DNA of 62,636 nt, from the NCBI GenBank assembly GCA_017416915.1, contig JAFQAN010000010.1:1-62636 (forward strand), written 5' to 3'. Both the position numbers and the translations under genes were made by a program. How positions within the stretch are numbered: the first letter of the stretch is position 1; every line of letters starts with the position of its first letter. This DNA is from Alistipes sp. GTDB taxonomy: Bacteria; Bacteroidota; Bacteroidia; Bacteroidales; Rikenellaceae. This document shows positions 1 to 62,636 of this stretch, piece after piece. The notes beneath the pieces are model-generated. The model was not told where the DNA came from. It did not search any database and saw nothing but the letters and a program-made list of their open reading frames with translations.

Positions 1-2426
1 GCACCATTGTTGATAGAAGAGATACCCTTGATAGTACCAGAGCCTTGTGCTACGGTCTCAGCACCATAAGATGCGTACTTCGACGAGAATACAACGAACT
101 TGTTGCCCTCGGCATCCTCGATGTTGATAGAGGTGTGCTTATCATCTACAACCCAGGTCTTCGAGAGGTCGGCAGAGGCAACCTGAACACCCTCGATAGC
201 GATATACTGACCCTCGTACTTGTTGGCGAGGAAGTCTGCCATAGTAACGGTCTTAGGCTCTACGGTGTTGCCTGTCGAAACGGTAGTAATCTTGTCGAGT
301 GCCAAGCCGCTAATCTGCACAGCGCCGTTGTAATCGCCAATAGTTGCACCGCTAAGGTCAATCTGTACCTTTGTACCGAATGCCAACTCGTGGTTAGCAG
401 CCAAGTAGAACTGCAAGCCGCCAGTGCTGTCCTGAACGTAGAGACCCTTCTTCGAAGTGAGGTTGTTAAGCTCCATATTCGAAATAACAACACCCTCGAT
501 AACTGCCGACGAGATAGTTGCGCCATTACCCAACGCCAAAACCTCAGCGATAGTAGTTACATCGCCAGGAGTAGGATCAGGAGTAGGATCGGGATCGGGC
601 GTAGGCTCAGTGCCAAGAGGCTCGTCGGTAAGCTTCATACCGCAAACGATAACACGCGGAGCGATGTCGGGTGCTTGTCCAGTATAAGTGTTAAGGGCGA
701 AATCTGTGTTTGTGCAGAACTCAATAGTAGAGGTAGCGGTAAGACCTGTCAGCTGTACTGAGTAGTGGTCGCTATCGGCAAAAGTAAGCGCCGTGTAGGG
801 AGGATTGCCCGTTACACCATCATTGCCAGCGAGAGCTACCGACTGAACAGCACCACCATCTACACGGAAGTAGAGAGTAGCCGAAGTACCCTTCCAAGCA
901 GAAGCGTAGAAGTTGAGATACTTGTCGCCCGATACACCAACAGCAGCCGAGGTAAACTTACCCTCTTGCTGGCCCTTACCCAACTTGAAGCCAGTTACAG
1001 CGTTATTGCCAATAGTTGTTGTACCGTGGCCATAAACAGCATTTGTGCTATCATCTGCCGAGCATACGAAGGCTACATCCGAAGCGTAGGGACCCTCTGC
1101 GGGAGAGGGAGTAGGCTCCTCGCCGCCACCCGAACCAGGAACGAGCGATACGAAGATAGCATCCTTACCCTGAGGTGTGCCTTGGTACGACGTACGAACA
1201 GTCTGAACAGTGATAGTATCACCCTTCTTCGCGCCAGACTCTGCCCAGTACTTCTGCTCGCCAGTGGGTGAGCAAAGACCATAGATATACACGGTGCCAG
1301 TCTCGTCAGTAAGGTCGAAGTTACCATAAGTGGTGTTTGCCACGTTGGTAATCTCACCTGTAAGCTCGTAGATAGTATCATCCTCAGCAGCAGCCAAGAA
1401 CTCGGCAACGGTTACCTTCTTAACCGTGGGAGCCTCGCCAGCTTCAAGGGTGATTTGCTGACCACCATTACCTGTTTCGAGCTTAACATCGTCGAGACGA
1501 TATACCGAAGCAACAGATGCGGTAAACTTGATATAGAGGGTCTCGGGAACAGTAGTCAAAGTGAAGTCGGCAGTTGCCACATTCCAACGACCAGGCTCTG
1601 TGCCAGCGAAGGTAAACTCAACCTGTGTCCAAGCATAGCTATCCATTGAGAGGTATGCCTTGAACTCCTCGGTAGAGAAGGTGCTATCGCCATCCTGAGT
1701 GTACTTCTCGCTACCGAACGTAAGACGGAGATTAGACTGCTCAGCGGTAAGAGCCAAGCCCTCTACAACAAACTGTGCAGATGAGCCGAAGAAGATGTTA
1801 TTAGAGCCAGAGCCAGCATAGTCCGAGAAGCTACTATTAGAGGTAGAGTTAGCTCGCACCGAAACGCCCTTACCAGAGTATGTTACATTCTCGGCAGCAG
1901 GACCTGTCGGGTTAGCATAATCGGTAAACTGGTCGATATAGGGCCAAGAGCTACCCTCCTTACCGTAGGTTTTAGTAGCCTCCTTGCCATCGAAGTTGTC
2001 GTAGTAGAGAGCTACAACTTCAACAGGGACATCCTCGGTAGCCGACTGCGCAACCTTAACCTTCTTAGTCTCCCAGCCGCCATAGGTGGGGTGCAAAGCG
2101 ATAACCTTGATGGTCGCCTCACGAATAGCACCCGTATCATTGGCGGGAACAGAGACAGTAAGCGATGCGTCGCCATTTCCATTCATAGGGGTAACAGTTA
2201 CCCAATCAGCGCCCGTTACATAATCAACCTCCACCTTCCAAGCGGCGTTTGATGTAACAGCAAGCGTCTGGCTACCCTCCTCGTTAGAGAAGTTTAGCGA
2301 TGAGACTGAAACCTCCACGGTGGGATCAGCAGCCTCAGGCTCGTCATTCTCGCAAGCGACAAAACCAAGAGCAACGCCCAAGGTCAGCGCAACAGCGAAA
2401 AACGATTTGAAAACTTTGTTTAACAT
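1..2426 (-). CDS. Large secreted multidomain lipoprotein (BACON and DUF5689-like), 3' end outside window
   Basis: The frame is open from an ATG at 2426 down to base 1, so about 808 codons are present and the C terminus is missing. The N terminus is a lipoprotein signal with lipobox FVAC (Cys25), followed by ENDEPE. Residues about 30-130 read as a BACON-type beta-sandwich. Next is a domain starting YYDNFDG that resembles choice-of-anchor or jelly-roll modules. An OB-fold-like domain follows (TGEITNVANTTYGNF), then a second beta domain, a TPDPDPTPDPTP linker and a DUF5689-like OB domain. Each of these is a common module of surface lipoproteins in gut Bacteroidota, where BACON is usually taken to be a carbohydrate- or mucin-binding spacer. 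The catalytic or ligand-binding part, if any, would lie in the missing C terminus. Domain names are by resemblance; the lipoprotein call is firm. Confidence 0.8.
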   Translation of the reverse strand, partial: MLNKVFKSFFAVALTLGVALGFVACENDEPEAADPTVEVSVSSLNFSNEEGSQTLAVTSNAAWKVEVDYVTGADWVTVTPMNGNGDASLTVSVPANDTGAIREATIKVIALHPTYGGWETKKVKVAQSATEDVPVEVVALYYDNFDGKEATKTYGKEGSSWPYIDQFTDYANPTGPAAENVTYSGKGVSVRANSTSNSSFSDYAGSGSNNIFFGSSAQFVVEGLALTAEQSNLRLTFGSEKYTQDGDSTFSTEEFKAYLSMDSYAWTQVEFTFAGTEPGRWNVATADFTLTTVPETLYIKFTASVASVYRLDDVKLETGNGGQQITLEAGEAPTVKKVTVAEFLAAAEDDTIYELTGEITNVANTTYGNFDLTDETGTVYIYGLCSPTGEQKYWAESGAKKGDTITVQTVRTSYQGTPQGKDAIFVSLVPGSGGGEEPTPSPAEGPYASDVAFVCSADDSTNAVYGHGTTTIGNNAVTGFKLGKGQQEGKFTSAAVGVSGDKYLNFYASAWKGTSATLYFRVDGGAVQSVALAGNDGVTGNPPYTALTFADSDHYSVQLTGLTATSTIEFCTNTDFALNTYTGQAPDIAPRVIVCGMKLTDEPLGTEPTPDPDPTPDPTPGDVTTIAEVLALGNGATISSAVIEGVVISNMELNNLTSKKGLYVQDSTGGLQFYLAANHELAFGTKVQIDLSGATIGDYNGAVQISGLALDKITTVSTGNTVEPKTVTMADFLANKYEGQYIAIEGVQVASADLSKTWVVDDKHTSINIEDAEGNKFVVFSSKYASYGAETVAQGSGTIKGISSINNG

Positions 2427-2530
2427 AATTAATTGGTATTAAAAGGTTTATATAAGGAATTAAGTAAAATTTTCGTTTACATTTTCCATTAATATCTACC
2501 CCAATTATCTTTTAGATAATTAGGCAACGA

Positions 2531-2562
2531 CAAATATACAACGAAATTCTCAAATTGAGAAA
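2531..2562 (-). promoter_or_regulatory. Probable promoter of the lipoprotein gene with an overlapping palindrome
   Basis: On the minus strand TATATTTG (2538-2531) fits the Bacteroidota -7 element and would give a leader of about 100 nt before the ATG at 2426. Just upstream lies the perfect palindrome TTCTCAAATTGAGAA (2548-2562), in the place where a regulator could block or recruit polymerase. No good -33 TTG is seen at 19-20 nt. Confidence 0.5.
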
Positions 2563-2665
2563 TATATTTACGCATTTTAAGCAATACTTAACACATTTGA
2601 AAATGAAGAGTAACAACATAACAAAATAGTTGCACTATTTTTTTGAACGACACCGAGCAATTATC

Positions 2666-2696
2666 TTGCATATATCCGCGAAAAAGAGTATATTTG
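2666..2696 (+). promoter_or_regulatory. ruvB promoter
   Basis: TTG at 2666-2668, a 20-nt gap and TATATTTG at 2689-2696 match the Bacteroidota -33/-7 consensus. The ATG is 22 nt downstream. Confidence 0.65.
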
Positions 2697-2718
2697 CGTG
2701 ATATAAACGAAATGGACT

Positions 2719-3735
2719 ATGGGAGTAGATAGAAATATGCGAAACATAGAGAGCGACAAGGAGTTTGAGAACCGCATACGCCCACAAGCGTTACACAATT
2801 TTGCGGGTCAAGACAAGATTGTTGCAAACCTCAAAGTCTTCATCAAGGCGGCGCTGATGCGTGGCGACTCTCTCGACCACGTGCTTCTGCACGGCCCCCC
2901 AGGATTGGGCAAGACGACCCTTGCCAACATCATAGCCAACGAGATGGGCGCACAGCTAAAAGTTACGTCGGGACCTGTTCTCGACAAACCTGGCGATCTG
3001 GCGGGTCTGCTGACAAACCTAAATCCAGGAGACGTACTCTTCATCGACGAGATACACCGTCTAAGCCCCATTGTCGAGGAGTATCTATACTCGGCGATGG
3101 AGGATTACAAGATTGACATCGTCTTAGACAAAGGTCCAGCGGCACGCTCCATACAGATTGAGCTTGCGCCATTTACGCTTGTAGGTGCAACAACACGTAG
3201 TGGTCTGCTAACTGCCCCACTGCGCGCTCGTTTCGGTATTCAGTGCCATTTGGAGTACTACGATGCACCGATACTATCAAACATCGTAAAACGCTCAGCC
3301 TCGATTCTCGACATCTCGATAGATGAGGATGCAGCACTCGAAATTGCCCTGCGCTCACGAGGCACTCCACGTATTGCCAACGCCCTATTAAGGCGAGTAC
3401 GCGACTTTGCGATGGTCGAGGGTGAGGGTCATATCGACATCGACATTACGCGAGTTGCACTCACCGCCCTCAATATCGACTCTCGTGGATTAGACCAGAT
3501 GGACAACAAGATTTTGGCAACCATAATAGAGAAGTTCAACGGCGGTCCCGTCGGTCTTAACACCGTAGCAACTGCCGTAAGCGAGGAGGCTGGCACAATC
3601 GAGGAGGTCTATGAACCGTTCCTCATAAAGGAGGGTTTCTTAAAGCGAACACCACGCGGAAGAGAGGCGACAGAGTTAGCCTACAAGCACCTCGGATATG
3701 CTTTCGGTAACAGCGAGGAACAATCTCTGTTTTAA
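2719..3735 (+). CDS. ruvB: Holliday junction branch migration helicase RuvB
   Basis: The motor of the RuvAB complex, which drives branch migration of Holliday junctions in recombination and repair. The 338-residue product has Walker A GPPGLGKT (59-66), Walker B LFIDEIH (107-113), the sensor region [20 protein letters not shown] and the C-terminal winged-helix end [19 protein letters not shown]. Length is normal for the family. The partner ruvA lies 35 kb away at 38640, so the two are not in an operon here. A nearby upstream ATG at 2712 runs into a stop at once, which supports the start used; an internal Met at residue 7 is the only alternative. Confidence 0.97.
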
Positions 3736-3780
3736 TACATTACGTACAGCAAACATCTGAACAAACAGACAGCAAACAAC

Positions 3781-3820
3781 AACGAAATAGCCCGAGTGTA
3801 ATACTCGGGCTATTTCGTTT
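3781..3820. terminator. Bidirectional terminator between ruvB and the V-ATPase operon
   Basis: A perfect 16-bp stem (3781-3796 with 3804-3819), 7-nt loop TGTAATA, with T-rich sequence on both strands. It lies between two converging genes and would serve both. Confidence 0.85.
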
Positions 3821-3835
3821 ATTTTGACTATAAAG

Positions 3836-4414
3836 TTACTCGGTAACCTCCTGAGCAGCTGCCTCAAACTCAACAGCGTCCTGCTCAGCAGCAGGTGCCT
3901 CAGCAACGACCTCAGTCTTAGCCTCTGCAACCTCAGCAGCCTCAGCCTCAGCCAACTTAACGGGGTCGATAGCACCTGCCAAAAGGAAGGTAGCAGCAAC
4001 ACCCAAGATAGCGTACAACTCGGGGAAAGCGGCGAGGATAAGAGTCTTACCCATCACGTCGTTACCGTTACCGATAGCTGCGATACCGTTAGCACAAACC
4101 TTAGCCTGGAACAAAGCCGACGACAAGGTTACGATAGCCATCAAAAGACCTGCACCAAAGATACCAACACCGGTAATCAAAGGCATATCCTCTACAAGGA
4201 AGGCATTAACCATAAAGAAGCCTACGAAACCGTAGAGACCCTGCGAACCGGGGAGAGCCGAGAGAATCATATAGCTACCGAAAGCACCGCTATTCTTCTT
4301 CATAGCGCCAACAGCAGCCATACCACAACGTGCGGTAGCAACGGCAGAAGCCAAACCAGAAATACCCACCATAAGGGCAACGCCTAAATAAGCAAAAATC
4401 AATGCTGTACTCAT
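3836..4414 (-). CDS. atpK: V-type ATPase subunit K (rotor c-ring, two-hairpin form)
   Basis: Proteolipid that forms the membrane rotor ring and carries the transported ion. The 192-residue product has four membrane helices, i.e. two fused hairpins. The ion-site residues of the Enterococcus hirae NtpK Na+ site have counterparts: Leu54, Ser57, Gln58 and Tyr61 in LPGSQGLY, Gln103 in ALFQAKV and Glu132 in PELYAILG. This points to Na+ rather than H+ transport (inference from established NtpK structures). Unusually, the protein continues about 40 residues beyond the last helix as an Ala/Glu/Val-rich acidic tail. It is the last gene of the operon, 39 nt after atpI, and is followed by a strong terminator. 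Confidence 0.93.
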   Translation of the reverse strand: MSTALIFAYLGVALMVGISGLASAVATARCGMAAVGAMKKNSGAFGSYMILSALPGSQGLYGFVGFFMVNAFLVEDMPLITGVGIFGAGLLMAIVTLSSALFQAKVCANGIAAIGNGNDVMGKTLILAAFPELYAILGVAATFLLAGAIDPVKLAEAEAAEVAEAKTEVVAEAPAAEQDAVEFEAAAQEVTE

Positions 4415-4453
4415 AATTGTTTAAGTTTTAATTTGTTAATTATTATTTGTTTA

Positions 4454-6310
4454 TTATTTCATTTTTCTTACAGGGTCGAACGAGCGCTGACTCATCTCGA
4501 AACCTGCGTTCTTATAAAACTCGACAAAGGTCAGACGCATAGGATGCACGAACGACGAAATTGCCGACATAAAGAGATTGATACCGTGACCGATAAGCAA
4601 GATAACCGATGCTCCGACAATCTGCAAAGCAACAACGTACCAAGCCGACTCACCGATACCCTCCGAAAGTCCCGACAGACCCAATGCCAACGAGTTGAAT
4701 ACCTGCGCCAACACACCGCCCGACAAGCCGATAGCAAACAGACGGATATAGCTGAGTACATCACTCAACAGACCTGTAATGTTATTATAAGCATCCCACA
4801 GACCTGCGCCGACATTGATAAGCGGGTTACGCTTAACATTATTAAGCACAAGCATAAAGACTGCACCAATACCTACCAAAGCATAGAATATGGGCGACGA
4901 GGCATCAAAGCCAGGAATACCCAAACCAAACATCGGCAAACCGACAGCAACAGAGCCCGACAGAATGATTATAAACCATCCGAGCAGACCAAAGCACGAT
5001 GTGATACCAAAGAGCTTAGTCTGCATATAGATATTGATTGCCATACCTACAAGTATCTGGAACACGCCGATAGCCAATGCAATAGAGAAGAACTGGTTGG
5101 GGAAGTCGAGGAACGGCGTAGGCTCGCCAGCCTTGTAACCCAATAGTTGCGGTATGCTCATACCGAATAACGAACCGGTATATAGACCGAAAACGACTGT
5201 TGCCGAAGCACATACAATCGAGAGCCAAGCGGCCTGACGCAACTTGGGTCCGCCCTTTTTAAGCAACATCAAACCCACAGCCAATAGCACTGCGCCATAG
5301 CCTGCGTCGTTAAGACATATTGCAAAGAAGAGCATATAGAAGACACCAAAGATGCCTGTCAAATCCAGCGTGCCATACTTAGGCAACGAATACATAGCGC
5401 CAATAAGCTCGAACAGACGTGCGAACTTATTGTTTTTCAGCTTTACGGGCGCATCGTCGTCGATAGTGGCATCGCGACGCATATATACCAAGTTGGGATA
5501 CTCCTGCATAAGAGCATCTACCCTCTCGGCGGTCTCAGCCTCAGCCCAGCCCTCCAAGATGACCAACTCGCCATCGGCCTCGCGCTGTGCCATAGCATCA
5601 ACCTTCAAGCCCTGTAACTGCTCCATAAGCGTTGCTCTCTGCGCATCTATAAGCTCAACAGATTGAGCGGCGCGCGAGAACTCGACATTAAGTGCCTCGA
5701 CCTGCTTAGACAGCTGCTCGCTCTCGCGACGGAGTGCTTGACTATCCATTCGCGGCAAGCGTACCTCCTGACCATCTATAACAATAGGTGCATCGTCGGT
5801 AGCAACAACTACGAAGTAGCTAAGCGACTGTGTGCGACCAATCTCAACAACGGTCATCGTCTCACTCCACTCCGTAAACATCTTATCGAAAGTTGCAGGC
5901 TGAGTGGTAAAGTAGCGCAACGTAACACCGCGCTCTGCAAGCTTGCGAACATCATCCTCGGTGAAGCTACCCCACGGGGCAACCTCCTCGGCAAGTTTGT
6001 CCAAACGGGCAATCTCCTGTTGTAGGCGCACTCGCTCATCACGTGCTGCGAGATAGGCATCGTATGCCTCCTTACCCGAAGCAAAAGCCTCAGCATCAGC
6101 CTTATACTCCTCTGACTTTGCAAACGACTTTAAGTACTCAACAGCCTTGTTGTGAGCATCAATCTCCGTAAGCAACGTGCGGTCGCCCTCCGAAGGCTCC
6201 CAGCCCGTAGTGGTAATATCGACAAGACCGAGGTCGCGAAGTCTCTCGATGAAGTTCTCCTGCTCACCAGCCCAGAGAACTATATCGTAACGAACCATTT
6301 TACTGATCAT
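4454..6310 (-). CDS. atpI: V-type ATPase subunit I (stator a-subunit)
   Basis: Membrane stator subunit that provides the ion half-channels and holds the peripheral stalk. The 618-residue product has a long cytoplasmic N-terminal half with coiled-coil segments (about residues 85-120 and 190-250) and a membrane C-terminal half with about seven or eight helices. These include the segment SDVLSYIRLFAIGLSGGVLA, which holds the conserved Arg facing the c-ring. The ATG overlaps the stop of atpD (ATGA), so the two are translationally coupled. Length is typical for bacterial/archaeal subunit I. Confidence 0.94.
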   Translation of the reverse strand: MISKMVRYDIVLWAGEQENFIERLRDLGLVDITTTGWEPSEGDRTLLTEIDAHNKAVEYLKSFAKSEEYKADAEAFASGKEAYDAYLAARDERVRLQQEIARLDKLAEEVAPWGSFTEDDVRKLAERGVTLRYFTTQPATFDKMFTEWSETMTVVEIGRTQSLSYFVVVATDDAPIVIDGQEVRLPRMDSQALRRESEQLSKQVEALNVEFSRAAQSVELIDAQRATLMEQLQGLKVDAMAQREADGELVILEGWAEAETAERVDALMQEYPNLVYMRRDATIDDDAPVKLKNNKFARLFELIGAMYSLPKYGTLDLTGIFGVFYMLFFAICLNDAGYGAVLLAVGLMLLKKGGPKLRQAAWLSIVCASATVVFGLYTGSLFGMSIPQLLGYKAGEPTPFLDFPNQFFSIALAIGVFQILVGMAINIYMQTKLFGITSCFGLLGWFIIILSGSVAVGLPMFGLGIPGFDASSPIFYALVGIGAVFMLVLNNVKRNPLINVGAGLWDAYNNITGLLSDVLSYIRLFAIGLSGGVLAQVFNSLALGLSGLSEGIGESAWYVVALQIVGASVILLIGHGINLFMSAISSFVHPMRLTFVEFYKNAGFEMSQRSFDPVRKMK

Positions 6311-6921
6311 ACATTAGGCTCCTCCATAGCCTCGGCTTGCGCCTGTCGTGTTTTAACAATCTTCTGCGCCGACTTACTGAGGTTCTCTTCATCCTCCATA
6401 AAGCGCTTAATCTTACGTATGGCATCCTCATAACCAGGTATTTGCACCTTCTCGTAGAGGTTTACCTTCTGAGTAGTTTTGCGTCGTGCATAGTCCAAGA
6501 GTTCCATCTTACGGTTGTAAATCTCGAACTCGATGCCCAATCTCGACATCTGCTTCAAGACCCTAATACCCTCGGCGTACCAAACAGGCGCCGAAAAGAG
6601 GTCGTAAGCCTTCTCCTTATATACAATATCATTTAATATAGGTATGCACACGCCCGCAATCTTCTGCGATGCAAGCACCACATCCTCGATGCGGATTAGA
6701 TCACAATCAAACTCTCCCCACAGCTGAACCATATAGTCATAGCGAGCAATAAGCTCGTCAAGCTCCTTACGGTAAGCCAGTGCAGAGTCCTTCGCACGTT
6801 TAACCTCCATACGCAACGCACTCTCCTTACTCTTGATGGTCGGAAGAGCATTCTTGCGTATTTTGAGCTGTTTGTTCAGCTCGCCGAGCGAAGTCTTATT
6901 ATACTGAAATTTGATTGCCAT
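6307..6921 (-). CDS. atpD: V-type ATPase subunit D (central stalk)
   Basis: Central rotor shaft that couples catalysis in A3B3 to the c-ring. The 204-residue product is mostly long alpha-helix, beginning MAIKFQYNKTSLGELNKQL, with a second long helix near the C terminus, as in the coiled coil of the D/gamma family. It overlaps atpI by four bases and starts 9 nt after atpB. Confidence 0.92.
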   Translation of the reverse strand: MAIKFQYNKTSLGELNKQLKIRKNALPTIKSKESALRMEVKRAKDSALAYRKELDELIARYDYMVQLWGEFDCDLIRIEDVVLASQKIAGVCIPILNDIVYKEKAYDLFSAPVWYAEGIRVLKQMSRLGIEFEIYNRKMELLDYARRKTTQKVNLYEKVQIPGYEDAIRKIKRFMEDEENLSKSAQKIVKTRQAQAEAMEEPNV

Positions 6922-6930
6922 AAGCTATTG

Positions 6931-8250
6931 TTATGCTTTCCAATATTTTTCTGCAAGCTCCTGCTTGATGCTAACCTCACCCTTAGAGAAGTACTTGGCA
7001 AAGAGCGACCAAGCGGTATCGAGCATCTGCTCAATCTCAATGTTTACATCAATCGAGAGCAACTTCTCTGAATAGTCGTGAGCAAACTTCAAGGCACGCT
7101 CATCGTAGTCCGAAAGGTCAAAACCGTTCTCCAACTTAGTCTTGGCGTTGGCGGCATCGGCATACAGACGTACGCAGGCGTTCATAACCTGAGGATGGTC
7201 CTCACGGGTCTTCTTGCCGATAACAAGCTGCTTCAAACGCGACAACGAACGGAAGGGATCGACGATAACCTTACCCGTATCTGTATCGTTACGCAAGAAG
7301 AGCTGACCCTCGGTGATATAACCCGTATTATCGGGAATAGCGTGAGTAATATCGCCACCCGACAGTGTGGTTACCGCAATAATGGTAATTGAGCCGCCAT
7401 TGGGCAACTGCACCGCCTTCTCGTAAATCTTTGCCAAATCCGAATACAACGAGCCAGGCATTGAGTCCTTCGATGGAATCTGGTCCATACGGTTAGACAC
7501 GATAGCCAAGGCATCGGCATAAAGGGTCATATCGGTCAAAAGCACGAGTACCTTCTCGCCCTTATCTACTGCGAAGTACTCAGCAGCGGTAAGCGCCATA
7601 TCGGGAACGAGCAGACGCTCTACGGGAGGGTTATCCGTCGTATTTACGAACGATACGATACGGTCCAGCGCACCAGCGTTCTCGAATACCTGCTTAAAGT
7701 AGAGGAAGTCGTCGTTGGTAAGACCCATACCGCCAAGGATAATCTTGTCGGCCTTAGCACGCAGTGCCACATTTGCCATCACAGCGTTATAGGGCTGATC
7801 GGGGTCTGCGAAGAATGGAATCTTCTGTCCCGACACGATGGTATTGTTAAGGTCAATACCCGCAATACCCGTAGCGATAAGCTCCGAAGGCTGCAAACGG
7901 CGGAATGGATTTACGGTAGGACCGCCAATCTCGCGCGCCTCACCCTCAATCTGCTCGCCACCCTCCAACGGCTCACCATAAGCATTGAAGAAGCGACCTG
8001 CCAACGCATCCGATACGCGAAGCATAGGAGGCTCACCGTGGAATACTACCTCCGAATCGGTAGCAAGACCCTCGGTACCTGCAAATACCTGCAACGTAAC
8101 CTTATCACCCATAATCTTTACCACCTGAGCCAAACGACCACCTACGGTAGCAAGCTCATCGTTACCTACGCCCGTAGCACGAAGCGTAATGGTAGCCTTG
8201 GTGATATTATCAATCTTTGTATATACTTTCTGAAATGCACGTGTTGTCAT
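6931..8250 (-). CDS. atpB: V-type ATPase subunit B (regulatory)
   Basis: Non-catalytic nucleotide-site subunit that alternates with A in the A3B3 head. The 439-residue product starts MTTRAFQKVYTKIDNI and carries the family core (GVGNDELATVGG, NPFRRLQPSELIATGIAGID). It lacks a functional Walker A P-loop, as expected for B. The end SLFAKYFSKGEVSIKQELAEKYWKA matches the family C terminus. It lies 12 nt after atpA. Confidence 0.95.
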   Translation of the reverse strand: MTTRAFQKVYTKIDNITKATITLRATGVGNDELATVGGRLAQVVKIMGDKVTLQVFAGTEGLATDSEVVFHGEPPMLRVSDALAGRFFNAYGEPLEGGEQIEGEAREIGGPTVNPFRRLQPSELIATGIAGIDLNNTIVSGQKIPFFADPDQPYNAVMANVALRAKADKIILGGMGLTNDDFLYFKQVFENAGALDRIVSFVNTTDNPPVERLLVPDMALTAAEYFAVDKGEKVLVLLTDMTLYADALAIVSNRMDQIPSKDSMPGSLYSDLAKIYEKAVQLPNGGSITIIAVTTLSGGDITHAIPDNTGYITEGQLFLRNDTDTGKVIVDPFRSLSRLKQLVIGKKTREDHPQVMNACVRLYADAANAKTKLENGFDLSDYDERALKFAHDYSEKLLSIDVNIEIEQMLDTAWSLFAKYFSKGEVSIKQELAEKYWKA

Positions 8251-8262
8251 AACTTCTCCTCC

Positions 8263-10020
8263 TTATTTTGCGAGTTTATCGTTTACTGAGGTCTCAATCT
8301 TACGGCGATAGTCGTCAAACTGCTCCGACTTCCACTCCGAGTAGTTCATCTGACGGAAGAGGTAGATAAGCTCCTTGAAGTAGAGTGCGCACTGCTCGAA
8401 ATCGGCAAAGTCGAACGACTTACGGCAAATATCAAGTACCATATTATACATCAGCTTCTGACGCTCGATGGGACAGTTAGCATCAATCGAGTCAAATGCG
8501 TCCTGCTGCAAGATAACCGAGTCGAGAAGCTCGCTCTTCCAGAAACGCTCGTGATACTCTACGGGAACACCGTCATCACCGAGGATGTTAATCTGGTCGT
8601 TAGCCTCCTTACCGCGCTGTACGATGGTCTTACCCTCATACACTGCATCAACCCAATTCTTCTCGATATGCTCGTCGAGATAGCTGCGCACCTCGGGATA
8701 CTCCAAATACTTAGAGTAAGAGTCCAGAGGGTCGATAGCGGGATAACGCTTCGAGTCGGCACGGCTCTGTGATAGAGCATAGAAACAGCGCGCCGCCTTC
8801 TTTGTAGATTCGGTAACAGGCTCTTTAAGGTTACCACCTGCGGGCGACACAGTACCAAGGAAGGTTACAGAACCCGTAGCACCATTATTCAACTTAACCA
8901 AGCCTGCACGAGCATAGAAGTTCGAGATAATTGCCGAGAGGTCCATAGGGAAGGCATCCTGACCAGGAAGCTCCTCCAAACGGTTAGACATCTCACGCAA
9001 TGCCTGAGCCCAACGCGACGTAGAGTCAGCCATAACCAACACCTTCAAGCCCATCGAGCGATAGTACTCACCGATGGTCATACCTGTATAAACTGACGCC
9101 TCACGTGCCGCAACGGGCATATTCGAGGTATTACAGATGATGATGGTACGCTCCATAAGTTTGTGTCCTGTACGAGGATCGACCAACTCGGGGAACTCGG
9201 CGAAAATCTCCACAACCTCGTTGGCACGCTCACCACAAGCGACGATGATGATAACATCTGCCTCTGCCTGCTTAGAGATAGCGTGCTGCAACACGGTCTT
9301 ACCTGCACCAAAGGGGCCAGGGATAAAGCCTGTACCACCCTCTGCCAACGGGTTAAAGGTGTCAATAGCACGAACACCTGTCTCCATCACGCGCGAGGGA
9401 CGAGGCTTCTCCGTGAAGCAGCGAATAGCCTGCTTAACGGGCCACTTCTGAACCATAGTAATATTGTACTCGTTATTGTCAGCATCAACCACAACGGCTA
9501 TCGTATCGGTAACCTTGTACTCGCCAGCTTCAACAACGCTCTTGACGGTGTATGCACCCTGCATAACGAAGGGGACCATAATCTTGTGCATCACCCACTG
9601 CTCCTTAACCTCGCCAAGCCAATCGCCAGCAGTAACCTTATCGCCAACCTTTGCAAGGGGCTTGAAGTCCCACTTAGCATCGAAGTCGATAGGGTCGGTA
9701 ATAGAACCACGGTTGATGAACAGACCGTCCATCTTCTCCAAGTCGTTCTGCAAACCATCGTAGTTACGCGACAACAGACCAGGAGCAAGCGTAGCTTCGA
9801 GCATATGTCCCTCGAACTCCACCTTGTCGCCAATCTTCAAACCGCGTGTGCTATCGTAAACCTGCACATAGGCCTCATCGCCTATGACCTTGATGACCTC
9901 CGCCATCATGCGGGTATCACCGCAATATACGTGGCATATCTCATTCTGAGCCACCGCACCGTCCACCTTGGCGATAACGATGTTCGAGATAATACCGTTT
10001 ACACGTCCTAATGTTTTCAT
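8263..10020 (-). CDS. atpA: V-type ATPase subunit A (catalytic)
   Basis: Catalytic subunit of the V1 head. The 585-residue product has P-loop GPFGAGKT at about residues 233-240, the bulge domain typical of A subunits (residues about 110-190), the catalytic-site block VACGERANEVVEIFAEFPEL and MADSTSRWAQALREMS. Length and order of blocks match bacterial/archaeal type A. It lies 15 nt after the DUF2764 gene. In gut Bacteroidota such enzymes may work as ATP synthase or as an ion pump; the sequence does not decide this. Confidence 0.97.
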   Translation of the reverse strand: MKTLGRVNGIISNIVIAKVDGAVAQNEICHVYCGDTRMMAEVIKVIGDEAYVQVYDSTRGLKIGDKVEFEGHMLEATLAPGLLSRNYDGLQNDLEKMDGLFINRGSITDPIDFDAKWDFKPLAKVGDKVTAGDWLGEVKEQWVMHKIMVPFVMQGAYTVKSVVEAGEYKVTDTIAVVVDADNNEYNITMVQKWPVKQAIRCFTEKPRPSRVMETGVRAIDTFNPLAEGGTGFIPGPFGAGKTVLQHAISKQAEADVIIIVACGERANEVVEIFAEFPELVDPRTGHKLMERTIIICNTSNMPVAAREASVYTGMTIGEYYRSMGLKVLVMADSTSRWAQALREMSNRLEELPGQDAFPMDLSAIISNFYARAGLVKLNNGATGSVTFLGTVSPAGGNLKEPVTESTKKAARCFYALSQSRADSKRYPAIDPLDSYSKYLEYPEVRSYLDEHIEKNWVDAVYEGKTIVQRGKEANDQINILGDDGVPVEYHERFWKSELLDSVILQQDAFDSIDANCPIERQKLMYNMVLDICRKSFDFADFEQCALYFKELIYLFRQMNYSEWKSEQFDDYRRKIETSVNDKLAK

Positions 10021-10035
10021 TCGTTTATGGTAGTT

Positions 10036-10878
10036 TTATTGTTTATTCACAAGCTCTTTGGCATCCAGCTCCTCAATCAGACGATTTAGCATCTCACGAC
10101 CAACCTCGGGTGCAAGCATACTCCAACGTGCCACGATATTGACCTTTACCAAATAAGAGAGTAGGTAATTGACATCGAAAAAGTCGAAGACGGCAATCTC
10201 ATCAGCCTCCGCCCAGCGTACAGCATCAATCTTGCGCTCCTTCTCGACAATATTCTTCTCGTCGCTTACCGCCGTAATGACAGCATCTACATAGGGCAGC
10301 TCGCCGCGCAGACCGAAATCGGCTGCCGATGAACGTGTCAGTTGCTCGACGATGTCGCCACCACCGACAACTACATCGCTAATCTGACGACCAGCCTCAC
10401 GCGCAGCAAGGGCTGCTGCGATGTTACGCAGGTTGCGATCAAACTCGCCCCAAGCAACAAGGAAACGGCACTTCGACGCCGCCAACTCCTCGTAGTATGC
10501 CTCAAAGAGCGCATGCTCAAAATTAGCATCGAGCTTAACCTCCTCGTCGCGCTCCTCATCCTCCTTCTCGGCATAAAGCTCTACGACCTTGGCAAGGCGC
10601 GAGGGGAGCAACGAGTAACAAGCCTCGTTTAGCACCTGCTCGACCTGCTCACGTGAGAGGTTACCGAGAGGATTATGGCGTCCGCGTTGCTCACGACACG
10701 CGATGATATTCTCGCAGTCGTAGTAGGCATACAGCAGACCGATAGCCCGACGGTCGTTATTCGATACCTCGGCGAGAATCTCATCAACAATCTCGCGAGC
10801 ATCGAAACCCTTGGTATCCGAATCAAGCGTCCACTCACGCAGACCAGCTACCAAATAGTAATACTCCGTAGAGAACAT
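10036..10878 (-). CDS. DUF2764 protein, probable divergent V-ATPase C (d-like) subunit
   Basis: The 280-residue product begins MFSTEYYYLVAGLREW, the hallmark of DUF2764. It is predicted all-helical and has no signal peptide or membrane helix. It sits between atpE and atpA, where other bacterial V-ATPase operons carry subunit C. Two stretches resemble subunit C: EFDRNLRNIAAALAAREAGRQ (like the C-subunit E-x-NLR motif) and the end FFDVNYLLSYLVKVNIVARW. I infer that it fills the socket role between central shaft and c-ring. It is joined to atpE by a 2-nt gap. The DUF2764 call is firm; the subunit C role is inference. Confidence 0.85.
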   Translation of the reverse strand: MFSTEYYYLVAGLREWTLDSDTKGFDAREIVDEILAEVSNNDRRAIGLLYAYYDCENIIACREQRGRHNPLGNLSREQVEQVLNEACYSLLPSRLAKVVELYAEKEDEERDEEVKLDANFEHALFEAYYEELAASKCRFLVAWGEFDRNLRNIAAALAAREAGRQISDVVVGGGDIVEQLTRSSAADFGLRGELPYVDAVITAVSDEKNIVEKERKIDAVRWAEADEIAVFDFFDVNYLLSYLVKVNIVARWSMLAPEVGREMLNRLIEELDAKELVNKQ

Positions 10879-10880
10879 AA

Positions 10881-11492
10881 TTACTTGTAAAGCATGTTAG
10901 ACACCTTCTCGCGCAGGTACTCCTTGAACAGCGCATCGAAGCTCTCATCGGTAAACGAGATGTAGTAGCTACCGCCCTTCTCGCCAACCTTAAAGCCACT
11001 CTTAACGTCCTTGGTGTAGCCCACCTCGACACCAGCCTTCAACAGCTCCTCAGTTGCGCTCTTCATAGCTGCATCCAACTCGGCACTCTTATCCTCGGCA
11101 AGCAGAGCTTTAAGTGATACGTCAGCAGATGCCGAATTCCAGTTCTTGGCAACAGCGAGCAACATATCCTTGATAAATGCAGCATCAACCACAGCAGCCT
11201 TTACCGCCTCGCCCGTAGTCTTGGCAACGATAGCCTCGACCAACTCGGTCTTAATCTTTGACACCGCCTGACGTCCAGCAAGCTCAATCTCGGTCATTGC
11301 ATTCTTCGCAATATCCTCGGCACGAAGCTCGGCAGCCTTAGCCACAGCATCGGCCTCAGCCTTAGCGTCAGCCAAAATCTTTGCTGCCTGCTGCTTTGCA
11401 TCAGCCACGAGACGCTCTGCCTCCGAACGACCCTTCTCCAAACCATCGTTGTAGAGCTTTTGTGTCAGCTCTTGAAGTTTGTTGTTCTCCAT
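10881..11492 (-). CDS. atpE: V-type ATPase subunit E (peripheral stalk)
   Basis: Peripheral-stalk subunit that ties the A3B3 head to subunit I. The 203-residue product has a long Ala/Glu/Lys-rich N-terminal helix (residues about 10-75, GRSEAERLVADAKQQAAK) and a globular C-terminal domain ending YLREKVSNMLYK. It is the first gene of the operon. No gene for the usual partner G/H is seen in the operon, nor one for F. Confidence 0.88.
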   Translation of the reverse strand: MENNKLQELTQKLYNDGLEKGRSEAERLVADAKQQAAKILADAKAEADAVAKAAELRAEDIAKNAMTEIELAGRQAVSKIKTELVEAIVAKTTGEAVKAAVVDAAFIKDMLLAVAKNWNSASADVSLKALLAEDKSAELDAAMKSATEELLKAGVEVGYTKDVKSGFKVGEKGGSYYISFTDESFDALFKEYLREKVSNMLYK

Positions 11493-11625
11493 AGTTTTAA
11501 TAATAGTTTTAAGTTTTATATATTAATTATCTAATTCACTCAATAACAGATATTTGCACCGAATTTCACTCTTTTTGACCCTTTATAATTAAAAATTATA
11601 AAAAATACCCCTCGCAAAATTCCCA

Positions 11626-11655
11626 CAAATATATGTTTTATTTTTCACTTTACAA
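11626..11655 (-). promoter_or_regulatory. V-ATPase operon promoter
   Basis: On the minus strand TTG (11655-11653), a 19-nt gap and TATATTTG (11633-11626). The predicted leader before atpE is about 125 nt and AT-rich, with no obvious riboswitch. Confidence 0.65.
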
Positions 11656-11704
11656 ACATTTTGACATATAAAATCGACCTTAAAACTAACTTTGAAATAA
11701 AGAG

Positions 11705-11734
11705 TTGTCGAATAAAAAAATTTTTGTATCTTTG
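11705..11734 (+). promoter_or_regulatory. Promoter of the ROK gene, leaving almost no leader
   Basis: TTG at 11705-11707, 19-nt gap, TATCTTTG at 11727-11734. The ATG lies only 8 nt after the -7 element, so the transcript would begin at or next to the start codon. Confidence 0.65.
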
Positions 11735-11742
11735 TTTTCACT

Positions 11743-12840
11743 ATGAGAAACGATACCAGCAATAAGGTTGTCGCCACACTCGATGCAGGTGGCACAAACT
11801 TCGTCTTTGGAGCGATGATAGACGGCAAGCCCATAGGCGACACACTCACACTACCCTCGTCGGCTCACGATTTGGAGCTATGCTTAAACACACTTATACG
11901 AGGCTTTGAGCAGATTTTCAACTCACTCGAACAACGCCCCATTGCCATCAGCTTCGCCTTTCCTGGGCCAGCCGACTACCGCAATGGCATCATCGGAGGC
12001 TATCTTCCAAACTTTCCGTCGTTCCGCGATGGCGTAGCCCTCGGTCCAATGCTCGAAGAACACTTCAACGTCCCCGTGTTTATCAACAACGACGCCGATC
12101 TGTTCGCCTATGGCGAGGCAGCAGGCGGCGCACTACCACGCATAAACCGCCGCTTGGAGGAGTATGGCTCTACGAAGCGCTACCGCAACCTTTTAGGTTA
12201 CACCTTTGGTACAGGCTTCGGCTTCGGCTTTGTGATGGACGGAAAGCTAAATCTCGGCGACAACTCGTGCGTGGAGACCTTCTGCCTGCCACATCGCGAC
12301 ATGCCGCAGTATATCGTCGAAGATGGCGTCTCGATACGTGCCGTAAAGCGTGTATATCGAGAACTTTCGGGCGACGAGCGCGAACTTGAACCTCGCGACA
12401 TATTCCTTATTGCTGAGGGCGCTGCCGATGGCGACACAAAGGCTGCTGCCGAGAGCTTTGCTACACTCGGCCGCGTGGCAGGAGACGCAATGGCAACAGC
12501 GGTAACACTAATGGATGGCATTATCGTTATTGGTGGCGGTTTGAGTGGTGCTTCGAAGTACTTTATGCCAGCCCTTATGGCGGAGCTAAACAGCAAAATT
12601 GAGACTATGTCTGGCGACCGCATTAACCGCGTACAGATGAGAGCATACAACCTCAATGATGAGGCTGAATTTAAGGAGTTTGCAGGAAGCACCTCACGCA
12701 AAACAAAGGTATATGGAAGCGACAAAGAGGTGGACTATAACCTCGAAAAACGAATCGGCGTAACGCTCTCCGACATAGGAGCAAGCCAAGCTGTTGCACT
12801 GGGCGCCTATCTCTACGCCATCGACAACTACACCAAATAG
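11743..12840 (+). CDS. ROK family sugar kinase or transcriptional-repressor-type protein
   Basis: The 365-residue product has the ROK phosphate motif LDAGGTNF (Asp14), the FAFPGPADYRNGII block, the catalytic Asp in NNDADLFAYGEA (about residue 118) and a C-terminal GGGLSGASKYF phosphate loop. There is no N-terminal helix-turn-helix, so a kinase (glucose, N-acetylglucosamine or similar) fits better than a repressor. I do not see the canonical zinc CxCGxxGC motif; the region LGDNSCVETFC has two Cys in a different arrangement. Monocistronic, with a terminator at 12852. Substrate cannot be read from sequence. Confidence 0.88.
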   Translation: MRNDTSNKVVATLDAGGTNFVFGAMIDGKPIGDTLTLPSSAHDLELCLNTLIRGFEQIFNSLEQRPIAISFAFPGPADYRNGIIGGYLPNFPSFRDGVALGPMLEEHFNVPVFINNDADLFAYGEAAGGALPRINRRLEEYGSTKRYRNLLGYTFGTGFGFGFVMDGKLNLGDNSCVETFCLPHRDMPQYIVEDGVSIRAVKRVYRELSGDERELEPRDIFLIAEGAADGDTKAAAESFATLGRVAGDAMATAVTLMDGIIVIGGGLSGASKYFMPALMAELNSKIETMSGDRINRVQMRAYNLNDEAEFKEFAGSTSRKTKVYGSDKEVDYNLEKRIGVTLSDIGASQAVALGAYLYAIDNYTK

Positions 12841-12851
12841 ATTGACAATTA

Positions 12852-12890
12852 AAAACAAATGAGGCTGACATCAGCCTCATTTGTTTTATC
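12852..12890. terminator. Terminator after the ROK gene
   Basis: Stem 12852-12868 with 12871-12887, rich in AAACAAATGAGGCTG and its complement, T-tract on the plus side and A-tract for the converging minus gene. Confidence 0.8.
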
Positions 12891-12897
12891 CTTGACC

Positions 12898-13662
12898 CTA
12901 TTTATTGGGCGACATATATCTTGCTACACGCGACGCGGTCATACACAACAGACTATGGTTTGCGACACTTGACATCGAGGTAACGCCCATAATATCAACC
13001 ATAAAAATCTCGTCAGCGCTCATCAGCGCCGCCTCCGACACATCGGCAATATAAAGCTCTACCCCAGCACCTATAATAGCCTCGCGAGCAACCTCAAATT
13101 CCACAGAAGAGAACTCCGTTGGAGTATATATCTTGCCACGATAAACCACAAACACAGGCATCCACGGACGGCTTATCAAATAACGATTTTCATCAAGTAA
13201 CAAAGCTCTATCCGCACCATACATTCTCACTCTACGATTCGCCATTGCATCGGCGGCTAACGACTCCGACGTCTGAGCTATCGTCGTAGGCACATTACCA
13301 GTAATACACTGAGCCACAAAGCGTATAGAGCGATGATATGCCCCTCGTCCAAAGGTAGGTTTGCCAACCGTGAGCGACAGCTCTCCACGACCGTTAAGCG
13401 AGATATCAACTGGACAACTAAACATTGCCGAGGCGCAGCTCAAACGTAGCAGCTCGGCAATAATTTGCTCCACCTCCGACGCCTTGTAGAGCGACGCAAA
13501 ACCAAAAAGCAGCTCCGAGTCATGACGAAGCACCTCGATATGTCGAGCAACATTAAAAGAGCGCCCCGCAAGAGTGTGTATTCGCTGCATAACAAACGGC
13601 TCATCTAATCGAAGTTCTGACGCCTCGACTACCCTACCATCTATCCACGCAAGGTGCTTCAT
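12898..13662 (-). CDS. Class IV aminotransferase-like protein lacking the PLP lysine
   Basis: The 254-residue product has the layout of the D-aminotransferase/BCAT/aminodeoxychorismate lyase fold. There is an N-terminal half with RSFNVARHIEVLR, where the family has its R-x-x-x-H-xx-RL motif, and the block YGADRALLLDENRYLI, which matches the family GADEALLLD. By register with E. coli PabC the pyridoxal lysine should lie about 20 residues before that Asp. The segment there reads IAQTSESLAADAMANRR, with no Lys. The glutamate that usually precedes SNIF is also replaced (ISRPWMPVF). It is therefore probably inactive as a PLP enzyme or has another role. It is the last gene of the murB-tilS-holA block, 15 nt after holA. 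Confidence 0.7.
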   Translation of the reverse strand: MKHLAWIDGRVVEASELRLDEPFVMQRIHTLAGRSFNVARHIEVLRHDSELLFGFASLYKASEVEQIIAELLRLSCASAMFSCPVDISLNGRGELSLTVGKPTFGRGAYHRSIRFVAQCITGNVPTTIAQTSESLAADAMANRRVRMYGADRALLLDENRYLISRPWMPVFVVYRGKIYTPTEFSSVEFEVAREAIIGAGVELYIADVSEAALMSADEIFMVDIMGVTSMSSVANHSLLCMTASRVARYMSPNK

Positions 13663-13677
13663 TTTAATTTAGGTAAA

Positions 13678-14760
13678 CTACTGTAATGTAAAGATTTTCA
13701 GCAACAACTCTTTAAGCAGCTCGCCGCCATCAAGACCGCCGCTATCGACACCCTTACTCTTGGCATCATACTCCCTTAAAAGACCCAAAATTCCGAATAC
13801 ACGGCGATTATTCCAGCGCCCGACATTCGCCTTTAACTCTCGCACGGCATAGCCATTATTTGCACGTATTTTCGGAAGAAGCTCCATATCCGACGGCAAC
13901 GCAACACCTCTTCGACGGCAATCCCAGATAAGATAGTTGAGTAGGAATAGCTGCTGAAAAAGACCAAAAAGCACTGTAATTGTCAGCGTTATAGGATAGT
14001 TCTTAGGATTATGCGCAAAGTGGTCAGCAATACGCATCGCACGTGCTACATCCTGTTTTAGCACAGCATCATTCAGCTCGAAGGTGTTAAACTCCTTGGA
14101 GATACCGATATATTGCTCAATATGGGCATCTGTAATCAGCCTATCATCCTCCGCCATCGACACCGCGAGTTTATCAATCTCTCGTGCCATACGGGCAACA
14201 TCCATTCCCACATGCTCTTTAAGCATCGCGAGGGCCTTGGCATTAATCTTAAAGCCCGAATTAGAGATATACCCAGTAAGCCACGTATCTACCTCATAAT
14301 CACGTGGACGCACCGACTCAAAGACGCGACCATTCTTCACGCAACTCTTATAAAATGCCGTACGCTTGTCAATACCACGCCCCTGCTCCTTGTTCTTATA
14401 GCAGATAACAAGAATGGTAGTCGCCTGAGGCGAGGAGGTGTAGTGTACTAAGTTCTCAATCTTCGCAAGTTGCTGAGCCTCACGCACAATAATAACCTCG
14501 TATGCACCCATCATTGGCATCTGACGACATAGGTTTACGACATTTCCGACATTGCTGTCTAAACCATATACCGTAATCTGGTTAAACGAGCGCTCCGCCT
14601 CATTCAGTATCGTCGTAGAGAGCTTATCGGCAAGCGCGTCGATAAAATAACCCTCGTCGCCCGCAAGCAGATATATGGGGCTGAAACGGCGAGCTTCGAC
14701 ATCCGCCATTATGGAGTTAAACTCCAATAGACAATCACTGAATTTCACTGACTTAGCCAT
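13678..14760 (-). CDS. holA: DNA polymerase III subunit delta
   Basis: Clamp-loader subunit that opens the sliding clamp. The 360-residue product shows family features: PIYLLAGDEGYFIDALADKL at about residues 27-46, NQITVYGLD, VIIVREAQQL, the GMDVARMAREIDKLAV stretch and the C-terminal helical collar ending SGGLDGGELLKELLLKIFTL. Length matches HolA. It lies 19 nt downstream of tilS on the same strand. The HolA family is weakly conserved, but the blocks agree in order. Confidence 0.9.
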   Translation of the reverse strand: MAKSVKFSDCLLEFNSIMADVEARRFSPIYLLAGDEGYFIDALADKLSTTILNEAERSFNQITVYGLDSNVGNVVNLCRQMPMMGAYEVIIVREAQQLAKIENLVHYTSSPQATTILVICYKNKEQGRGIDKRTAFYKSCVKNGRVFESVRPRDYEVDTWLTGYISNSGFKINAKALAMLKEHVGMDVARMAREIDKLAVSMAEDDRLITDAHIEQYIGISKEFNTFELNDAVLKQDVARAMRIADHFAHNPKNYPITLTITVLFGLFQQLFLLNYLIWDCRRRGVALPSDMELLPKIRANNGYAVRELKANVGRWNNRRVFGILGLLREYDAKSKGVDSGGLDGGELLKELLLKIFTLQ

Positions 14761-14779
14761 TGTAAACTACACTACTAAT

Positions 14780-16123
14780 TTATATATTATCGCGCACTAT
14801 ACGGAGTACATTTTCAGTCGATTTCGTAATACAAAACCTATCGTCCAAACGACGTCCGATAACCCACACTATATCGTCGCCCGACACAAGCACAAACTGG
14901 CGACGCTTCTGCGCCAACGATACCTTCTTATCTATAAGATAGTCGCTCAGCTTCTTGCGACCACTCATCCCCAGAGGCACAAACCAATCGCCCTCTCTCC
15001 AACGACGTATAGTAAGCGGGAATTTAAGTTTATCCGCATCAATCAATGCCACATTTTCACCCAAATCCAACGAGTCGATAAAGTCGATATTTGTATAGTG
15101 GTAGTAAAGCACCGAGCCTCCCGCATAGGAACGTATCATAGACCTATCAACAATAGTTTCGCAGTCATCATCATCGGCAATAGGCGTAAGTTCGACTATG
15201 CCACGATTGACCACGGCGACCCACTCACGCGAGTAGAAGCGTCGTCCCGTAGCGCAATTATCAAGGGCATGGCACAGAGCATCAACAACATCCCCCTTAA
15301 AGCCAAATTCCGAGTTAAGTATCTCATATATAACATATCCTCGCGGCAACGGGTCGTTGATACGGTCGGCATCGAGTCGCCATATACCATCTTCCAAGCG
15401 CAACACGTCGCGTTTAATAATCTCCATCGAGGCATTTATAAACGACTGTGCTTGACTAAGTCGCGATATGTTACGTCGCATAATAGTCGTTATCTGCGGA
15501 TTTATCTCGCGCAGCATAGGTATTACACCCAAGCGGACCTTATTACGCAGATACTTTGTCGAGCGATTTGACGAATCCTCACGAAATGGAATGTGGTGAG
15601 CAATGGCGTAGTCGTGAATATCCTTGCGGGTGGCGAACATCAGCGGTCGCACAACACGCCCCAACTGCGTTGTAATACCCGTAAGACCACGCAGACCCGT
15701 ACCACGCAACATATTGATAAAGAAGGTCTCGATAGAGTCGTTGATATGGTGAGCAATGGCTATTACCGTGTAGCCATGCTCGTCGCACAGCTCCTTAAAC
15801 CACGTATAACGCAGACGGCGCGCCGCCATCTCCATCGACTCGCCCGTACGCTCCATCTCGCCCACGGTATCGAAACGCTTATTGAAAAACTTAGCGCCAT
15901 AGCGCTTAGCCTCTTTTTCAACGAGAAGCTCATCCTCATCACTCTCAGCGCCACGTAACTGGAAGTTGCAGTGAGCCACACCAAAGCGGTAGCCTGCCGC
16001 AGCTGCCAACGACATCAGCACCATAGAATCGACGCCGCCCGAGACGGTGAGTAGCACCCTATCGTCGTGCGTAAACAGCTCGTTCTCGTTTATATATTTT
16101 TCAAACTCTTCAAGCAATAGCAT
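14780..16123 (-). CDS. tilS: tRNA(Ile)-lysidine synthase
   Basis: Adds lysine to C34 of the CAU-anticodon tRNA-Ile so that it reads AUA. The 447-residue product has the PP-loop SGGVDS (28-33), the N-type ATPase body (FGVAHCNFQLRGAESDED, RRLRYTWF, AHHINDSIETFFINMLRGTG) and the C-terminal TilS domain (RRWREGDWFVPLGMSGRKKLSDYLID). Length is typical. It lies 7 nt after murB and 19 nt before holA, so the block is probably co-transcribed. Confidence 0.96.
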   Translation of the reverse strand: MLLLEEFEKYINENELFTHDDRVLLTVSGGVDSMVLMSLAAAAGYRFGVAHCNFQLRGAESDEDELLVEKEAKRYGAKFFNKRFDTVGEMERTGESMEMAARRLRYTWFKELCDEHGYTVIAIAHHINDSIETFFINMLRGTGLRGLTGITTQLGRVVRPLMFATRKDIHDYAIAHHIPFREDSSNRSTKYLRNKVRLGVIPMLREINPQITTIMRRNISRLSQAQSFINASMEIIKRDVLRLEDGIWRLDADRINDPLPRGYVIYEILNSEFGFKGDVVDALCHALDNCATGRRFYSREWVAVVNRGIVELTPIADDDDCETIVDRSMIRSYAGGSVLYYHYTNIDFIDSLDLGENVALIDADKLKFPLTIRRWREGDWFVPLGMSGRKKLSDYLIDKKVSLAQKRRQFVLVSGDDIVWVIGRRLDDRFCITKSTENVLRIVRDNI

Positions 16124-16130
16124 AACCTAA

Positions 16131-17144
16131 CTACAAAATATTTACCTCGGGGACAATATCCACACCAAAGCGAGACTTAACCTCGCGACATACGCGTTGC
16201 GACAGGGCTATAACCTCACTACCCGTAGCGCCTCCGTGATTGACAAGCACCAACGCCTGACGGTCGTGAACGCCAACATTACCCTCACGATAGCCCTTCA
16301 AGCCCGCCTTGTCTATGAGCCATCCTGCGGCAAGCTTAACATGTGCCATATCATTGGGGAGTGCATAGCGTGGCATTTCGGGATACTCTGCCGTAAGACG
16401 GTCAGCAACAGCGACATCAACAATAGGGTTTTTGAAGAAACTTCCAGCATTACCCAGGACCTTGGTATCGGGCAGCTTACGCGAACGGATAGCACACACC
16501 GCATCGCGGATATTACGCAACGTAGCACCGCCACGCGCCTCTACCTCGCCAATAACATCGCCATAGCCTAAGTTTGGACGAGGCGTTTTGCTCAGTTTAA
16601 ACTCTACGGCAAGGATTATCGCAACGCCTTTAAGTTCGTGTTTGAAGATACTCTCACGATAGGCAAACGAACACGCCTCTCTATCAAGCCTTACGACCGA
16701 CAAATCGCGTGTATCGAAATACTCTACTACCGTTATAACATCCTTAGCCTCTGCGCCATAGGCGCCTATATTCTGCACTGGTGCTGCACCCACCGAGCTG
16801 GGAATTAACGAGAGATTCTCCATACCCCACAAGCCGCGTTCAACACACCACTCGACCAACTCATCCCAGTTAGCGCCAGCCTCTACACGTAGGCTCATAC
16901 TATCGTCATCCTCATCGATAACCGACACACCACGCGCTACTGGCGTAAGCAACACGCCATCCCAGTCGCGCGTGAAGAGCGTATTGTTGCCTTCGCCAAG
17001 AACATACCACTTGTCGGGACGTTGCTCAGAAAATATCTCACGCAAATCATCAGCTGTCTCAAACTCGATAAGCGTCTTTGCTCGCTGCACAACACCAAAG
17101 CTGTTACGCTCAGCGAGATTTATATCATTATAAATACGTTTCAT
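16131..17144 (-). CDS. murB: UDP-N-acetylenolpyruvoylglucosamine reductase
   Basis: Reduces UDP-GlcNAc-enolpyruvate to UDP-MurNAc in peptidoglycan synthesis. The 337-residue product has the FAD-binding half (RAKTLIEFETADDLREIF, GEGNNTLF, SSVGAAPVQNIGAYGAE) and the MurB C-terminal domain (LPDTKVLGNAGSFFKNP with the catalytic Ser, AGWLIDKAGLKGYREG). Its length and the long C-terminal part fit type I MurB as in E. coli. The -7 element TAACTTTG ends only 4 nt before the ATG, so the message may be leaderless. Confidence 0.96.
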   Translation of the reverse strand: MKRIYNDINLAERNSFGVVQRAKTLIEFETADDLREIFSEQRPDKWYVLGEGNNTLFTRDWDGVLLTPVARGVSVIDEDDDSMSLRVEAGANWDELVEWCVERGLWGMENLSLIPSSVGAAPVQNIGAYGAEAKDVITVVEYFDTRDLSVVRLDREACSFAYRESIFKHELKGVAIILAVEFKLSKTPRPNLGYGDVIGEVEARGGATLRNIRDAVCAIRSRKLPDTKVLGNAGSFFKNPIVDVAVADRLTAEYPEMPRYALPNDMAHVKLAAGWLIDKAGLKGYREGNVGVHDRQALVLVNHGGATGSEVIALSQRVCREVKSRFGVDIVPEVNIL

Positions 17145-17148
17145 AACG

Positions 17149-17176
17149 CAAAGTTAAGAAATTTTTACTATATTTG
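17149..17176. promoter_or_regulatory. Divergent -7 elements for murB and the DUF4301 gene
   Basis: Minus strand TAACTTTG at 17156-17149, 4 nt before the murB ATG. Plus strand TATATTTG at 17169-17176, about 77 nt before the DUF4301 ATG at 17254. The two back-to-back promoters share a short AT-rich region. Confidence 0.5.
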
Positions 17177-17253
17177 AGAGATAATTGCGACTTTTATACA
17201 CTCGCATCGCGCAAACGGACAATAAAAATAGTAACCAATAAAACTTTTTCACT

Positions 17254-18687
17254 ATGTTTACCCAACAAGACATCGCCCAAATTGAGGCTCGCGGATTGAG
17301 CGTCGAGGAAGTAAACCGACAGATAGAGAATTTCCGTACAGGCTTTCCATCGCTACCCGTCGTTCGTGCAGCATCAGGAGGCGACGGCGTACGCCAACTA
17401 AGCGACGAGGAGCGTGATGCCGCACAGCGCTACTACGAGGAGCGCGCCAATGCGCTACGCACCATCAAATTTGTACCCGCCTCGGGCGCCGCAACACGTA
17501 TGTTTAAGGAGCTATTCGAATACGTAAATGACGACAAGCGCACCGCAGGCATCGACAAGTTGATTACCAACCTCGAAAAATTTGCATTCTTTGCCGAACT
17601 CGCCAAGTACCTCAAACCACAAATCGAGGACAAGGAGGTTGTTCGCAACATCATAATCGACGGCTTAGCATACGGCTCTAAGCCCAAAGGTCTGGTTACG
17701 TTCCACGCATACAAGCAGGGCGCACGCAAGCCCGTAGAGGAGCATCTCGTGGAGGCGGCACTCTACGCGCGCAACGGCGATAAGGCAACAATCCACTTTA
17801 CAGTATCACCCGAACATCAAGCAGGCTTTGAAGCATTACTTGCTGAGCGTCAGGACTATTACGAAAAGTTATTTGGAGTAAAGTTTGAGGTTAGCTTCTC
17901 ACAGCAAAGTCCCGCTACGGATACTATCGCCGTAAATCCCGACAACACACCATTCCGCACCGGCGATGGCAAGTTGCTATTCCGTCCCGCTGGACACGGC
18001 GCACTCATAACCAACCTCGACAAGCTCGTTGCCGACATCATCTTCGTCAAGAACATTGACAACGTAACGACCGACGAGCGCAAGAGTGATACGGTTACCT
18101 ACAAAAAGGTGCTTGCGGGCGAGTTGTTGCGTTTGCAGAGCCGCGTATTCGAGCTTTTGCGCCGCTACGACAATGGTGAAGATTGCGATAAGGAGGCTAT
18201 CGAGCTGCTACGCGACGAACTTTGCTGCAAGCTCCCCGACAACCCTTCGCGCGACCTGATTATCAAGACTCTGGACCGTCCTATGCGTGTTTGCGGTATG
18301 GTCAAGAACGAGGGCGAGCCTGGTGGTGGCCCATTCTGGGTACGCGACGACGAGGGTCGTGAGCAGCTGCAAATTGCCGAGTCGAGCCAGATTGCCGCAG
18401 AGGATATGCATCTGATGAAGTCGGCAACACACTTCAACCCCGTAGATTTGGTATGCGCCGTGGGACGCTACGACGGTAGCAAGTACGACCTAACAAAATA
18501 TACCGACCCCAAGACAGGCTTTATATCATCGAAGTCGGCAGGCGGCCGCGAACTTCGCGCACAGGAGCTTCCAGGTCTTTGGAATGGTGCAATGGCAAAT
18601 TGGAACACCCTCTTTGTGGAGGTACCAATCACCACATTCTCGCCCGTTAAGGTTGTTCAGGACCTACTTCGTCCCGAACATCAATAG
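17254..18687 (+). CDS. DUF4301 family protein
   Basis: The 477-residue product starts MFTQQDIAQIEARGLSVEEVNRQIE and matches my recollection of DUF4301, a family found largely in Bacteroidota. Visible features are an N-terminal helical part, a central ASGAATRMFKELFEYVND block (SGAATRMF resembles a nucleotide-sugar pyrophosphorylase-like loop), and LFRPAGHGALITNLDKL, which recalls the sugar-nucleotide uridylyltransferase motif. A nucleotidyltransferase-like role is possible but not shown. No signal peptide or membrane helix. It stands alone with its own terminator. Confidence 0.8.
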   Translation: MFTQQDIAQIEARGLSVEEVNRQIENFRTGFPSLPVVRAASGGDGVRQLSDEERDAAQRYYEERANALRTIKFVPASGAATRMFKELFEYVNDDKRTAGIDKLITNLEKFAFFAELAKYLKPQIEDKEVVRNIIIDGLAYGSKPKGLVTFHAYKQGARKPVEEHLVEAALYARNGDKATIHFTVSPEHQAGFEALLAERQDYYEKLFGVKFEVSFSQQSPATDTIAVNPDNTPFRTGDGKLLFRPAGHGALITNLDKLVADIIFVKNIDNVTTDERKSDTVTYKKVLAGELLRLQSRVFELLRRYDNGEDCDKEAIELLRDELCCKLPDNPSRDLIIKTLDRPMRVCGMVKNEGEPGGGPFWVRDDEGREQLQIAESSQIAAEDMHLMKSATHFNPVDLVCAVGRYDGSKYDLTKYTDPKTGFISSKSAGGRELRAQELPGLWNGAMANWNTLFVEVPITTFSPVKVVQDLLRPEHQ

Positions 18688-18704
18688 GCGCGATTAGACA
18701 CACA

Positions 18705-18746
18705 AATAGTAGAGGCTAAGGGCAGTTGCTCTTAGCCTCTACTATT
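18705..18746. terminator. Bidirectional terminator between DUF4301 and the P-type ATPase
   Basis: Perfect 16-bp stem (18705-18720 with 18731-18746) with a 10-nt loop, between converging genes. Confidence 0.85.
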
Positions 18747-18766
18747 CTCATTATTATTAGACTTTT

Positions 18767-21652
18767 CTATCTTGCAAGTCGTCTTCCCACATAACGCCAC
18801 GCCTCACGAAGCCACAGCACAAGCGATGATAGCAAGACGATAATCAACCAATCTTTGAAGCCCTCGGCATTAAACGCCCAGTCCGCTGTATGGAACATAG
18901 GTTGCACATTGAAGAAGTTATACAACAACTCGACAATAGCAATCTGTCCCACAACAATCGCCAATGCAATAGTAATAAAGCCCTTACCGTGGTGCAACGA
19001 GAAGAAGCCTCGTTCACTACAATAGGTGCGGGCATTAAACATATTCCAGAAGTGCGACCACACAAATATCGAGAATAGCAGCGTACGCTCGTATGGTGTA
19101 ACCTCGCTACGTTCGCCAAGCGACAAACCCCATAGGTCGCCAACACTCTCCACGTTCGCATGCTGAAAGAGGTATAGGAACGACAAGGTAAGCACAAAGA
19201 AGAAGATACCCATACCAAACACTCCAACAGCCATCGAGCGACTGACAATAAAGGCCTTACGGTCGCGGGGCTTATCTCGCATAACATCGCTTGTTGGCGG
19301 CAGCGACGCCAGAGCCATAGCGCCAAACGAGTCCATAATAAGGTTTACCCATAGCATCTGAGTAACGGTCAAAGGCGACTCAACACCCATAAAAGCGCCT
19401 ACAAGCACAATAAGACAAGCTGCAACATTCACCGTAAGCTGAAAGAGCAGAAAACGCTGAATATTTTGATATAGCGAACGTCCCCACATCACAGCACGTC
19501 CAATGCTTCCGAACGAATTATCGACAATGGTTATATCGCTCGCCTCCTTAGCTACCGACGTACCATCGCCCATCGACAAACCTACGTGGGCTGCTTTAAG
19601 GGCTGGCGCATCGTTCGTGCCGTCGCCCGTTACCGATACCACGTGTCCCTTGCGTTGCAGAGCCTCCACAAGACGCTTTTTATCCATCGGCCTCGCGCGC
19701 GCGATAATCTTAATATTGAGTACGATATCATCAAGCTCCTCGTCGCTAAGCACCGCAAACTCAGCACCCGTAATTACCGTAGAACTATCGTCGTCATCGC
19801 TACACAGACCTATCTGACGACCAATCTGCTTTGCGGTGGCAACAGTATCTCCCGTAACAATCTTTATCATTATGCCCGCATCACAACATTGTGCAACAGC
19901 CAGAGGCACATCATCGCGGACAGGGTCCGATATTGCCACAACACCCATAAAGGTAAGATCATTGAGCAATATACCCTTCTCGGCATCGAGGACCGACATA
20001 TCATCATCTATCCAACGATACGCAAAGCCGAGTGTTCGCATCGCCTGCGACTGATAGTTCAGCAGGTCGGCATCTATCGTCGCCTTGCTAACATCTGCAT
20101 CGGTTGTCGAACATAGCGAATTAACAATCTCCGGAGCGCCCTTGACAAGCAACACGCGGCGTCCCGAGGCACTGACCACAACCGTAGCCATATATTTGCG
20201 CTCGGTAGTAAAGGGAAGCTGCTCGATAATGGTATATTTGGCACGCATAGCCTCGTAATCTACCCCACAATCACGTAGCCACAACAGCAAAGCACCCTCA
20301 GTGGGGTTACCCAGCACCTTAATATGGGTCTTGTCGGTAAGGTCAAGCGAAGCGGTAGTATTTACTGCAAACGACTCCTTAACAAGTAGGCTTGTAACAT
20401 CATCGCCCAACTTTTGAGCCTCGCCAAGCGCATAGAAGCGAGTCTGGAAAATTGTCATTCGGTTGCGCGTGAGAGTTCCCGTCTTATCAGTACATATAAC
20501 GGTCGTTGCACCCATCGTCTCGCAGGCATGCATCTTGCGCACAAGATTATTGGTACTGAGCATACGTCGCATACTATACGCCAAGCTAAGTGTAACCGCC
20601 ATAGGCAGACCCTCAGGCACAGCAACTACGATAAGCGTAACGGCAATCATCAGCGTCTGCATAGTATATGCCAACAGCAGCGCGAAGTCAGCGCCAGGAT
20701 GCAGCCACTCAAATATTCCGACGACCATAGCCATAAAGAGCGCGAAGAAAGCGACGATAATAGCGACACAGCGCCTACGACTATAACTCTCAAAGCGCCG
20801 AACGACAAGCATAAAGAATATCGCCGTAGGGATAACAAGCGTAAAGGCTAACGGATGCCAATCGAAGAATACAAGGAGCTTACCGATGATAACCAACGCC
20901 GCAAACAGATAACCTAAACGCGTGATAACAGCACTCAGCCCATCAAGTTGCTCGTTTAGTGGGGTCTTAACACTATCGTCAATCTGTGCCGCCTCGAAGA
21001 CCTTGCCATTCTCTGTGCGGTCGCCCACGGCAAAGACACGGCATACACCATAGCCCTCCATAACATTCGTGCCACGCATAACGTGATTTGAGGGGAAGGT
21101 TGCCTCGGGGTCGAGCTTGCCAATATCTGCCGTCTTGTTACATACAGGCTCGCCCGTCAGCGTCGATTCATCGACACGCAGCGACACCGCCTCCAACAGT
21201 TCTCCATCGGCAGGTATCTCATCACCCGTAGAGAGTATAACAATGTCGCCTACAACGACATCACGTTTGGGTATCTCGACAGTTGCACCATCGCGAATAA
21301 CCTTTACTGGCTCGTCATCGTTTACGGCATTGAGTATGGCAAACTCCCTGTCTGCCACCATCTCAAAGTAGAACGAGAAGCCCGTCGCAAGAAGCACTGC
21401 GACAAAGATGCCGAGAGGCTCAAAGAAGACGGTCCACCCCTCGCCGAGACTATAATACTCATAGCAAGCAATACCCACCGAGAGTACGCCTGCAACCAAT
21501 ATAATTCTAATTAGTGGGTCATCAAACTTCGCCAAGAAGCGTCGCCACAGAGGCACCTTCTCGGGTGGTGTAAGGATGTTGGCACCGTTATCCGAACGAC
21601 TGCGCAACACCTCTTCGCTCGATAAGCCGCGATATTTAATACTACTGCCCAT
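18767..21652 (-). CDS. Calcium-translocating P-type ATPase, PMCA-like
   Basis: Membrane pump of the P2 class, probably exporting Ca2+. The 961-residue product has the phosphorylation motif DKTGTLTRN (Asp about 388), PEGLP in M4 (about residue 343), the actuator loop TLTGEP (usually TGES; the catalytic Glu is kept), KGAPE, TGDGTNDAPAL (about residue 674) and M6 LWVNLIMDSFGAMALA with the Asn and Asp that bind Ca2+. About ten membrane helices are visible. There is no long C-terminal calmodulin-type tail. Cation specificity is inferred from the M4 and M6 motifs. It is monocistronic. Confidence 0.92.
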   Translation of the reverse strand: MGSSIKYRGLSSEEVLRSRSDNGANILTPPEKVPLWRRFLAKFDDPLIRIILVAGVLSVGIACYEYYSLGEGWTVFFEPLGIFVAVLLATGFSFYFEMVADREFAILNAVNDDEPVKVIRDGATVEIPKRDVVVGDIVILSTGDEIPADGELLEAVSLRVDESTLTGEPVCNKTADIGKLDPEATFPSNHVMRGTNVMEGYGVCRVFAVGDRTENGKVFEAAQIDDSVKTPLNEQLDGLSAVITRLGYLFAALVIIGKLLVFFDWHPLAFTLVIPTAIFFMLVVRRFESYSRRRCVAIIVAFFALFMAMVVGIFEWLHPGADFALLLAYTMQTLMIAVTLIVVAVPEGLPMAVTLSLAYSMRRMLSTNNLVRKMHACETMGATTVICTDKTGTLTRNRMTIFQTRFYALGEAQKLGDDVTSLLVKESFAVNTTASLDLTDKTHIKVLGNPTEGALLLWLRDCGVDYEAMRAKYTIIEQLPFTTERKYMATVVVSASGRRVLLVKGAPEIVNSLCSTTDADVSKATIDADLLNYQSQAMRTLGFAYRWIDDDMSVLDAEKGILLNDLTFMGVVAISDPVRDDVPLAVAQCCDAGIMIKIVTGDTVATAKQIGRQIGLCSDDDDSSTVITGAEFAVLSDEELDDIVLNIKIIARARPMDKKRLVEALQRKGHVVSVTGDGTNDAPALKAAHVGLSMGDGTSVAKEASDITIVDNSFGSIGRAVMWGRSLYQNIQRFLLFQLTVNVAACLIVLVGAFMGVESPLTVTQMLWVNLIMDSFGAMALASLPPTSDVMRDKPRDRKAFIVSRSMAVGVFGMGIFFFVLTLSFLYLFQHANVESVGDLWGLSLGERSEVTPYERTLLFSIFVWSHFWNMFNARTYCSERGFFSLHHGKGFITIALAIVVGQIAIVELLYNFFNVQPMFHTADWAFNAEGFKDWLIIVLLSSLVLWLREAWRYVGRRLAR

Positions 21653-21772
21653 TTCCCGTTTTCAATTTGTCGCAAATTTACAATATTTAACCGAGAAATA
21701 GCCACTCCACACCACATTTTAATAACATTGTAACAACACAATTTTAACCCGAGCGCCATTTCGGAGGCTTGC

Positions 21773-21805
21773 ACCTACGCCCGTAAGCAGGCTTACGCGT
21801 AGGTG
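21773..21805. repeat. Long dyad-symmetric hairpin
   Basis: CACCTACG (21773-21780) and CGTAAGC (21782-21788) pair with GCTTACG (21791-21797) and CGTAGGTG (21798-21805). This gives a 15-bp dyad with one bulge and a 2-nt centre. It stands apart from the tRNA terminator and near no start codon. It may be a short dispersed repeat. Confidence 0.55.
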
Positions 21806-21810
21806 TAAAA

Positions 21811-21836
21811 AACAAAAAGATGTCTTGCGACATCTT
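21811..21836 (-). terminator. Terminator of tRNA-His
   Basis: On the minus strand AAGATGTC, loop GCAA, GACATCTT, then a T-rich tail, 18 nt after the tRNA. Confidence 0.85.
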
Positions 21837-21853
21837 CTTGCTTCGTTTGTTTG

Positions 21854-21928
21854 GGTGGAAGATGGGATTCGAACCCACGACCTTAGGAACCACAATCCTC
21901 TACTCTAACCAGCTGAGCTACATCCACC
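21854..21928 (-). tRNA. tRNA-His (anticodon GTG)
   Basis: Cloverleaf read on the minus strand: acceptor GTGGATG pairs with CTTCCAC (one T-T mismatch), D-arm AGCTCAGCTGGTTAGAG, anticodon loop with GTG, T-arm GTGGGTTCGAATCCCAT. An extra G precedes the acceptor and C is the discriminator; this G-1:C73 pair is the identity element of tRNA-His. CCA is not encoded in full. Confidence 0.96.
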
Positions 21929-21955
21929 GTGTAGATTTGTCTCCAAATCGGTGTG

Positions 21956-21985
21956 CAAATATACGCACTTTTTTTGTATATCCAA
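21956..21985 (-). promoter_or_regulatory. tRNA-His promoter
   Basis: Minus strand TTG (21985-21983), 19-nt gap, TATATTTG (21963-21956), about 27 nt before the tRNA 5' end. Confidence 0.7.
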
Positions 21986-22130
21986 AATTTTACGTGTTTA
22001 TTTTCTCAAAACTATCGAAATTATTGCGTTCTACCCACCATAACCTCGCCAATGACAAAAAAATAGCAGGAACGCGAGAATACACATAGGTAAATCTCGA
22101 CGCTCCCGCCCCTCAGTTCATCCGACAAGG

Positions 22131-22265
22131 CTACTTACAGCCTCCCTTAGTGGTGCTGCAACTGCCCTTTGTCGCACTCTTGTCGTCGCACGTAGTCTTA
22201 GACTTGTCTGTCGGCTTGGTGTCGTGCATTGCCGTAGTCTTCGTTGTCTTGTTCTCAGTTTTCAT
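22131..22265 (-). CDS. Small Cys/Lys/Thr-rich peptide, 44 residues
   Basis: An ATG at 22265 opens 44 codons ending in TAG at 22131. The product starts MKTENKTTKTTAMHD and ends with three Cys in the pattern TTCDDKSATKGSCSTTKGGCK. It is very polar, with about a quarter Lys and many Thr/Ser, no hydrophobic segment and no signal peptide. AT-rich sequence before the ATG fits Bacteroidota translation starts. The stop, the clean frame and its place in a gap between tRNA-His and the serine operon favour a real gene. I do not recognise a family. The spaced Cys could bind a metal, or the peptide could be modified; both are guesses. Confidence 0.5.
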   Translation of the reverse strand: MKTENKTTKTTAMHDTKPTDKSKTTCDDKSATKGSCSTTKGGCK

Positions 22266-22334
22266 AGTCGTAAAAATTAAGTTATACACCCTACCTACTG
22301 CAAACGCCACGCCAAAATAAGAGCAGTTATATTA

Positions 22335-22380
22335 CAAAATTCCCCTCAGGATAGTACTTTTCGTACAGCCCGAGGGGAAA
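22335..22380 (-). terminator. Terminator of the serine operon
   Basis: Minus-strand hairpin TTCCCCTCGGG/GTAC pairing with GTAC/CCTGAGGGGAA across a GAAAA loop, followed by TTTT. It lies downstream of the DUF1015 gene. Confidence 0.8.
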
Positions 22381-22423
22381 CGATTTTAAGGATGTGCCGC
22401 AGATGGCGGCTCATCAAGAAATG

Positions 22424-23668
22424 TTACTCGTCAAATGAGTGGATAACAACACCCGAACGCAACTTAGGCTCAAACCAAGTGGTCTTGGGAGGCATAATAT
22501 TGCCAGTGTCTGCGATGTCGATAAGCTGCTGCATTGATACGGGATACAAAGCGAAGGCAACCTTCATCTCTCCGCTATCAACACGCTTCTGCAACTCGCC
22601 CAAACCGCGGATACCACCTACGAAGTCGATACGCTTAGAGGTACGCAAGTCAGCGATACCCAAAACCTTATCCAATACGAGGTTAGAGAGGACTGTTACA
22701 TCCAAAACGCCGATAGGATCGTTATCGTCGTAAGTACCTGCCTTAGCGGTCATAGAGTACCACTCGCCATCGAGATACATTGCAAAGTTGTGCAAAGCGT
22801 TGGGAGTATAAATCTCCTTACCCTTCTTCTCAACAACGAAGTTCTCCTCGACAGCCTTCAAGAAATCCTCCTTAGAGAGACCATTGAGATCCTTAACTAC
22901 GCGGTTGTAGTCGATAATGCGAAGGTGCGATGCGGGGAAGGTAACGGCCAAGAAGAAGCAGTACTCCTCATCGCCAGTGTGGTTAGCATTCTTCGATGCA
23001 CACTCCTGACCTACACGTGCAGCAGCAGCTGTACGGTGATGACCATCAGCAACATACAAAGCAGGGATACCCTTGAACAGCTCGGTGATACGATCGTTGG
23101 TCTCCTTGCAACGGATAACCCACATGTGATGACCGAAGCCATCCTCTGCCACGAAGTCGTAGTCAGCCTCATGCTCAGCAACCCACTTAGAGATAATCGC
23201 GTCAATCTCAGCGTTATCGGGATAGGTGAAGAATACAGGCTCGATGTTCGCCTTCTGGTTGCGAACGTGAATCATACGGTCCTCCTCCTTATCGGGGCGG
23301 GTAAGCTCGTGCTTCTTGATAGCACCCGACAAGTAGTCCTCATAGTGGCAGCACATAGCGATACCATACTGCGTACGGCCGTTCATAGTCTGAGCATAGA
23401 TGTAGTAGTACTCCTCGTCATCCTGTGCTAACCAGCCCTTCTCCTTCCAGATGCGGAAGTTCTCCATAGCCTTCTCATAAGCCTCCTGTGAATGTTCATC
23501 GGCGATAGGATCGAAGTCAATCTCGGGCTTGATAATGTGGAGCAACGAGCGCTCGCCAGCCTCAGCCTTAGCCTCTACCGAGTTAAGAACGTCGTAGGGG
23601 CGTGATGCTACCTCCGATGCCAACTCCTTCGGAGGACGAATACCTTTGAAAGGTTTAATTCTTACCAT
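22424..23668 (-). CDS. DUF1015 family protein (serine-operon associated)
   Basis: The 414-residue product starts MVRIKPFKGIRPPKELASEVASRPYD, the typical DUF1015 opening. It has YVADGHHRTAAAARV, a conserved GHHR block that resembles the ParB/sulfiredoxin-type nucleotide-using fold. DUF1015 genes very often sit next to serA and serC, as here. This suggests a role linked to serine or phosphoserine, for example a kinase of the SerK type; this is inference. It is third in the operon serC-serA-DUF1015, 93 nt after serA, and has its own terminator. Confidence 0.88.
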   Translation of the reverse strand: MVRIKPFKGIRPPKELASEVASRPYDVLNSVEAKAEAGERSLLHIIKPEIDFDPIADEHSQEAYEKAMENFRIWKEKGWLAQDDEEYYYIYAQTMNGRTQYGIAMCCHYEDYLSGAIKKHELTRPDKEEDRMIHVRNQKANIEPVFFTYPDNAEIDAIISKWVAEHEADYDFVAEDGFGHHMWVIRCKETNDRITELFKGIPALYVADGHHRTAAAARVGQECASKNANHTGDEEYCFFLAVTFPASHLRIIDYNRVVKDLNGLSKEDFLKAVEENFVVEKKGKEIYTPNALHNFAMYLDGEWYSMTAKAGTYDDNDPIGVLDVTVLSNLVLDKVLGIADLRTSKRIDFVGGIRGLGELQKRVDSGEMKVAFALYPVSMQQLIDIADTGNIMPPKTTWFEPKLRSGVVIHSFDE

Positions 23669-23761
23669 ATATTAATTGTAGTTTTAGCTTGGTTATTATT
23701 CAAAACAGGGCGGGGCAAAGCCCCCTACCCAACTATCGTAAAAGCGCCGAAACGCTATCTA

Positions 23762-24685
23762 CTACTTGTTTACCTGGAAACGTACGTTGCCGTTTACGAA
23801 GTAATCAACAATCTGACGTGCAGCAGCCAAACCTGCGTTTACGTTAGCCTCAGCAGTCTCAGCACCCTGCTTCTTAGGAGTGCCGAAGTAGCGCTTGCCA
23901 AACTTCTCAGCATATACCTCCTTAGCATCGGGAGCGATGTCGGTGATATATTTGAGGTCCTCGCGCTCCTCCATTGCCTTCATAAGACCCTCCTCGTTGA
24001 TAACCTCCTTGCGGGCGGTGTTTACCAAGGTAGCACCCTTAGGCATCGACATAGCGAGGTCGTAACCGATAGAACCCTTAGTCTCAGCCGTTGCAGGAAT
24101 GTGCAATGAGAGGTAGTCGGCAGCAGCATAAAGCTCTGCGATAGAGTTCATCTTCTTAACGCCATCACGCTCGAAGACAGCCTCATCAGTGATGAAGGGG
24201 TCGTAAGCGATAACATTCATACCAAGAGCCTTACCCTTCAAACCTACCAAACGACCTACGTTGCCGTAAGCGTGGATAGCAAGAGTCTTGCCCTGCAACT
24301 CCGAACCAGTGCCAGGGTTGAACTGGTTACGTGCCATATAAACCATCATACCCAATGCCAACTCAGCAACTGCGTTAGAGTTCTGACCAGGGGTATTCAT
24401 AACAACGACGTTGTGAGCAGTAGCGGCAGCCAAATCCACGTTATCAAAGCCAGCGCCAGCACGTACCACGATTTTGAGCTGCTTAGCAGCCTCAATAACC
24501 TCAGCAGTAACCTTGTCGCTACGGATAATCAAAGCATCAACGTCAGCAACAGCAGCCAACAACTCCGACTTGTCAGCATACTTTTCAAGGCGTACTACCT
24601 CATAGCCAGCCTCCTTCAAAATTGACTCAATACCCTCAACAGCAGTCTTAGCAAAGGGCTTCTCGGTTGCAATAAGTACCTTCAT
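23762..24685 (-). CDS. serA: D-3-phosphoglycerate dehydrogenase, short form with Lys in place of catalytic His
   Basis: First step of serine synthesis: oxidises 3-phosphoglycerate with NAD+. The 307-residue product has the D-2-hydroxyacid dehydrogenase fold: NAD loop YGNVGRLVG, IAYDPF with the adenine-ribose Asp, LHIPATAETKGSIG and VNTARKEVINEEGL with the catalytic Arg. Where the family usually reads TPHIGA it reads TPKKQGAET, so Lys takes the place of the catalytic His. Such Lys-type short enzymes are known (for example Entamoeba), so activity is likely. No ACT or ASB regulatory domain follows, so serine feedback inhibition is not expected. Confidence 0.93.
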   Translation of the reverse strand: MKVLIATEKPFAKTAVEGIESILKEAGYEVVRLEKYADKSELLAAVADVDALIIRSDKVTAEVIEAAKQLKIVVRAGAGFDNVDLAAATAHNVVVMNTPGQNSNAVAELALGMMVYMARNQFNPGTGSELQGKTLAIHAYGNVGRLVGLKGKALGMNVIAYDPFITDEAVFERDGVKKMNSIAELYAAADYLSLHIPATAETKGSIGYDLAMSMPKGATLVNTARKEVINEEGLMKAMEEREDLKYITDIAPDAKEVYAEKFGKRYFGTPKKQGAETAEANVNAGLAAARQIVDYFVNGNVRFQVNK

Positions 24686-24783
24686 AATTAGGTTTTATTT
24701 TGCGATTAGGTTTGTTTAATTAGGCAGCCGCCAACGAGTATTCGCGACGGCTACCATGTTAATTATTATTGATTTAGGTTGGA

Positions 24784-25863
24784 TTACTTGTGAAGCTGCT
24801 CGAACTCCTGCATGCAAGCTACCAAAGCCTCAACAGACTCCTTGGGGCAAGCATTGTAGATAGATGCACGGAAACCACCTACTGAACGGTGTCCCTTGAT
24901 ACCTACCATACCGCGCTCCTTTGCGAACTCCATAAACTCCTTCTCGAACTCCTCCTTGCCAGGAGCCATCACGAAGCAGACGTTCATCAACGAACGGTCC
25001 TCCTTCTCGGCTGTACCTACGAACATAGAGTTGCGGTCAATCTCGTTGTAGAGCAACGCTGCCTTCTCCTTGTTACGCTTATACATCTCCTCAACACCAC
25101 CAAGCTCCTTAACCCACTTCAAGGTCTGATACATAACGAAGATGGGGAATACAGGAGGTGTGTTGAACATAGAGTGGTTGCGAGCCTCCTCGGGATAGTG
25201 AGTAGAGTAATCAACCATAGTCTGCAACTTGCGACCCGACTGACCGAGAAGATCCTTGCGGATAATAACGAAGGTAACACCTGCGGGGCCTACGTTCTTC
25301 TGAGCGCCACCGTAGATCATACCATACTTCTTGATGTCGATAGGACGAGACATGATGTCTGACGACATATCAGCAACCAATGTTACGGGCGAGTCGATAT
25401 CCTCGTGGATCTCGGTACCGTAGATAGTGTTGTTGGTAGTGATGTGGAAGTAGTCAGCATCGGTAGGGATGGTGTAGTTCTTAGGAATGTAGTTGTAGGT
25501 CTTGTCCTCAGAAGAAGCAACAACCTCTACCTCACCGTAGAACTTAGCCTCCTTAACGGCCTTCTTTGCCCAAACGCCAGTCTGCAAGTAAGCAGCCTTA
25601 GTTTTGAGAAGGTTAGCGGGAACCTCAAAGAACTGAGTTGAAGCACCACCACCGAGGAAGAATACAGCATAATCATCAGGGATGTTCAACAGGTCGCGCC
25701 AAAGCTGCTCAACCTCTGCCATAACGCGCTCCCAGCCAGGAGTACGGTGTGAAATCTCCAAGATACCGATACCGGTGTTGTCGAAATCGCGGATTGCCTC
25801 AATAGCAGCCTCAACAGCCTGCTTGGGAAGTACGCAAGGTCCTGCGTTGAAATTGTGTTTCAT
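24784..25863 (-). CDS. serC: Phosphoserine aminotransferase
   Basis: Second step of serine synthesis: converts phosphohydroxypyruvate to phosphoserine with glutamate, and may also serve pyridoxal phosphate synthesis. The 359-residue product starts [14 protein letters not shown], the standard SerC N terminus. The frame stays open upstream to 25959, but that extension ([10 protein letters not shown]...) does not resemble the family and overlaps the promoter region, so the start at 25863 is chosen. The PLP lysine is in [20 protein letters not shown] and [10 protein letters not shown] are further family blocks. It is first in the serC-serA-DUF1015 operon. Confidence 0.96.
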
Positions 25864-25970
25864 AAGTTTTAAGTGTTTTTTAAGTTTGTTTATAAATGAT
25901 AAATCGTATCTTCTCTCCACACAGGTCGCTCGACGCCTATACGCAAAACGACCATCCATAGTTAGTCATA

Positions 25971-25999
25971 CAAAGATAATCAATTTTTGTCATTCCCAA
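25971..25999 (-). promoter_or_regulatory. Probable serC operon promoter
   Basis: Minus strand TATCTTTG (25978-25971) with TTG about 18 nt upstream (25999-25997). The leader before the serC ATG is about 105 nt. No other structure is obvious in it. Confidence 0.55.
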
Positions 26000-26063
26000 A
26001 AGGAAAAACCAAAATTTTTCACTTTCTCGCCGCTATATAAGCAAGTTTTTACTTTTTTCAATG

Positions 26064-26108
26064 AAAAAGAGCGACCCGAAGCCCTTTTCAAGACACGGAG
26101 CGCTCTTT
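26064..26108 (-). terminator. Terminator of galK
   Basis: AAAGAGCG (26066-26073) pairs with CGCTCTTT (26101-26108), with internal partial pairing. The minus strand continues in a T-run. Confidence 0.65.
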
Positions 26109-26128
26109 GTTTTTACACTTTTCAAGCC

Positions 26129-27265
26129 CTACAATCGGCGCGCACCATCCGAGATAACCACCGAATAGACCTTCGGCTCGTGGCCATACTTCTCATTGAA
26201 GCGACGCTTAGCCTCGGCGATAAAACCATCATAAAGCTCGGCCTTCACAAGGTTGATGGTGCAACCGCCAAAACCACCGCCCATAATACGAGAGCCTGCG
26301 ACGCCCAACTCCTGGGCAACCGTAGCCAAGAAGTCAAGCTCCTCGCACGACACCTCATAATCGCGCGACATTCCCCAGTGCGTCTCATACATACGCCTGC
26401 CCACGGTCTCGTAGTCATTGTTTTTCAGCGCCTCGCAGACATCCATAACGCGTTGCTCCTCGCCAATGACATAGCGCGCGCGCTTATAGTCCTCCTCCGA
26501 TATTTTATCCTTAACAGCATCGAGTTGTGCCATCGTTGCACCTCGCAGGAACTCCTGACCAAGCACCGCTGCTACCCTCTCGCACGATGCTCGACGGTCG
26601 TTATAGGGCGAGCCGACAAGCTCATGTTTAACAACCGAGTCCAACAAGACGAGCTTATAACCGTGTGCCTCGGGGTTGAACGGGAAGTATTCAAACTCCA
26701 TAGAGCGGCAGTCGAGACGCATAAGATGTCCCGCCTTACCGAAGATTGATGCAAACTGGTCCATAATACCGCACTTCACGCCGCAGTAGTTATGCTCGGT
26801 AGATTGACCAATGCGCGCCAGCTCGAAGCGGTCGATACCCAAGTCAAAGAGGTCGTTGAGCGCATTTGCAAATGTCGATTCGAGGGCAGCCGATGACGAC
26901 ATACCTGCACCAAGAGGCACATCGCCCGAAAAGGCGGTATCAAACCCCGCTATCTTACCGCCACGCTTCTGTATCTCGCGGCAAACGCCAAAGATGTAGC
27001 GCGCCCAGCTCGCCGAGGGAGCATCCTCCTCTGCTAAGCCAAACTCGGCATATTCGTCCAAATCGACAGCGTAAGCACGAACCTTATCCCCTCCATTTAG
27101 GCGTATCTCGGCAACCATACCCTTGTCGATAGCGCCAGGAAAGACAAAGCCTCCGTTATAGTCGGTATGCTCGCCAATGAGGTTGATGCGACCAGGCGAG
27201 GTAAACAGCACTCCCTTCTGGCCAAAACGCTCTAAAAATTTCTCGTTGATAAGATTTACATTCAT
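26129..27265 (-). CDS. galK: Galactokinase
   Basis: Phosphorylates galactose to galactose-1-phosphate (Leloir pathway). The 378-residue GHMP kinase has the galactokinase signature GRINLIGEHTDYNGG (25-39), the ATP loop PLGAGMSSSAALE (117-129) and the C-terminal GGGFGGCTINL. Length is normal. It is monocistronic, with no galE or galT neighbour, and is transcribed divergently from the ProX-like gene. Confidence 0.96.
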   Translation of the reverse strand: MNVNLINEKFLERFGQKGVLFTSPGRINLIGEHTDYNGGFVFPGAIDKGMVAEIRLNGGDKVRAYAVDLDEYAEFGLAEEDAPSASWARYIFGVCREIQKRGGKIAGFDTAFSGDVPLGAGMSSSAALESTFANALNDLFDLGIDRFELARIGQSTEHNYCGVKCGIMDQFASIFGKAGHLMRLDCRSMEFEYFPFNPEAHGYKLVLLDSVVKHELVGSPYNDRRASCERVAAVLGQEFLRGATMAQLDAVKDKISEEDYKRARYVIGEEQRVMDVCEALKNNDYETVGRRMYETHWGMSRDYEVSCEELDFLATVAQELGVAGSRIMGGGFGGCTINLVKAELYDGFIAEAKRRFNEKYGHEPKVYSVVISDGARRL

Positions 27266-27309
27266 AGTATGATAGTTTTAGTTATATACTCGTCGCACAA
27301 ACGCATCTA

Positions 27310-27340
27310 CAAAATTAGATATTTTCTCGGACTTTCGCAA
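27310..27340 (-). promoter_or_regulatory. galK promoter
   Basis: Minus strand TTG (27340-27338), 20-nt gap, TAATTTTG (27317-27310), about 45 nt before the ATG. Confidence 0.6.
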
Positions 27341-27373
27341 CACATTTTGCCGAAAATTACTACCTTTGCTACT

Positions 27374-27865
27374 ATGGAACGACGCGATAATGTATTTAAG
27401 TGGCTCGATGACCACGGCATAGAGTACACCTGGTATGAGCATCCCGAGGCTCCCACAATCGAGATTGCACGTCAATATTGGCGCAAAGATGGCTCGAAGC
27501 ACTGCAAAAACCTATTCTTCCGCAACCACAAGGGCAACCGCCACTACTTAGTGGTCTTCGACTCGGAGCAGTCGATGGCAATTCACGACTTGGAGCATAT
27601 ACTGCATCAAGGCAAGCTATCGTTTGCATCGCCCGAACGTATGATGAAGTGGCTCGGGCTATGTCCAGGATCGGTATCGCCATTTGGGCTTATTAACGAC
27701 GAGCAGAACCACGTACACCTCTTCTTAGATGAGACACTGCGCAAACAGCCATCGCTCAGCTTTCACCCCAACGACAACCGCTTCACGGTGGTCATCGCTC
27801 GCAAGGAGTTTGAGCGATACCTCAATTTAGTCGGCAATACCTATGAATATATAAAGCTATACTAA
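27374..27865 (+). CDS. YbaK/ProX-type aminoacyl-tRNA deacylase
   Basis: A trans-editing enzyme that hydrolyses mischarged tRNA, most likely Ala-tRNA-Pro or Cys-tRNA-Pro. The 163-residue product starts MERRDNVFKWLDDHGIEYTWYEHPEAPT and has KNLFFRNHKGNRHYLVV with the conserved Lys, FASPERMMKWLGLCPGSVSPFGLIND and VHLFLDETL, all matching the ProX branch of the YbaK fold. The frame opens upstream at 27269, but TACCTTTG, a good -7 element, sits at 27361-27368, so the start at 27374 is chosen. It lies only 5 nt after that element, implying a leaderless message. Confidence 0.9.
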   Translation: MERRDNVFKWLDDHGIEYTWYEHPEAPTIEIARQYWRKDGSKHCKNLFFRNHKGNRHYLVVFDSEQSMAIHDLEHILHQGKLSFASPERMMKWLGLCPGSVSPFGLINDEQNHVHLFLDETLRKQPSLSFHPNDNRFTVVIARKEFERYLNLVGNTYEYIKLY

Positions 27866-27886
27866 GCATTAGCCGATAGCCACAAA

Positions 27887-27920
27887 AAAATTCCTTGCTA
27901 AAACGACTGCAAGGAATTTT
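27887..27920. terminator. Bidirectional terminator between ProX and mscL
   Basis: AAAATTCCTTGC (27887-27898) pairs with GCAAGGAATTTT (27909-27920), between converging genes. Confidence 0.85.
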
Positions 27921-27937
27921 CGTTTATATAACGTCGA

Positions 27938-28405
27938 TTACTTCTTCTCTTTGAGCAAATCGCGAATCTCTGCCAAGAGGACCTCCTCCTTGGTAGGCTC
28001 TGGCTCGGGAGCAGGTGCTGGCTCTGCCGCTGCGGCAGCCTCCTCCTTCTTACGAAGATTAGAGAGCTTGTTGATAACCTTAATCATCATAAATACGCTC
28101 ACGGCGACAATCAAAAAGTCGAGGCAGGTCTGCAAGAAGGCACCATACTTCCAAAGCACCTCTGCAACCTCGGGAGTTACCACCTCGCCAGCCTCGTTAA
28201 GCACTGCGGGCTGAGCCTCTTTGAGCGTAACAGCCAAATCAGAGAAGTTCTTACCACCAAGAAGGTTACCGATAGGAGGCATAATTATATCGTTCACCAA
28301 CGATGTAACAATCTTACCGAAAGCTCCACCGATGATAACACCGACTGCCATATCTACCACATTACCTTTGAGCGCGAACGCCTTAAATTCTTGTAAAAGT
28401 CCCAT
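27938..28405 (-). CDS. mscL: Large-conductance mechanosensitive channel
   Basis: Pentameric channel that opens under membrane tension to release solutes in osmotic downshock. The 155-residue product starts [33 protein letters not shown], the MscL N-terminal helix and pore helix, with the second helix at about residues 85-105 and a C-terminal Ala/Glu/Pro-rich linker before the helical bundle ([15 protein letters not shown]). It is somewhat longer than the about 136-residue E. coli protein because of the periplasmic loop and the linker. Confidence 0.96.
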
Positions 28406-28480
28406 AATATTAAGTTTATAAAGTTATTGTTTCGCGTTACAGACCTGTTAATAACTACTAATCAAGCCCCTTGGATAGTG

Positions 28481-28511
28481 CAAAAGTAATATTTTTTCCT
28501 TAAAATACCAA
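28481..28511 (-). promoter_or_regulatory. mscL promoter
   Basis: Minus strand TTG (28511-28509), 20-nt gap, TACTTTTG (28488-28481). The leader is about 70 nt. Confidence 0.6.
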
Positions 28512-28523
28512 TTTTTGCACAAT

Positions 28524-28550
28524 AAAAAGAGACAGCCCGAAGACTGTCCC
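28524..28550 (-). terminator. Terminator of the 28.6-kb lipoprotein gene
   Basis: Minus strand GACAG ... CTGTC hairpin with a TTCG-containing loop, followed by TCTTTTT. Confidence 0.75.
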
Positions 28551-28598
28551 CAACGAAACTTTATACTTAACTATGCAATGGGTATCACACGCAGTGCA

Positions 28599-29174
28599 TC
28601 AATCGAAGAATATCGTAGTCTCATCCACGACGACATTCCAGTCGAAAAGGTCAGCCGCACACTGCTGCTGGAACATCGTGAGCATCGACGTCGATGGGTC
28701 GTCATTGACAACGGCTTCGAAGAACGCCTCGGTCGAGGGGTAATAGTTGCGCACCTTGCGAGCGAAGCAGTCGTAGAAGGCTCGCTGCGCCTGCTTATCG
28801 AGTGCGGGCGGAAGTATGCCGTCGGCAACGAGCTGTGGATAGGGGAAGATATTTCGCATATTGTGTGCGTCGGCATTAAGCTCGCTGACGATAGTCGATA
28901 CAACATATATCTCCACGGTATCGCCCTTACCTGGAAGCTCCACGAAGGTAGTATATACGGGGTAGTCAATCTCGATAGCCTCGACAACATCGCCCGAGAA
29001 TTCGTCGAACTCAACGTCTGCGAGGTTTTCCAGATAGACCATATCTCGATAGGCACGAACCTCATCACGCACCTCACGACGCTCCTTTTCGCCCCATTTA
29101 GCCTTAGACGAGCATCCTACAATCATAGCAGCCGCAGCCGCAAAAATGGTAATTGAAAGTAAAAATCTTTTCAT
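28599..29174 (-). CDS. Lipoprotein of unknown function
   Basis: The 191-residue product has a type II signal peptide with lipobox MIVGC (Cys21), then a charged segment (KWGEKERREVRDEVRAYRDMVY) and a mixed alpha/beta domain. It has no motif I recognise. It would sit in the periplasm or outer membrane. The gene follows the channel gene at 29234 on the same strand after a 59-nt gap, and ends at a terminator at 28524-28550, so the two may be co-transcribed. Confidence 0.75.
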   Translation of the reverse strand: MKRFLLSITIFAAAAAMIVGCSSKAKWGEKERREVRDEVRAYRDMVYLENLADVEFDEFSGDVVEAIEIDYPVYTTFVELPGKGDTVEIYVVSTIVSELNADAHNMRNIFPYPQLVADGILPPALDKQAQRAFYDCFARKVRNYYPSTEAFFEAVVNDDPSTSMLTMFQQQCAADLFDWNVVVDETTIFFD

Positions 29175-29233
29175 CTTAACTTATGTTTTGGTTTGCACCA
29201 TACCCTACAACTCCCGTGCCACGCCCCGCACTA

Positions 29234-29890
29234 TCAAGACCTCTTTGCTGCACGTTGCTCATACAGCGACGTAACATAGACCGTAAAGACTGGGAACATA
29301 GCCATACCCAAGACGGGCAGCAGTACACATATAACCTTGCCTGTAATCGTTACGGGGAAGAACGAAGCACCCACCGTCGTAACATTCATCCACGCCCACC
29401 ACAGCGCATCTCCAAAGCTACGCACCGACGCATTTACGGGCGACTCAAACTCATAGAATAGCAGCGCAGCAAAGTAGGTTACTACGGCCACGGTGGCGAT
29501 ATATGCCCACAATAGACGTGTAACACGGCTCTCGATAAGCCAGCGCATAGTGATATATAGTGCCAACACCGCGCGCAACATAACCACGCCACTCATAACC
29601 ATCTGCATCGTATGACCATAAGATACCCCAATAGATACAGCGATGGTGTGGTACGGTATCGAAAGAAGCAGAATAACGATATTACGCACCAGATAATGCC
29701 ACGGACGAGGACTATATGCCATAAGCACAAAGAAGTCGAAGCAGAATATCAGGCACACAGCAAATGTAGCCCACGAGAATAGCTCGGAGAATGTCGCCAA
29801 CTCTCTTGAATAGAGTATCTCGGCAGACATCGCCACAAGCAAGGTTACACTTGCTATGAGCGTAAGGATATTTGTAGCACGTAAAAGCAT
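29234..29890 (-). CDS. Voltage-gated-type cation channel with altered selectivity filter
   Basis: The 218-residue product has about six membrane helices in the S1-S6 order. An S4-like segment carries only scattered charges (MLRAVLALYITMRWLIESRVTRLL) and a pore loop precedes the last helix. The pore reads WWAWMNVTTVGASFFPVTITGKV, so the K+ filter TVGYGD is replaced by TVGASF. The fold and the TTVG start match K+ channels, but loss of the Tyr-Gly-Asp part makes K+ selectivity doubtful. The rest of the protein is intact and the frame is clean, so this is not a decayed gene. Confidence 0.8.
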   Translation of the reverse strand: MLLRATNILTLIASVTLLVAMSAEILYSRELATFSELFSWATFAVCLIFCFDFFVLMAYSPRPWHYLVRNIVILLLSIPYHTIAVSIGVSYGHTMQMVMSGVVMLRAVLALYITMRWLIESRVTRLLWAYIATVAVVTYFAALLFYEFESPVNASVRSFGDALWWAWMNVTTVGASFFPVTITGKVICVLLPVLGMAMFPVFTVYVTSLYEQRAAKRS

Positions 29891-29955
29891 ATTGGATTTT
29901 TATCTCCATCGGGCAACTTTCGTGCCTTAAAAGTTATAAAAAATCGGGCAACCTA

Positions 29956-29985
29956 TTGATAAATAAACAAAAAGTATTACCTTTG
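29956..29985 (+). promoter_or_regulatory. Promoter of the BACON lipoprotein gene
   Basis: TTG at 29956-29958, 19-nt gap, TACCTTTG at 29978-29985, 37 nt before the ATG. Confidence 0.7.
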
Positions 29986-30022
29986 TAGGTTGTTAGGTTA
30001 ATCATCAAAAAAAACATATATT

Positions 30023-31342
30023 ATGAAAAAACTACTCTTAATGACCGCCGTTTGCTTTATGGCACTTGGCTTTGCTTGTAATTCGGAGCCTGATAACACT
30101 CCCTCAAACAAGCATTTCAACATCACATCAAAGGATCTCTTTATCGTTGGCGCCGAGGGTGGCAACGTAGCCATCACCTACACCATTAGCGACCCCGTAG
30201 CAGGTGCAACCGTGGAGGTTAATTGCAGCGAGGCGTGGCTCTCATTCGATAGCTCGATGGAGGGTGTAATCATCGCCTCGGTTAGCGCTAACGCCACATC
30301 TGAGACTCGCACCGCCACCGTAGAGCTTACCTACGACAGCGAAGTTGCCAACGTAACAATTATGCAGAGCGAGTCGGCAGGCAACAATCAGCAGCCTGGC
30401 AATGGCGACGTACTGTTTGCGGCAGAGTCTCTCGACGGCTACTACTATGGTCAGCTATACGCCGAGGAGTTTGGCGAGGTGGCAGATCGCTATGTTGTGA
30501 TGCTGTCGGACAAGGGTGTAAACAACGCGGGTCAGGCATTTCCCGATGCTACCTATTATTATATAGATGCATTTGCACCCGTTGCAACGAACGAAGCCCC
30601 CTACCGTATTGCCGTAGGTACATACACCTTCGATGCTCAGAACTCTGGCAAACCCTTTACTTTCACCGCCAAGAATAGCCGCCTGATGCAGACAACGCAG
30701 GATGATGTTGTCGAGACATTCTTCACCGCTGGTGAGATGTTCGTTACAGAGACCTCAATCACCCTTAACGTAACCGTAAATGGCAAGGCTCACACGGTAA
30801 CATATAGTGGCGATATGACACTTCAAGATGTAAGCAATAATAACAACAATGACGACGACCCAACAACAGGTCAGGAGAATGAGGCTAAATCTACTTACAC
30901 CTCTGACTACGAAATCACATTCCCTGGCGAACACCGCGCTAAGTGGATGTACGAGGGCGATTACTGGCGTGTTGGCTACTCGAACTATACCATTATGATT
31001 ATGAACAAGTCTAATGGCACCGTATTTGGCGACACCTTGCAGCTCGACATCATCACTGATGACACAAACACCGATGGCGACTTCTACGGCAAATATGAGT
31101 GTTCGTATAAGGCTGGAAAGAATATCATGATGGCAGGCTTTGGTCAAGGCATAACCCCCGTAGGCTCGTGGCTTATCGAGTATGGCAGTGGCGGTATGAG
31201 CAACTACGCTATGCTCATTAAAGGCAATGTAGAGATTATCGACAACGGAAATGGCACATCAACCATAATTCTCGATGCCTACGACTGCAAAAACAACCAT
31301 ATCACCTGCAACTGGACTGGTATAATCGAGGATGGTAACTAA
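30023..31342 (+). CDS. BACON-domain lipoprotein
   Basis: The 439-residue product has a lipoprotein signal with lipobox GFAC (Cys19). Residues about 33-118 form a BACON-type domain (FNITSKDLFIVGAEGGNVAITY ... SEAWLSFDS ... TVELTYDSEVANVTIMQSES). A QQPGNGD linker and two beta-rich domains follow, separated by an Asn/Asp linker (SNNNNDDDPTTGQEN). I do not recognise the two C-terminal domains. Probably exposed on the outer membrane; ligand unknown. It is monocistronic with its own promoter and terminator. Confidence 0.82.
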   Translation: MKKLLLMTAVCFMALGFACNSEPDNTPSNKHFNITSKDLFIVGAEGGNVAITYTISDPVAGATVEVNCSEAWLSFDSSMEGVIIASVSANATSETRTATVELTYDSEVANVTIMQSESAGNNQQPGNGDVLFAAESLDGYYYGQLYAEEFGEVADRYVVMLSDKGVNNAGQAFPDATYYYIDAFAPVATNEAPYRIAVGTYTFDAQNSGKPFTFTAKNSRLMQTTQDDVVETFFTAGEMFVTETSITLNVTVNGKAHTVTYSGDMTLQDVSNNNNNDDDPTTGQENEAKSTYTSDYEITFPGEHRAKWMYEGDYWRVGYSNYTIMIMNKSNGTVFGDTLQLDIITDDTNTDGDFYGKYECSYKAGKNIMMAGFGQGITPVGSWLIEYGSGGMSNYAMLIKGNVEIIDNGNGTSTIILDAYDCKNNHITCNWTGIIEDGN

Positions 31343-31366
31343 TTATAGCTATTAGACAACAAATCG

Positions 31367-31404
31367 AATAGGCATCGGCTATCTACGGCAGATGCCTATT
31401 TTTT
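31367..31404 (+). terminator. Terminator of the BACON lipoprotein gene
   Basis: AATAGGCATC (31367-31376) pairs with GATGCCTATT (31391-31400), then TTTT. Confidence 0.8.
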
Positions 31405-31490
31405 ATACATATAGCACTGACTATTGGCAAGTTAGCAGCCATATCGCAACCAGCGCTATAAAAATTAGCAAAAATAATTAGCCTAAAAGT

Positions 31491-31520
31491 TTGCAAAAAT
31501 AAAAATTGTCGTTATCTTTG
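31491..31520 (+). promoter_or_regulatory. tRNA-Met promoter
   Basis: TTG at 31491-31493, 19-nt gap, TATCTTTG at 31513-31520, about 20 nt before the tRNA. Confidence 0.75.
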
Positions 31521-31539
31521 CACTCGCTTTTAAGGCAAT

Positions 31540-31613
31540 GGCGAGATAGCTCAGCTGGTTAGAGCGCATGATTCATAATCATGAGGTCGAGAGTTCAAGT
31601 CTCTCTCTCGCTA
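31540..31613 (+). tRNA. tRNA with CAT anticodon (elongator Met, or Ile2)
   Basis: Acceptor GGCGAGA pairs with TCTCGCT (G-T at the first pair), D-arm TAGCTCAGCTGGTTAGAGC, anticodon stem CATGA/TCATG around TTCATAA, T-arm GAGAGTTCAAGTCTCTC, discriminator A. Initiator features (three G-C pairs in the anticodon stem) are absent. The choice between elongator Met and the TilS-modified Ile2 is not certain from sequence alone. Confidence 0.93.
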
Positions 31614-31619
31614 CAATCG

Positions 31620-31650
31620 AAAAACGGATAGCTCAGGCTATCCGTTTTTG
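31620..31650. terminator. Terminator shared by tRNA-Met and miaA
   Basis: AACGGATAGC pairs with GCTATCCGTT around TCAG, with A-run and T-run on the two sides. Confidence 0.85.
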
Positions 31651-31667
31651 TTGTATTATCTCCCGCT

Positions 31668-32573
31668 CTACCTTAGCGCGTCTATAAATTCGATGATTTT
31701 ATCGAGGTCATCAGGCGAGAGCCACCCTATCGTCTCGTCGCGGCGAAACCACGTGAGTTGCCTCTTAGCATAGCGGCGTGAATTGCGTTTGATAAGCTCT
31801 ATTGCCTCATCGAGAGTTATCGCTCCGTCGAAATAGTCGAATAACTCGCGGTAGCCGACGGTCTGCAAGGCGTTACAATGGCGCAGAGGCAGCAGCCGCT
31901 CAACTTCGGCAACCAAGCCCTGCTCAACCATCATATCTACACGACGATTTATCCTATCGTAGAGTACATCGCGCGGCATATCCGTACCCACCTTAACGAT
32001 ACTGAACGGACGCTTAGCGACCCTGCCGCTACGTAGCTCCGAATAGGGACGACCACTCACAAGGCAAACCTCCAACGCTCGCATCACACGGGCGGGGTTT
32101 TGCAAATCGACAACCTCGGCATAGCTCTTATCGAGGCTGCGCAGCTGCTCAACAAGTGATGACAATCCCTCGTTTGTAAGACGCTGTTTAAGACTCTTTC
32201 GAAGCTCCTCATCCGCCTCGGGCAGGTCGTCCATACCTTCGCACAGCGCCTGAACATAGAGACCCGAGCCTCCAACAGCGACAACCGTATCGCACTCAAC
32301 AAAGAGCTTATCGAGTAGCGCCAAAGCCTCGGTCTCGTACCTTCCGCAATTAAACTCCTCTTCGGGCGAGCGGTCGGCAATGAAGTAGTGCTTTGCGGCG
32401 GCCAGCTCCTCGGCGGTGGGTTGCGCCGTACCGATAGGCATACCGCGATACACCTGACGCGAGTCGGTGGAGATAATAGGTGCGCCATAGTGCTGGGCAA
32501 GTCGCACAGCAAGTGCCGACTTTCCCGAGCCTGTTGGACCCACCACAACAACAAGAGTCTTACGTTTAGAACT
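31668..32573 (-). CDS. miaA: tRNA dimethylallyltransferase
   Basis: Adds a dimethylallyl group to A37 of tRNAs that read codons starting with U. The 301-residue product has P-loop GPTGSGKS (13-20), DSRQVYRGMPIGTAQP with the catalytic Asp and substrate contacts, VGGSGLYVQALCEG and the C-terminal RRYAKRQLTWFRRD. The frame extends to 32600, but the ATG at 32573 gives MSSKRKTLVVVVGPTG and overlaps the last codons of the upstream gene, so it is the likely start and suggests coupled translation. Confidence 0.96.
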   Translation of the reverse strand, partial: SSKRKTLVVVVGPTGSGKSALAVRLAQHYGAPIISTDSRQVYRGMPIGTAQPTAEELAAAKHYFIADRSPEEEFNCGRYETEALALLDKLFVECDTVVAVGGSGLYVQALCEGMDDLPEADEELRKSLKQRLTNEGLSSLVEQLRSLDKSYAEVVDLQNPARVMRALEVCLVSGRPYSELRSGRVAKRPFSIVKVGTDMPRDVLYDRINRRVDMMVEQGLVAEVERLLPLRHCNALQTVGYRELFDYFDGAITLDEAIELIKRNSRRYAKRQLTWFRRDETIGWLSPDDLDKIIEFIDALR

Positions 32574-33069
32574 CATCGTCATAGTTATCGTCGCCGTCAA
32601 ACTCGTTGTAGTCGCTCATCATCTCCTCGAAGATTGAGCCAGACTGCTCCGTAGCCTCGGGGTCATACTGATCTGGCACAGGGGCGTGTTCGAAGGCTAC
32701 GCGAGGATATGCAAACTCCTTCTCGGGGCGCTGCATATCAATAAGTTCGAGGTAGTAAGAGCGATTATTGAGCATATCGAAGGTATAGATAAGTCTATCG
32801 TGGAAGTCGTTGTTCACCTCCATCAGTTTGACATTATCCATACAGCGCGGCATACCTGGGTCATCGCCCATATCAATTTGCACAAATTCCTCGACAGGAC
32901 GCCATTCGGCATCGGATTTGAAGATAGATACCATACAGTCGTCGTAGCGCAAGGCACGAAGCAGAAAATCTGAAAACTCACTGAGCGTCATATCGGGATA
33001 GACCTCAAAGTCGCGAACGAAGTTATCACTCTCGTCGCTGAGCATACGATATTTGAAAATGATATTCAT
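32566..33069 (-). CDS. TnpR/pRiA4b ORF-3-like fold protein
   Basis: The 167-residue acidic product starts MNIIFKYRMLSDESDNFVRDFEV and reads like the plasmid pRiA4b ORF-3/IS1096 TnpR-like family (beta-grasp type), as in many Bacteroidota proteins next to housekeeping genes. The C terminus is extremely acidic (YNEFDGDDNYDDEF). Despite the family name there is no sign of a transposon here. Its stop overlaps the miaA start. Function unknown. Confidence 0.75.
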   Translation of the reverse strand: MNIIFKYRMLSDESDNFVRDFEVYPDMTLSEFSDFLLRALRYDDCMVSIFKSDAEWRPVEEFVQIDMGDDPGMPRCMDNVKLMEVNNDFHDRLIYTFDMLNNRSYYLELIDMQRPEKEFAYPRVAFEHAPVPDQYDPEATEQSGSIFEEMMSDYNEFDGDDNYDDEF

Positions 33070-33154
33070 AAATTTTAACGTCTAAATATTCTATACAAAT
33101 GTAATACATAATTTGAGAAAAATACCATTTCGATTAATAAAATTAACAATAGTA

Positions 33155-33184
33155 TTGTTTAATCAAAATTAAATAGTATATTTG
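33155..33184 (+). promoter_or_regulatory. rho promoter
   Basis: TTG at 33155-33157, 19-nt gap, TATATTTG at 33177-33184. The leader is about 60 nt. Confidence 0.7.
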
Positions 33185-33251
33185 CAGTGCTTTTCATAGC
33201 AAACTCGTACCGAATTTGGAGTCTCCAAATTCACTTATAAATCAAAGTAAT

Positions 33252-34916
33252 ATGCAAGATTTAGCAGCTTTGGAGGGTAAAACCATCCTTGAATTACGCG
33301 AAATAGCAAAAGTTTTGGGCATTGTCCCATCCACAATGAAGAAGCACGAGCTTCTCAATAAAATCATCGCTGCCGCCACAGGCGACACCCAAGAGGAGCA
33401 GAGCAGAACATTCGCCCCTGCCAAGCGAGGCAGACGTCCTCGTATGAGCAGCGTTAGAATAGAGAGCAACACGCCAACATCAGAGGGTGCCACCGCTGAA
33501 ACAGAAGCAGATAACAACACCGACGAGCAGAGCGAAGCACAAATCGCCCCCGCCGATGAGACACCACAACAGACGACCAAGCGTCGTGGACGCAAACCCA
33601 AGGTACGCGAGGTTGTGGAGGTCGTAGAGCAGACTCCCGCAGAGGTAGAGGAGCTAACGGCGATTGATAGCGAAGAGGGCTACGCCCCCATCGAGGAGAG
33701 CGATATGGACCTCGACGAGGAGATGGATGATGAAATGGACGACAACGAGGGTCTATACGGAGATGAGTACAACGATGAGCCTATCACAAAAGATGACTTT
33801 ACCGCCGTTATCGAGGGTGAGGGAGTCTTAGAGATTATGCCCGACGGCTTCGGCTTCCTGCGCTCGGCAGACTACAACTACCTCAACTCGCCCGATGATG
33901 TATATGTATCGCCCTCACAGATTAAGCTCTTCGGCTTAAAGCCTGGCGACACGGTAAATGGCACGATACGTCCTCCAAAGGAGGGAGAGAAGTACTTCCC
34001 ATTGGTACACGTAAACCTCATAAATGGTCTTACACCCGACTACATCCGCGACCGTGTGCAGTTCGAGTATATGACGCCGCTCTTCCCGAGCGAGAAATTC
34101 AACCTCACGGGCAACGGACACAACACCATGTCAAATCGCATCATCGACCTCTTCTCGCCCATAGGCAAGGGTCAGCGCGCACTAATTGTAGCACAGCCCA
34201 AGACGGGTAAGACAATGTTGTTGCAGTCGATAGCCAACGCCATCGCCGACAACCACCCCGAGGTGTATATGATAGTGTTGCTCATTGATGAGCGCCCCGA
34301 GGAGGTTACCGAGATGGCACGTAACGTAAAGGCTGAGGTCGTGGCATCGACCTTCGATGAGCAGGCATCGCGCCACGTCAAGGTTGCCGAGATGGTATTG
34401 GAGAAGGCAAAGCGTATGGTTGAGTGCGGACACGACGTTGTCATCTTCCTCGACTCTATAACACGTCTTGCACGTGCCTACAACTCTGTTCAGCCCGCGT
34501 CGGGCAAGGTACTGTCGGGTGGTGTGGATGCAAATGCACTACATAAGCCCAAGCGCTTCTTCGGAGCGGCGCGTAACACCGAGGAGAAAGGCTCTCTGAC
34601 GATTATCGCTACCGCCCTTATCGACACTGGCTCGAAGATGGACGAGGTTATCTTCGAGGAGTTCAAGGGTACGGGTAATATGGAGTTGCAGCTCGACCGT
34701 AAGCTGTCGAATAAGCGCATCTACCCCGCTGTCGATGTTATCGCATCGGGTACTCGTCGCGAGGATTTGTTGCTCACGCAGAATGTCATGCAACGTACGT
34801 GGATACTGCGTAAGTACCTCTCGGATATGACCACCGTCGAGGCGATGGAGTTCTTGCAGAAGCAGATGAACCTTACCGAGAACAACAACGAGTTCCTTGC
34901 AACAATGAACCAATAG
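33252..34916 (+). CDS. rho: Transcription termination factor Rho with acidic insert
   Basis: RNA-dependent ATPase that ends transcription. The 554-residue product has the SAP-like Rho N-terminal domain ([15 protein letters not shown]), then an insert of roughly 150 residues that is first Lys/Arg-rich and then strongly acidic ([16 protein letters not shown]), then the RNA-binding cold-shock domain ([20 protein letters not shown]) and the RecA-like domain with P-loop QPKTGKT at about residue 315. Such inserts occur in Bacteroidota Rho. The frame opens at 33216, but the ATG at 33252 gives the family N terminus [11 protein letters not shown]. It is followed 3 nt later by the S1/P1 nuclease gene. 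Confidence 0.96.
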
Positions 34917-34919
34917 TCT

Positions 34920-35690
34920 ATGCGACGTCTTCTACTACTGCTTATCGCCGCCACAATGGCGCTACCCGCCGTGGCGTGGGGTCCCAAAGGACACGACGTC
35001 GTGGCATACATTGCCGAGTGCCACCTCTCGAAGCGCGCCAGACGCCACGTCGAGGATACGCTCGGTGGCAAGTCGATGGTATCTGTGGCAAATTGGATGG
35101 ACAACGCGAGCCACACCGACGACTATGCCCACACCAAGACGTGGCACTACGTAAATGTCGATGCCGACGAGCAGAGCTACGCCGCGTCGCGCAAAGAGGC
35201 AAAGGGCGATGCCGTAAAGGCTATTGACGACATCGTAGCGCGCCTTAAAAGTGGCGAGCTAACCGAAGATGAGGAGCGCGTGGAGCTAATGATGCTCATA
35301 CACATAGTTGGCGATATGCACTGTCCGATGCATGCTGGACACAAGAGCGACTTGGGCGGCAACACCGTCAAAGTAAAATTCTTCGGCAAGCAACAGAAGC
35401 TGCACAGCGTATGGGATAGCGAGATTGTCGAGTCGGCGCACCGCTGGTCATACAGCGAGTGGCAGCAGCAGATTGACCGTGTATCGCCAAAAGAGGCAAA
35501 GCGCATAGCGCAAGGTACTCCCAACGACTGGATAGAGGAGACCGTCATATTAGCGGCAGACATTTACGAGCAGTCGCCGTCGGGGGCAAACCTCTCGTAC
35601 GACTACGTACACCACTACGCCCCGATAATCGAGGAGCAGCTATTGAAGGGCGGCATACGTCTTGCGGCAATTCTCGAAGAGATTTACTAA
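34920..35690 (+). CDS. Secreted S1/P1-type zinc nuclease
   Basis: A periplasmic or secreted single-strand nuclease/3'-nucleotidase. The 256-residue product has a Sec signal peptide ending PAVA, so that Trp20 becomes residue 1, as required because its amino group binds zinc. Further zinc ligands are visible: His25 (GPKGHD), Asp and His in NWMDNASHTDDYAHTKTWH, HIVGDMHCPMH with the H-x3-D-x5-H spacing, and HSVWD (H-x3-D). It is placed 3 nt after rho, so it is probably co-transcribed, although no functional link is known. Confidence 0.93.
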   Translation: MRRLLLLLIAATMALPAVAWGPKGHDVVAYIAECHLSKRARRHVEDTLGGKSMVSVANWMDNASHTDDYAHTKTWHYVNVDADEQSYAASRKEAKGDAVKAIDDIVARLKSGELTEDEERVELMMLIHIVGDMHCPMHAGHKSDLGGNTVKVKFFGKQQKLHSVWDSEIVESAHRWSYSEWQQQIDRVSPKEAKRIAQGTPNDWIEETVILAADIYEQSPSGANLSYDYVHHYAPIIEEQLLKGGIRLAAILEEIY

Positions 35691-35716
35691 GAGTTTACAA
35701 CATACTCACATACGAC

Positions 35717-35745
35717 AAACGGAGTGGAAAACCACTCCGTTTTTG
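35717..35745. terminator. Bidirectional terminator
   Basis: ACGGAGTGG (35719-35727) pairs with CCACTCCGT (35732-35740), loop AAAA, flanked by A- and T-runs, between converging genes. Confidence 0.85.
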
Positions 35746-36816
35746 TTACTGTATTACAATCTGCTCGACGGGCTGACGCTCAACGCTATCCAACGAATGC
35801 GATTGATACTTAACCTTCGTAAAATCTATCGTCGTGAGGTCGATACAGCGCACATTCATATTTATCGCGGTGCGGTAATAGACCCTGCGATGCGATAGGT
35901 CTATCGCTGAGGTCCACTGCGTAGCACTACACATAGTGCGGTTGTTGGGGTTTTCGATGGTCATCGGCACATCGAACGAATTGAGCAGATGAAAAGCCTG
36001 CATCACAGTAGCCTCACCGTCGCCCATCGGCGCAGCCGTATTACGGAAGAAGGCGGCACGAATGAAGCGAGACGGAGGCGTAAAGTCGCCAGGCAGACCG
36101 AGCATCGCCGAGCTACCACCCAAAGGCGAGAGCGTAGCGCCTCCCAGCTGATACTTCTCAGCTGCACCTGGACGCAAGTTCACATAGTTATCGAGATTGG
36201 TGAGGTGCCATTGAAAGTCGGGAGCGTTGGTAAGCACACCAACCCTATTCTCGTAAAAGTGTGCCTCGCCATCAACAATCTCCAATACCACCTGCCTACC
36301 CGTAGGCTCGCCGATGCGCCAGTGCAGCGCAACGCTATTTATCAGAGGGATAACGCGCACCTCTTCAATTGCCTGCTTAACATCGTCAATAGTTGCACAC
36401 TGCGACAACATCCACTCCACGAGCTGCATATCGCACACCGAGCGCTCCTTAAAAGCCGCATCAAATGGCTCGTAGCTGCCGAAATTGGGGAAGAAGAAGA
36501 GACCCGCCGACAACCCCGCCTCATTGATACCCTCGGCGATGAACTCTCGCTGCTGCACAGCGAGACCCACTACACCATAACGCGCCGTATAGCGCATACC
36601 GTCGGCGCCATCGGGCGTAAACGAGCGAAGATGCTCTCCACGCGGGATGATGACATACTCGCTCTTCAACATACCGCTATACGCCCACTCGATAGTGCGC
36701 GCTTGAACATAGCTACCATCCTTAGCTGTGAGTGATATGCCCGTGCAGGCAAACGATAGTTCGGCACTTGCCACAGTTGCAACACCCAAAAGAATACCTT
36801 TAATAGACTGTCTCAT
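35746..36816 (-). CDS. Choloylglycine hydrolase family enzyme (bile salt hydrolase or penicillin V acylase type)
   Basis: An Ntn hydrolase that cleaves linear amide bonds, possibly taurine- or glycine-conjugated bile salts. The 356-residue product has a signal peptide ending SFA, after which Cys24 (CTGISL) would be the N-terminal nucleophile. Arg40 (ARTIEW) matches the active-site Arg, and Glu43 stands where many lactobacillal enzymes have Asp. LTNAPDFQWHLTNL and PPSRFIRAAFF match the Asn and Arg blocks. Periplasmic location fits Bacteroides enzymes. Substrate, bile salts versus other N-acyl amides, cannot be fixed by sequence alone. Confidence 0.88.
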   Translation of the reverse strand: MRQSIKGILLGVATVASAELSFACTGISLTAKDGSYVQARTIEWAYSGMLKSEYVIIPRGEHLRSFTPDGADGMRYTARYGVVGLAVQQREFIAEGINEAGLSAGLFFFPNFGSYEPFDAAFKERSVCDMQLVEWMLSQCATIDDVKQAIEEVRVIPLINSVALHWRIGEPTGRQVVLEIVDGEAHFYENRVGVLTNAPDFQWHLTNLDNYVNLRPGAAEKYQLGGATLSPLGGSSAMLGLPGDFTPPSRFIRAAFFRNTAAPMGDGEATVMQAFHLLNSFDVPMTIENPNNRTMCSATQWTSAIDLSHRRVYYRTAINMNVRCIDLTTIDFTKVKYQSHSLDSVERQPVEQIVIQ

Positions 36817-36864
36817 AATATATAGAAATTTATGAACAGCCTACGCATAAACTATGCCCCAAAA

Positions 36865-36902
36865 GCAGTGAACCGTCCGACAACTGTCAAACGGTTCACT
36901 GC
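36865..36902 (-). terminator. Terminator of the diadenylate cyclase gene
   Basis: A 12-bp stem (36865-36876 with 36891-36902), followed on the minus strand by TTTT. Confidence 0.75.
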
Positions 36903-36917
36903 AAACTTTCAAAGATA

Positions 36918-37724
36918 TTACTTCTTGTCGCCCTGCTCTTCGCTACGTTGAAGATTTAGGCGCATCATCTTTCGTATAGACTGTGCAAGACGCTGCGGCT
37001 CGATATTACGCTTAATTACCGAGTTGTGCGCCAGTGAGATACCGCCCGTCTCCTCCGAAACCGCTATGACAATAGCATCAGATACCTCGCTCATACCCAA
37101 AGCGGCGCGATGACGCATACCATACGACTTAGGCACCTCTTGCTGCGTAGAGGGTAACACACACTTAGCTGCAACTACCCTATCGCCCTTGATGACAACG
37201 GCGCCATCGTGCAGAGGGGCGTTCTTAAAAAAGATGTTCTCCAACAGTGCAGTAGATACCTTAGCATCAATCGAGATACCACTCTCAACAATGACACTAA
37301 GGTCGCTTGTCTGCGTAATGATGATAAGCGCACCCACCTTCTGCTCGCCCATCTCCTGACAAGCGGCAACGATAGGCTGCAAATCTATCTCGTCGTGATG
37401 TTTTCGATTGCGAAAGTTGAAGATGCGTGTAAGGAACTCGAAGTTATCGCGCTGACGACCTATCACCTGCAAGAAGTGGCGTATCTCGGGCTGGAAGATG
37501 ATGAGTATGGCGATGACACCGACCGAGATAATCTGCGAAAGGATGGTCGAAAACAGCACCAGGTTGAATGTTCGCACAAGTATCCACAACAGATAGATAA
37601 AGAAGATGCCCACCATAATATATGTGGCACTGGTACCACGCATAGCGCGATAAAGCCCATAGAGCAGCGTAGCAACCAACGCAATATCTATCAAATCGAC
37701 AAATGTTATTGGGATAAAGCCCAT
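36918..37724 (-). CDS. cdaA: Diadenylate cyclase, CdaA type
   Basis: Makes the second messenger c-di-AMP from ATP. The 268-residue product has three N-terminal membrane helices (to about residue 80) and a DAC domain with LHDGAVVI (DGA at about residue 171) and MRHRAALG (RHR at about residue 204), the two active-site motifs. A short Lys/Glu-rich tail ends the protein. No folP or cdaR partner is adjacent here. Confidence 0.95.
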   Translation of the reverse strand: MGFIPITFVDLIDIALVATLLYGLYRAMRGTSATYIMVGIFFIYLLWILVRTFNLVLFSTILSQIISVGVIAILIIFQPEIRHFLQVIGRQRDNFEFLTRIFNFRNRKHHDEIDLQPIVAACQEMGEQKVGALIIITQTSDLSVIVESGISIDAKVSTALLENIFFKNAPLHDGAVVIKGDRVVAAKCVLPSTQQEVPKSYGMRHRAALGMSEVSDAIVIAVSEETGGISLAHNSVIKRNIEPQRLAQSIRKMMRLNLQRSEEQGDKK

Positions 37725-37802
37725 AGCGCAACGTTTTAACAGTTACAAGTTATAGTGCATACCACATCATATATGGTAGTCGCAATATTTTGGTGCGAAA
37801 TT

Positions 37803-37841
37803 AGAAAAAATATTGCCGACTTGCAAATACAAATCGGCAAT
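37803..37841 (-). terminator. Terminator of the OmpH-like gene
   Basis: ATTGCCGA (37812-37819) pairs with TCGGCAAT (37834-37841). The minus strand then runs into ATATTTTTTC. Confidence 0.75.
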
Positions 37842-37865
37842 TATTTTCGATTGTGCTAATATTTG

Positions 37866-38540
37866 CTACTGAGCGGCGTAAAGCTCATCGACCTTTGCGA
37901 GTACCAGTGTCGAGATATTGAGCGACGGATCGGCGTCGATGACCTGAACAGCGTTAAGAATCATCTTGTAGCGCTTGTCGCCATTGATGTCGGCGATAGC
38001 CTGCTTAACCAACTCCTGGAAGCGGTTAAGAAGCACCTGCTGCTCTTCGAGAAGCTGCATCTCCTCCTGCTGCAAAGTCTTGGTCTCGGACTGAACGGTA
38101 GCCTCAAAGTTGTTCATACGCAACTGCAACGAATCGCCCTTCTTCTGCAACTCCTCCTGCTTCTGCTGTGCATTAAGCGTGGTTATAAGACCCTTGGCGT
38201 ACTCCTCCTGCAACTTAGCAGCGTCGCTCTGCAACTTGTTATACTCGGCAGCCAAGCCCTGCTCCTTCTTTGCCCAGCCCTCCTGCGTGGTACTCATCTT
38301 CTCCTGGAACTTCTGAATCTTCTCCTCGATAGGCTGACCCTCTGCCTGGTAGATCTTGCTTGATGCCATCACAAAGTCGATGTCGAGATAGACCACATCG
38401 CCACTCGTTACAACCTGCACATCGGCAAGAGCTGTTGAGTCGGCTGCGGCAGCCTTGTCATCGCTCTTCTCGCTCTTCTCGCCGCCACACGCAACGAGCA
38501 TAGTCGATGCAATAACAGCAAACAAAAGTGTCTTTTTCAT
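37866..38540 (-). CDS. OmpH/Skp-like periplasmic chaperone lipoprotein
   Basis: The 224-residue product has a lipoprotein signal with lipobox LVAC (Cys18), a Ser/Lys/Asp/Ala-rich linker, a short beta segment (DVVYLDIDFVMASSKIYQ) and a long coiled-coil arm of about 100 residues (PIEEKIQKFQEKM ... NNFEATVQSETKTLQQEE). It ends with a second beta segment (KRYKMILNAVQVIDADPSLNISTLVL). This beta-arm-beta layout is that of Skp/OmpH, which guards unfolded outer membrane proteins. Unlike soluble Skp it would be membrane-anchored, as several Bacteroidota members are. Confidence 0.82.
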   Translation of the reverse strand: MKKTLLFAVIASTMLVACGGEKSEKSDDKAAAADSTALADVQVVTSGDVVYLDIDFVMASSKIYQAEGQPIEEKIQKFQEKMSTTQEGWAKKEQGLAAEYNKLQSDAAKLQEEYAKGLITTLNAQQKQEELQKKGDSLQLRMNNFEATVQSETKTLQQEEMQLLEEQQVLLNRFQELVKQAIADINGDKRYKMILNAVQVIDADPSLNISTLVLAKVDELYAAQ

Positions 38541-38582
38541 AATCTTATGCTTAGTTTTTAGTTAATTTTCGATTTCAAAACA

Positions 38583-38610
38583 CAAAGGTACGAAAATTTA
38601 TTTACTTTTG
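38583..38610. promoter_or_regulatory. Divergent promoters of the OmpH-like gene and ruvA
   Basis: Minus strand TACCTTTG (38590-38583) and plus strand TACTTTTG (38603-38610). Starts lie 43 nt and 30 nt away. Confidence 0.6.
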
Positions 38611-38639
38611 TAGAAAATTTCAAAATAAATTAACACTAT

Positions 38640-39233
38640 ATGTACGAATACATATCGGGAAAAGTTAGCGAGGCGACACCCACATACGCCATAATCGAGG
38701 CTGCGGGAGTGGGATACTTTATCAACATCTCGTTGCAGACATACGCCGAAATAGAGAACCTTGGCGAGGCAAAGCTCTACGTTCACTTCGTGGTGCGCGA
38801 AGACCAACAGGCCCTCTTTGGATTTAGCACCAAACTCGAACGAGAGCTATTCCGACAGCTAATCAGTGTCTCGGGCGTGGGCGGCAACACGGCGCGTATG
38901 ATACTCTCGACATACTCGTCAAAGGAGCTGCAAAACATCATCGCCACGGAGAATGCTGTGCTGCTAAAAAATGTGAAGGGCTTAGGATTAAAGACGGCAC
39001 AGAAGATTATTGTCGAGCTATCGGGCAAGATGCTCGAACTCGGAGCAAGCGACCTTATGCTCACGCCGACAACCTCCGCAAACCGCTCGGCGGCATACGA
39101 CGAGGCGTTGGCAGCACTCGCTATGCTCGGCTTCCAAAAGGCGGCATCGGAGAAGGTGCTAACCGCCATATTCAAGGAGCAACCAACAATAGGTGTAGAG
39201 GATGCGGTGCGTGGCGCACTGAAAAGATTGTAA
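38640..39233 (+). CDS. ruvA: Holliday junction DNA-binding protein RuvA
   Basis: Tetrameric DNA-binding partner of RuvB. The 197-residue product has the N-terminal OB domain (MYEYISGKVSEATPTYAIIEAAGVGYFINI), two helix-hairpin-helix motifs (LISVSGVGGNTARMIL and LKNVKGLGLKTAQKIIVEL) and the C-terminal RuvB-binding helices (DEALAALAMLGFQKAASEKVL). Length is normal. Confidence 0.97.
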   Translation: MYEYISGKVSEATPTYAIIEAAGVGYFINISLQTYAEIENLGEAKLYVHFVVREDQQALFGFSTKLERELFRQLISVSGVGGNTARMILSTYSSKELQNIIATENAVLLKNVKGLGLKTAQKIIVELSGKMLELGASDLMLTPTTSANRSAAYDEALAALAMLGFQKAASEKVLTAIFKEQPTIGVEDAVRGALKRL

Positions 39234-39326
39234 GAGGCGGCCCGACAACGGGTATAAAAGCATATTTTTTGATACTTTAAGTGGGCAGTTGCAAAATAAT
39301 TACTAAATTTGTGCGATTATATAGGT

Positions 39327-39947
39327 ATGAAACATTTTAGGCTGATACATATTATTGCCGTTATCGTTGCCGCAGCACTTATTGGTGTCGGTTGCAGCAA
39401 CGAGAATGATAACACGCTCACGTCGCAGCAGACAAATATCGCAAACTACCTCAAATCGTCGCACCAGCCACGACTCATCCCCGAGTCGGAGCTATCATCG
39501 TCTCTTGACGAGAAGCCCGAGTACTACGTACAGTGGGGCTTGGACCTCTACCGCTACATCGCCACGATGTACGAAGAGGGGCGCGACAGCAAGGCGGAGG
39601 TTGCAATGGGCAATACGCTCTCGCTGCGCTACTCAGCCTATATCTTTACTAACCGCACACCCGCAATCGACGCACTGTATGCCACCAACGACGAGACAAT
39701 GATTGCGCAGTTGGAGAGTGCTGGACTTAACACCTCGTATGAGTGGACCACCGACCCATACGTCATCACATTGGGGACATCGGAGATTGTCCAAGGGTTG
39801 GAAACTGCCCTTGTAGGTTGCCGTGAGGGCGACACCGTCGAGATTTATATGACCTATGAGCAGGCATACGGCAAAGACTTTATCGGCATGGTACCGAGCA
39901 AGTCGGCTGTCGTATGGTATATTGATATATTAAGCGTAACAAAGTAA
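39327..39947 (+). CDS. FKBP-like peptidyl-prolyl isomerase lipoprotein
   Basis: The 206-residue product has a lipoprotein signal with lipobox IGVGC (Cys23) and a C-terminal FKBP-like domain (YVITLGTSEIVQGLETALVGCREGDTVEIYMTYEQAYGKDFIG ... SAVVWYIDILSV). The loop that normally reads IPPNSTL is changed (MVPSKSAV). The frame opens at 39309, but the ATG at 39327 starts the signal peptide. TAAATTTG at 39304-39311 is a likely -7 element. It is followed 7 nt later by a second FKBP-like lipoprotein gene. Confidence 0.85.
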   Translation: MKHFRLIHIIAVIVAAALIGVGCSNENDNTLTSQQTNIANYLKSSHQPRLIPESELSSSLDEKPEYYVQWGLDLYRYIATMYEEGRDSKAEVAMGNTLSLRYSAYIFTNRTPAIDALYATNDETMIAQLESAGLNTSYEWTTDPYVITLGTSEIVQGLETALVGCREGDTVEIYMTYEQAYGKDFIGMVPSKSAVVWYIDILSVTK

Positions 39948-39954
39948 ATCAAAG

Positions 39955-41526
39955 ATGAGGATATTTACCAAATTCATAACTCTTTGTATCCTATTGGGCG
40001 TTGCCGCGGCATCGTGTGTCAAAGAGCCAGAGGTGAGCTTCGAGGATATTGAGCAGCGATCACTCAAAGCGTGGATTGAGAAGCACCACCCCGAGCTTAT
40101 AAACAACTATCAGGAGGATGGCGGCTACTACGTCGAAGTTCTCGACGAGGGATGCCTCGACTCGCTCCCCATCACGGGCAAGGATGTGTGGTTGTGGTAC
40201 GACTTTACGGGTCGCGACCTCGATGGCAACGTATGCGAGTCGCGCAACGACTCGACGGCATACCAGCAGGGTACATTCAACGTACACACGCGCTATATTC
40301 CTGCATACCGTTTCAGCGGCGCCGAGGCACATACGCTTATGGAGGGTTCGTACCTCGCGACATTCAACGAGCTTAACATCGGCGGCGAGAAGTTCTCGGT
40401 ACGCTACGGCACAAAGCTACGCCTATATCTGCCCTCATCGGTTATCGACGGCAGCAACGGCATCGAGGGCGATGGCGGCTACGAGGGTCAGTTCTCACTC
40501 GACGGCAACGTACCGATGATACTCGATATGACGATATATGGACACGTCAATAACCCCGTAGCATACGAGGGCAACCACGTGGATTCGTTTGCCAACATAA
40601 ACGGAGGTCTATGCAGCGAGCATAAGGCCAAAATAGATAAGGCGGAGACATCAAGCCTGCGTCGTCATCTTGCAACACGCAACGACGAGCAGACGGAGGA
40701 GGATACCAAATATTTGGAGTTCTTCGATGGTCGCTGGCACCAGCCTATCGACACCCTCGCACAGCTCTACGTAAACTACAACTACTCGCCAGCCCGCAAT
40801 AAATTCGACTTCAACGCCATCGGCAAAGATACGCTTATGTACCCCGACCAGAGCATCTATCGTGCAGGTAGTTTCAGCGTATATGGCACGCAGACGATGG
40901 ACGAGATAGACCGTCGCATAAACGACGCCCTTGTAGAGCGTTTTGGCGATGGTATCTCGGGCGATAAACTCGCAGAGGCGGACTCGGTAAGCAAGAAGGG
41001 TGCGGTAAATGTGTGGTACGTAGGCCGCTTCCTCGACGGCTTCGTCTTCAACACCAACATCGACGAGGTAAAGCAGATTGTCTTTGGCAAGGTGGAGGAG
41101 AAGGGTACGCCGCTCGAATTCGACGTTAAGAAGGCCCTCGACACCCCCGAAGATGCAGGAACGATATTGGCGTGGGCATACGCGATACCCACACTGCGCA
41201 TAGGTCAGTGGGCGACAATTCTCACCGTATCGACATACGCATACGGCATAGCTGGCAAGGTAGGCACACACACAAGCGATACCACGTCCGACACGTCGTA
41301 CTACGACTATATGAACTACATGAACTATATGAATTATATGAACAGCTACTATGGCTACGGCTACGGTAGTATGTATAACAACGGCTACTACGGCTACGCC
41401 AACCCCTACTACTACGGTTTCCCTGGAACGTATGACGACGGCTCGGAGAGTACGACGGTAACATATACATCCAGCGAGGTGCCAGCATATACGCCGCTGC
41501 TGTTCCAAATCTTCATATCGAAATAG
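39955..41526 (+). CDS. Two-domain FKBP-like lipoprotein with a tyrosine/glycine/asparagine-rich insertion
   Basis: The 523-residue product has lipobox AAASC (Cys21). It appears to hold two degenerate FKBP-like domains. The first covers about residues 35-215 and contains KDVWLWYDFTGRDLDG. The second covers about residues 330-523; it contains AVNVWYVGRFLDGFVFNTN and LRIGQWATILTVSTYAYGIAG and closes with VPAYTPLLFQIFISK. Between the YG strand and the closing strand, where FKBPs have the 80s loop, lies an insertion with four Tyr-Met-Asn repeats and then many Tyr, Gly and Asn (residues about 440-490). It is co-transcribed with the FKBP gene before it. Isomerase activity is uncertain. Confidence 0.75.
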   Translation: MRIFTKFITLCILLGVAAASCVKEPEVSFEDIEQRSLKAWIEKHHPELINNYQEDGGYYVEVLDEGCLDSLPITGKDVWLWYDFTGRDLDGNVCESRNDSTAYQQGTFNVHTRYIPAYRFSGAEAHTLMEGSYLATFNELNIGGEKFSVRYGTKLRLYLPSSVIDGSNGIEGDGGYEGQFSLDGNVPMILDMTIYGHVNNPVAYEGNHVDSFANINGGLCSEHKAKIDKAETSSLRRHLATRNDEQTEEDTKYLEFFDGRWHQPIDTLAQLYVNYNYSPARNKFDFNAIGKDTLMYPDQSIYRAGSFSVYGTQTMDEIDRRINDALVERFGDGISGDKLAEADSVSKKGAVNVWYVGRFLDGFVFNTNIDEVKQIVFGKVEEKGTPLEFDVKKALDTPEDAGTILAWAYAIPTLRIGQWATILTVSTYAYGIAGKVGTHTSDTTSDTSYYDYMNYMNYMNYMNSYYGYGYGSMYNNGYYGYANPYYYGFPGTYDDGSESTTVTYTSSEVPAYTPLLFQIFISK

Positions 41527-41556
41527 AATAAAGCTCGCGTTTGCGAGCTTTATTTG
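41527..41556. terminator. Bidirectional terminator
   Basis: AATAAAGCTCGC (41527-41538) pairs with GCGAGCTTTATT (41543-41554), loop GTTT, between converging genes. Confidence 0.85.
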
Positions 41557-41586
41557 TCTTATAGGTGCGACTGCACTATGTGAAGG

Positions 41587-42345
41587 CTACATACCTCGCG
41601 CACGGTTTAGCTCGGGGGCAATCTCACGCATCAGCTCCACACACCTCTCCTGACACTGGCGAAATATCTCCGACGCCACCTCACGACTACGAAGTGTATC
41701 TGTCAGTTGCAAGCTCTCTATGTCGCGTTCAACACCCTGTTTCACAGTGGTAAAGAGATAGGGAAAATAGAAGTTATCAACGAGCTTCGAGTATGCCACA
41801 ACATCCATTTCGGCACGGTAACGACGGATGCTATCACACCTACGCGTAGCATCCTCCATCCACGCCTGGCGTATCTTCGCAATATCGCGCTCGATAATCT
41901 CCTCAGCGGAGAGCTGCACCTCGACTGGCGGCGTTGTCTCTTGCGAAGCTGGCTTATCGGGTGTCGGGCGCAACATATAGGCGACCACCCCACCCACAGC
42001 GGCGAGTATAACAACAGCTACCCATACAGGGCGTCTTCGCGAGGGTTTGGCATTTACTGCTGAACTACTCGGCAACTCGACATCGACTTGCTGTGCGCAG
42101 AAGTCGCTCCACCCCGCATAGCCCACATAGCGCGAAAGGGTCGAGAGGGTCGAGGGGCGCGGCATTGTCGAACGCTTATCGTAGCCATAGAGGCGCTTCA
42201 ACGTCGATACGCTGAGGCTGTCGCCCGTAACCTCCGACACGTCGAGCGACAATTGGTCATAATCGGTCGGGGCGTCGAGCGTTCGCCCAAAGCGACGCAA
42301 GACCTCGGCTTTGAGCAGTTCGATATATTGGTTATTCTCCATCAT
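41587..42345 (-). CDS. Membrane-anchored protein with N-terminal helix-turn-helix-like domain
   Basis: The 252-residue product (start at 42345) has a cytoplasmic N-terminal domain of about 90 residues. It includes LSLDVSEVTGDSLSVSTLKRLYGYDKRSTMPRPSTLSTLSRYVGY, which reads like a helix-turn-helix followed by a short helical repeat. One membrane helix follows (VWVAVVILAAVGGVVAYML, about 108-126), then a Pro/Thr linker and a helical periplasmic domain of about 110 residues. Similar proteins are frequent in Bacteroidota, but no function is assigned as far as I know. The frame extends to 42375, but the -7 element TATCTTTG lies at 42360-42353, so that start would precede the promoter; ATG at 42345 is 7 nt past it. 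Confidence 0.7.
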   Translation of the reverse strand: MMENNQYIELLKAEVLRRFGRTLDAPTDYDQLSLDVSEVTGDSLSVSTLKRLYGYDKRSTMPRPSTLSTLSRYVGYAGWSDFCAQQVDVELPSSSAVNAKPSRRRPVWVAVVILAAVGGVVAYMLRPTPDKPASQETTPPVEVQLSAEEIIERDIAKIRQAWMEDATRRCDSIRRYRAEMDVVAYSKLVDNFYFPYLFTTVKQGVERDIESLQLTDTLRSREVASEIFRQCQERCVELMREIAPELNRARGM

Positions 42346-42352
42346 AGTAGCA

Positions 42353-42360
42353 CAAAGATA
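42353..42360 (-). promoter_or_regulatory. -7 element of the membrane-anchored HTH gene
   Basis: Minus strand TATCTTTG. Upstream lies an inverted repeat CTACGA/TCGTAG (42389-42394 and 42411-42416) that might be an operator. A further -7-like TACCTTTG faces the other way at 42446-42453. Confidence 0.5.
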
Positions 42361-42476
42361 CAAATAGTTTGACAAATCGAAGCTATTTCTACGAAGTGAA
42401 TTGTAATGAATCGTAGTGAATTTGGCGTTTTAAGGGCGTTGTACCTACCTTTGCAAAAGAAAAACAGCCCCGCTCT

Positions 42477-42506
42477 TTGTTAATTGCGAGAAAGTTCGTA
42501 TCTTTG
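42477..42506 (+). promoter_or_regulatory. Promoter of the structured RNA
   Basis: TTG at 42477-42479 (as TTTG), 19-nt gap, TATCTTTG at 42499-42506. Transcription would start near 42513. Confidence 0.75.
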
Positions 42507-42512
42507 CTTTGC

Positions 42513-42736
42513 TGCCGAGAGGTAGCTGACATTTTACGAGGACTTATAAGTCTCAGCTAACGACAAAACCGCCAATTTTGTATGTGCTTCGGCACTCTTA
42601 ATGTACGCTGAACGAATAAGGGTTTCACGCATCGACACTGGGTGCGGGCTGTTTGTTATTCGTATTGTGCATTGGGTGCTTGGCGGTGCCTGTCGTTAGA
42701 TATGAATAGTCATAGGTCTGCACCTATTTACTTTTT
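42513..42736 (+). ncRNA. Strongly folded RNA of about 220 nt with own promoter and terminator (unidentified)
   Basis: No reading frame of note. Helices are visible: TAGCTGA with TCAGCTA (42523-42529, 42553-42559); CTAACGACA with TGTCGTTAG (42557-42565, 42691-42699); ACCGCCAA with TTGGCGGT (42568-42575, 42680-42687); GTGC-TTCG-GCAC (42584-42595); ACGAATAA with TTATTCGT (42612-42619, 42656-42663); CGCATC with GGGTGCG (42628-42633, 42641-42646). The first two share 3 nt, so they compete. It is not tmRNA (found at 48219) and I see no RNase P RNA signatures. It could be 6S RNA, the Bacteroidales-1 motif RNA, or a leader that controls the ORF at 42752. Confidence 0.7.
42712..42736 (+). terminator. 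Terminator of the structured RNA, 12 nt before the next ORF
   Basis: ATAGGT (42712-42717), loop CTGC, ACCTAT (42722-42727), then TTACTTTTT. The ORF at 42752 starts at once after it, and no other -7 element is seen in between. Confidence 0.7.
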
Positions 42737-42751
42737 AATATATACTAAACT

Positions 42752-43132
42752 ATGATGAATTTTTTAATGGAAGTATTAAGCTGGCTTTTTGGAGCATTTA
42801 TTCTTGCGCTCGTTTCCAGCTTTCTGACACCTTCGGACAATGAGATGAAGGCGGACTTTTACGAGAAGATGGAGCAGGTTGTTGTAGCCTCGGCTGCGGC
42901 AGATGACTCGTTAGGAGGCTATTTTGCAAGCGGCATTGTCAATACCCACGAGGGACGAGCATTGATTCGCGCGGGCATTAAGGCAGAATACGACATCGAG
43001 ATTAATGATTGGTGGGCGGTAAAGACAATCAGCATCAAAGCAAAAGGTTCGGATGATGAATATGAGCGCGTCGGCTTGGGTATTTGCGGCTTCACGATAT
43101 TTGACAATGACGATTTAGAGGAGATGTTGTAG
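42752..43132 (+). CDS. Small membrane-anchored protein, possibly DUF4359-like
   Basis: The 126-residue product starts MMNFLMEVLSWLFGAFILALVSSFLTPSDNEM: one N-terminal membrane helix, then LTPS and a helix, then a beta-rich end (WWAVKTISIKAKGSDDEYERVGLGICGFTIF). This layout is like that of DUF4359 proteins, which also have TNPS after one helix, but the match is weak. It has no separate promoter that I can see, so it may depend on read-through of the structured RNA. A TonB-domain gene follows 58 nt later. Confidence 0.65.
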   Translation: MMNFLMEVLSWLFGAFILALVSSFLTPSDNEMKADFYEKMEQVVVASAAADDSLGGYFASGIVNTHEGRALIRAGIKAEYDIEINDWWAVKTISIKAKGSDDEYERVGLGICGFTIFDNDDLEEML

Positions 43133-43190
43133 GGCAATACGCACGGCTGTTAATTTGGATTACATATATTAATATATAGACACGTAAACT

Positions 43191-44150
43191 ATGAGACGTA
43201 TATGTTTTATTATGCTCTGCACACTTTTTGTGGCGGCGCACAGCGCAACTGCACAGCGCATAACATTCGATGTTCACAAACGCAACGTCCTAAAAGTCGA
43301 AGTCCTGGAATCGGGCGCAGTAGCCGTCGATAACAAGAAGTACTCGCTAATCGACCTTGTTCGTGGCAAAAACTCAGATATTGCCGAGGCGGTTTACAAC
43401 TTTCTATCGCTACCCGACCGTTCCGAAAAACGCCTCACGTCGCTTGGGGTTTACGGCGACCAGAAATACTATATCAGTGAAGGTATTGTGCTGCTATGCA
43501 CCACAAACGGCGCGAACGAGAAGCTGAATGCATTAGTCAAGGATGTAATTATGGATGGCTTTAACCTCTACCGTAACGACATTTCACGACAAGTGTACGG
43601 CAAACCCTACTCGGAGCTAAACGAGCAGCAGGCACTTAGCATCAAGAAGTTACCGACAAGAATACATCGCGCCGACGACCCCTATGGGGAGTTGCGCATT
43701 GTTCCCGACACGCAAGATATTGCTATTTCTGAGATTAAGTTTAGCGAGGACCCCGACGAGTTTGGCGACTTCGAGTTTGGCTTTGAGGAGGAGTCTAACT
43801 TTGATGTGGATGAGCAAGCATTTATTAAGTGTGATGTTATGCCTACATTCCAGGGTGGAGACCTCTCGAAGTTCCGTAACTGGGTGCAGTCAAATGTTAG
43901 ATACCCCCAAATCGCACTCGAAAATGGTATCCAGGGTAACGTGGTTATCAAGTTTATAGTTGAAAAGGATGGCTCTGTATCTAATATTCAGGTTCTCGTA
44001 TCGCCCGATAAGACCTTGTCGGATGCTGCCGTTGCAGTATTCCAACGCTCGCCGAAGTGGGTGCCTGGAAAGGAACAAAACGAGCCTGTGCGTGTAACCT
44101 ACATCCTGCCCGTATCATTCAAGATTCAGCAGCAAGAGGTCATACCATAA
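43191..44150 (+). CDS. Secreted TonB C-terminal-domain protein
   Basis: The 319-residue product has a cleavable signal peptide (MRRICFIMLCTLFVAAHSATA) instead of the usual uncleaved TonB anchor. The N-terminal two thirds do not resemble a known family. The last 100 residues form a TonB C-terminal domain (MPTFQGGDLSKFRNWVQSN ... GIQGNVVIKFIVEKDGSVSNIQV ... PKWVPGKEQNEPVRVTYILPV). Without a membrane anchor or proline-rich arm it cannot transmit force like TonB, so a soluble periplasmic partner of receptors or peptidoglycan is more likely. This is inference. Confidence 0.8.
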   Translation: MRRICFIMLCTLFVAAHSATAQRITFDVHKRNVLKVEVLESGAVAVDNKKYSLIDLVRGKNSDIAEAVYNFLSLPDRSEKRLTSLGVYGDQKYYISEGIVLLCTTNGANEKLNALVKDVIMDGFNLYRNDISRQVYGKPYSELNEQQALSIKKLPTRIHRADDPYGELRIVPDTQDIAISEIKFSEDPDEFGDFEFGFEEESNFDVDEQAFIKCDVMPTFQGGDLSKFRNWVQSNVRYPQIALENGIQGNVVIKFIVEKDGSVSNIQVLVSPDKTLSDAAVAVFQRSPKWVPGKEQNEPVRVTYILPVSFKIQQQEVIP

Positions 44151-44173
44151 CATAGAGGCTGACTAAAAAGTGA

Positions 44174-44455
44174 GTAGTTCAGAGCTGCGAAGTTCTGTAC
44201 CTTAGTGAAGAGAAGAGGCGGAGAGAAGAGGCAGCAGAGAGGCTGAGAGAGGGAGAGTACTATGAGGATGCCCTGATGAAAGCCTCCGAGCAAGGTCACG
44301 CTGGGGCCCAAAACAATATAGGCGTTTGTTTCTACGAAGGCAATGGAGTACCTCGTAGCTATACAACCGCCAAATATTGGTATCGTAAAGCCATTGAGCA
44401 AGGCCACGAAATAGCAAAATTAAACCTTGAAATACTGGAAGAAGAGGGATACTAA
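44174..44455 (+). pseudogene. Sel1-repeat gene fragment lacking its 5' end
   Basis: An open frame with no start before residue 35 reads SEEKRRREEAAERLREGEYY, then EDALMKASEQGHAGAQNNIG, then a Sel1 repeat core (FYEGNGVPRSYTTAKYWYRK, AIEQGHEIAKLN) and stops at 44455. The upstream frame is closed by TGA at 44171-44173. The first ATG (44276) would leave 59 residues covering one and a half repeats. A 5'-truncated remnant is the simplest reading; a short functional protein from 44276 is possible. Confidence 0.6.
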
Positions 44456-44473
44456 GCTATAATTAGAAACACC

Positions 44474-44707
44474 ATGAAGAACAACACAACACACGAAGAG
44501 GGAGGGCGGTTAGCCGAATTAAAGGCTGTTATCGCCAAAGAGCAGACCAAAGAGCGTCGCAAATGGATCATTCGAGGTATTATCATCCTTGTAGTCAGTA
44601 CGCTCATTGTCTTATTCAAAACAGCAGTTCAGCGATCTGAACAAAATGCCATCCAGGATGCCGTTCAACAGCAAATTGAACGGCAACTTGAAGAGATAAG
44701 ACACTAA
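44474..44707 (+). CDS. Small single-pass membrane protein
   Basis: The 77-residue product has a charged N terminus, one membrane helix (WIIRGIIILVVSTLIVLF, about residues 31-48) and a helical, Gln/Glu-rich C terminus (NAIQDAVQQQIERQLEEIRH) that could form a coiled coil. No family recognised. It follows the Sel1 remnant by 18 nt and is closed by a terminator. Confidence 0.6.
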   Translation: MKNNTTHEEGGRLAELKAVIAKEQTKERRKWIIRGIIILVVSTLIVLFKTAVQRSEQNAIQDAVQQQIERQLEEIRH

Positions 44708-44732
44708 AACCGGTCTCGGACTACCAAACAAA

Positions 44733-44768
44733 AGAAATCGCGGACGGGCAAGCCTATCCGCGATTTCT
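44733..44768. terminator. Bidirectional terminator
   Basis: AGAAATCGCGGA (44733-44744) pairs with TCCGCGATTTCT (44757-44768), between converging genes. Confidence 0.85.
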
Positions 44769-44786
44769 CTTTTAGTGGCTATCGGA

Positions 44787-47378
44787 CTACATCGTGCAGA
44801 CAAACTTCTGCTCCGTGCTGTCGTCGAATGTAAGCGTAAGCGACAACTCGCCATTGAGAACTATCATAGTACCACCCGACACCGTCTTGCTCTCGCCATT
44901 AACCTTGACGCCGTCAGCGTGGAAATAGCCCTTATTTGCAGCCATTGATTTGGGACTGATATATGTAAGCTGGCAACCATTAATCGTAGTCTGTGTACCA
45001 ACCCAATCATTGACGTAGAGGTTCAGCGAACTGTTGCTATCGTTAGACAGGGCGTAAGTAAAGAAACCGTAGTCGCTATACGACTTATAGGTAAAGTTGG
45101 TAAGTCTGATAGCGCCATCATCGTCGCCACCACCAAGAACATCGTCGTCGCTACCGCCGCCACTCTCGACATCCGACAGATACTCGTAATCCTTGGTGCT
45201 ATTAACGGGACAAACAGCCGTATTAACAACCTCGTAGTCGTAATTTTCGTCATAAGCGCTGACAATAACTATTACTTCGAGATTCTCGGTTACCCAAGAG
45301 CTGTTAATGGGTATAGAGTAGCTTACCTCTGCCACTTCATCTACCTCCAATTCGCCAAGCTCGTCGCCCGAAATATCACTCTTTTTGAAAGGTGTTGCAA
45401 CATAGCGCAGAGCGTGATTGTAGGTCTTGTGCAACTCCGATGTGGCATTATTCTGAGAGGGAGAGTAGATATTATTCTCCAAAACCCATACCGCAATCAG
45501 ATACTCCATCTTCTTGGCTGACTTAACGTCCACATTGACATTGAGCGTACCCGACTGAGCTGCGGTCTCGATAGCGATACCTACGGGAGCGCCCGTCTTG
45601 CTACGGTAAGCATTGAAGGTATCGCGCATAGTTGTATTTACGAAGTAGTCATCAGAGCTGCCACGAGGGATAGCGCCACCAAAGTAGTTTAGATAGATAG
45701 TAGGCAGGTTGTCAATTCCCTGGAAAGTGTAGAGCGTCTTTGCATACGAAGAGTATGCAGGGTCATCTCCCTCAGAGTTCATAGTACCTGCGTGGAGTGT
45801 TACCTCGTTATAGTAGTTCTTATACTCCGAATTAGCCAACGCGTGCATACGGTCCATTGCCTCGGGGCAATAAGAACAAGCTACGTCGGTGTGTTCGAGA
45901 ATCAGCAAGCGCTGGTTAAACTGCGACTCAACAGAGACACCTGGACCTGAGCCACCACCCGACGACTCGCCTGTGATGAAGTCGTAGCCAACGATATACT
46001 CCTTGTAGGGCTCCCAATCGGGGTGCGTAGCGTATGTCTCCACAGCGCTCATAGGAACATAAATCAACGCGCCTACATATTTATAGCCACCCGACACTGC
46101 ATCATCACGCAGAAGAGCGCTTTCTCCAAGCGACGGAGGTGTCGTTGAACGTATATAGAGCGATTGTAGGTTGCTACAATTAGAGAACGCTCCAACACCG
46201 ATACTCTCGATGCTATTGCCGATATGTACGGTTTCGAGGTTTGTAGAGCCAAGGAACGCTGCCTGACCAATGGTGGTTACCGTATTGGGCAGATAGATAA
46301 TCGACAACTTGCTATTGTAGAAAGCAGCCTGATTTACCGTCGTTACATTGCTGTCAAAGTCGATAGCGTAGTATGCGTAGCACGAGCCATTAGCGCAAGC
46401 ACCAAAGGCGTGGTTTGTAATATTGGCATTGGTGGGCGATGTCGAGAGTGATAGCTGACCGCTGTCCGACGTATTGTACCATATAGAGTAGTCGTAGGGA
46501 TACTTAGCCTCAACAACAGGCTCGTCGCCCTGCTCGGGGACAAACTCAAATGCCGCCATAGGCTGAATGGTGCGGCGCTCGATAACAACCTTATTAGAGG
46601 TACTCTTAGTCATCTTGCCACCCTCGATATTCTCTATTTCGATGGTTATACCCTCCTCGAATGTCGTAGGCAACAAGCCGATATAGAACGACGTTGCATC
46701 GTCCGTCATAAGAGGCACACCATCCTCGCTCGTAAGCGTCAGCGTCGTGGTAGGCGCGTCGGTAGCTGTAAACGAAGCGGTAGCATCGGCTACGTTGATT
46801 GTAACAGCGCCAGCAAGCTGCTCGTTTTTGTTACCCGTGAGCTTAATAGAGGTGATAAGCTGTGTATCGCCCGTAAGGTTAATCTTCAACCAACCATAGA
46901 CATTTTTGAGCATAATATCGTTAGACGTACTCTGCGCCACCATAAGGTTGCCACCCTCGCCATAGCCATTCTCGGCGTAGTGCTGCTCAGCGGCGATGGT
47001 TGCCTTTACTGCATTGTTTTCGATGTCGTAGGTGTAGTTGGCATTGTCGGGATAAAGCACCACGATATTGCCACTAACGCTGGGGGCATCGACCTCGCCA
47101 ACAGGGGCTATCACACCCGAGCGGTCGCCCGTATTGCCCTGGAACTGCCACTGCTGATAGATGGGCGTCTTGTAGAATACCGACACCAAGTCGTTCTTTG
47201 TCCATACGGTCTTGCCCGCCTCGTCGAGCTGCACACGGCTCTCATCGGCATCTGACTCGAAGCCGACATTAAGGAGCAAAGATGAGTTATCAACGACAGG
47301 CTTCTCGACACCAATTTCGGCTTGCGTACACGCGGCAAACGCCACAATCGCAAACAAATATAGGATAACTTTTTTCAT
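44787..47378 (-). CDS. Fimbrillin-like / BspA leucine-rich / Omp28-type lipoprotein
   Basis: The 863-residue product (start at 47378) has lipobox AFAAC (Cys17). Residues about 25-290 look like a fimbrillin/Mfa-like domain (TVWTKNDLVSVFYKT, SGNIVVLYPDNANY). Residues about 340-470 carry BspA-type leucine-rich repeats (NTVTTIGQAAFLGSTNLETV, IESIGVGAFSNCSNLQSLYI). After a Gly/Ser linker comes an Omp28-like thioredoxin-fold domain with the CxxC motif CSYC (about residues 500-503, in LEHTDVACSYCPEAMDRM). A beta domain ends the protein. Adhesion plus a redox-like domain on the cell surface is the inference. The frame extends upstream to 47438 but overlaps the small gene there; the signal peptide fixes the start. 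Confidence 0.85.
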   Translation of the reverse strand: MKKVILYLFAIVAFAACTQAEIGVEKPVVDNSSLLLNVGFESDADESRVQLDEAGKTVWTKNDLVSVFYKTPIYQQWQFQGNTGDRSGVIAPVGEVDAPSVSGNIVVLYPDNANYTYDIENNAVKATIAAEQHYAENGYGEGGNLMVAQSTSNDIMLKNVYGWLKINLTGDTQLITSIKLTGNKNEQLAGAVTINVADATASFTATDAPTTTLTLTSEDGVPLMTDDATSFYIGLLPTTFEEGITIEIENIEGGKMTKSTSNKVVIERRTIQPMAAFEFVPEQGDEPVVEAKYPYDYSIWYNTSDSGQLSLSTSPTNANITNHAFGACANGSCYAYYAIDFDSNVTTVNQAAFYNSKLSIIYLPNTVTTIGQAAFLGSTNLETVHIGNSIESIGVGAFSNCSNLQSLYIRSTTPPSLGESALLRDDAVSGGYKYVGALIYVPMSAVETYATHPDWEPYKEYIVGYDFITGESSGGGSGPGVSVESQFNQRLLILEHTDVACSYCPEAMDRMHALANSEYKNYYNEVTLHAGTMNSEGDDPAYSSYAKTLYTFQGIDNLPTIYLNYFGGAIPRGSSDDYFVNTTMRDTFNAYRSKTGAPVGIAIETAAQSGTLNVNVDVKSAKKMEYLIAVWVLENNIYSPSQNNATSELHKTYNHALRYVATPFKKSDISGDELGELEVDEVAEVSYSIPINSSWVTENLEVIVIVSAYDENYDYEVVNTAVCPVNSTKDYEYLSDVESGGGSDDDVLGGGDDDGAIRLTNFTYKSYSDYGFFTYALSNDSNSSLNLYVNDWVGTQTTINGCQLTYISPKSMAANKGYFHADGVKVNGESKTVSGGTMIVLNGELSLTLTFDDSTEQKFVCTM

Positions 47379-47400
47379 TGTTAAGTGATTTGTTTTTACG

Positions 47401-47535
47401 TTACCAATTTTGAATTTCATTCTCGATAGGGTCTTCAAGGTTTGTCTGGTCGAAGCCCGCCTCTACAAACAGTTGCACTACCTCGACATCTGGTGAAAGG
47501 TAGTCGCTCTTGACATTCTCATTTTTCATAGGCAT
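47401..47535 (-). CDS. 44-residue peptide upstream of the Omp28/BspA lipoprotein
   Basis: ATG at 47535 (or 47529), TAA at 47403-47401. The product starts MPMKNENVKSDYLSP and continues DVEVVQLFVEAGFDQTN, ending in Trp. It has no signal peptide or membrane helix. Its stop is 22 nt before the lipoprotein start, so both are in one message. It shares length (44 residues) and the layout Y-x-x-P ... EAG(F/Y) with the peptide at 54089, which is also followed by a lipoprotein. Short proteins of this look are frequent in Bacteroidota, but I know of no function. Confidence 0.65.
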   Translation of the reverse strand: MPMKNENVKSDYLSPDVEVVQLFVEAGFDQTNLEDPIENEIQNW

Positions 47536-47637
47536 AGCTAAAAAAGATCGTCGTCTTAGAATATTTTTAGGTTAATATAAAATTTTCGTAGTTGGTGTGT
47601 TACCACCCTCAACATATGTTTTACAATTTTGCTATGC

Positions 47638-47667
47638 AAAGGTACTCTTTTCTGAGATTTTAGCAAA
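47638..47667 (-). promoter_or_regulatory. Promoter of the peptide-lipoprotein pair
   Basis: Minus strand TTG (47667-47665), 19-nt gap, TACCTTTG (47645-47638). The leader before the peptide ATG is about 97 nt. Confidence 0.7.
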
Positions 47668-47744
47668 TATTTATCCTAAAAAAAATGCTACCATACGATA
47701 CAACAGTGGTCAAGACCGTGCGAGATGACTTAAAAATAGGTATG

Positions 47745-47884
47745 AAGCGCCACCAAAACGCACTCCTCAGTAGGTCATAGCGAGGCTGACGGCGTAGCCG
47801 TGTTGGTGGAGTGATGGCGGGACAAACTTTGTTTGTCAAACGCCATAACTACAACAACAGATACAACCTGTTGTAAGCCTCGCG
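47745..47884. other. Hairpin-rich non-coding segment
   Basis: No reading frame is convincing. Nested inverted repeats are visible: CCACCAA/TTGGTGG (47750-47756, 47803-47809), GCGAGGC/GCCTCGC (47780-47786, 47877-47883), ACGGC-GTA-GCCGT (47789-47801), TGGCG/CGCCA (47815-47819, 47841-47845), palindrome 47821-47837 and ACAACAG/CTGTTGT (47854-47860, 47868-47874). A tandem AACGACAACC repeat follows at 47888-47910. Confidence 0.5.
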
Positions 47885-47912
47885 GAACAACGACAACCAA
47901 CGACAACCAACA

Positions 47913-47966
47913 AAAAAACGACCTGCATAACTGCAAGTCGTTAAGTGGAGGTGGCGGGGGTCGAAC
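47913..47966 (-). repeat. Second copy of the tmRNA 3' end and terminator (direct repeat A)
   Basis: 54 bp identical to 48186-48239: the tmRNA terminator hairpin, the acceptor strand and the T-arm part up to GGGGTCGAAC. Identity stops abruptly there, inside the T-loop. It has the position of an attachment-site copy left by an element that integrates into ssrA. Confidence 0.85.
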
Positions 47967-47970
47967 GTAA

Positions 47971-48178
47971 GGCAATTTGCCTTTCGTCGCCGTACATCGG
48001 CAATGGAACTATTGTCGATGTGCGGCAACCCCGAATAAAATCAGCGCCACCGAAACGCAGTAAAAGAGCAAAGACGCAAGCCGTAGGCGGTGTGCCGAGA
48101 GGTTTGGGCAAGGGAGCTTGCTCACTAATGCACAAGCCTCTTGGCGCACGACATAACCGCAAGGTTATGCGTCTTTGC
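47971..48178 (+). ncRNA. Possible structured RNA between the two tmRNA 3'-end copies
   Basis: Helices: 47971-47981 is a short palindrome; 47989-47999 pairs with 48016-48026 (11 bp, one G-U); GCAAAGACGCA (48068-48078) pairs with TGCGTCTTTGC (48168-48178); 48090-48106 pairs with 48133-48149 (17 bp, three G-U); GGGCAAG (48106-48112) with CTTGCTC (48117-48123; one G-U). All five non-Watson-Crick positions are G-U if the plus strand is the RNA and A-C mismatches if the minus strand is. No promoter seen. It may be an RNA gene or a palindromic repeat. Confidence 0.4.
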
Positions 48179-48185
48179 CATAAAC

Positions 48186-48215
48186 AAAAAACGACCTGCA
48201 TAACTGCAAGTCGTT
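48186..48215 (-). terminator. tmRNA terminator
   Basis: AACGAC-TTGCA pairs with TGCA-GGTCGTT around GTTA, then TTTTTT on the minus strand. Confidence 0.85.
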
Positions 48216-48239
48216 AAGTGGAGGTGGCGGGGGTCGAAC
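48186..48239 (-). repeat. tmRNA 3' end, intact copy (direct repeat B)
   Basis: The 54-bp partner of 47913-47966, offset by 273 bp. This copy continues into the full tmRNA. Confidence 0.85.
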
Positions 48240-48618
48240 CCGCGTCCAAACAAGGAACCCCAAAGCTTTCTACATGTTTAGCCAACCGTTTCATCCTTCT
48301 ACTCAAATCAGGCAGGCGGCAGCCAAATCTGAGTCCCAGCCCCTAAATCTCGCACGATAACCGAGGCACATACCGCGCTATCTCTTAATTGATGATACCC
48401 CGTAAGAAGACGCGTTAAAGAGCGGAACACACCTTCGGGATACTCGTCGCACAACCGCCTTGGGTCGCGCGATTAAGCCAATTTTCCCTGAAAATTAGGC
48501 AGCGAGTGCATAGCTATTATTGCCATTTGTAGTTTGAGTGTTGCGATTTACGAGACCCCACACAATGCTCGACATGCTTACAATCGAATTCTACCTGCTG
48601 TCAAAACCGGTCACCCCC
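48219..48618 (-). ncRNA. ssrA: tmRNA
   Basis: Rescues stalled ribosomes and tags the nascent protein for degradation. On the minus strand the 5' end GGGGGTG pairs with the 3' CACCTCC, and the T-arm is GCGGGTTCGACCCCCGC. The tag frame reads ...NGNNSYALAA followed by TAA (about 48505-48540), which ends in the conserved ALAA. Length is about 400 nt. CCA is not encoded. A TACTTTTG at 48708-48701 may be its -7 element, implying a processed 5' leader. Confidence 0.95.
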
Positions 48619-48716
48619 GATACTCTGTCGCGAGACAAAACCCGCAACCGTTGTCCGTTAAGCGAACGATGGTTAATAGCCGGATGTTTCAAATGCAGTG
48701 CAAAAGTAATAATTAT

Positions 48717-48747
48717 TTGTGTAATGTGAAAATATTTTTTAATTTTG
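48717..48747 (+). promoter_or_regulatory. ftsE promoter
   Basis: TTG at 48717-48719, 20-nt gap, TAATTTTG at 48740-48747, 22 nt before the ATG. Confidence 0.65.
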
Positions 48748-48769
48748 CAGATATATAAGCGAACTTTTT

Positions 48770-49507
48770 ATGGAGAACAAGAGAGTCATAGAGCTTAAAG
48801 GCGTCTCGATATACCACGACGACACGACGGGTCGCTCGAAACGCGCTAAGGCAGATAGCGACTTGGTGCTGTCGAATGTAAACCTCACGGTGGATGAGGG
48901 TGAGTTTGTCTATCTTATCGGCAGAGTAGGCTCGGGCAAGTCATCACTGCTCAAAACACTATATGCCGAGGTGGACCTCTACGATGGTGAGGCAACGGTG
49001 GTAGGCTTCGACCTACGCACCATCAAGCGCCGTCAGATACCCCACTTGCGTCGCGCTATGGGCATAGTATTTCAGGACTTTCAGCTACTCACCGACCGCA
49101 ACGTATTCCTAAACCTCTACGACGTGATGCGAGCTACGGGGTGGAGCAACGAGAGCGACATACGCAGCCGCATTGACGAGGTGCTACACCTTGTGGGCTT
49201 GGAGAATAAGACCTACAAGATGCCATTCGAGCTATCGGGTGGCGAGCAGCAGCGCCTAGTCATCGCACGTGCCTTGGTAAACAGACCTCGCCTACTACTT
49301 GCCGACGAGCCTACGGGCAACCTCGACCCTGTAACGGCTGAGGGCATAATGGAGATTTTCCGCAAGATTGCCCAGAGTGGATGCGCCGTGGTGATGTCCA
49401 CGCACAACATATCGCTTATCGAGCAGTATCCCTCGCGAACGATACTCTTTGCGCAGGGACACATCTCGGAGGTCGATGTAAACACCCTTATTGATGCGGT
49501 CAATTAG
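48770..49507 (+). CDS. ftsE: Cell-division ABC transporter ATP-binding protein FtsE
   Basis: ATPase that works with FtsX at the division site to control peptidoglycan hydrolases. The 245-residue product has Walker A GRVGSGKS (51-58), Q-loop in [10 protein letters not shown], signature LSGGEQQR, Walker B LLLADEP and the switch His in STHNISL. An N-terminal insert ([16 protein letters not shown]) before strand 2 is Lys/Arg-rich. No ftsX is adjacent. Confidence 0.9.
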
Positions 49508-49521
49508 CAAACACTAAACCT

Positions 49522-50511
49522 ATGGTACTTAAAGGTATATATACACCCGCCGAGGAGCGTTACCAGCGTGAGACGATATACGCTCGCTGCGGCAATAGCG
49601 GTGTGTTACTCCCCAAGATAAGCCTCGGCTTCTGGCACAACTTCGGCGGTAACGACCCCTACGAGCGTAGCCGCGCCATCACGCACTACGCCTTCGACCA
49701 CGGCATCACACACTTCGACCTTGCGAACAACTATGGACCCCCGTACGGCACCGCCGAGGAGACGATGGGACGCCTCATAGAGGATGACTTTCGACCCTTC
49801 CGCGACGAGCTGTTCATAAGCACAAAGGCGGGATACGATATGTGGCCTGGTCCGTATGGCAACTGGGGCTCACGCAAGTATCTGATGTCGAGCCTCGACC
49901 AGAGCTTGAAGCGTATGAAGCTGGACTACGTAGATCTCTTTTACAGCCACCGCTACGACCCCGCCACGCCACTCGACGAGACATTGCAGGCGTTAGTGGA
50001 TATTGTTCGTGCGGGCAAGGCGCTATATGTGGGCATCTCGAATTGGCCATTAGAGGCGCTCAAATATGGACACGCCTACCTAAAAGAGCGCGACGTGCCG
50101 CTACTCATCTATCAGGGACGTCTCAACATCCTCGACCGTGCGCCACAGCAGACGGGCATCCTCGACTTCTGCGCCGAGCAGGGCATAGGCTTCATCGCCT
50201 TCTCGCCACTGGCACAGGGGCTACTAACCGACCACTACCTACGTGGCATACCGCAAGGGTCGCGTATGTCGCGCGAGACATCGCTACGCTCATCGACACT
50301 AACACCCGAACTGCGTAACACGCTACTATCGCTCAACGACCGCGCCGAGGCCCTCGAAACGGAGCTTTCGACGTTGGCTATCGGCTGGGTATTGGCGCAG
50401 CGTGGCGTAACGTCGGCACTTATCGGAGCAAGCTCCGTAGAGCAGCTCAAAGATAACCTCGACTACCTGAACGGCGAGCCTTTTACCGCCGAGGAGCTAT
50501 ACGGCATTTAG
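49522..50511 (+). CDS. Aldo-keto reductase, YghZ-like
   Basis: NADPH-dependent (beta/alpha)8 reductase. The 329-residue product has the catalytic tetrad in HFDLANNYGPPYG (Asp, Tyr) and LFISTKAG (Lys) with His in YVDLFYSHRYDP, and the cofactor region GVTSALIGASSVEQLKDNL. The order and the length fit the AKR14/YghZ group (L-glyceraldehyde-3-phosphate reductase), related to potassium-channel beta subunits. It lies 14 nt after ftsE on the same strand; no functional link is known. Substrate is not proven. Confidence 0.9.
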   Translation: MVLKGIYTPAEERYQRETIYARCGNSGVLLPKISLGFWHNFGGNDPYERSRAITHYAFDHGITHFDLANNYGPPYGTAEETMGRLIEDDFRPFRDELFISTKAGYDMWPGPYGNWGSRKYLMSSLDQSLKRMKLDYVDLFYSHRYDPATPLDETLQALVDIVRAGKALYVGISNWPLEALKYGHAYLKERDVPLLIYQGRLNILDRAPQQTGILDFCAEQGIGFIAFSPLAQGLLTDHYLRGIPQGSRMSRETSLRSSTLTPELRNTLLSLNDRAEALETELSTLAIGWVLAQRGVTSALIGASSVEQLKDNLDYLNGEPFTAEELYGI

Positions 50512-50535
50512 AAAAATAGGACACACAACAGAGGA

Positions 50536-50567
50536 GGGGATGACTACAAAATAGTCATTCCCTTTTT
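50536..50567 (+). terminator. Terminator after the aldo-keto reductase gene
   Basis: GGGGATGACTA (50536-50546) pairs with TAGTCATTCCC (50552-50562, one G-T), then TTTTT. Confidence 0.85.
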
Positions 50568-50587
50568 GTTAGGAGGCTGAATTGCCC

Positions 50588-52702
50588 TTAGTTCCAGAGA
50601 TACGACGTCTGATAGTATGCCGCAGCACGACGCACTATACCCTCGTCGATGCGCTCCACAGCCGTCATACGATACTCACTATCGGACAGCTTCGTGGCGT
50701 GGTACTGCTTGACACCGTCGCTGAGCGACTTGCGGCTTGTCGCGTTACGGGGCGAGAAGATGGTGAGCGTATCGTTTTGCAGATAGCCCAAATCTTGATA
50801 GGTGGCGATAAAGGCGCGCTCGGGGTACTCCTCGTCGAGGATATTGCGACCGTAGAAGTGCGACTCGTACTCCATACCGAGCAGCGCAAATAGCGTCGGC
50901 ATAATGTCTATTTGTGAGCAGGTCTTCTCGACCACCTGAGGTGCAAAGCGGTTAGGGGCATATATCACGGCAGGGATGCGGTACTTGTCGAGCGGTATCT
51001 CTATCTTGCCTGCACTCGACGCACAGTGGTCCGCCGTAACCACAAACACCGTATTCTCAAACCACGGCTCACGCTCCGCCATCTCGAAGAACTTACCTAA
51101 GGCATAGTCGGTGTACATCACACCACCCTCGCGGGTTTTACTCTCGGGCGAGATGGATATTTTGCCGTCGGGATAGGTGTAGGGGCGATGGTTACTCACG
51201 GTCATCACGTGGGCAAAGAAGGGAGCATCGCTATCCGCCGTGTGCTTCTTGCCAAGCTCGCGTATGACCATACGGTAGGCATCCTCGTCGCACACGCCCC
51301 ATATATTCTCGAAGGAGATATCGCTCGACGAGTAGTTGTTGCGGTCGATGATGGCGTAGTGGTTAGAGCCGAAGAATGCCTGCATATTGTCGAAGTAGCT
51401 CTTGCCGCCATAGAAGTAGGTTACGTCGTAGCCCTTCTGCTCTTTGAGCATACGCCCCGTAGAGTGCATATTGGCGTGGTCCTCGCGCTTGATGATACTC
51501 TGCCCTGGGCAGGGTGGCAGCGACAAGGTTACAGCCTCCAACCCACGCACGGTGCGGTTTCCCGTGGCAAATAGGTTGTCGAAGACGATACCGCGACGAC
51601 ACAACGTATCGAGGTTGGGGGTAAGGTGCTGCGTATTACCGTAGCGCTCCAAGAACGACGCCGACATACTCTCGATGGTAATAAGCACGATATTGGGGCG
51701 CTGCTCGACGCTATCGCCACGCTCAACACGGCGATTATCCTCCGTAGAGCCATACTCGGCATATATAAGCAGCTTCGCCTCCTCATCATCCAACGTGGGA
51801 TAGAACTGCTTATAGTCGATATTATTCTTCATAAACGCCTCGAAGAAGCGATAGGCACCATTTGCCTGCAACTCGTTAAGATAGACGTTCGGCGTATGCT
51901 GCAACTGAGCCGTAAGACGCAGCGTGCCGAACGAGAGCAGAGCCGCCACGACATACAACACCGTAGCTCTACCCCTCCACGACCAGCCGCCATCGACCAG
52001 CACCTCAGCCGAGCGTACATCCCGCCTAAATAGAAGCCACGCCACCGCCGAGCATACGACCATAAGCACCGATGCCATAGGTATTATGGGATACGACTCC
52101 ATAATATTGCCTATGACCTCATTAGTATATATAAGGTAATCCACGGCGATAAAGTTGTAGCGTACGCCAAACTCATCCCAGAAGATATACTCGCTGACCA
52201 TATTGAAGATAATGACGCTAACGTAGGCAAGCAGCCACGCCCCAAAGCCGAAGCGCAGCATAGCTCTACGCCACCTCGGAGCAAAGAGCTTAACGCCAAA
52301 GTTAAGGGCGAAGAGCGCCGTGAGCAGCGACCCTACAAGCGGCGCTACGCTGCCGTAGTCGTCGAGCATAGTGTGGGCGAAGGTGGTATAGAGGAAGCCC
52401 GCAACCATAACGCCAAACACCACATAGCCGTAGGGTTTGCGGTACTTCTCTTCGAAGGCAAGCATCATAAAGAGCCACAAAAAGAGGTAGCCGATACTCA
52501 TAACCGCCATATCGTTGATGGCGCCGACAAGGAATATCTCCAACCACCCTACCACCGTGAAATCGACCTCTACGGTCTGCTGATTAAAGAGCAGAGCCAC
52601 ACGCAGCAGCGTACACACCACCGCCGCGAGGGCCAACATTTTGAGCCATACGCGCACAAAGAGGCGCATAGCAGCATTATCGCCTAACAGATTAACCTTC
52701 AT
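50588..52702 (-). CDS. LTA synthase family phosphoglycerol transferase / sulfatase-fold membrane enzyme
   Basis: The 704-residue product has five N-terminal membrane helices (to about residue 255) and an extracytoplasmic alkaline-phosphatase-like domain. Motifs are NIVLITIESMSASFLERYG (metal Glu), TGNRTVRGLE with the probable Thr nucleophile (about residue 382) and VTADHCASS (about residue 555). It resembles LtaS and the OpgB/EptA group. In a Gram-negative cell it would transfer phosphoglycerol or a related group to envelope glycans; the acceptor is unknown. It is separated by 5 nt from the C_GCAxxG_C_C gene on the same strand. Confidence 0.9.
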   Translation of the reverse strand: MKVNLLGDNAAMRLFVRVWLKMLALAAVVCTLLRVALLFNQQTVEVDFTVVGWLEIFLVGAINDMAVMSIGYLFLWLFMMLAFEEKYRKPYGYVVFGVMVAGFLYTTFAHTMLDDYGSVAPLVGSLLTALFALNFGVKLFAPRWRRAMLRFGFGAWLLAYVSVIIFNMVSEYIFWDEFGVRYNFIAVDYLIYTNEVIGNIMESYPIIPMASVLMVVCSAVAWLLFRRDVRSAEVLVDGGWSWRGRATVLYVVAALLSFGTLRLTAQLQHTPNVYLNELQANGAYRFFEAFMKNNIDYKQFYPTLDDEEAKLLIYAEYGSTEDNRRVERGDSVEQRPNIVLITIESMSASFLERYGNTQHLTPNLDTLCRRGIVFDNLFATGNRTVRGLEAVTLSLPPCPGQSIIKREDHANMHSTGRMLKEQKGYDVTYFYGGKSYFDNMQAFFGSNHYAIIDRNNYSSSDISFENIWGVCDEDAYRMVIRELGKKHTADSDAPFFAHVMTVSNHRPYTYPDGKISISPESKTREGGVMYTDYALGKFFEMAEREPWFENTVFVVTADHCASSAGKIEIPLDKYRIPAVIYAPNRFAPQVVEKTCSQIDIMPTLFALLGMEYESHFYGRNILDEEYPERAFIATYQDLGYLQNDTLTIFSPRNATSRKSLSDGVKQYHATKLSDSEYRMTAVERIDEGIVRRAAAYYQTSYLWN

Positions 52703-52707
52703 ATCGA

Positions 52708-53190
52708 CTATCTATTTTTGATATACTCTGCCACGATACGCGCTGCCGTTGCAACATACTCTACGCAGGGACGCTTACGGTAGTACTCCGCCGTGCGTTC
52801 CGAGGGCATAGCACCCTCCGATGCCACCTCGCGAGGCTCCAAACCCAATAGCCGACGGCACACTATGTCGCCATTCTCCTTGCGAAAAGCCTCGGCAAAG
52901 CGCTGCACAAGGGCATAGTTTGCCTGACGCTCACCCATATTCTTGGGGTCGGTCGAGGGCGACAACGCACCTGCCACCATAGCCATACCACTTACCGTGC
53001 CACACACCTCGCGAAGACGGCCCATACCGCCACCAAACGGAGCAGCAAGACGCGCTGCACCCTCCGTGCTGCTCTGCATAACATCTGAAAAGGTCATCAC
53101 CACCGCCTGTGCGCAGTTGTAGCCCGAGGTGAAGTAGTTGCGTGCCATAGCAACACGCTCCTCGACATCAATAGTTATCGTTTTTTCCAT
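52708..53190 (-). CDS. C_GCAxxG_C_C family redox protein
   Basis: The 160-residue product has the family Cys pattern: NCAQAV (Cys26), FGGGMGRLREVCGTVSG (Cys63), IVCRRLLG and RPCVEYVATAARI. The family is thought to be membrane-associated or redox-active, but no reaction is established. The frame extends upstream to 53226, but ATG at 53190 (MEKTITIDVEERV) follows a -7 element at 53221-53214. It is immediately upstream of the LTA synthase-like gene. Confidence 0.88.
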   Translation of the reverse strand: MEKTITIDVEERVAMARNYFTSGYNCAQAVVMTFSDVMQSSTEGAARLAAPFGGGMGRLREVCGTVSGMAMVAGALSPSTDPKNMGERQANYALVQRFAEAFRKENGDIVCRRLLGLEPREVASEGAMPSERTAEYYRKRPCVEYVATAARIVAEYIKNR

Positions 53191-53199
53191 TTTATTTCG

Positions 53200-53221
53200 T
53201 ATATTTGTCGTCGCAAAGATA
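53200..53221. promoter_or_regulatory. Interlocked divergent -7 elements
   Basis: Plus strand TATATTTG (53200-53207) for the HsdR_N gene and minus strand TATCTTTG (53221-53214) for the C_GCAxxG_C_C gene. They lie 6 nt apart, so the two start sites would overlap and probably compete. Confidence 0.6.
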
Positions 53222-53247
53222 TACATTTATTTCGATTATTGTTCACT

Positions 53248-53694
53248 ATGTCGTACCCTAAACTGAGCTTCCCGCCCATCGAGCTACGCGCTCGACACAA
53301 TGCCAACGGTCGTACCGAGGTCTTCGACAAGATACGAGGGCGCTGGTTGGTGCTTACACCCGAGGAGTGGGTACGTCGCCACGTGGTAGGATATTTGCTC
53401 ACGGCGTGTGGCTTCACCGAGCAGCAAATCGTCGAGGAGTACCCTGTGAACATCAACGGCTTAGCACAGCGCGCCGACATTGTAGCCATAGGCAGCAACC
53501 AGCGTCCGTTGGTGGTTGTAGAGTGCAAAGAGCCGAGCGTGAAAATCGACCACGGCGTATTCAGTCAGGCGGTACGCTATAACTCCGTCTTGGGTTGCCG
53601 ATATGTCGTACTGACAAACGGCATAGAGACCTTCACGTGGCACTGCTCGTCGAAGGGCTATACGCCCATAGGCTTCTTCCCGCACTTCGAGTAG
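53248..53694 (+). CDS. Stand-alone HsdR N-terminal-type PD-(D/E)xK nuclease domain
   Basis: The 148-residue product (start at 53248; the frame opens at 53239) has the nuclease core RADIVAIGSNQRPLVVVECKEP: Asp77, then Glu92-x-Lys94. It also has VNINGLAQR and a following helix-strand QAVRYNSVLGCRYVVLTNG. This is the N-terminal domain of type I restriction subunit R without helicase, HsdM or HsdS. Such stand-alone proteins are common in Bacteroidota, and no restriction genes are near. A housekeeping repair role is possible. Confidence 0.85.
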   Translation: MSYPKLSFPPIELRARHNANGRTEVFDKIRGRWLVLTPEEWVRRHVVGYLLTACGFTEQQIVEEYPVNINGLAQRADIVAIGSNQRPLVVVECKEPSVKIDHGVFSQAVRYNSVLGCRYVVLTNGIETFTWHCSSKGYTPIGFFPHFE

Positions 53695-53855
53695 GTCGCC
53701 TAAGTAGTACAAATCTCTACAACAATCGATTATTGCAACCTATTTTCCACAAAGCGACAGGCTGTAAATCGAGGCATAAAATATTCTAAACAGTTCAAAT
53801 TAGCCTATTGGTCAAAAAAAATCATAAAATAGCACAATATTAACAAATAAATATA

Positions 53856-53863
53856 TATCTTTG
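53856..53863 (+). promoter_or_regulatory. -7 element of the second peptide-lipoprotein pair
   Basis: TATCTTTG. A transcript from near 53870 would have a leader of about 220 nt before the peptide ATG at 54089, including the G10 tract. The rest of 53695-54088 holds no convincing gene. Confidence 0.6.
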
Positions 53864-53935
53864 TGGGCAAATAAAGTAATATAGCGCATATATGTTTGAC
53901 TCTAAGCAATATACACCCAATTACCTTCACTATGA

Positions 53936-53945
53936 GGGGGGGGGG
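53936..53945 (+). repeat. G10 homopolymer tract in a leader
   Basis: Ten G in a row directly after an ATG-A (53932-53935). A short upstream frame starts at that ATG and its end depends on tract length: 31 codons with ten G, 32 with nine, about ten with eleven. A possible slippage site; could also be miscounted in sequencing. Confidence 0.6.
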
Positions 53946-54088
53946 ATTTTCGTGCTTTTATAGTCAAATTTTCTACCACAAACGCTTCACAAAAACATTT
54001 AAGACAATCATCAGGCATAGCTCATAGCTAAGCCCGATAAACTATTGTATTTAGCCAACGACAATAATCTAAAACAAACAATAACAAA

Positions 54089-54223
54089 ATGAAGACATCA
54101 ACTTTTTCTACAATGCACTACGAAGCGCCCTGCTTACTTACTGAGGAGGTGCTGATTGAAGCTGGCTACGGCGTATCGGGAGGACACGTCGGCGGCGACT
54201 CATCATTCGAGGAAGAGGACTAA
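54089..54223 (+). CDS. 44-residue peptide upstream of the fimbrillin/FISUMP lipoprotein
   Basis: ATG at 54089 with AACAAA before it, TAA at 54221-54223. The product starts MKTSTFSTMHYEAP, continues CLLTEEVLIEAGYGVSGG and ends in an acidic EEED. No signal peptide or membrane helix. The lipoprotein ATG follows 19 nt later. It has the same length and partly the same layout (Y-x-x-P, EAG-aromatic) as the peptide at 47401. One Cys is present. Confidence 0.65.
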   Translation: MKTSTFSTMHYEAPCLLTEEVLIEAGYGVSGGHVGGDSSFEEED

Positions 54224-54242
54224 CATTAACTTTTACGCAACA

Positions 54243-56438
54243 ATGAGACTTATCAAATATATTGGAGTTGTGGTAACGCTAGGCGTTATTGCAGCAGGCT
54301 GTATGACGGAATTTTCAGAGCCTATAACAGCTACACGCAACGGACGCGAAGTGATAGTTAGTGCCTCGCAAGAGCTTACTCGCGCCCACGTCAGCGAGGT
54401 GGACACCAGCGTAGGAACATCGTCATATCTTTGGGATGAGGGCGATGCTATTGGCGTATTTGTTAGCGGTCCGACCACCGAGACCAACGCTAAGTTTACA
54501 TCAGTATCGGGTGCCGATGTTGAAAAAGCAGCATTCAAAGGAACATTCCTCTCTGAGGAGGCCTCGGGTACACACACCTACTACGCCTACTCACCATATA
54601 ACGCATCGGCAGGCAGCAACTTAAACGCTCTTAGTGGCACACTTAGCGCTACACAGACACAGACCAGCACAAAGGGTACGCACATCGGCGCAAATATGCT
54701 CGAATTAGCCAAGACTGAGGCAGAGGGTAACAATGGTGCAGCACTCGAATTTAGAAATATGTTCGCGGTGCTCAACTTCAAGATTAAGTATCGCGCCAAA
54801 GGCGTTGATGGCGAAACCGAAGACCTTTCGAATGCCATAGTATCGAACGTACGTATTTTTGCTGCGGAAGATAGCGAATCTACGACGCCTCTCTACGGCA
54901 CAGATTTTTGTTTTGCGGGCGACTACACATTCGACCTCGAAAATCAGAGCGTAACGATGAATAGTGCCTCGTACAGTTGGGTTGTCGATTGTAAGCTAAC
55001 AGGCGACAACATTGTTACAAGTACAACCAACGATGGTGCTTTGGATGTATGGGTTGTGGTAAATCCCATAAACTTAGGCACAAACAAGCTCGTTGCGGAG
55101 ATTGTTACGGACAAGGGTACATTCCACACCACTCGCTCGATAAAGAGCAACAACGGTCAGCTGATGCCTAATACGGTATATGTACTTCCTGCAACCATCA
55201 AGACTCCCAAGGTTGTTCCTCAGGCATATCCTTTGTGGACCGAGGGCGAAGGTTTCTTTTCTACCCTATCACTTGACGGCACGGTGGCTAATGCAGACAG
55301 CGCAATAGAGCTTAAACCCGCAAACAGCTTTATGGTGCAACCAAATACGCTATACAAGTTCAATGCTAACATCCGCGGTCGTGGAGCTCAGGGTGTCGCA
55401 GCTATGGGCATAACCTCGGACGACATCATTGGTGACTACGCCATAAATGCGGATGGCTCGCTGACATCGGTACTGGGTAACGACAACTGGATATATTTCC
55501 AAACATCGACAGCAGGTAACGGCGTAATCTCCCTTTACTTTGGTAGCACCGCTATTTGGAGCTGGCACGTGTGGTCAGTAGAGGATACTCCCACCTCGAT
55601 ACAAGTTACCGACGATATTTATGTTCTCGACCGCAATTTAGGAGCTACGCTCGTAGCGCCGAGCAATACCAAAACAGGTAATTTCTATTACTACTCCGTA
55701 AAGGCTGCTGGACTCTACTATTGTTGGGGATACAACGTGCCGTTCCCGGGTATGCCATTCGGCAGCAGCTACAATGGCAGCCCTACAAAATCACAAGCAC
55801 TCCTCGACATATATTACTACAACGGCACAAGTACGGCACAAAATGTTACATCACGCTACAACGTGCCCGCAGCTGGTCTGTCAGCATCGTTAATGCAGCC
55901 ACATACCCCCGCTAACCTACGAAACAATAGCGAGATAAATGCTGCGACCGACAATTACAGCGCAATGTGGGGTTACAAGGACGGCTCGTACGAAAAGTCG
56001 GCATTCGACCCGTGCCCCTACGGCTACCGCGTACCATCGTCTGATGAGTTGGATGCAATGACCATAACCAGCGTTATCAACCGTTGTACACCCATCGTAT
56101 ATGGCGGGACAAACGCCACATATCTACCAAAGATGGGTATCGTTGGTCTTATGACCGATAACAACGTATGGCAAATTCAGAGCATTGGCTCAGGCTTCTA
56201 CTGGTCGGCAACTCCCGCAGAAGTATCGCAAAATGGCGGCTCGATAACTACCACAACATGGAATCAGGAGACAGGAGAGTTTGAGAGTAACTTCCAGAAC
56301 GAGTGTAACAACAGCCGTGCAATGTCACACTACTATCAGGGCGGAACGACCCACTTTGCCTTCGCAATCTCTCGCTTCCAAGGCGCCCCTGTACGCTGCG
56401 TGAAGTATGATGCAGAGAGCGGCTCAGCAACTAAATAA
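54243..56438 (+). CDS. Fimbrillin-family lipoprotein with C-terminal FISUMP domain
   Basis: The 731-residue product has lipobox IAAGC (Cys20). Residues about 25-325 are a fimbrillin/Mfa-like region (VSTS...YLWDEGDAIGVFVS, GTHTYYAYSPYNASAGS, LEFRNMFAVLNFKIKYRA). A beta domain follows. From about residue 455 comes a FISUMP-type domain (VLDRNLGATLVAP, FDPCPYGYRVPSSDELDAM, GFYWSATP, SRFQGAPVRCVK). It is probably a surface adhesin or minor tip component. The frame opens at 54156 inside the small gene, but the signal peptide fixes the start at 54243. Confidence 0.88.
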   Translation: MRLIKYIGVVVTLGVIAAGCMTEFSEPITATRNGREVIVSASQELTRAHVSEVDTSVGTSSYLWDEGDAIGVFVSGPTTETNAKFTSVSGADVEKAAFKGTFLSEEASGTHTYYAYSPYNASAGSNLNALSGTLSATQTQTSTKGTHIGANMLELAKTEAEGNNGAALEFRNMFAVLNFKIKYRAKGVDGETEDLSNAIVSNVRIFAAEDSESTTPLYGTDFCFAGDYTFDLENQSVTMNSASYSWVVDCKLTGDNIVTSTTNDGALDVWVVVNPINLGTNKLVAEIVTDKGTFHTTRSIKSNNGQLMPNTVYVLPATIKTPKVVPQAYPLWTEGEGFFSTLSLDGTVANADSAIELKPANSFMVQPNTLYKFNANIRGRGAQGVAAMGITSDDIIGDYAINADGSLTSVLGNDNWIYFQTSTAGNGVISLYFGSTAIWSWHVWSVEDTPTSIQVTDDIYVLDRNLGATLVAPSNTKTGNFYYYSVKAAGLYYCWGYNVPFPGMPFGSSYNGSPTKSQALLDIYYYNGTSTAQNVTSRYNVPAAGLSASLMQPHTPANLRNNSEINAATDNYSAMWGYKDGSYEKSAFDPCPYGYRVPSSDELDAMTITSVINRCTPIVYGGTNATYLPKMGIVGLMTDNNVWQIQSIGSGFYWSATPAEVSQNGGSITTTTWNQETGEFESNFQNECNNSRAMSHYYQGGTTHFAFAISRFQGAPVRCVKYDAESGSATK

Positions 56439-56460
56439 CCTGCACGATAGGCTTATATGG

Positions 56461-56490
56461 ATAACCTCGACTCGCAAGGGTCGAGGTTAT
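56461..56490 (+). terminator. Terminator of the fimbrillin/FISUMP gene
   Basis: ATAACCTCGAC (56461-56471) pairs with GTCGAGGTTAT (56480-56490), followed by TTG. Confidence 0.75.
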
Positions 56491-56645
56491 TTGTGCCGAT
56501 ACACGAGAACCACAAAGACACAAACCGTAACTAAAACCCCATACATCTACCGCAAATAGGTGGGTTCGAGGAGCGCAAAAATGGCACAAAAGCGAGAAAA
56601 AGGAGAGCTTCATTGCAGTTTATGCGTTTTTTTACCACTCTTTAT

Positions 56646-56675
56646 TTGTCATCTTCATTTTAGTTTGTAACTTTG
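56646..56675 (+). promoter_or_regulatory. panC-panD promoter
   Basis: TTG at 56646-56648, 19-nt gap, TAACTTTG at 56668-56675, 22 nt before the panC ATG. Confidence 0.7.
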
Positions 56676-56697
56676 CCGCATCATTTTTTCTAAGACA

Positions 56698-57534
56698 ATG
56701 AAAGTTGTAAACAGAGTAGCTGACCTTAACGCAGCATTGGCATCTTGCCCCCGTGAGGGCGTAGGCTTCGTACCTACGATGGGAGCGTTGCACGCAGGAC
56801 ACCGCTCATTAGTTGAGCGCGCCCGCAGAGAGAACGAGACGGTCGTTGTGAGCGTCTTCGTAAACCCCACACAGTTTAACGACAAGAACGACCTTAAAAA
56901 CTACCCCCGCACACCCGAAGCCGACTGCAAGGTATTGGAGGCAGCAGGCGCCGACATAGTATTTATGCCCTCGGTAGAGGATATATACCCCGAGCCTGAC
57001 TCTCGTCTCTTCGACTTCGGTCTTATCGACAAGGTGATGGAGGGTGCTACACGCCCCGGACACTTCAACGGCGTAGCTCAGGTGGTAAGCCGTCTGTTCG
57101 ACCTTGTGAAGCCACGTCGAGCATACTTCGGCGAGAAGGACTTTCAGCAGATTGCCGTGATTAAGGCGATGGTCAAGCAGCTGAGCTTGGATGTCGAGAT
57201 TGTCGAGTGCGCCATCGTGCGTGGCGAGGATGGCTTGGCACTATCGTCGCGTAACGAGCTGCTGAGCGCAGAACACCGCAAGGCAGCACCGCACATCTAC
57301 GCTACGATAAGCCGTGCTCAGGAGCTTATGCAGACGATGACACCCGCGGAGCTTACTCGCTGGATGGTAGAGAATATCGACGCCAACCCGCTGCTCAAAA
57401 CCATCTACTTCGAGGCGGTGGATGCGCTCACTATGCAGCGTGTCGAGAGGTGGAGCGACGCCGAGCGTATTCAGGGGTGCTGCGCCGTGCAGGCGGGAGA
57501 GATACGCCTTATCGACAACATACGTATCAAATAA
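56698..57534 (+). CDS. panC: Pantothenate synthetase
   Basis: Joins pantoate and beta-alanine with ATP to give pantothenate. The 278-residue product has the adenylate-site motif [10 protein letters not shown] (26-35), [37 protein letters not shown] and the KMSKS-like [11 protein letters not shown]. Length is normal. panD follows after 17 nt, so the operon makes both beta-alanine and pantothenate. Confidence 0.97.
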
Positions 57535-57551
57535 GCGACAATACCCAAACT

Positions 57552-57902
57552 ATGTATATCGAGAGACTTAAATCGAAGATTCACCGCGTGAAGGTTACCG
57601 AGGCAAACCTAAACTACGTGGGTAGCATCACCATCGACGAAGATTTGATGGATGCCGCAGGACTTATCGAGGGCGAGAAGGTGCAAATCGTCAATAACAA
57701 CAATGGCGAGCGCATCGAGACCTACGTGATAAAGGGAGAGCGTGGCTCAGGCTGCATCTGTCTAAATGGAGCAGCTGCGCGCAAGACCGCCGTGGGCGAC
57801 ATCCTAATAATTATGGGCTACGGCTTTATGGACTTCGAGGAGGCTAAGAGCTTCCAGCCCAAGGTCATCTTCCCCGACGAGCATACAAACCGCCTACTCT
57901 AA
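57552..57902 (+). CDS. panD: Aspartate 1-decarboxylase
   Basis: Pyruvoyl enzyme that makes beta-alanine from aspartate. The 116-residue product has the self-cleavage site Gly24-Ser25 in NYVGSITID, plus [15 protein letters not shown] and [16 protein letters not shown]. The frame opens upstream at 57450 inside panC, but [18 protein letters not shown] is the family N terminus. Confidence 0.97.
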
Positions 57903-57913
57903 CAGGTGCGAAA

Positions 57914-57943
57914 GGAGCAGAGAGCAGAGAGCAGAGAGCAGGG
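57914..57943 (+). repeat. Tandem GAGAGCA-type repeat
   Basis: About four copies of an 8-bp unit (AGAGCAG with an extra purine) in a purine-rich stretch after panD. No function visible. Confidence 0.6.
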
Positions 57944-58022
57944 AGAGTGCGGATGAAGGAGAAGGAGCGAAAGCAGACGCAGACGCAAGCAAAATGGGGC
58001 GATTAACGACCCCGAAGATAGG

Positions 58023-58065
58023 AGATTTAAGGCTGTGCCGAGTAACATCGCACAGCCTTAAATCT
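58023..58065 (+). terminator. panC-panD terminator
   Basis: AGATTTAAGGCTGTGC (58023-58038) pairs with GCACAGCCTTAAATCT (58050-58065), a perfect 16-bp stem with a weak T-run. Confidence 0.7.
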
Positions 58066-58123
58066 TATCTATGGGAAGTGGAGCGCCATTGCCTCCCTTG
58101 GCAAATACCCCCATAAATAGGGG

Positions 58124-58154
58124 TTGTGCCATTGTGTGCGACGAGCTATCTTTG
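58124..58154 (+). promoter_or_regulatory. Promoter of the TonB-dependent receptor
   Basis: TTG at 58124-58126, 20-nt gap, TATCTTTG at 58147-58154. A CCCCC/GGGG hairpin lies just upstream (58108-58124). The likely GTG start is 4 nt past the -7 element. Confidence 0.65.
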
Positions 58155-58158
58155 CGAC

Positions 58159-60414
58159 GTGAAAACACTCTTAGCGACATTATCACTCCTTGCGGCAGAG
58201 CCAACACCCACCCCCGAGCCTGCCGATACGCTCTATCATATCGACAGAGTGGAGATTACCGCGTCGCTAAAAAATGAGCAACACCTCAACTCTGCCGTGT
58301 CGCTATCGTCGCTCACGATGCACCAGCTCGAACAGCGCGGCATAGGCTCAATAAAGGATATATCGCTCATAGCGCCCAACTTCTACCAGCCCGACTACGG
58401 GTCGAGCATAACATCCTCGATATATGTTCGCGGCTTCGGCTCACGCATCGACCAACCCGTCGTGGGCGTGGTCATCGACGACGTGCCGATGATGAACAAA
58501 AACAGCTACGACTTCGACTTCTACGACATACGTCGCGTGGAGCTGCTGCGCGGACCACAGGGGACACTCTACGGGCGTAACACCTCGGGGGGCGTGATGA
58601 ACATAACAACGCTATCGCCCCTCGCGTGGCAGGGCGTAAGAGCTATGGTAGAGTACTCGACAATGACGTCGGCACGCGCCTCAGCAGCCTACTATGCACG
58701 TCCCAAAGAGCATCTCGGCATCTCGTTTGCGGCGGGATACAACCACGAGGGCGGCTACTTCCGCAACACCTACACCGACAAGATGTGCGACCGCGGCAAC
58801 AGCCTATCGGCACGTCTTAGAGTGCAATGGTTGGGCGAAAATGGGTGGAGCATAGCCAACAGCCTCAGCGCAGGATATACCAACGAGGGCGGCTACGCCT
58901 ACCACCACTACATACCCCAAAGCGACAGCTGTGAGCCGATAGCCTACAACGACCCCTCGGGCTACGAGCGCTTAGTGATTAACGAGGGCTTCGTAGCAAA
59001 GTACGAGGGCGAAAAGGTGCGCCTCTCGTCGGTAACGAGCTACCAGCTCTTGGACGATAAGATGACCCTCGACCAAGACTTCACACCACGCTCGATGTTT
59101 ACCCTGCAACAGATGCAGACCGAACATACGCTGACCGAAGAGATTGTCATACGCAATGCCCTAACGGAGAATAGGTGGCAGTGGCTGTGCGGCGCCTTTG
59201 CCTTTGCCAAGTGGCTCGATATGTCATCGCCCGTAACATTCAAGCGCGACGGCATTGAGCAGCTAATACTCCATAACGCCAACAAGGGCATAACGTCGAG
59301 CGGCATATTTCCAGAAGGCTCCGCCATCGAGATTGACGCCAACGAGTTCCTCATTGCCAGCGACTTTCGCATACCCACCTACGGCATAGCTTTATATCAT
59401 CAGTCGAGTGTCGAACTCGGTCGTTGGCTGCTCAGCGCAGGGCTACGTCTCGACTTTGAGCATACGTCGATGCGCTACAACTCCAACGGCACGATACCCT
59501 ACCGCTTCAACTACACAATGAGCGAGTTTAAGCCCCTCTACACCGAGTTTAGCGGTCGCGAGAGGCAGTCGTTCTTCGAGCTGCTACCCAAGCTCGCGGC
59601 AGAGTACCGCACAGGCATCGGCACACTCTATGCTACAATCACTCGTGGCTACAAGGCGGGGGGTTACAACACACAGATATTCTCCGACATCTTGCAGGTA
59701 AAGATGATGGATAATATGATGAACGACCTCGGCATAAAGCTCAACAACAGCACCTCGACAAGCTACGACACCGCCTCGGCAACACGCTATAAGCCCGAGA
59801 AGAGCTGGAATTTCGAGGTTGGAACACACCTGCGCCCGACCACAGGTCTCAGCATCGACGCCACGCTCTACTGGATAGAGTGCTTCGACCAGCAGGTAAC
59901 CGTGCTTCCCGAGGGCAACAATACGGGACGTATGATGTCGAACGCCGCCCGCGCCCGTAGCTACGGTGTCGAACTGAGCGCCGAGTACCACTACAAGGGT
60001 CTGAGCGTCAAAGGCGACTATGGATATACAGACGCCCGTTTTCGCCGCTACGACGACGGCACGGCAGACTACTCGGGCAACAGACTACCCTACGCCCCAG
60101 CGCACACCCTCTCGCTCGTGGCGGCATACGCCTGGGCGATAGATAGCGGGCTACTACACGAGGTGGCTATCGCTGCCGACTGGCGCGGCGTGGGCGAGAT
60201 ATATTGGAACGAGGCGAACACCCTCCGTCAGGGCTTCTACTCGCTGCTGGGCGCACAGCTGACCCTACGTATGAGGTATGTGGATGTAACTCTGTGGGGA
60301 CGCAACCTGACAAATACCGACTACAACACCTTCTACTTTAAGTCCGTTGGCGAGGAGTTCTTTGCTAAGGGAGCGCCGTGGCACTGCGGCATAAGATTGA
60401 ATATTAATTTATAA
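58159..60414 (+). CDS. TonB-dependent outer membrane receptor
   Basis: The 751-residue product (GTG start at 58159) has a short signal peptide (KTLLATLSLLAAE), a plug domain (IGSIKDISLIAPNFYQPDYGSS, YVRGFGSRIDQPVVGVVIDD, VELLRGPQGTLYGRNTSGGVMNI) and a beta-barrel ending in an aromatic-rich strand and GIRLNINL. There is no N-terminal carboxypeptidase-like domain, so it is not a SusC; it resembles receptors for siderophores, cobalamin or small molecules. A GTG at 58126 in frame lies within the promoter, so the later GTG fits better. A calycin-like lipoprotein gene follows 13 nt later and may be its partner. Confidence 0.9.
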   Translation: MKTLLATLSLLAAEPTPTPEPADTLYHIDRVEITASLKNEQHLNSAVSLSSLTMHQLEQRGIGSIKDISLIAPNFYQPDYGSSITSSIYVRGFGSRIDQPVVGVVIDDVPMMNKNSYDFDFYDIRRVELLRGPQGTLYGRNTSGGVMNITTLSPLAWQGVRAMVEYSTMTSARASAAYYARPKEHLGISFAAGYNHEGGYFRNTYTDKMCDRGNSLSARLRVQWLGENGWSIANSLSAGYTNEGGYAYHHYIPQSDSCEPIAYNDPSGYERLVINEGFVAKYEGEKVRLSSVTSYQLLDDKMTLDQDFTPRSMFTLQQMQTEHTLTEEIVIRNALTENRWQWLCGAFAFAKWLDMSSPVTFKRDGIEQLILHNANKGITSSGIFPEGSAIEIDANEFLIASDFRIPTYGIALYHQSSVELGRWLLSAGLRLDFEHTSMRYNSNGTIPYRFNYTMSEFKPLYTEFSGRERQSFFELLPKLAAEYRTGIGTLYATITRGYKAGGYNTQIFSDILQVKMMDNMMNDLGIKLNNSTSTSYDTASATRYKPEKSWNFEVGTHLRPTTGLSIDATLYWIECFDQQVTVLPEGNNTGRMMSNAARARSYGVELSAEYHYKGLSVKGDYGYTDARFRRYDDGTADYSGNRLPYAPAHTLSLVAAYAWAIDSGLLHEVAIAADWRGVGEIYWNEANTLRQGFYSLLGAQLTLRMRYVDVTLWGRNLTNTDYNTFYFKSVGEEFFAKGAPWHCGIRLNINL

Positions 60415-60427
60415 ACAATAGAACGCT

Positions 60428-60898
60428 ATGAGATTGATTAAATTTATGTTGAGCGCACTCTGCGCCGTTACGCTCTTTGCATCGTGCGAGGAGCAGCAAG
60501 AGACACCCACGCCCACTCCCGACGAGCCTACTGCCGATAGCTCGGGGACATTCTCGGGTACGATGAACGTGGACCAGACCGACGGCACCTTCTTCACGCA
60601 GGAGGACTTGGCTGTAGAGTTCGAGGTTGTGGACGCTACAACGATGACTATCAAGATGAATCAGGCGCAGTTTGCAGCAGCAATGCCCCTCAAACTCGAT
60701 ATGACCATTGAGGGCGTAAGCTACACCCTTTCGGGCGATAAATATACGCTCACGGGCGACAACATCGTGCCTATTGCGATGAACGGACCATTCCCGCAGT
60801 ACACCATCACCGCACTTAGCGGCACTATCGACGATAAGAGTATGACACTTGCGTTCAACTGCGGCAAGTACCCCGTCGAGTACCACGGCACGAAGTAG
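60428..60898 (+). CDS. Calycin-like lipoprotein
   Basis: The 156-residue product has lipobox LFASC (Cys20), a TPTPTPDEPT linker and a single beta-rich domain (GTFSGTMNVDQTDG ... PLKLDMTIEGVSYTLSGDKYTLTGDNIVPIAMNG ... KSMTLAFNCGKYPVEYHG). It resembles the Bacteroidota calycin-like domain family. Its tight placement after a TonB-dependent receptor suggests a surface ligand-binding partner. The ligand is unknown. Confidence 0.75.
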   Translation: MRLIKFMLSALCAVTLFASCEEQQETPTPTPDEPTADSSGTFSGTMNVDQTDGTFFTQEDLAVEFEVVDATTMTIKMNQAQFAAAMPLKLDMTIEGVSYTLSGDKYTLTGDNIVPIAMNGPFPQYTITALSGTIDDKSMTLAFNCGKYPVEYHGTK

Positions 60899-61008
60899 GA
60901 TGCGCTCGGCGATGCGGCACACGCGGCAACTCGCGGCACGCTCGGCGATGAATTACACTCGACAGGGCAAAATTAGGTATAACGTCAGGAGTAACAGAAG
61001 ACCTTAAA

Positions 61009-61050
61009 CAGAGTTGGGAACGAACTACCGTCGCTCCCAACTCTGTTTTT
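61009..61050 (+). terminator. Terminator of the receptor-lipoprotein operon
   Basis: CAGAGTTGGGA (61009-61019) pairs with TCCCAACTCTG (61035-61045), then TTTTT. Confidence 0.85.
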
Positions 61051-61175
61051 GATAATAAAGCGTCTTCCACAGACTTTTCCAACTGACTTATTTTTGCTCC
61101 CACTGGAATTTACGACTGTGCTGTTTTCGGGCAGAGCCTTGGCGCGTGGGTAAGATATCAAATTCAACCTAACAA

Positions 61176-61207
61176 AAAAGGGAAGCTGATTTTCTCAACT
61201 TCCCTTT
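61176..61207 (-). terminator. Terminator behind the tRNA-end fragment
   Basis: On the minus strand AAAGGGAAG ... CTTCCCTTT with a 3' T-run, at the usual distance after a tRNA. Confidence 0.7.
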
Positions 61208-61211
61208 ACTG

Positions 61212-61230
61212 TGGTGCCACCAGGGATTGA
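61212..61230 (-). repeat. 3' end of a tRNA gene, probable attachment site
   Basis: Minus strand TCAATCCCTGGTGGCACCA. It reads as part of a T-loop (TCAATC), T-stem strand CCTGG, acceptor strand TGGCACC and discriminator A, followed by CA and then a terminator. No matching 5' tRNA part lies to the right; the similarity stops inside the T-loop, where tyrosine recombinases often cut. Confidence 0.6.
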
Positions 61231-61285
61231 TGTGTCCTTGTAAGCACTTGTATCTCAACGCTTTGCCTTTGGCTTATATAAAAAA

Positions 61286-61410
61286 GCCACGAGACTGGCA
61301 CGTTTAATCTACAATAGAATTCACCTTATTTCATAAACACGTTACGTGCACATGTGAATTTCAACGATGCAAAGATAAGCATAAATCGGCTTACACGCAA
61401 GTCTCGTGGC
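61286..61410. repeat. Inverted repeat enclosing a minus-strand -7 element
   Basis: GCCACGAGACT (61286-61296) and AGTCTCGTGGC (61400-61410), each next to an A- or T-run. Between them TATCTTTG reads on the minus strand (about 61376-61369), and no frame is present. It could be a small RNA unit with terminator-like ends, or recombinase arm sites. Confidence 0.5.
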
Positions 61411-61450
61411 GTTTTTATGAGTGTTATTATAGGTATTTTAACACTTCAAA

Positions 61451-61750
61451 CTACTCCTTGCCGAATACATCATAGAAATTCTCTTGCATTATCCGTTCTA
61501 CATCGGATTCTTTATACAAAATTCGTCCTCCTATGTGGTAATATGGCAGTATTCCATTCTTCCTATATTCGACCAGTGAACGCTTGTTTATTTTGAGAAA
61601 ATCTGCCAATTCCTTATCGGTTATCAGTTTTTCTCCGTTCAATGTAGGCTTGTAGTTTTCCTTGACTTTATCAAGGATAGCACTCATTTTAGAAAAGGCC
61701 GCTATAGCTCTTTTTGCACGATGAGTGTTAGTATGGGTATCATGATTCAT
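61451..61750 (-). CDS. Helix-turn-helix (excisionase-type) protein
   Basis: The 99-residue product has a central MerR/excisionase-like motif: LITDKELADFLKINKRSLVEYRKNGILPYYHIGGRILYKESDVERIM. This is the typical DNA-binding wing that recognises element ends. Third of three overlapping genes; the ATG overlaps the preceding gene by 11 bases. Confidence 0.82.
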   Translation of the reverse strand: MNHDTHTNTHRAKRAIAAFSKMSAILDKVKENYKPTLNGEKLITDKELADFLKINKRSLVEYRKNGILPYYHIGGRILYKESDVERIMQENFYDVFGKE

Positions 61751-62021
61751 CGTTTCTTTCTTTTAATAGTTTCTCAATATCTTCTGGCTTATAGTAGTTC
61801 TTCTTGCATATTTGCGTAGAAGGCAACTTCCCACTCGCCCTTAAACTCTGTACTGTACGCTTGGATAGATTTAGTAAGGCACACACTTCGTGAGTATCCA
61901 GCCATCTTCCTAAACGCTTTTCTGATTCACTGTTTAATGTTTGTTCAAACTTATGAACGAACATCTCGATACTTGACAAAAGATCCTCAAATACCTTCTC
62001 TTCTATTACAACTACTTTCAT
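61740..62021 (-). CDS. Helix-turn-helix (excisionase-type) protein
   Basis: The 93-residue product has an N-terminal helix and the motif WLDTHEVCALLNLSKRTVQSLRASGKLPSTQICKKNYYKPEDIEKLL. Same fold as its two neighbours; overlaps both (ATGA with the gene upstream). Confidence 0.82.
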   Translation of the reverse strand: MKVVVIEEKVFEDLLSSIEMFVHKFEQTLNSESEKRLGRWLDTHEVCALLNLSKRTVQSLRASGKLPSTQICKKNYYKPEDIEKLLKERNDES

Positions 62022-62302
62022 AAGGCACCTTTCATCTTAAGAAAATCATTAATCTCGGAAGCCTTGTAGTATGTGCGTCCGTCAATCATATAGTAGCGGA
62101 TAAGTTTCTTCTGGCGGTAGCGTGCAAGGGTACGGTGAGTCACGCCAAGCAGTTTGCTCAGGTCGTAGTTATCCAGCAATGTGTCGCCATCGAGACACTC
62201 CTTCATCTTGTTCTGTCGCTCCAGCATCTTCTCAATCTTATCGAAGCGTTCCATCAGTTGGATGAACATCTTGTGGGCGGTTTCACTATTTATCTGTAAC
62301 AT
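62018..62302 (-). CDS. Helix-turn-helix (excisionase-type) protein
   Basis: The 94-residue product has a helical N terminus and LLDNYDLSKLLGVTHRTLARYRQKKLIRYYMIDGRTYYKASEINDFL. First of three; faces a divergent partial frame at 62540 across a repeat-bearing control region. Confidence 0.82.
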   Translation of the reverse strand: MLQINSETAHKMFIQLMERFDKIEKMLERQNKMKECLDGDTLLDNYDLSKLLGVTHRTLARYRQKKLIRYYMIDGRTYYKASEINDFLKMKGAL

Positions 62303-62481
62303 CGTATAATCTGTTTAAGTGTAAATAATCGGGTTACTACACCGTGTTGCGCAACAGGTTATACTTATTAAATGGCATCCTGCGTGCCAATGACATGGAA
62401 TGACACGAAAAGACACCGATACATCATTGTGTATCAGTGAAATAAAAATTTTCAGCGTGAAATTTGAGGATTTTCAGAGTA

Positions 62482-62527
62482 TTGCAAAATGCAACACTTT
62501 TTCGCAACCTGCTATTGCAAAATGCAA
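62482..62527. repeat. Two identical palindromic boxes
   Basis: TTGCAAAATGCAA at 62482-62494 and 62515-62527, 33 bp apart (about three helical turns), just before the ATG at 62540. A related palindrome GTTGCGCAAC is at 62346-62355. They look like operator or recombination-protein sites. Confidence 0.6.
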
Positions 62528-62539
62528 GAGTTGCGATAG

Positions 62540-62636
62540 ATGATGCGAGTTATTCCGTTGGAGAAGGATGTAGTCTTATACATATTCCAACGGCTTGGAG
62601 TAAGGTCATCAAATACGAGAGTTCCCTTACCTGCAA
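62540..62636 (+). CDS. 5' end of an unidentified gene, runs off the window
   Basis: Two ATG in a row (62540, 62543) open a frame with 32 codons to the window end: MMRVIPLEKDVVLYIFQRLG and on. It is divergent from the helix-turn-helix genes. Too short to assign. Confidence 0.35.
   Translation, partial: MMRVIPLEKDVVLYIFQRLGVRSSNTRVPLPA

Follow-up and report, generated by a model that had tools for sequence, protein, structure and literature searches.

The two 44-codon genes that precede lipoprotein genes in the window, i.e., the whole 62,636-nucleotide stretch of Alistipes sp. DNA that was analysed, probably encode the precursors for a Bacteroidales pathway related to that for linear polyphosphorylated peptides (LPP). 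The 2026 paper that describes LPP (PMC13381572) presents them as a RiPP system confined to Bacillota, exemplified by lppAKBSDN of Paenibacillus alginolyticus, and its accessible text states that their biological role is unknown. At the level of sequence, this reading draws on a peptide family that is coding and pairs with lipoproteins, five enzyme types, an operon joining such enzymes to a precursor elsewhere in the Bacteroidales, and the co-occurrence of these genes.

In the proposed pathway, the Y-x-x-P leader would be held by a free-standing, PqqD-like RRE (contig C1), an HprK-like kinase would phosphorylate the Ser three residues past the conserved G-F, and an NTP_transf_5 protein may extend the Ser phosphate. 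An archaeal-type signal peptidase would then cut after the leader, at about the junction of G-F and x-x-S, and an MsbA-like ABC transporter would export the acidic core. One enzyme set would serve some 13 precursors in the source genome. Each precursor would be expressed together with a fimbrillin-fold surface lipoprotein of its own, and this lipoprotein probably serves to carry, receive or display the core once exported.

Table 1. Features of the two peptide and lipoprotein loci in the window.
Feature	Position	Strand	Evidence
Peptide 1 gene, putative precursor: 44 codons + stop	47401..47535	-	profile A1 match, E=3.0e-14
Peptide 1, putative RRE-binding leader block Y12-x-x-P15 ... E25-A-G27-F28	47452..47502	-	A1 conservation
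Peptide 1, putative core D29-Q-T31 ... W44; Thr, not Ser, at core position 3	47404..47451	-	boundary placed by analogy with LPP, as described in accessible text
Lipoprotein 1, 863 aa: lipobox AAC, fimbrillin-fold N-terminal domain (predicted), LRR_5, Omp28	44787..47378	-	
Bacteroidota-type promoter of peptide 1: TTTG-N19-TACCTTTG	47637..47667	-	sequence motif
Peptide 2 gene, putative precursor: 44 codons + stop	54089..54223	+	profile A1 match, E=3.0e-10
Peptide 2, putative RRE-binding leader block Y11-x-x-P14 ... E24-A-G26-Y27	54119..54169	+	A1 conservation
Peptide 2, putative core G28-V-S30 ... EEED; Ser at core position 3	54170..54220	+	putative boundary
Lipoprotein 2, 731 aa: lipobox AAGC, FISUMP-like C terminus below cut-off	54243..56438	+	
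TATCTTTG, -7 element of possible peptide 2 promoter	53856..53863	+	motif
G10 tract, leader of peptide 2	53936..53945	+	

Rechecking the coordinates confirmed both open reading frames with the strands, lengths and spacings that the earlier note had reported: 22 nt separate the stop codon of peptide 1 from the ATG of lipoprotein 1 (47378), and 19 nt that of peptide 2 from the ATG of lipoprotein 2 (54243). By sequence comparison, both peptides are members of one unnamed family, laid out as Y-x-x-P, an alternating E/V stretch, E-x-G-F/Y, x-x-S and an acidic tail (consensus YxAPExEVxEVxVExGFxxS). The Y-x-x-P and the E-A-G-F or E-A-G-Y first noticed in the pair are there, but the middle is strand-like, with alternating E and V, and not the hydrophobic segment originally described. 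Profile A1 comprises 52 relatives found with the window peptides, L042, L047, L058 and L060 having been left out as they looked unrelated; across its rows Y12, P15 and G27 (peptide 1 numbering) are invariant, and E25 and S31 are conserved in at least 90%. Among the 128 motif matches listed, the length has a median of 41 codons, a range of 28–63 and a 5–95% interval of 34–52, and the equal length of the two window peptides, once taken as meaningful, is a coincidence.

If the core starts after G-F, the residue matching LPP S3 is Ser in 115 of 118 listed matches and Thr in 3, the first core residue is Ala in 63, and the C-terminal residue is variable (W 23, F 22, E 11, L 11, and others). Peptide 1 carries Thr at the putative phospho-site, which counts against the LPP reading for this peptide; an S3T change in LppA is described as abolishing phosphorylation (PMC13381572). 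The frame itself is under purifying selection, with pN/pS of 0.36 over 24 disjoint pairs and 0.34 over 39 pairs, and with 237, 220 and 509 differences at codon positions 1, 2 and 3, respectively; the equal synonymous and non-synonymous change named beforehand as a refutation was thus not what was found. The near-identical leaders in Mediterranea/B. ndongoniae might suggest a recombination cassette, but that reading was set aside because it leaves protein-level conservation between genera unexplained. Neither window peptide reaches a cut-off in Pfam or NCBIfam, the single Pfam match having E=0.13, and the family profile gives sub-threshold matches only in Pfam, NCBIfam and the PDB. These include Nif11 and paeninodin models (E ~0.05–0.06), a RiPP hint that was not used as proof.

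The recurrent pairing of peptide and lipoprotein proposed in the earlier note extends well beyond the window. Profile A1 has 13 matches in the source genome (E<=1e-3), one of which (contig C14) is without an in-frame ATG in the assembly, and all 13 have, within ~52 nt downstream, a same-strand protein that passes the lipobox rule. A motif-only GTDB scan, whose counts refer to the matches listed, found an open reading frame within 100 nt in 119 of 126 uncut matches, all 119 being lipoproteins, against 16 of 170 in the control. Upstream, TAnnTTTG precedes 10 of 12 own peptide genes (1.56 expected in shuffles), and the full promoter motif 7 of 12 (0.08 expected). The earlier note placed each peptide first on a message with a long leader; peptide 1 has the full motif, and peptide 2 only the TAnnTTTG part. 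The leader of peptide 2 also contains a G10 tract, the only G/C run of at least 8 in the window, which is kept apart from the mechanism.

This arrangement could also be that of a regulatory leader, in which translation of the short frame couples or tunes that of the lipoprotein, by coupling or nascent-chain control, and the peptide is otherwise useless. The tight spacing (median 36 nt, range -29 to 89, among the listed motif matches) and the tendency of the peptide to come first after the promoter agree with it, and coupling of translation, one of the example roles offered earlier, may indeed arise as a by-product of that spacing. Yet conservation falls mid-peptide and not at the stop, where arrest peptides would have it, the last residue being variable, and the association with enzymes, both as co-occurrence with RRE and NTP transferase genes and in lipoprotein-free enzyme operons headed by family members, is left unexplained. 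We consider a purely regulatory role distinctly unlikely.

The Omp28 module attributed to the C terminus of lipoprotein 1 was recovered (E=1.1e-24), together with BspA-type LRR_5 (E=2.2e-18), whereas the FISUMP module attributed to lipoprotein 2 stays below the cut-offs (Pfam E=0.092; NCBIfam E=0.015, 16.0 vs 41.65 bits). The label "fimbrillin-like" finds no Pfam signal in either window lipoprotein, but lipoprotein 1 does show a fold match: for the predicted model of its N-terminal domain (pLDDT 84), the best PDB match is 3t2l (E=7.2e-9, with a modest TM of 0.43–0.47), and Mfa3 5nf4 also matches (E=5.7e-4). The top 16 PDB matches of this domain (E<=0.001) are all Bacteroides/Porphyromonas adhesins, fimbrial proteins or P. 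gingivalis antigen PG49; as modelled, lipoprotein 1 has the two-domain fold of type V fimbrial adhesins, and its N-terminal domain resembles that of Mfa_like_1 lipoproteins. Unlike these families, several of the lipoproteins here add C-terminal modules (LRR_5+Omp28, LRR_5+M64, Mac-1, fn3), the module scan having covered 10 of the 11 non-window lipoproteins of the source genome. To our knowledge, an upstream peptide is not part of the description of type V fimbrial adhesins or the Mfa_like_1 family.

A peptide that acted unmodified in the cytoplasm, as a private chaperone or pilus assembly factor dedicated to its lipoprotein, would account for one peptide per lipoprotein gene and for the similarity of cores following that of lipoproteins (r=0.19, p=0.002, 157 pairs), which the similarity of leaders does not follow (r=0.04, p=0.09). 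The same co-variation speaks for the LPP-like reading; that it is absent among the 36 pairs whose leaders are nearly identical (p=0.57) counts against that reading. However, the peptide is missing at 20 of 30 Mfa_like_1 loci, so that fimbrillin-type lipoproteins also occur on their own, which counts against the LPP-like reading as well; conversely, family peptides head enzyme operons without any lipoprotein, and a peptide that has no signal peptide would be set to assist proteins that fold outside the cytoplasm. Nothing found supports the pilus assembly factor suggested earlier, and we regard a partner of this type as very unlikely indeed.

The five enzyme types required by the LPP-like pathway are all represented in the source genome, as judged from profiles and motifs, the signal peptidase by a candidate. 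The RRE matches PF05402 (E=5.2e-16), the NTP transferase NTP_transf_5 (PF14907, E=1.7e-42) and the exporter ABC_tran (E=7.3e-34; its best NCBIfam models include MsbA); kinase and peptidase score below every curated family cut-off. The kinase carries GESGTGKST, LNDDSP and GSPWSG motifs (Walker A + HprK-like) and 39 invariant columns in 7 relatives, and its profile matched no kinase in the PDB; the best NCBIfam match of the peptidase is TIGR02228, archaeal signal peptidase I, at three loci (E=3.1e-5, 1.8e-8 and 1.2e-4, all sub-cut-off). "HPr-rel-A system" models of NCBIfam (TIGR04352 kinase, TIGR04353 PqqD-like) are best or second-best for the own RRE and kinase, with scores far below their cut-offs. 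As a single sequence the RRE matched nothing in the PDB, but the RRE profile matches two RREs of lasso systems, TfuB1 at E=4.6e-7 and TbiB1 at E=0.0075, and the predicted model (pLDDT 90.5) matches TbiB1-leader complexes (TM 0.71–0.75). Asn35 and Asp73 are invariant in 9 RREs, with the spacing of N33/D70 in LppB, the residues reported to hold Y-x-x-P (PMC13381572).

The source genome does not gather these genes in a single cluster with a precursor: three enzyme genes are adjacent on contig C32, the signal peptidase and the MsbA-like transporter among them, and the RRE gene adjoins recQ, away from the others, here as in the genus. Complete operons with a family precursor do occur in other Bacteroidales: G079/L292, where all five enzyme types are joined, and L224. 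For 8 of the 120 listed motif loci, L224 itself among them, the stretch analysed includes enzyme genes. Bacteroides oleiciplenus YIT 12058 and Mediterranea massiliensis are cultured commensals that carry the system.

Within the genus, 54 of 61 genomes hold 472 profile matches, and over these 61 genomes peptide genes co-occur with RRE (Fisher p=3.4e-6) and NTP genes (p=1.9e-4), the three being jointly present or absent in 26 of 26 good genomes. Exceptions, mostly incomplete genomes, are G036 and G060 (peptides, no RRE found), G045 (RRE and NTP, no peptide) and seven genomes with peptides in which no NTP gene was found; the co-absence of peptide and enzymes may be a single clade event. Order-wide, co-occurrence with the RRE is weak (11 of 12, where the base rate is 183 of 295, p=0.027, or 0.040 minus one false match; G519 is without an RRE). 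The profile matched 13 of 295 genomes in the order sample (E<=0.01) and 1 of 296 in the phylum sample, the latter being the source genome itself, so that either the profile favours its own genus or the family is patchily distributed. The G501 match of the order sample was rejected as false, lying in a 1324-aa frame.

As far as the accessible text of the LPP paper allows comparison, the two systems share a precursor of 35–200 aa with a Y-x-x-P leader and a variable C terminus, the RRE, HprK-like kinase, NTP transferase, MsbA-like exporter and, as a candidate here, the archaeal-type signal peptidase, and an association with capsule loci. The Ser follows the leader Tyr by 18 residues in LPP and 19 here, and the core begins with A-Q-S in LppA and often with A-x-S here. 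In contrast, F-E-T precedes the core in LPP and E-x-G-F here, the HQ of LPP is absent and its full consensus (YxxPxVLxHQxIxFETxxS; PMC13381572) is unmatched. The host group differs (Bacillota versus Bacteroidales), as do precursor numbers, one to three per LPP cluster versus up to 23 matches per genome here. Most precursors here lie far from the enzymes and adjoin a lipoprotein gene, and lipoproteins go unmentioned in the accessible LPP text.

Another RRE-dependent product, e.g., a linear lasso relative modified in another way, with the lipoprotein serving as immunity protein or receptor or merely co-regulated, would share the Y-x-x-P, which is also the lasso RRE motif, and an RRE resembling lasso B1 proteins. 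Paeninodin-type phosphorylated lasso peptides, as described in the accessible text, likewise combine RRE, HprK-like kinase, NTP transferase and a [Y/W]xxP leader (PMC13381572). In contrast, a scan of the operons of L292, L224 and L295, together with nine genes flanking them, found no macrolactam cyclase or B2 peptidase, and kinase plus archaeal-type peptidase is, per the accessible LPP text, the LPP combination, so that we hold such a product to be very improbable. Among the three example roles in the earlier note, the modified peptide precursor is favoured because both the motif and the enzymes correspond to those of a RiPP system already described.

A more speculative extension, in our view rather unlikely, is that the exported phosphorylated core, perhaps nucleotidyl- or glycosyl-extended, is an adaptor: each lipoprotein would display its own core, the phosphate tag would tie the adhesin to surface polysaccharide, and a single enzyme set would link a large repertoire of interchangeable adhesins to the capsule. 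In the source genome, the NTP gene lies inside a capsule-type cluster, and in other genomes RRE, NTP and kinase genes lie beside glycosyltransferase/Wzz-like genes; these neighbours fit the adaptor without showing it.

Open-licence PMC text, PMC5903667, PMC12710340, PMC10352776 and PMC12636315 included, yielded no description of the Bacteroidales peptide system in the portions available. What appears new, judging from the genomes, is its occurrence in Bacteroidales and the provision of one precursor per lipoprotein gene. If the LPP-like reading is true, a RiPP pathway said, in the accessible text, to be confined to Bacillota would also operate in gut Bacteroidales, reused at large scale; a class of small open reading frames without a family name in Pfam or NCBIfam would gain a function; and the fixed partnership with lipoproteins would offer the first concrete, testable lead on the role of LPP.

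The two 44-codon genes lie where the earlier note had placed them when the coordinates are re-read in the window, each ahead of its own lipoprotein gene.

Peptide and lipoprotein genes of the two window loci, with the candidate enzyme genes of the same genome
Feature	Position	Strand	Remark
Peptide 1	47535-47401	-	22 nt ahead of lipoprotein 1
Lipoprotein 1	47378-44787	-	downstream of peptide 1
Peptide 2	54089-54223	+	19 nt ahead of lipoprotein 2
Lipoprotein 2	54243-56438	+	downstream of peptide 2
RRE (PqqD-like)	contig C1		own genome
Exporter, kinase, peptidase	contig C32		own genome; mutually adjacent
NTP_transf_5			own genome; ~20 kb from exporter/kinase/peptidase genes, in polysaccharide-type cluster

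Neither these peptides nor any of 52 relatives scored above a Pfam or NCBIfam cut-off. Peptide 1 as query had matches in 54 genomes and peptide 2 in 35 (101 relatives, E ≤ 1), several of them at identical places. In the profile of the 52 relatives (A1), Tyr, Pro, and Gly are invariant, and Glu and Ser reach at least 90%. It matches 13 times in the own genome and 472 times in the genus (54 of 61 genomes, E ≤ 1e-3). Of 296 genomes drawn evenly from across the phylum, the own genome alone matched, and in a sample of the order 13 of 295 did (E ≤ 0.01), one of the 13 being false. To judge from its substitutions, the peptide frame is coding: pN/pS was 0.36 on 24 disjoint pairs, and not the equal synonymous and non-synonymous change that the earlier note held would speak against it, and 0.34 over 39 pairs, with 237/220/509 differences by codon position. 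Upstream, TAnnTTTG occurs within 350 nt of 10 of 12 own copies (1.56 expected in shuffles), and the full promoter motif within the same distance of seven (0.08 expected).

G/C homopolymers of 9-10 bases were also seen by peptide starts (window 53936-53945; L108 1470-1479, on the own contig C14; L103 7867-7875); the own genome holds 19 distinct tracts of at least 9 G on either strand, three of them inside or ≤400 nt upstream of a peptide gene. As assembled, the peptide gene on C14 has no in-frame ATG; its tract lies within the 5′ coding part, and the peptide frame does not line up with the ATG upstream, possibly through phase variation or assembly error.

All 13 own A1 matches directly precede a protein passing the lipobox rule. 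To avoid selection by neighbor, GTDB contigs were scanned with the DNA motif of the peptide alone, giving at least 120 stretches, several from some genomes; two of the 128 listed matches were cut, and 126 counted. An ORF lies within 100 nt of 119 of these 126 listed matches, and all 119 encode lipoproteins; among ordinary gene pairs of these stretches the figure was 16 of 170. At the sequence level, these counts establish the recurrent module that the earlier note had suspected. Hosts among the listed matches include Bacteroides ndongoniae, Mediterranea massiliensis, B. rodentium, B. oleiciplenus, and MAGs filed as Alistipes or Rikenellaceae. Most paired lipoproteins share an N-terminal domain (93/116 in a single cluster), with a predicted fimbrial-adhesin fold in lipoprotein 1, followed by variable modules (LRR_5+Omp28, LRR_5+M64, Mac-1, fn3). 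Fimbrillin-type lipoproteins are not confined to such pairs: Mfa_like_1 loci lack a peptide in 20 of 30 cases, including those of three genomes without the system.

Two more own lipoproteins downstream of family peptides (L104 1674-4694; L105 4953-7379) carry Mac-1-type (E=4.6e-14) and M64 IgA-peptidase-type (E=1e-22) domains. B. ndongoniae NZ_FNVV01000014.1 has a peptide-lipoprotein array at 1.79-1.86 Mb (L156, L179, L238, L148, L181, L219) with near-identical leader-coding DNA, for which recombination or gene conversion is conceivable; L148 is a divergent pair, as are L158, L204, and L211.

According to PMC13381572 (Nat Commun 2026), linear polyphosphorylated peptides (LPPs) involve the same five proteins as the enzyme rows of the table and a precursor YxxPxVLxHQxIxFETxxS, whose core starts A-Q-S and is polyphosphorylated, kinase-dependently, at Ser 3; cleavage is by the signal-peptidase-like LppS, helped by the RRE, the role is stated as unknown, and LPPs are "restricted to the Bacillota". 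The present family likewise has Y-x-x-P and, at nearly equal distance, Ser (115/118; Thr in 3/118), but E-x-G-F where LPP has F-E-T. Since the exact LPP motif is absent, the family is placed as an LPP variant, not a member, and its peptides are quite probably LPP-like precursors.

The own genome has, by sequence, the five-enzyme set, its kinase and peptidase being identified from motifs and best matches with scores below curated cut-offs. Its RRE is like lasso B1 proteins both in profile comparison and in predicted structure, and an Asn and an Asp that match LppB N33/D70 in their spacing are invariant in nine RREs. In this genus (L265 7965-8228; L266 8754-9017) the RRE gene stands divergent beside a recQ-like gene and adjoins genes for a small His-rich protein and a TonB-dependent receptor-like protein, the gene names being read from the sequence.

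Seven listed motif peptides have no lipoprotein within 100 nt. Among them, L224 is the first gene of an operon that encodes a PqqD-like RRE, a P-loop kinase, NTP_transf_5, an ABC exporter, and an S24/S26-like peptidase; the other six have no such operon within their stretches. Enzyme genes occur in 8 of the 120 listed stretches, which total 829 kb, L224 included, and genome G079 (L292) has the complete set in a single operon, ordered precursor-kinase-peptidase-RRE-NTP-exporter. A second kind of RRE-NTP-kinase set sits inside glycosyltransferase/Wzz-like clusters (L284, L286, L294), with a 59-codon Y-x-x-P-like ORF downstream in L286.

Across the 61 genus genomes, peptides are missing in seven, the RRE in eight, and both in six (Fisher p=3.4e-6, kinship ignored); NTP_transf_5 is missing in 13, including those six. 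Of the 26 genomes with a completeness of at least 90%, 23 have peptide, RRE, and NTP_transf_5 together and 3 have none of them (kinship ignored). G036 and G060 have peptides with no RRE found, seven genomes have peptides with no NTP_transf_5 found, and G045 has RRE and NTP_transf_5 without peptide. In the order sample, PqqD occurs in 11 of 12 other peptide-positive genomes versus 183 of 295 overall (only p=0.027).

Over 157 pairs, core similarity tracks lipoprotein similarity and leader similarity does not; among 36 pairs with near-identical leaders, core similarity does not track it either. We favor a reading in which each exported core would be displayed or captured by its paired lipoprotein.
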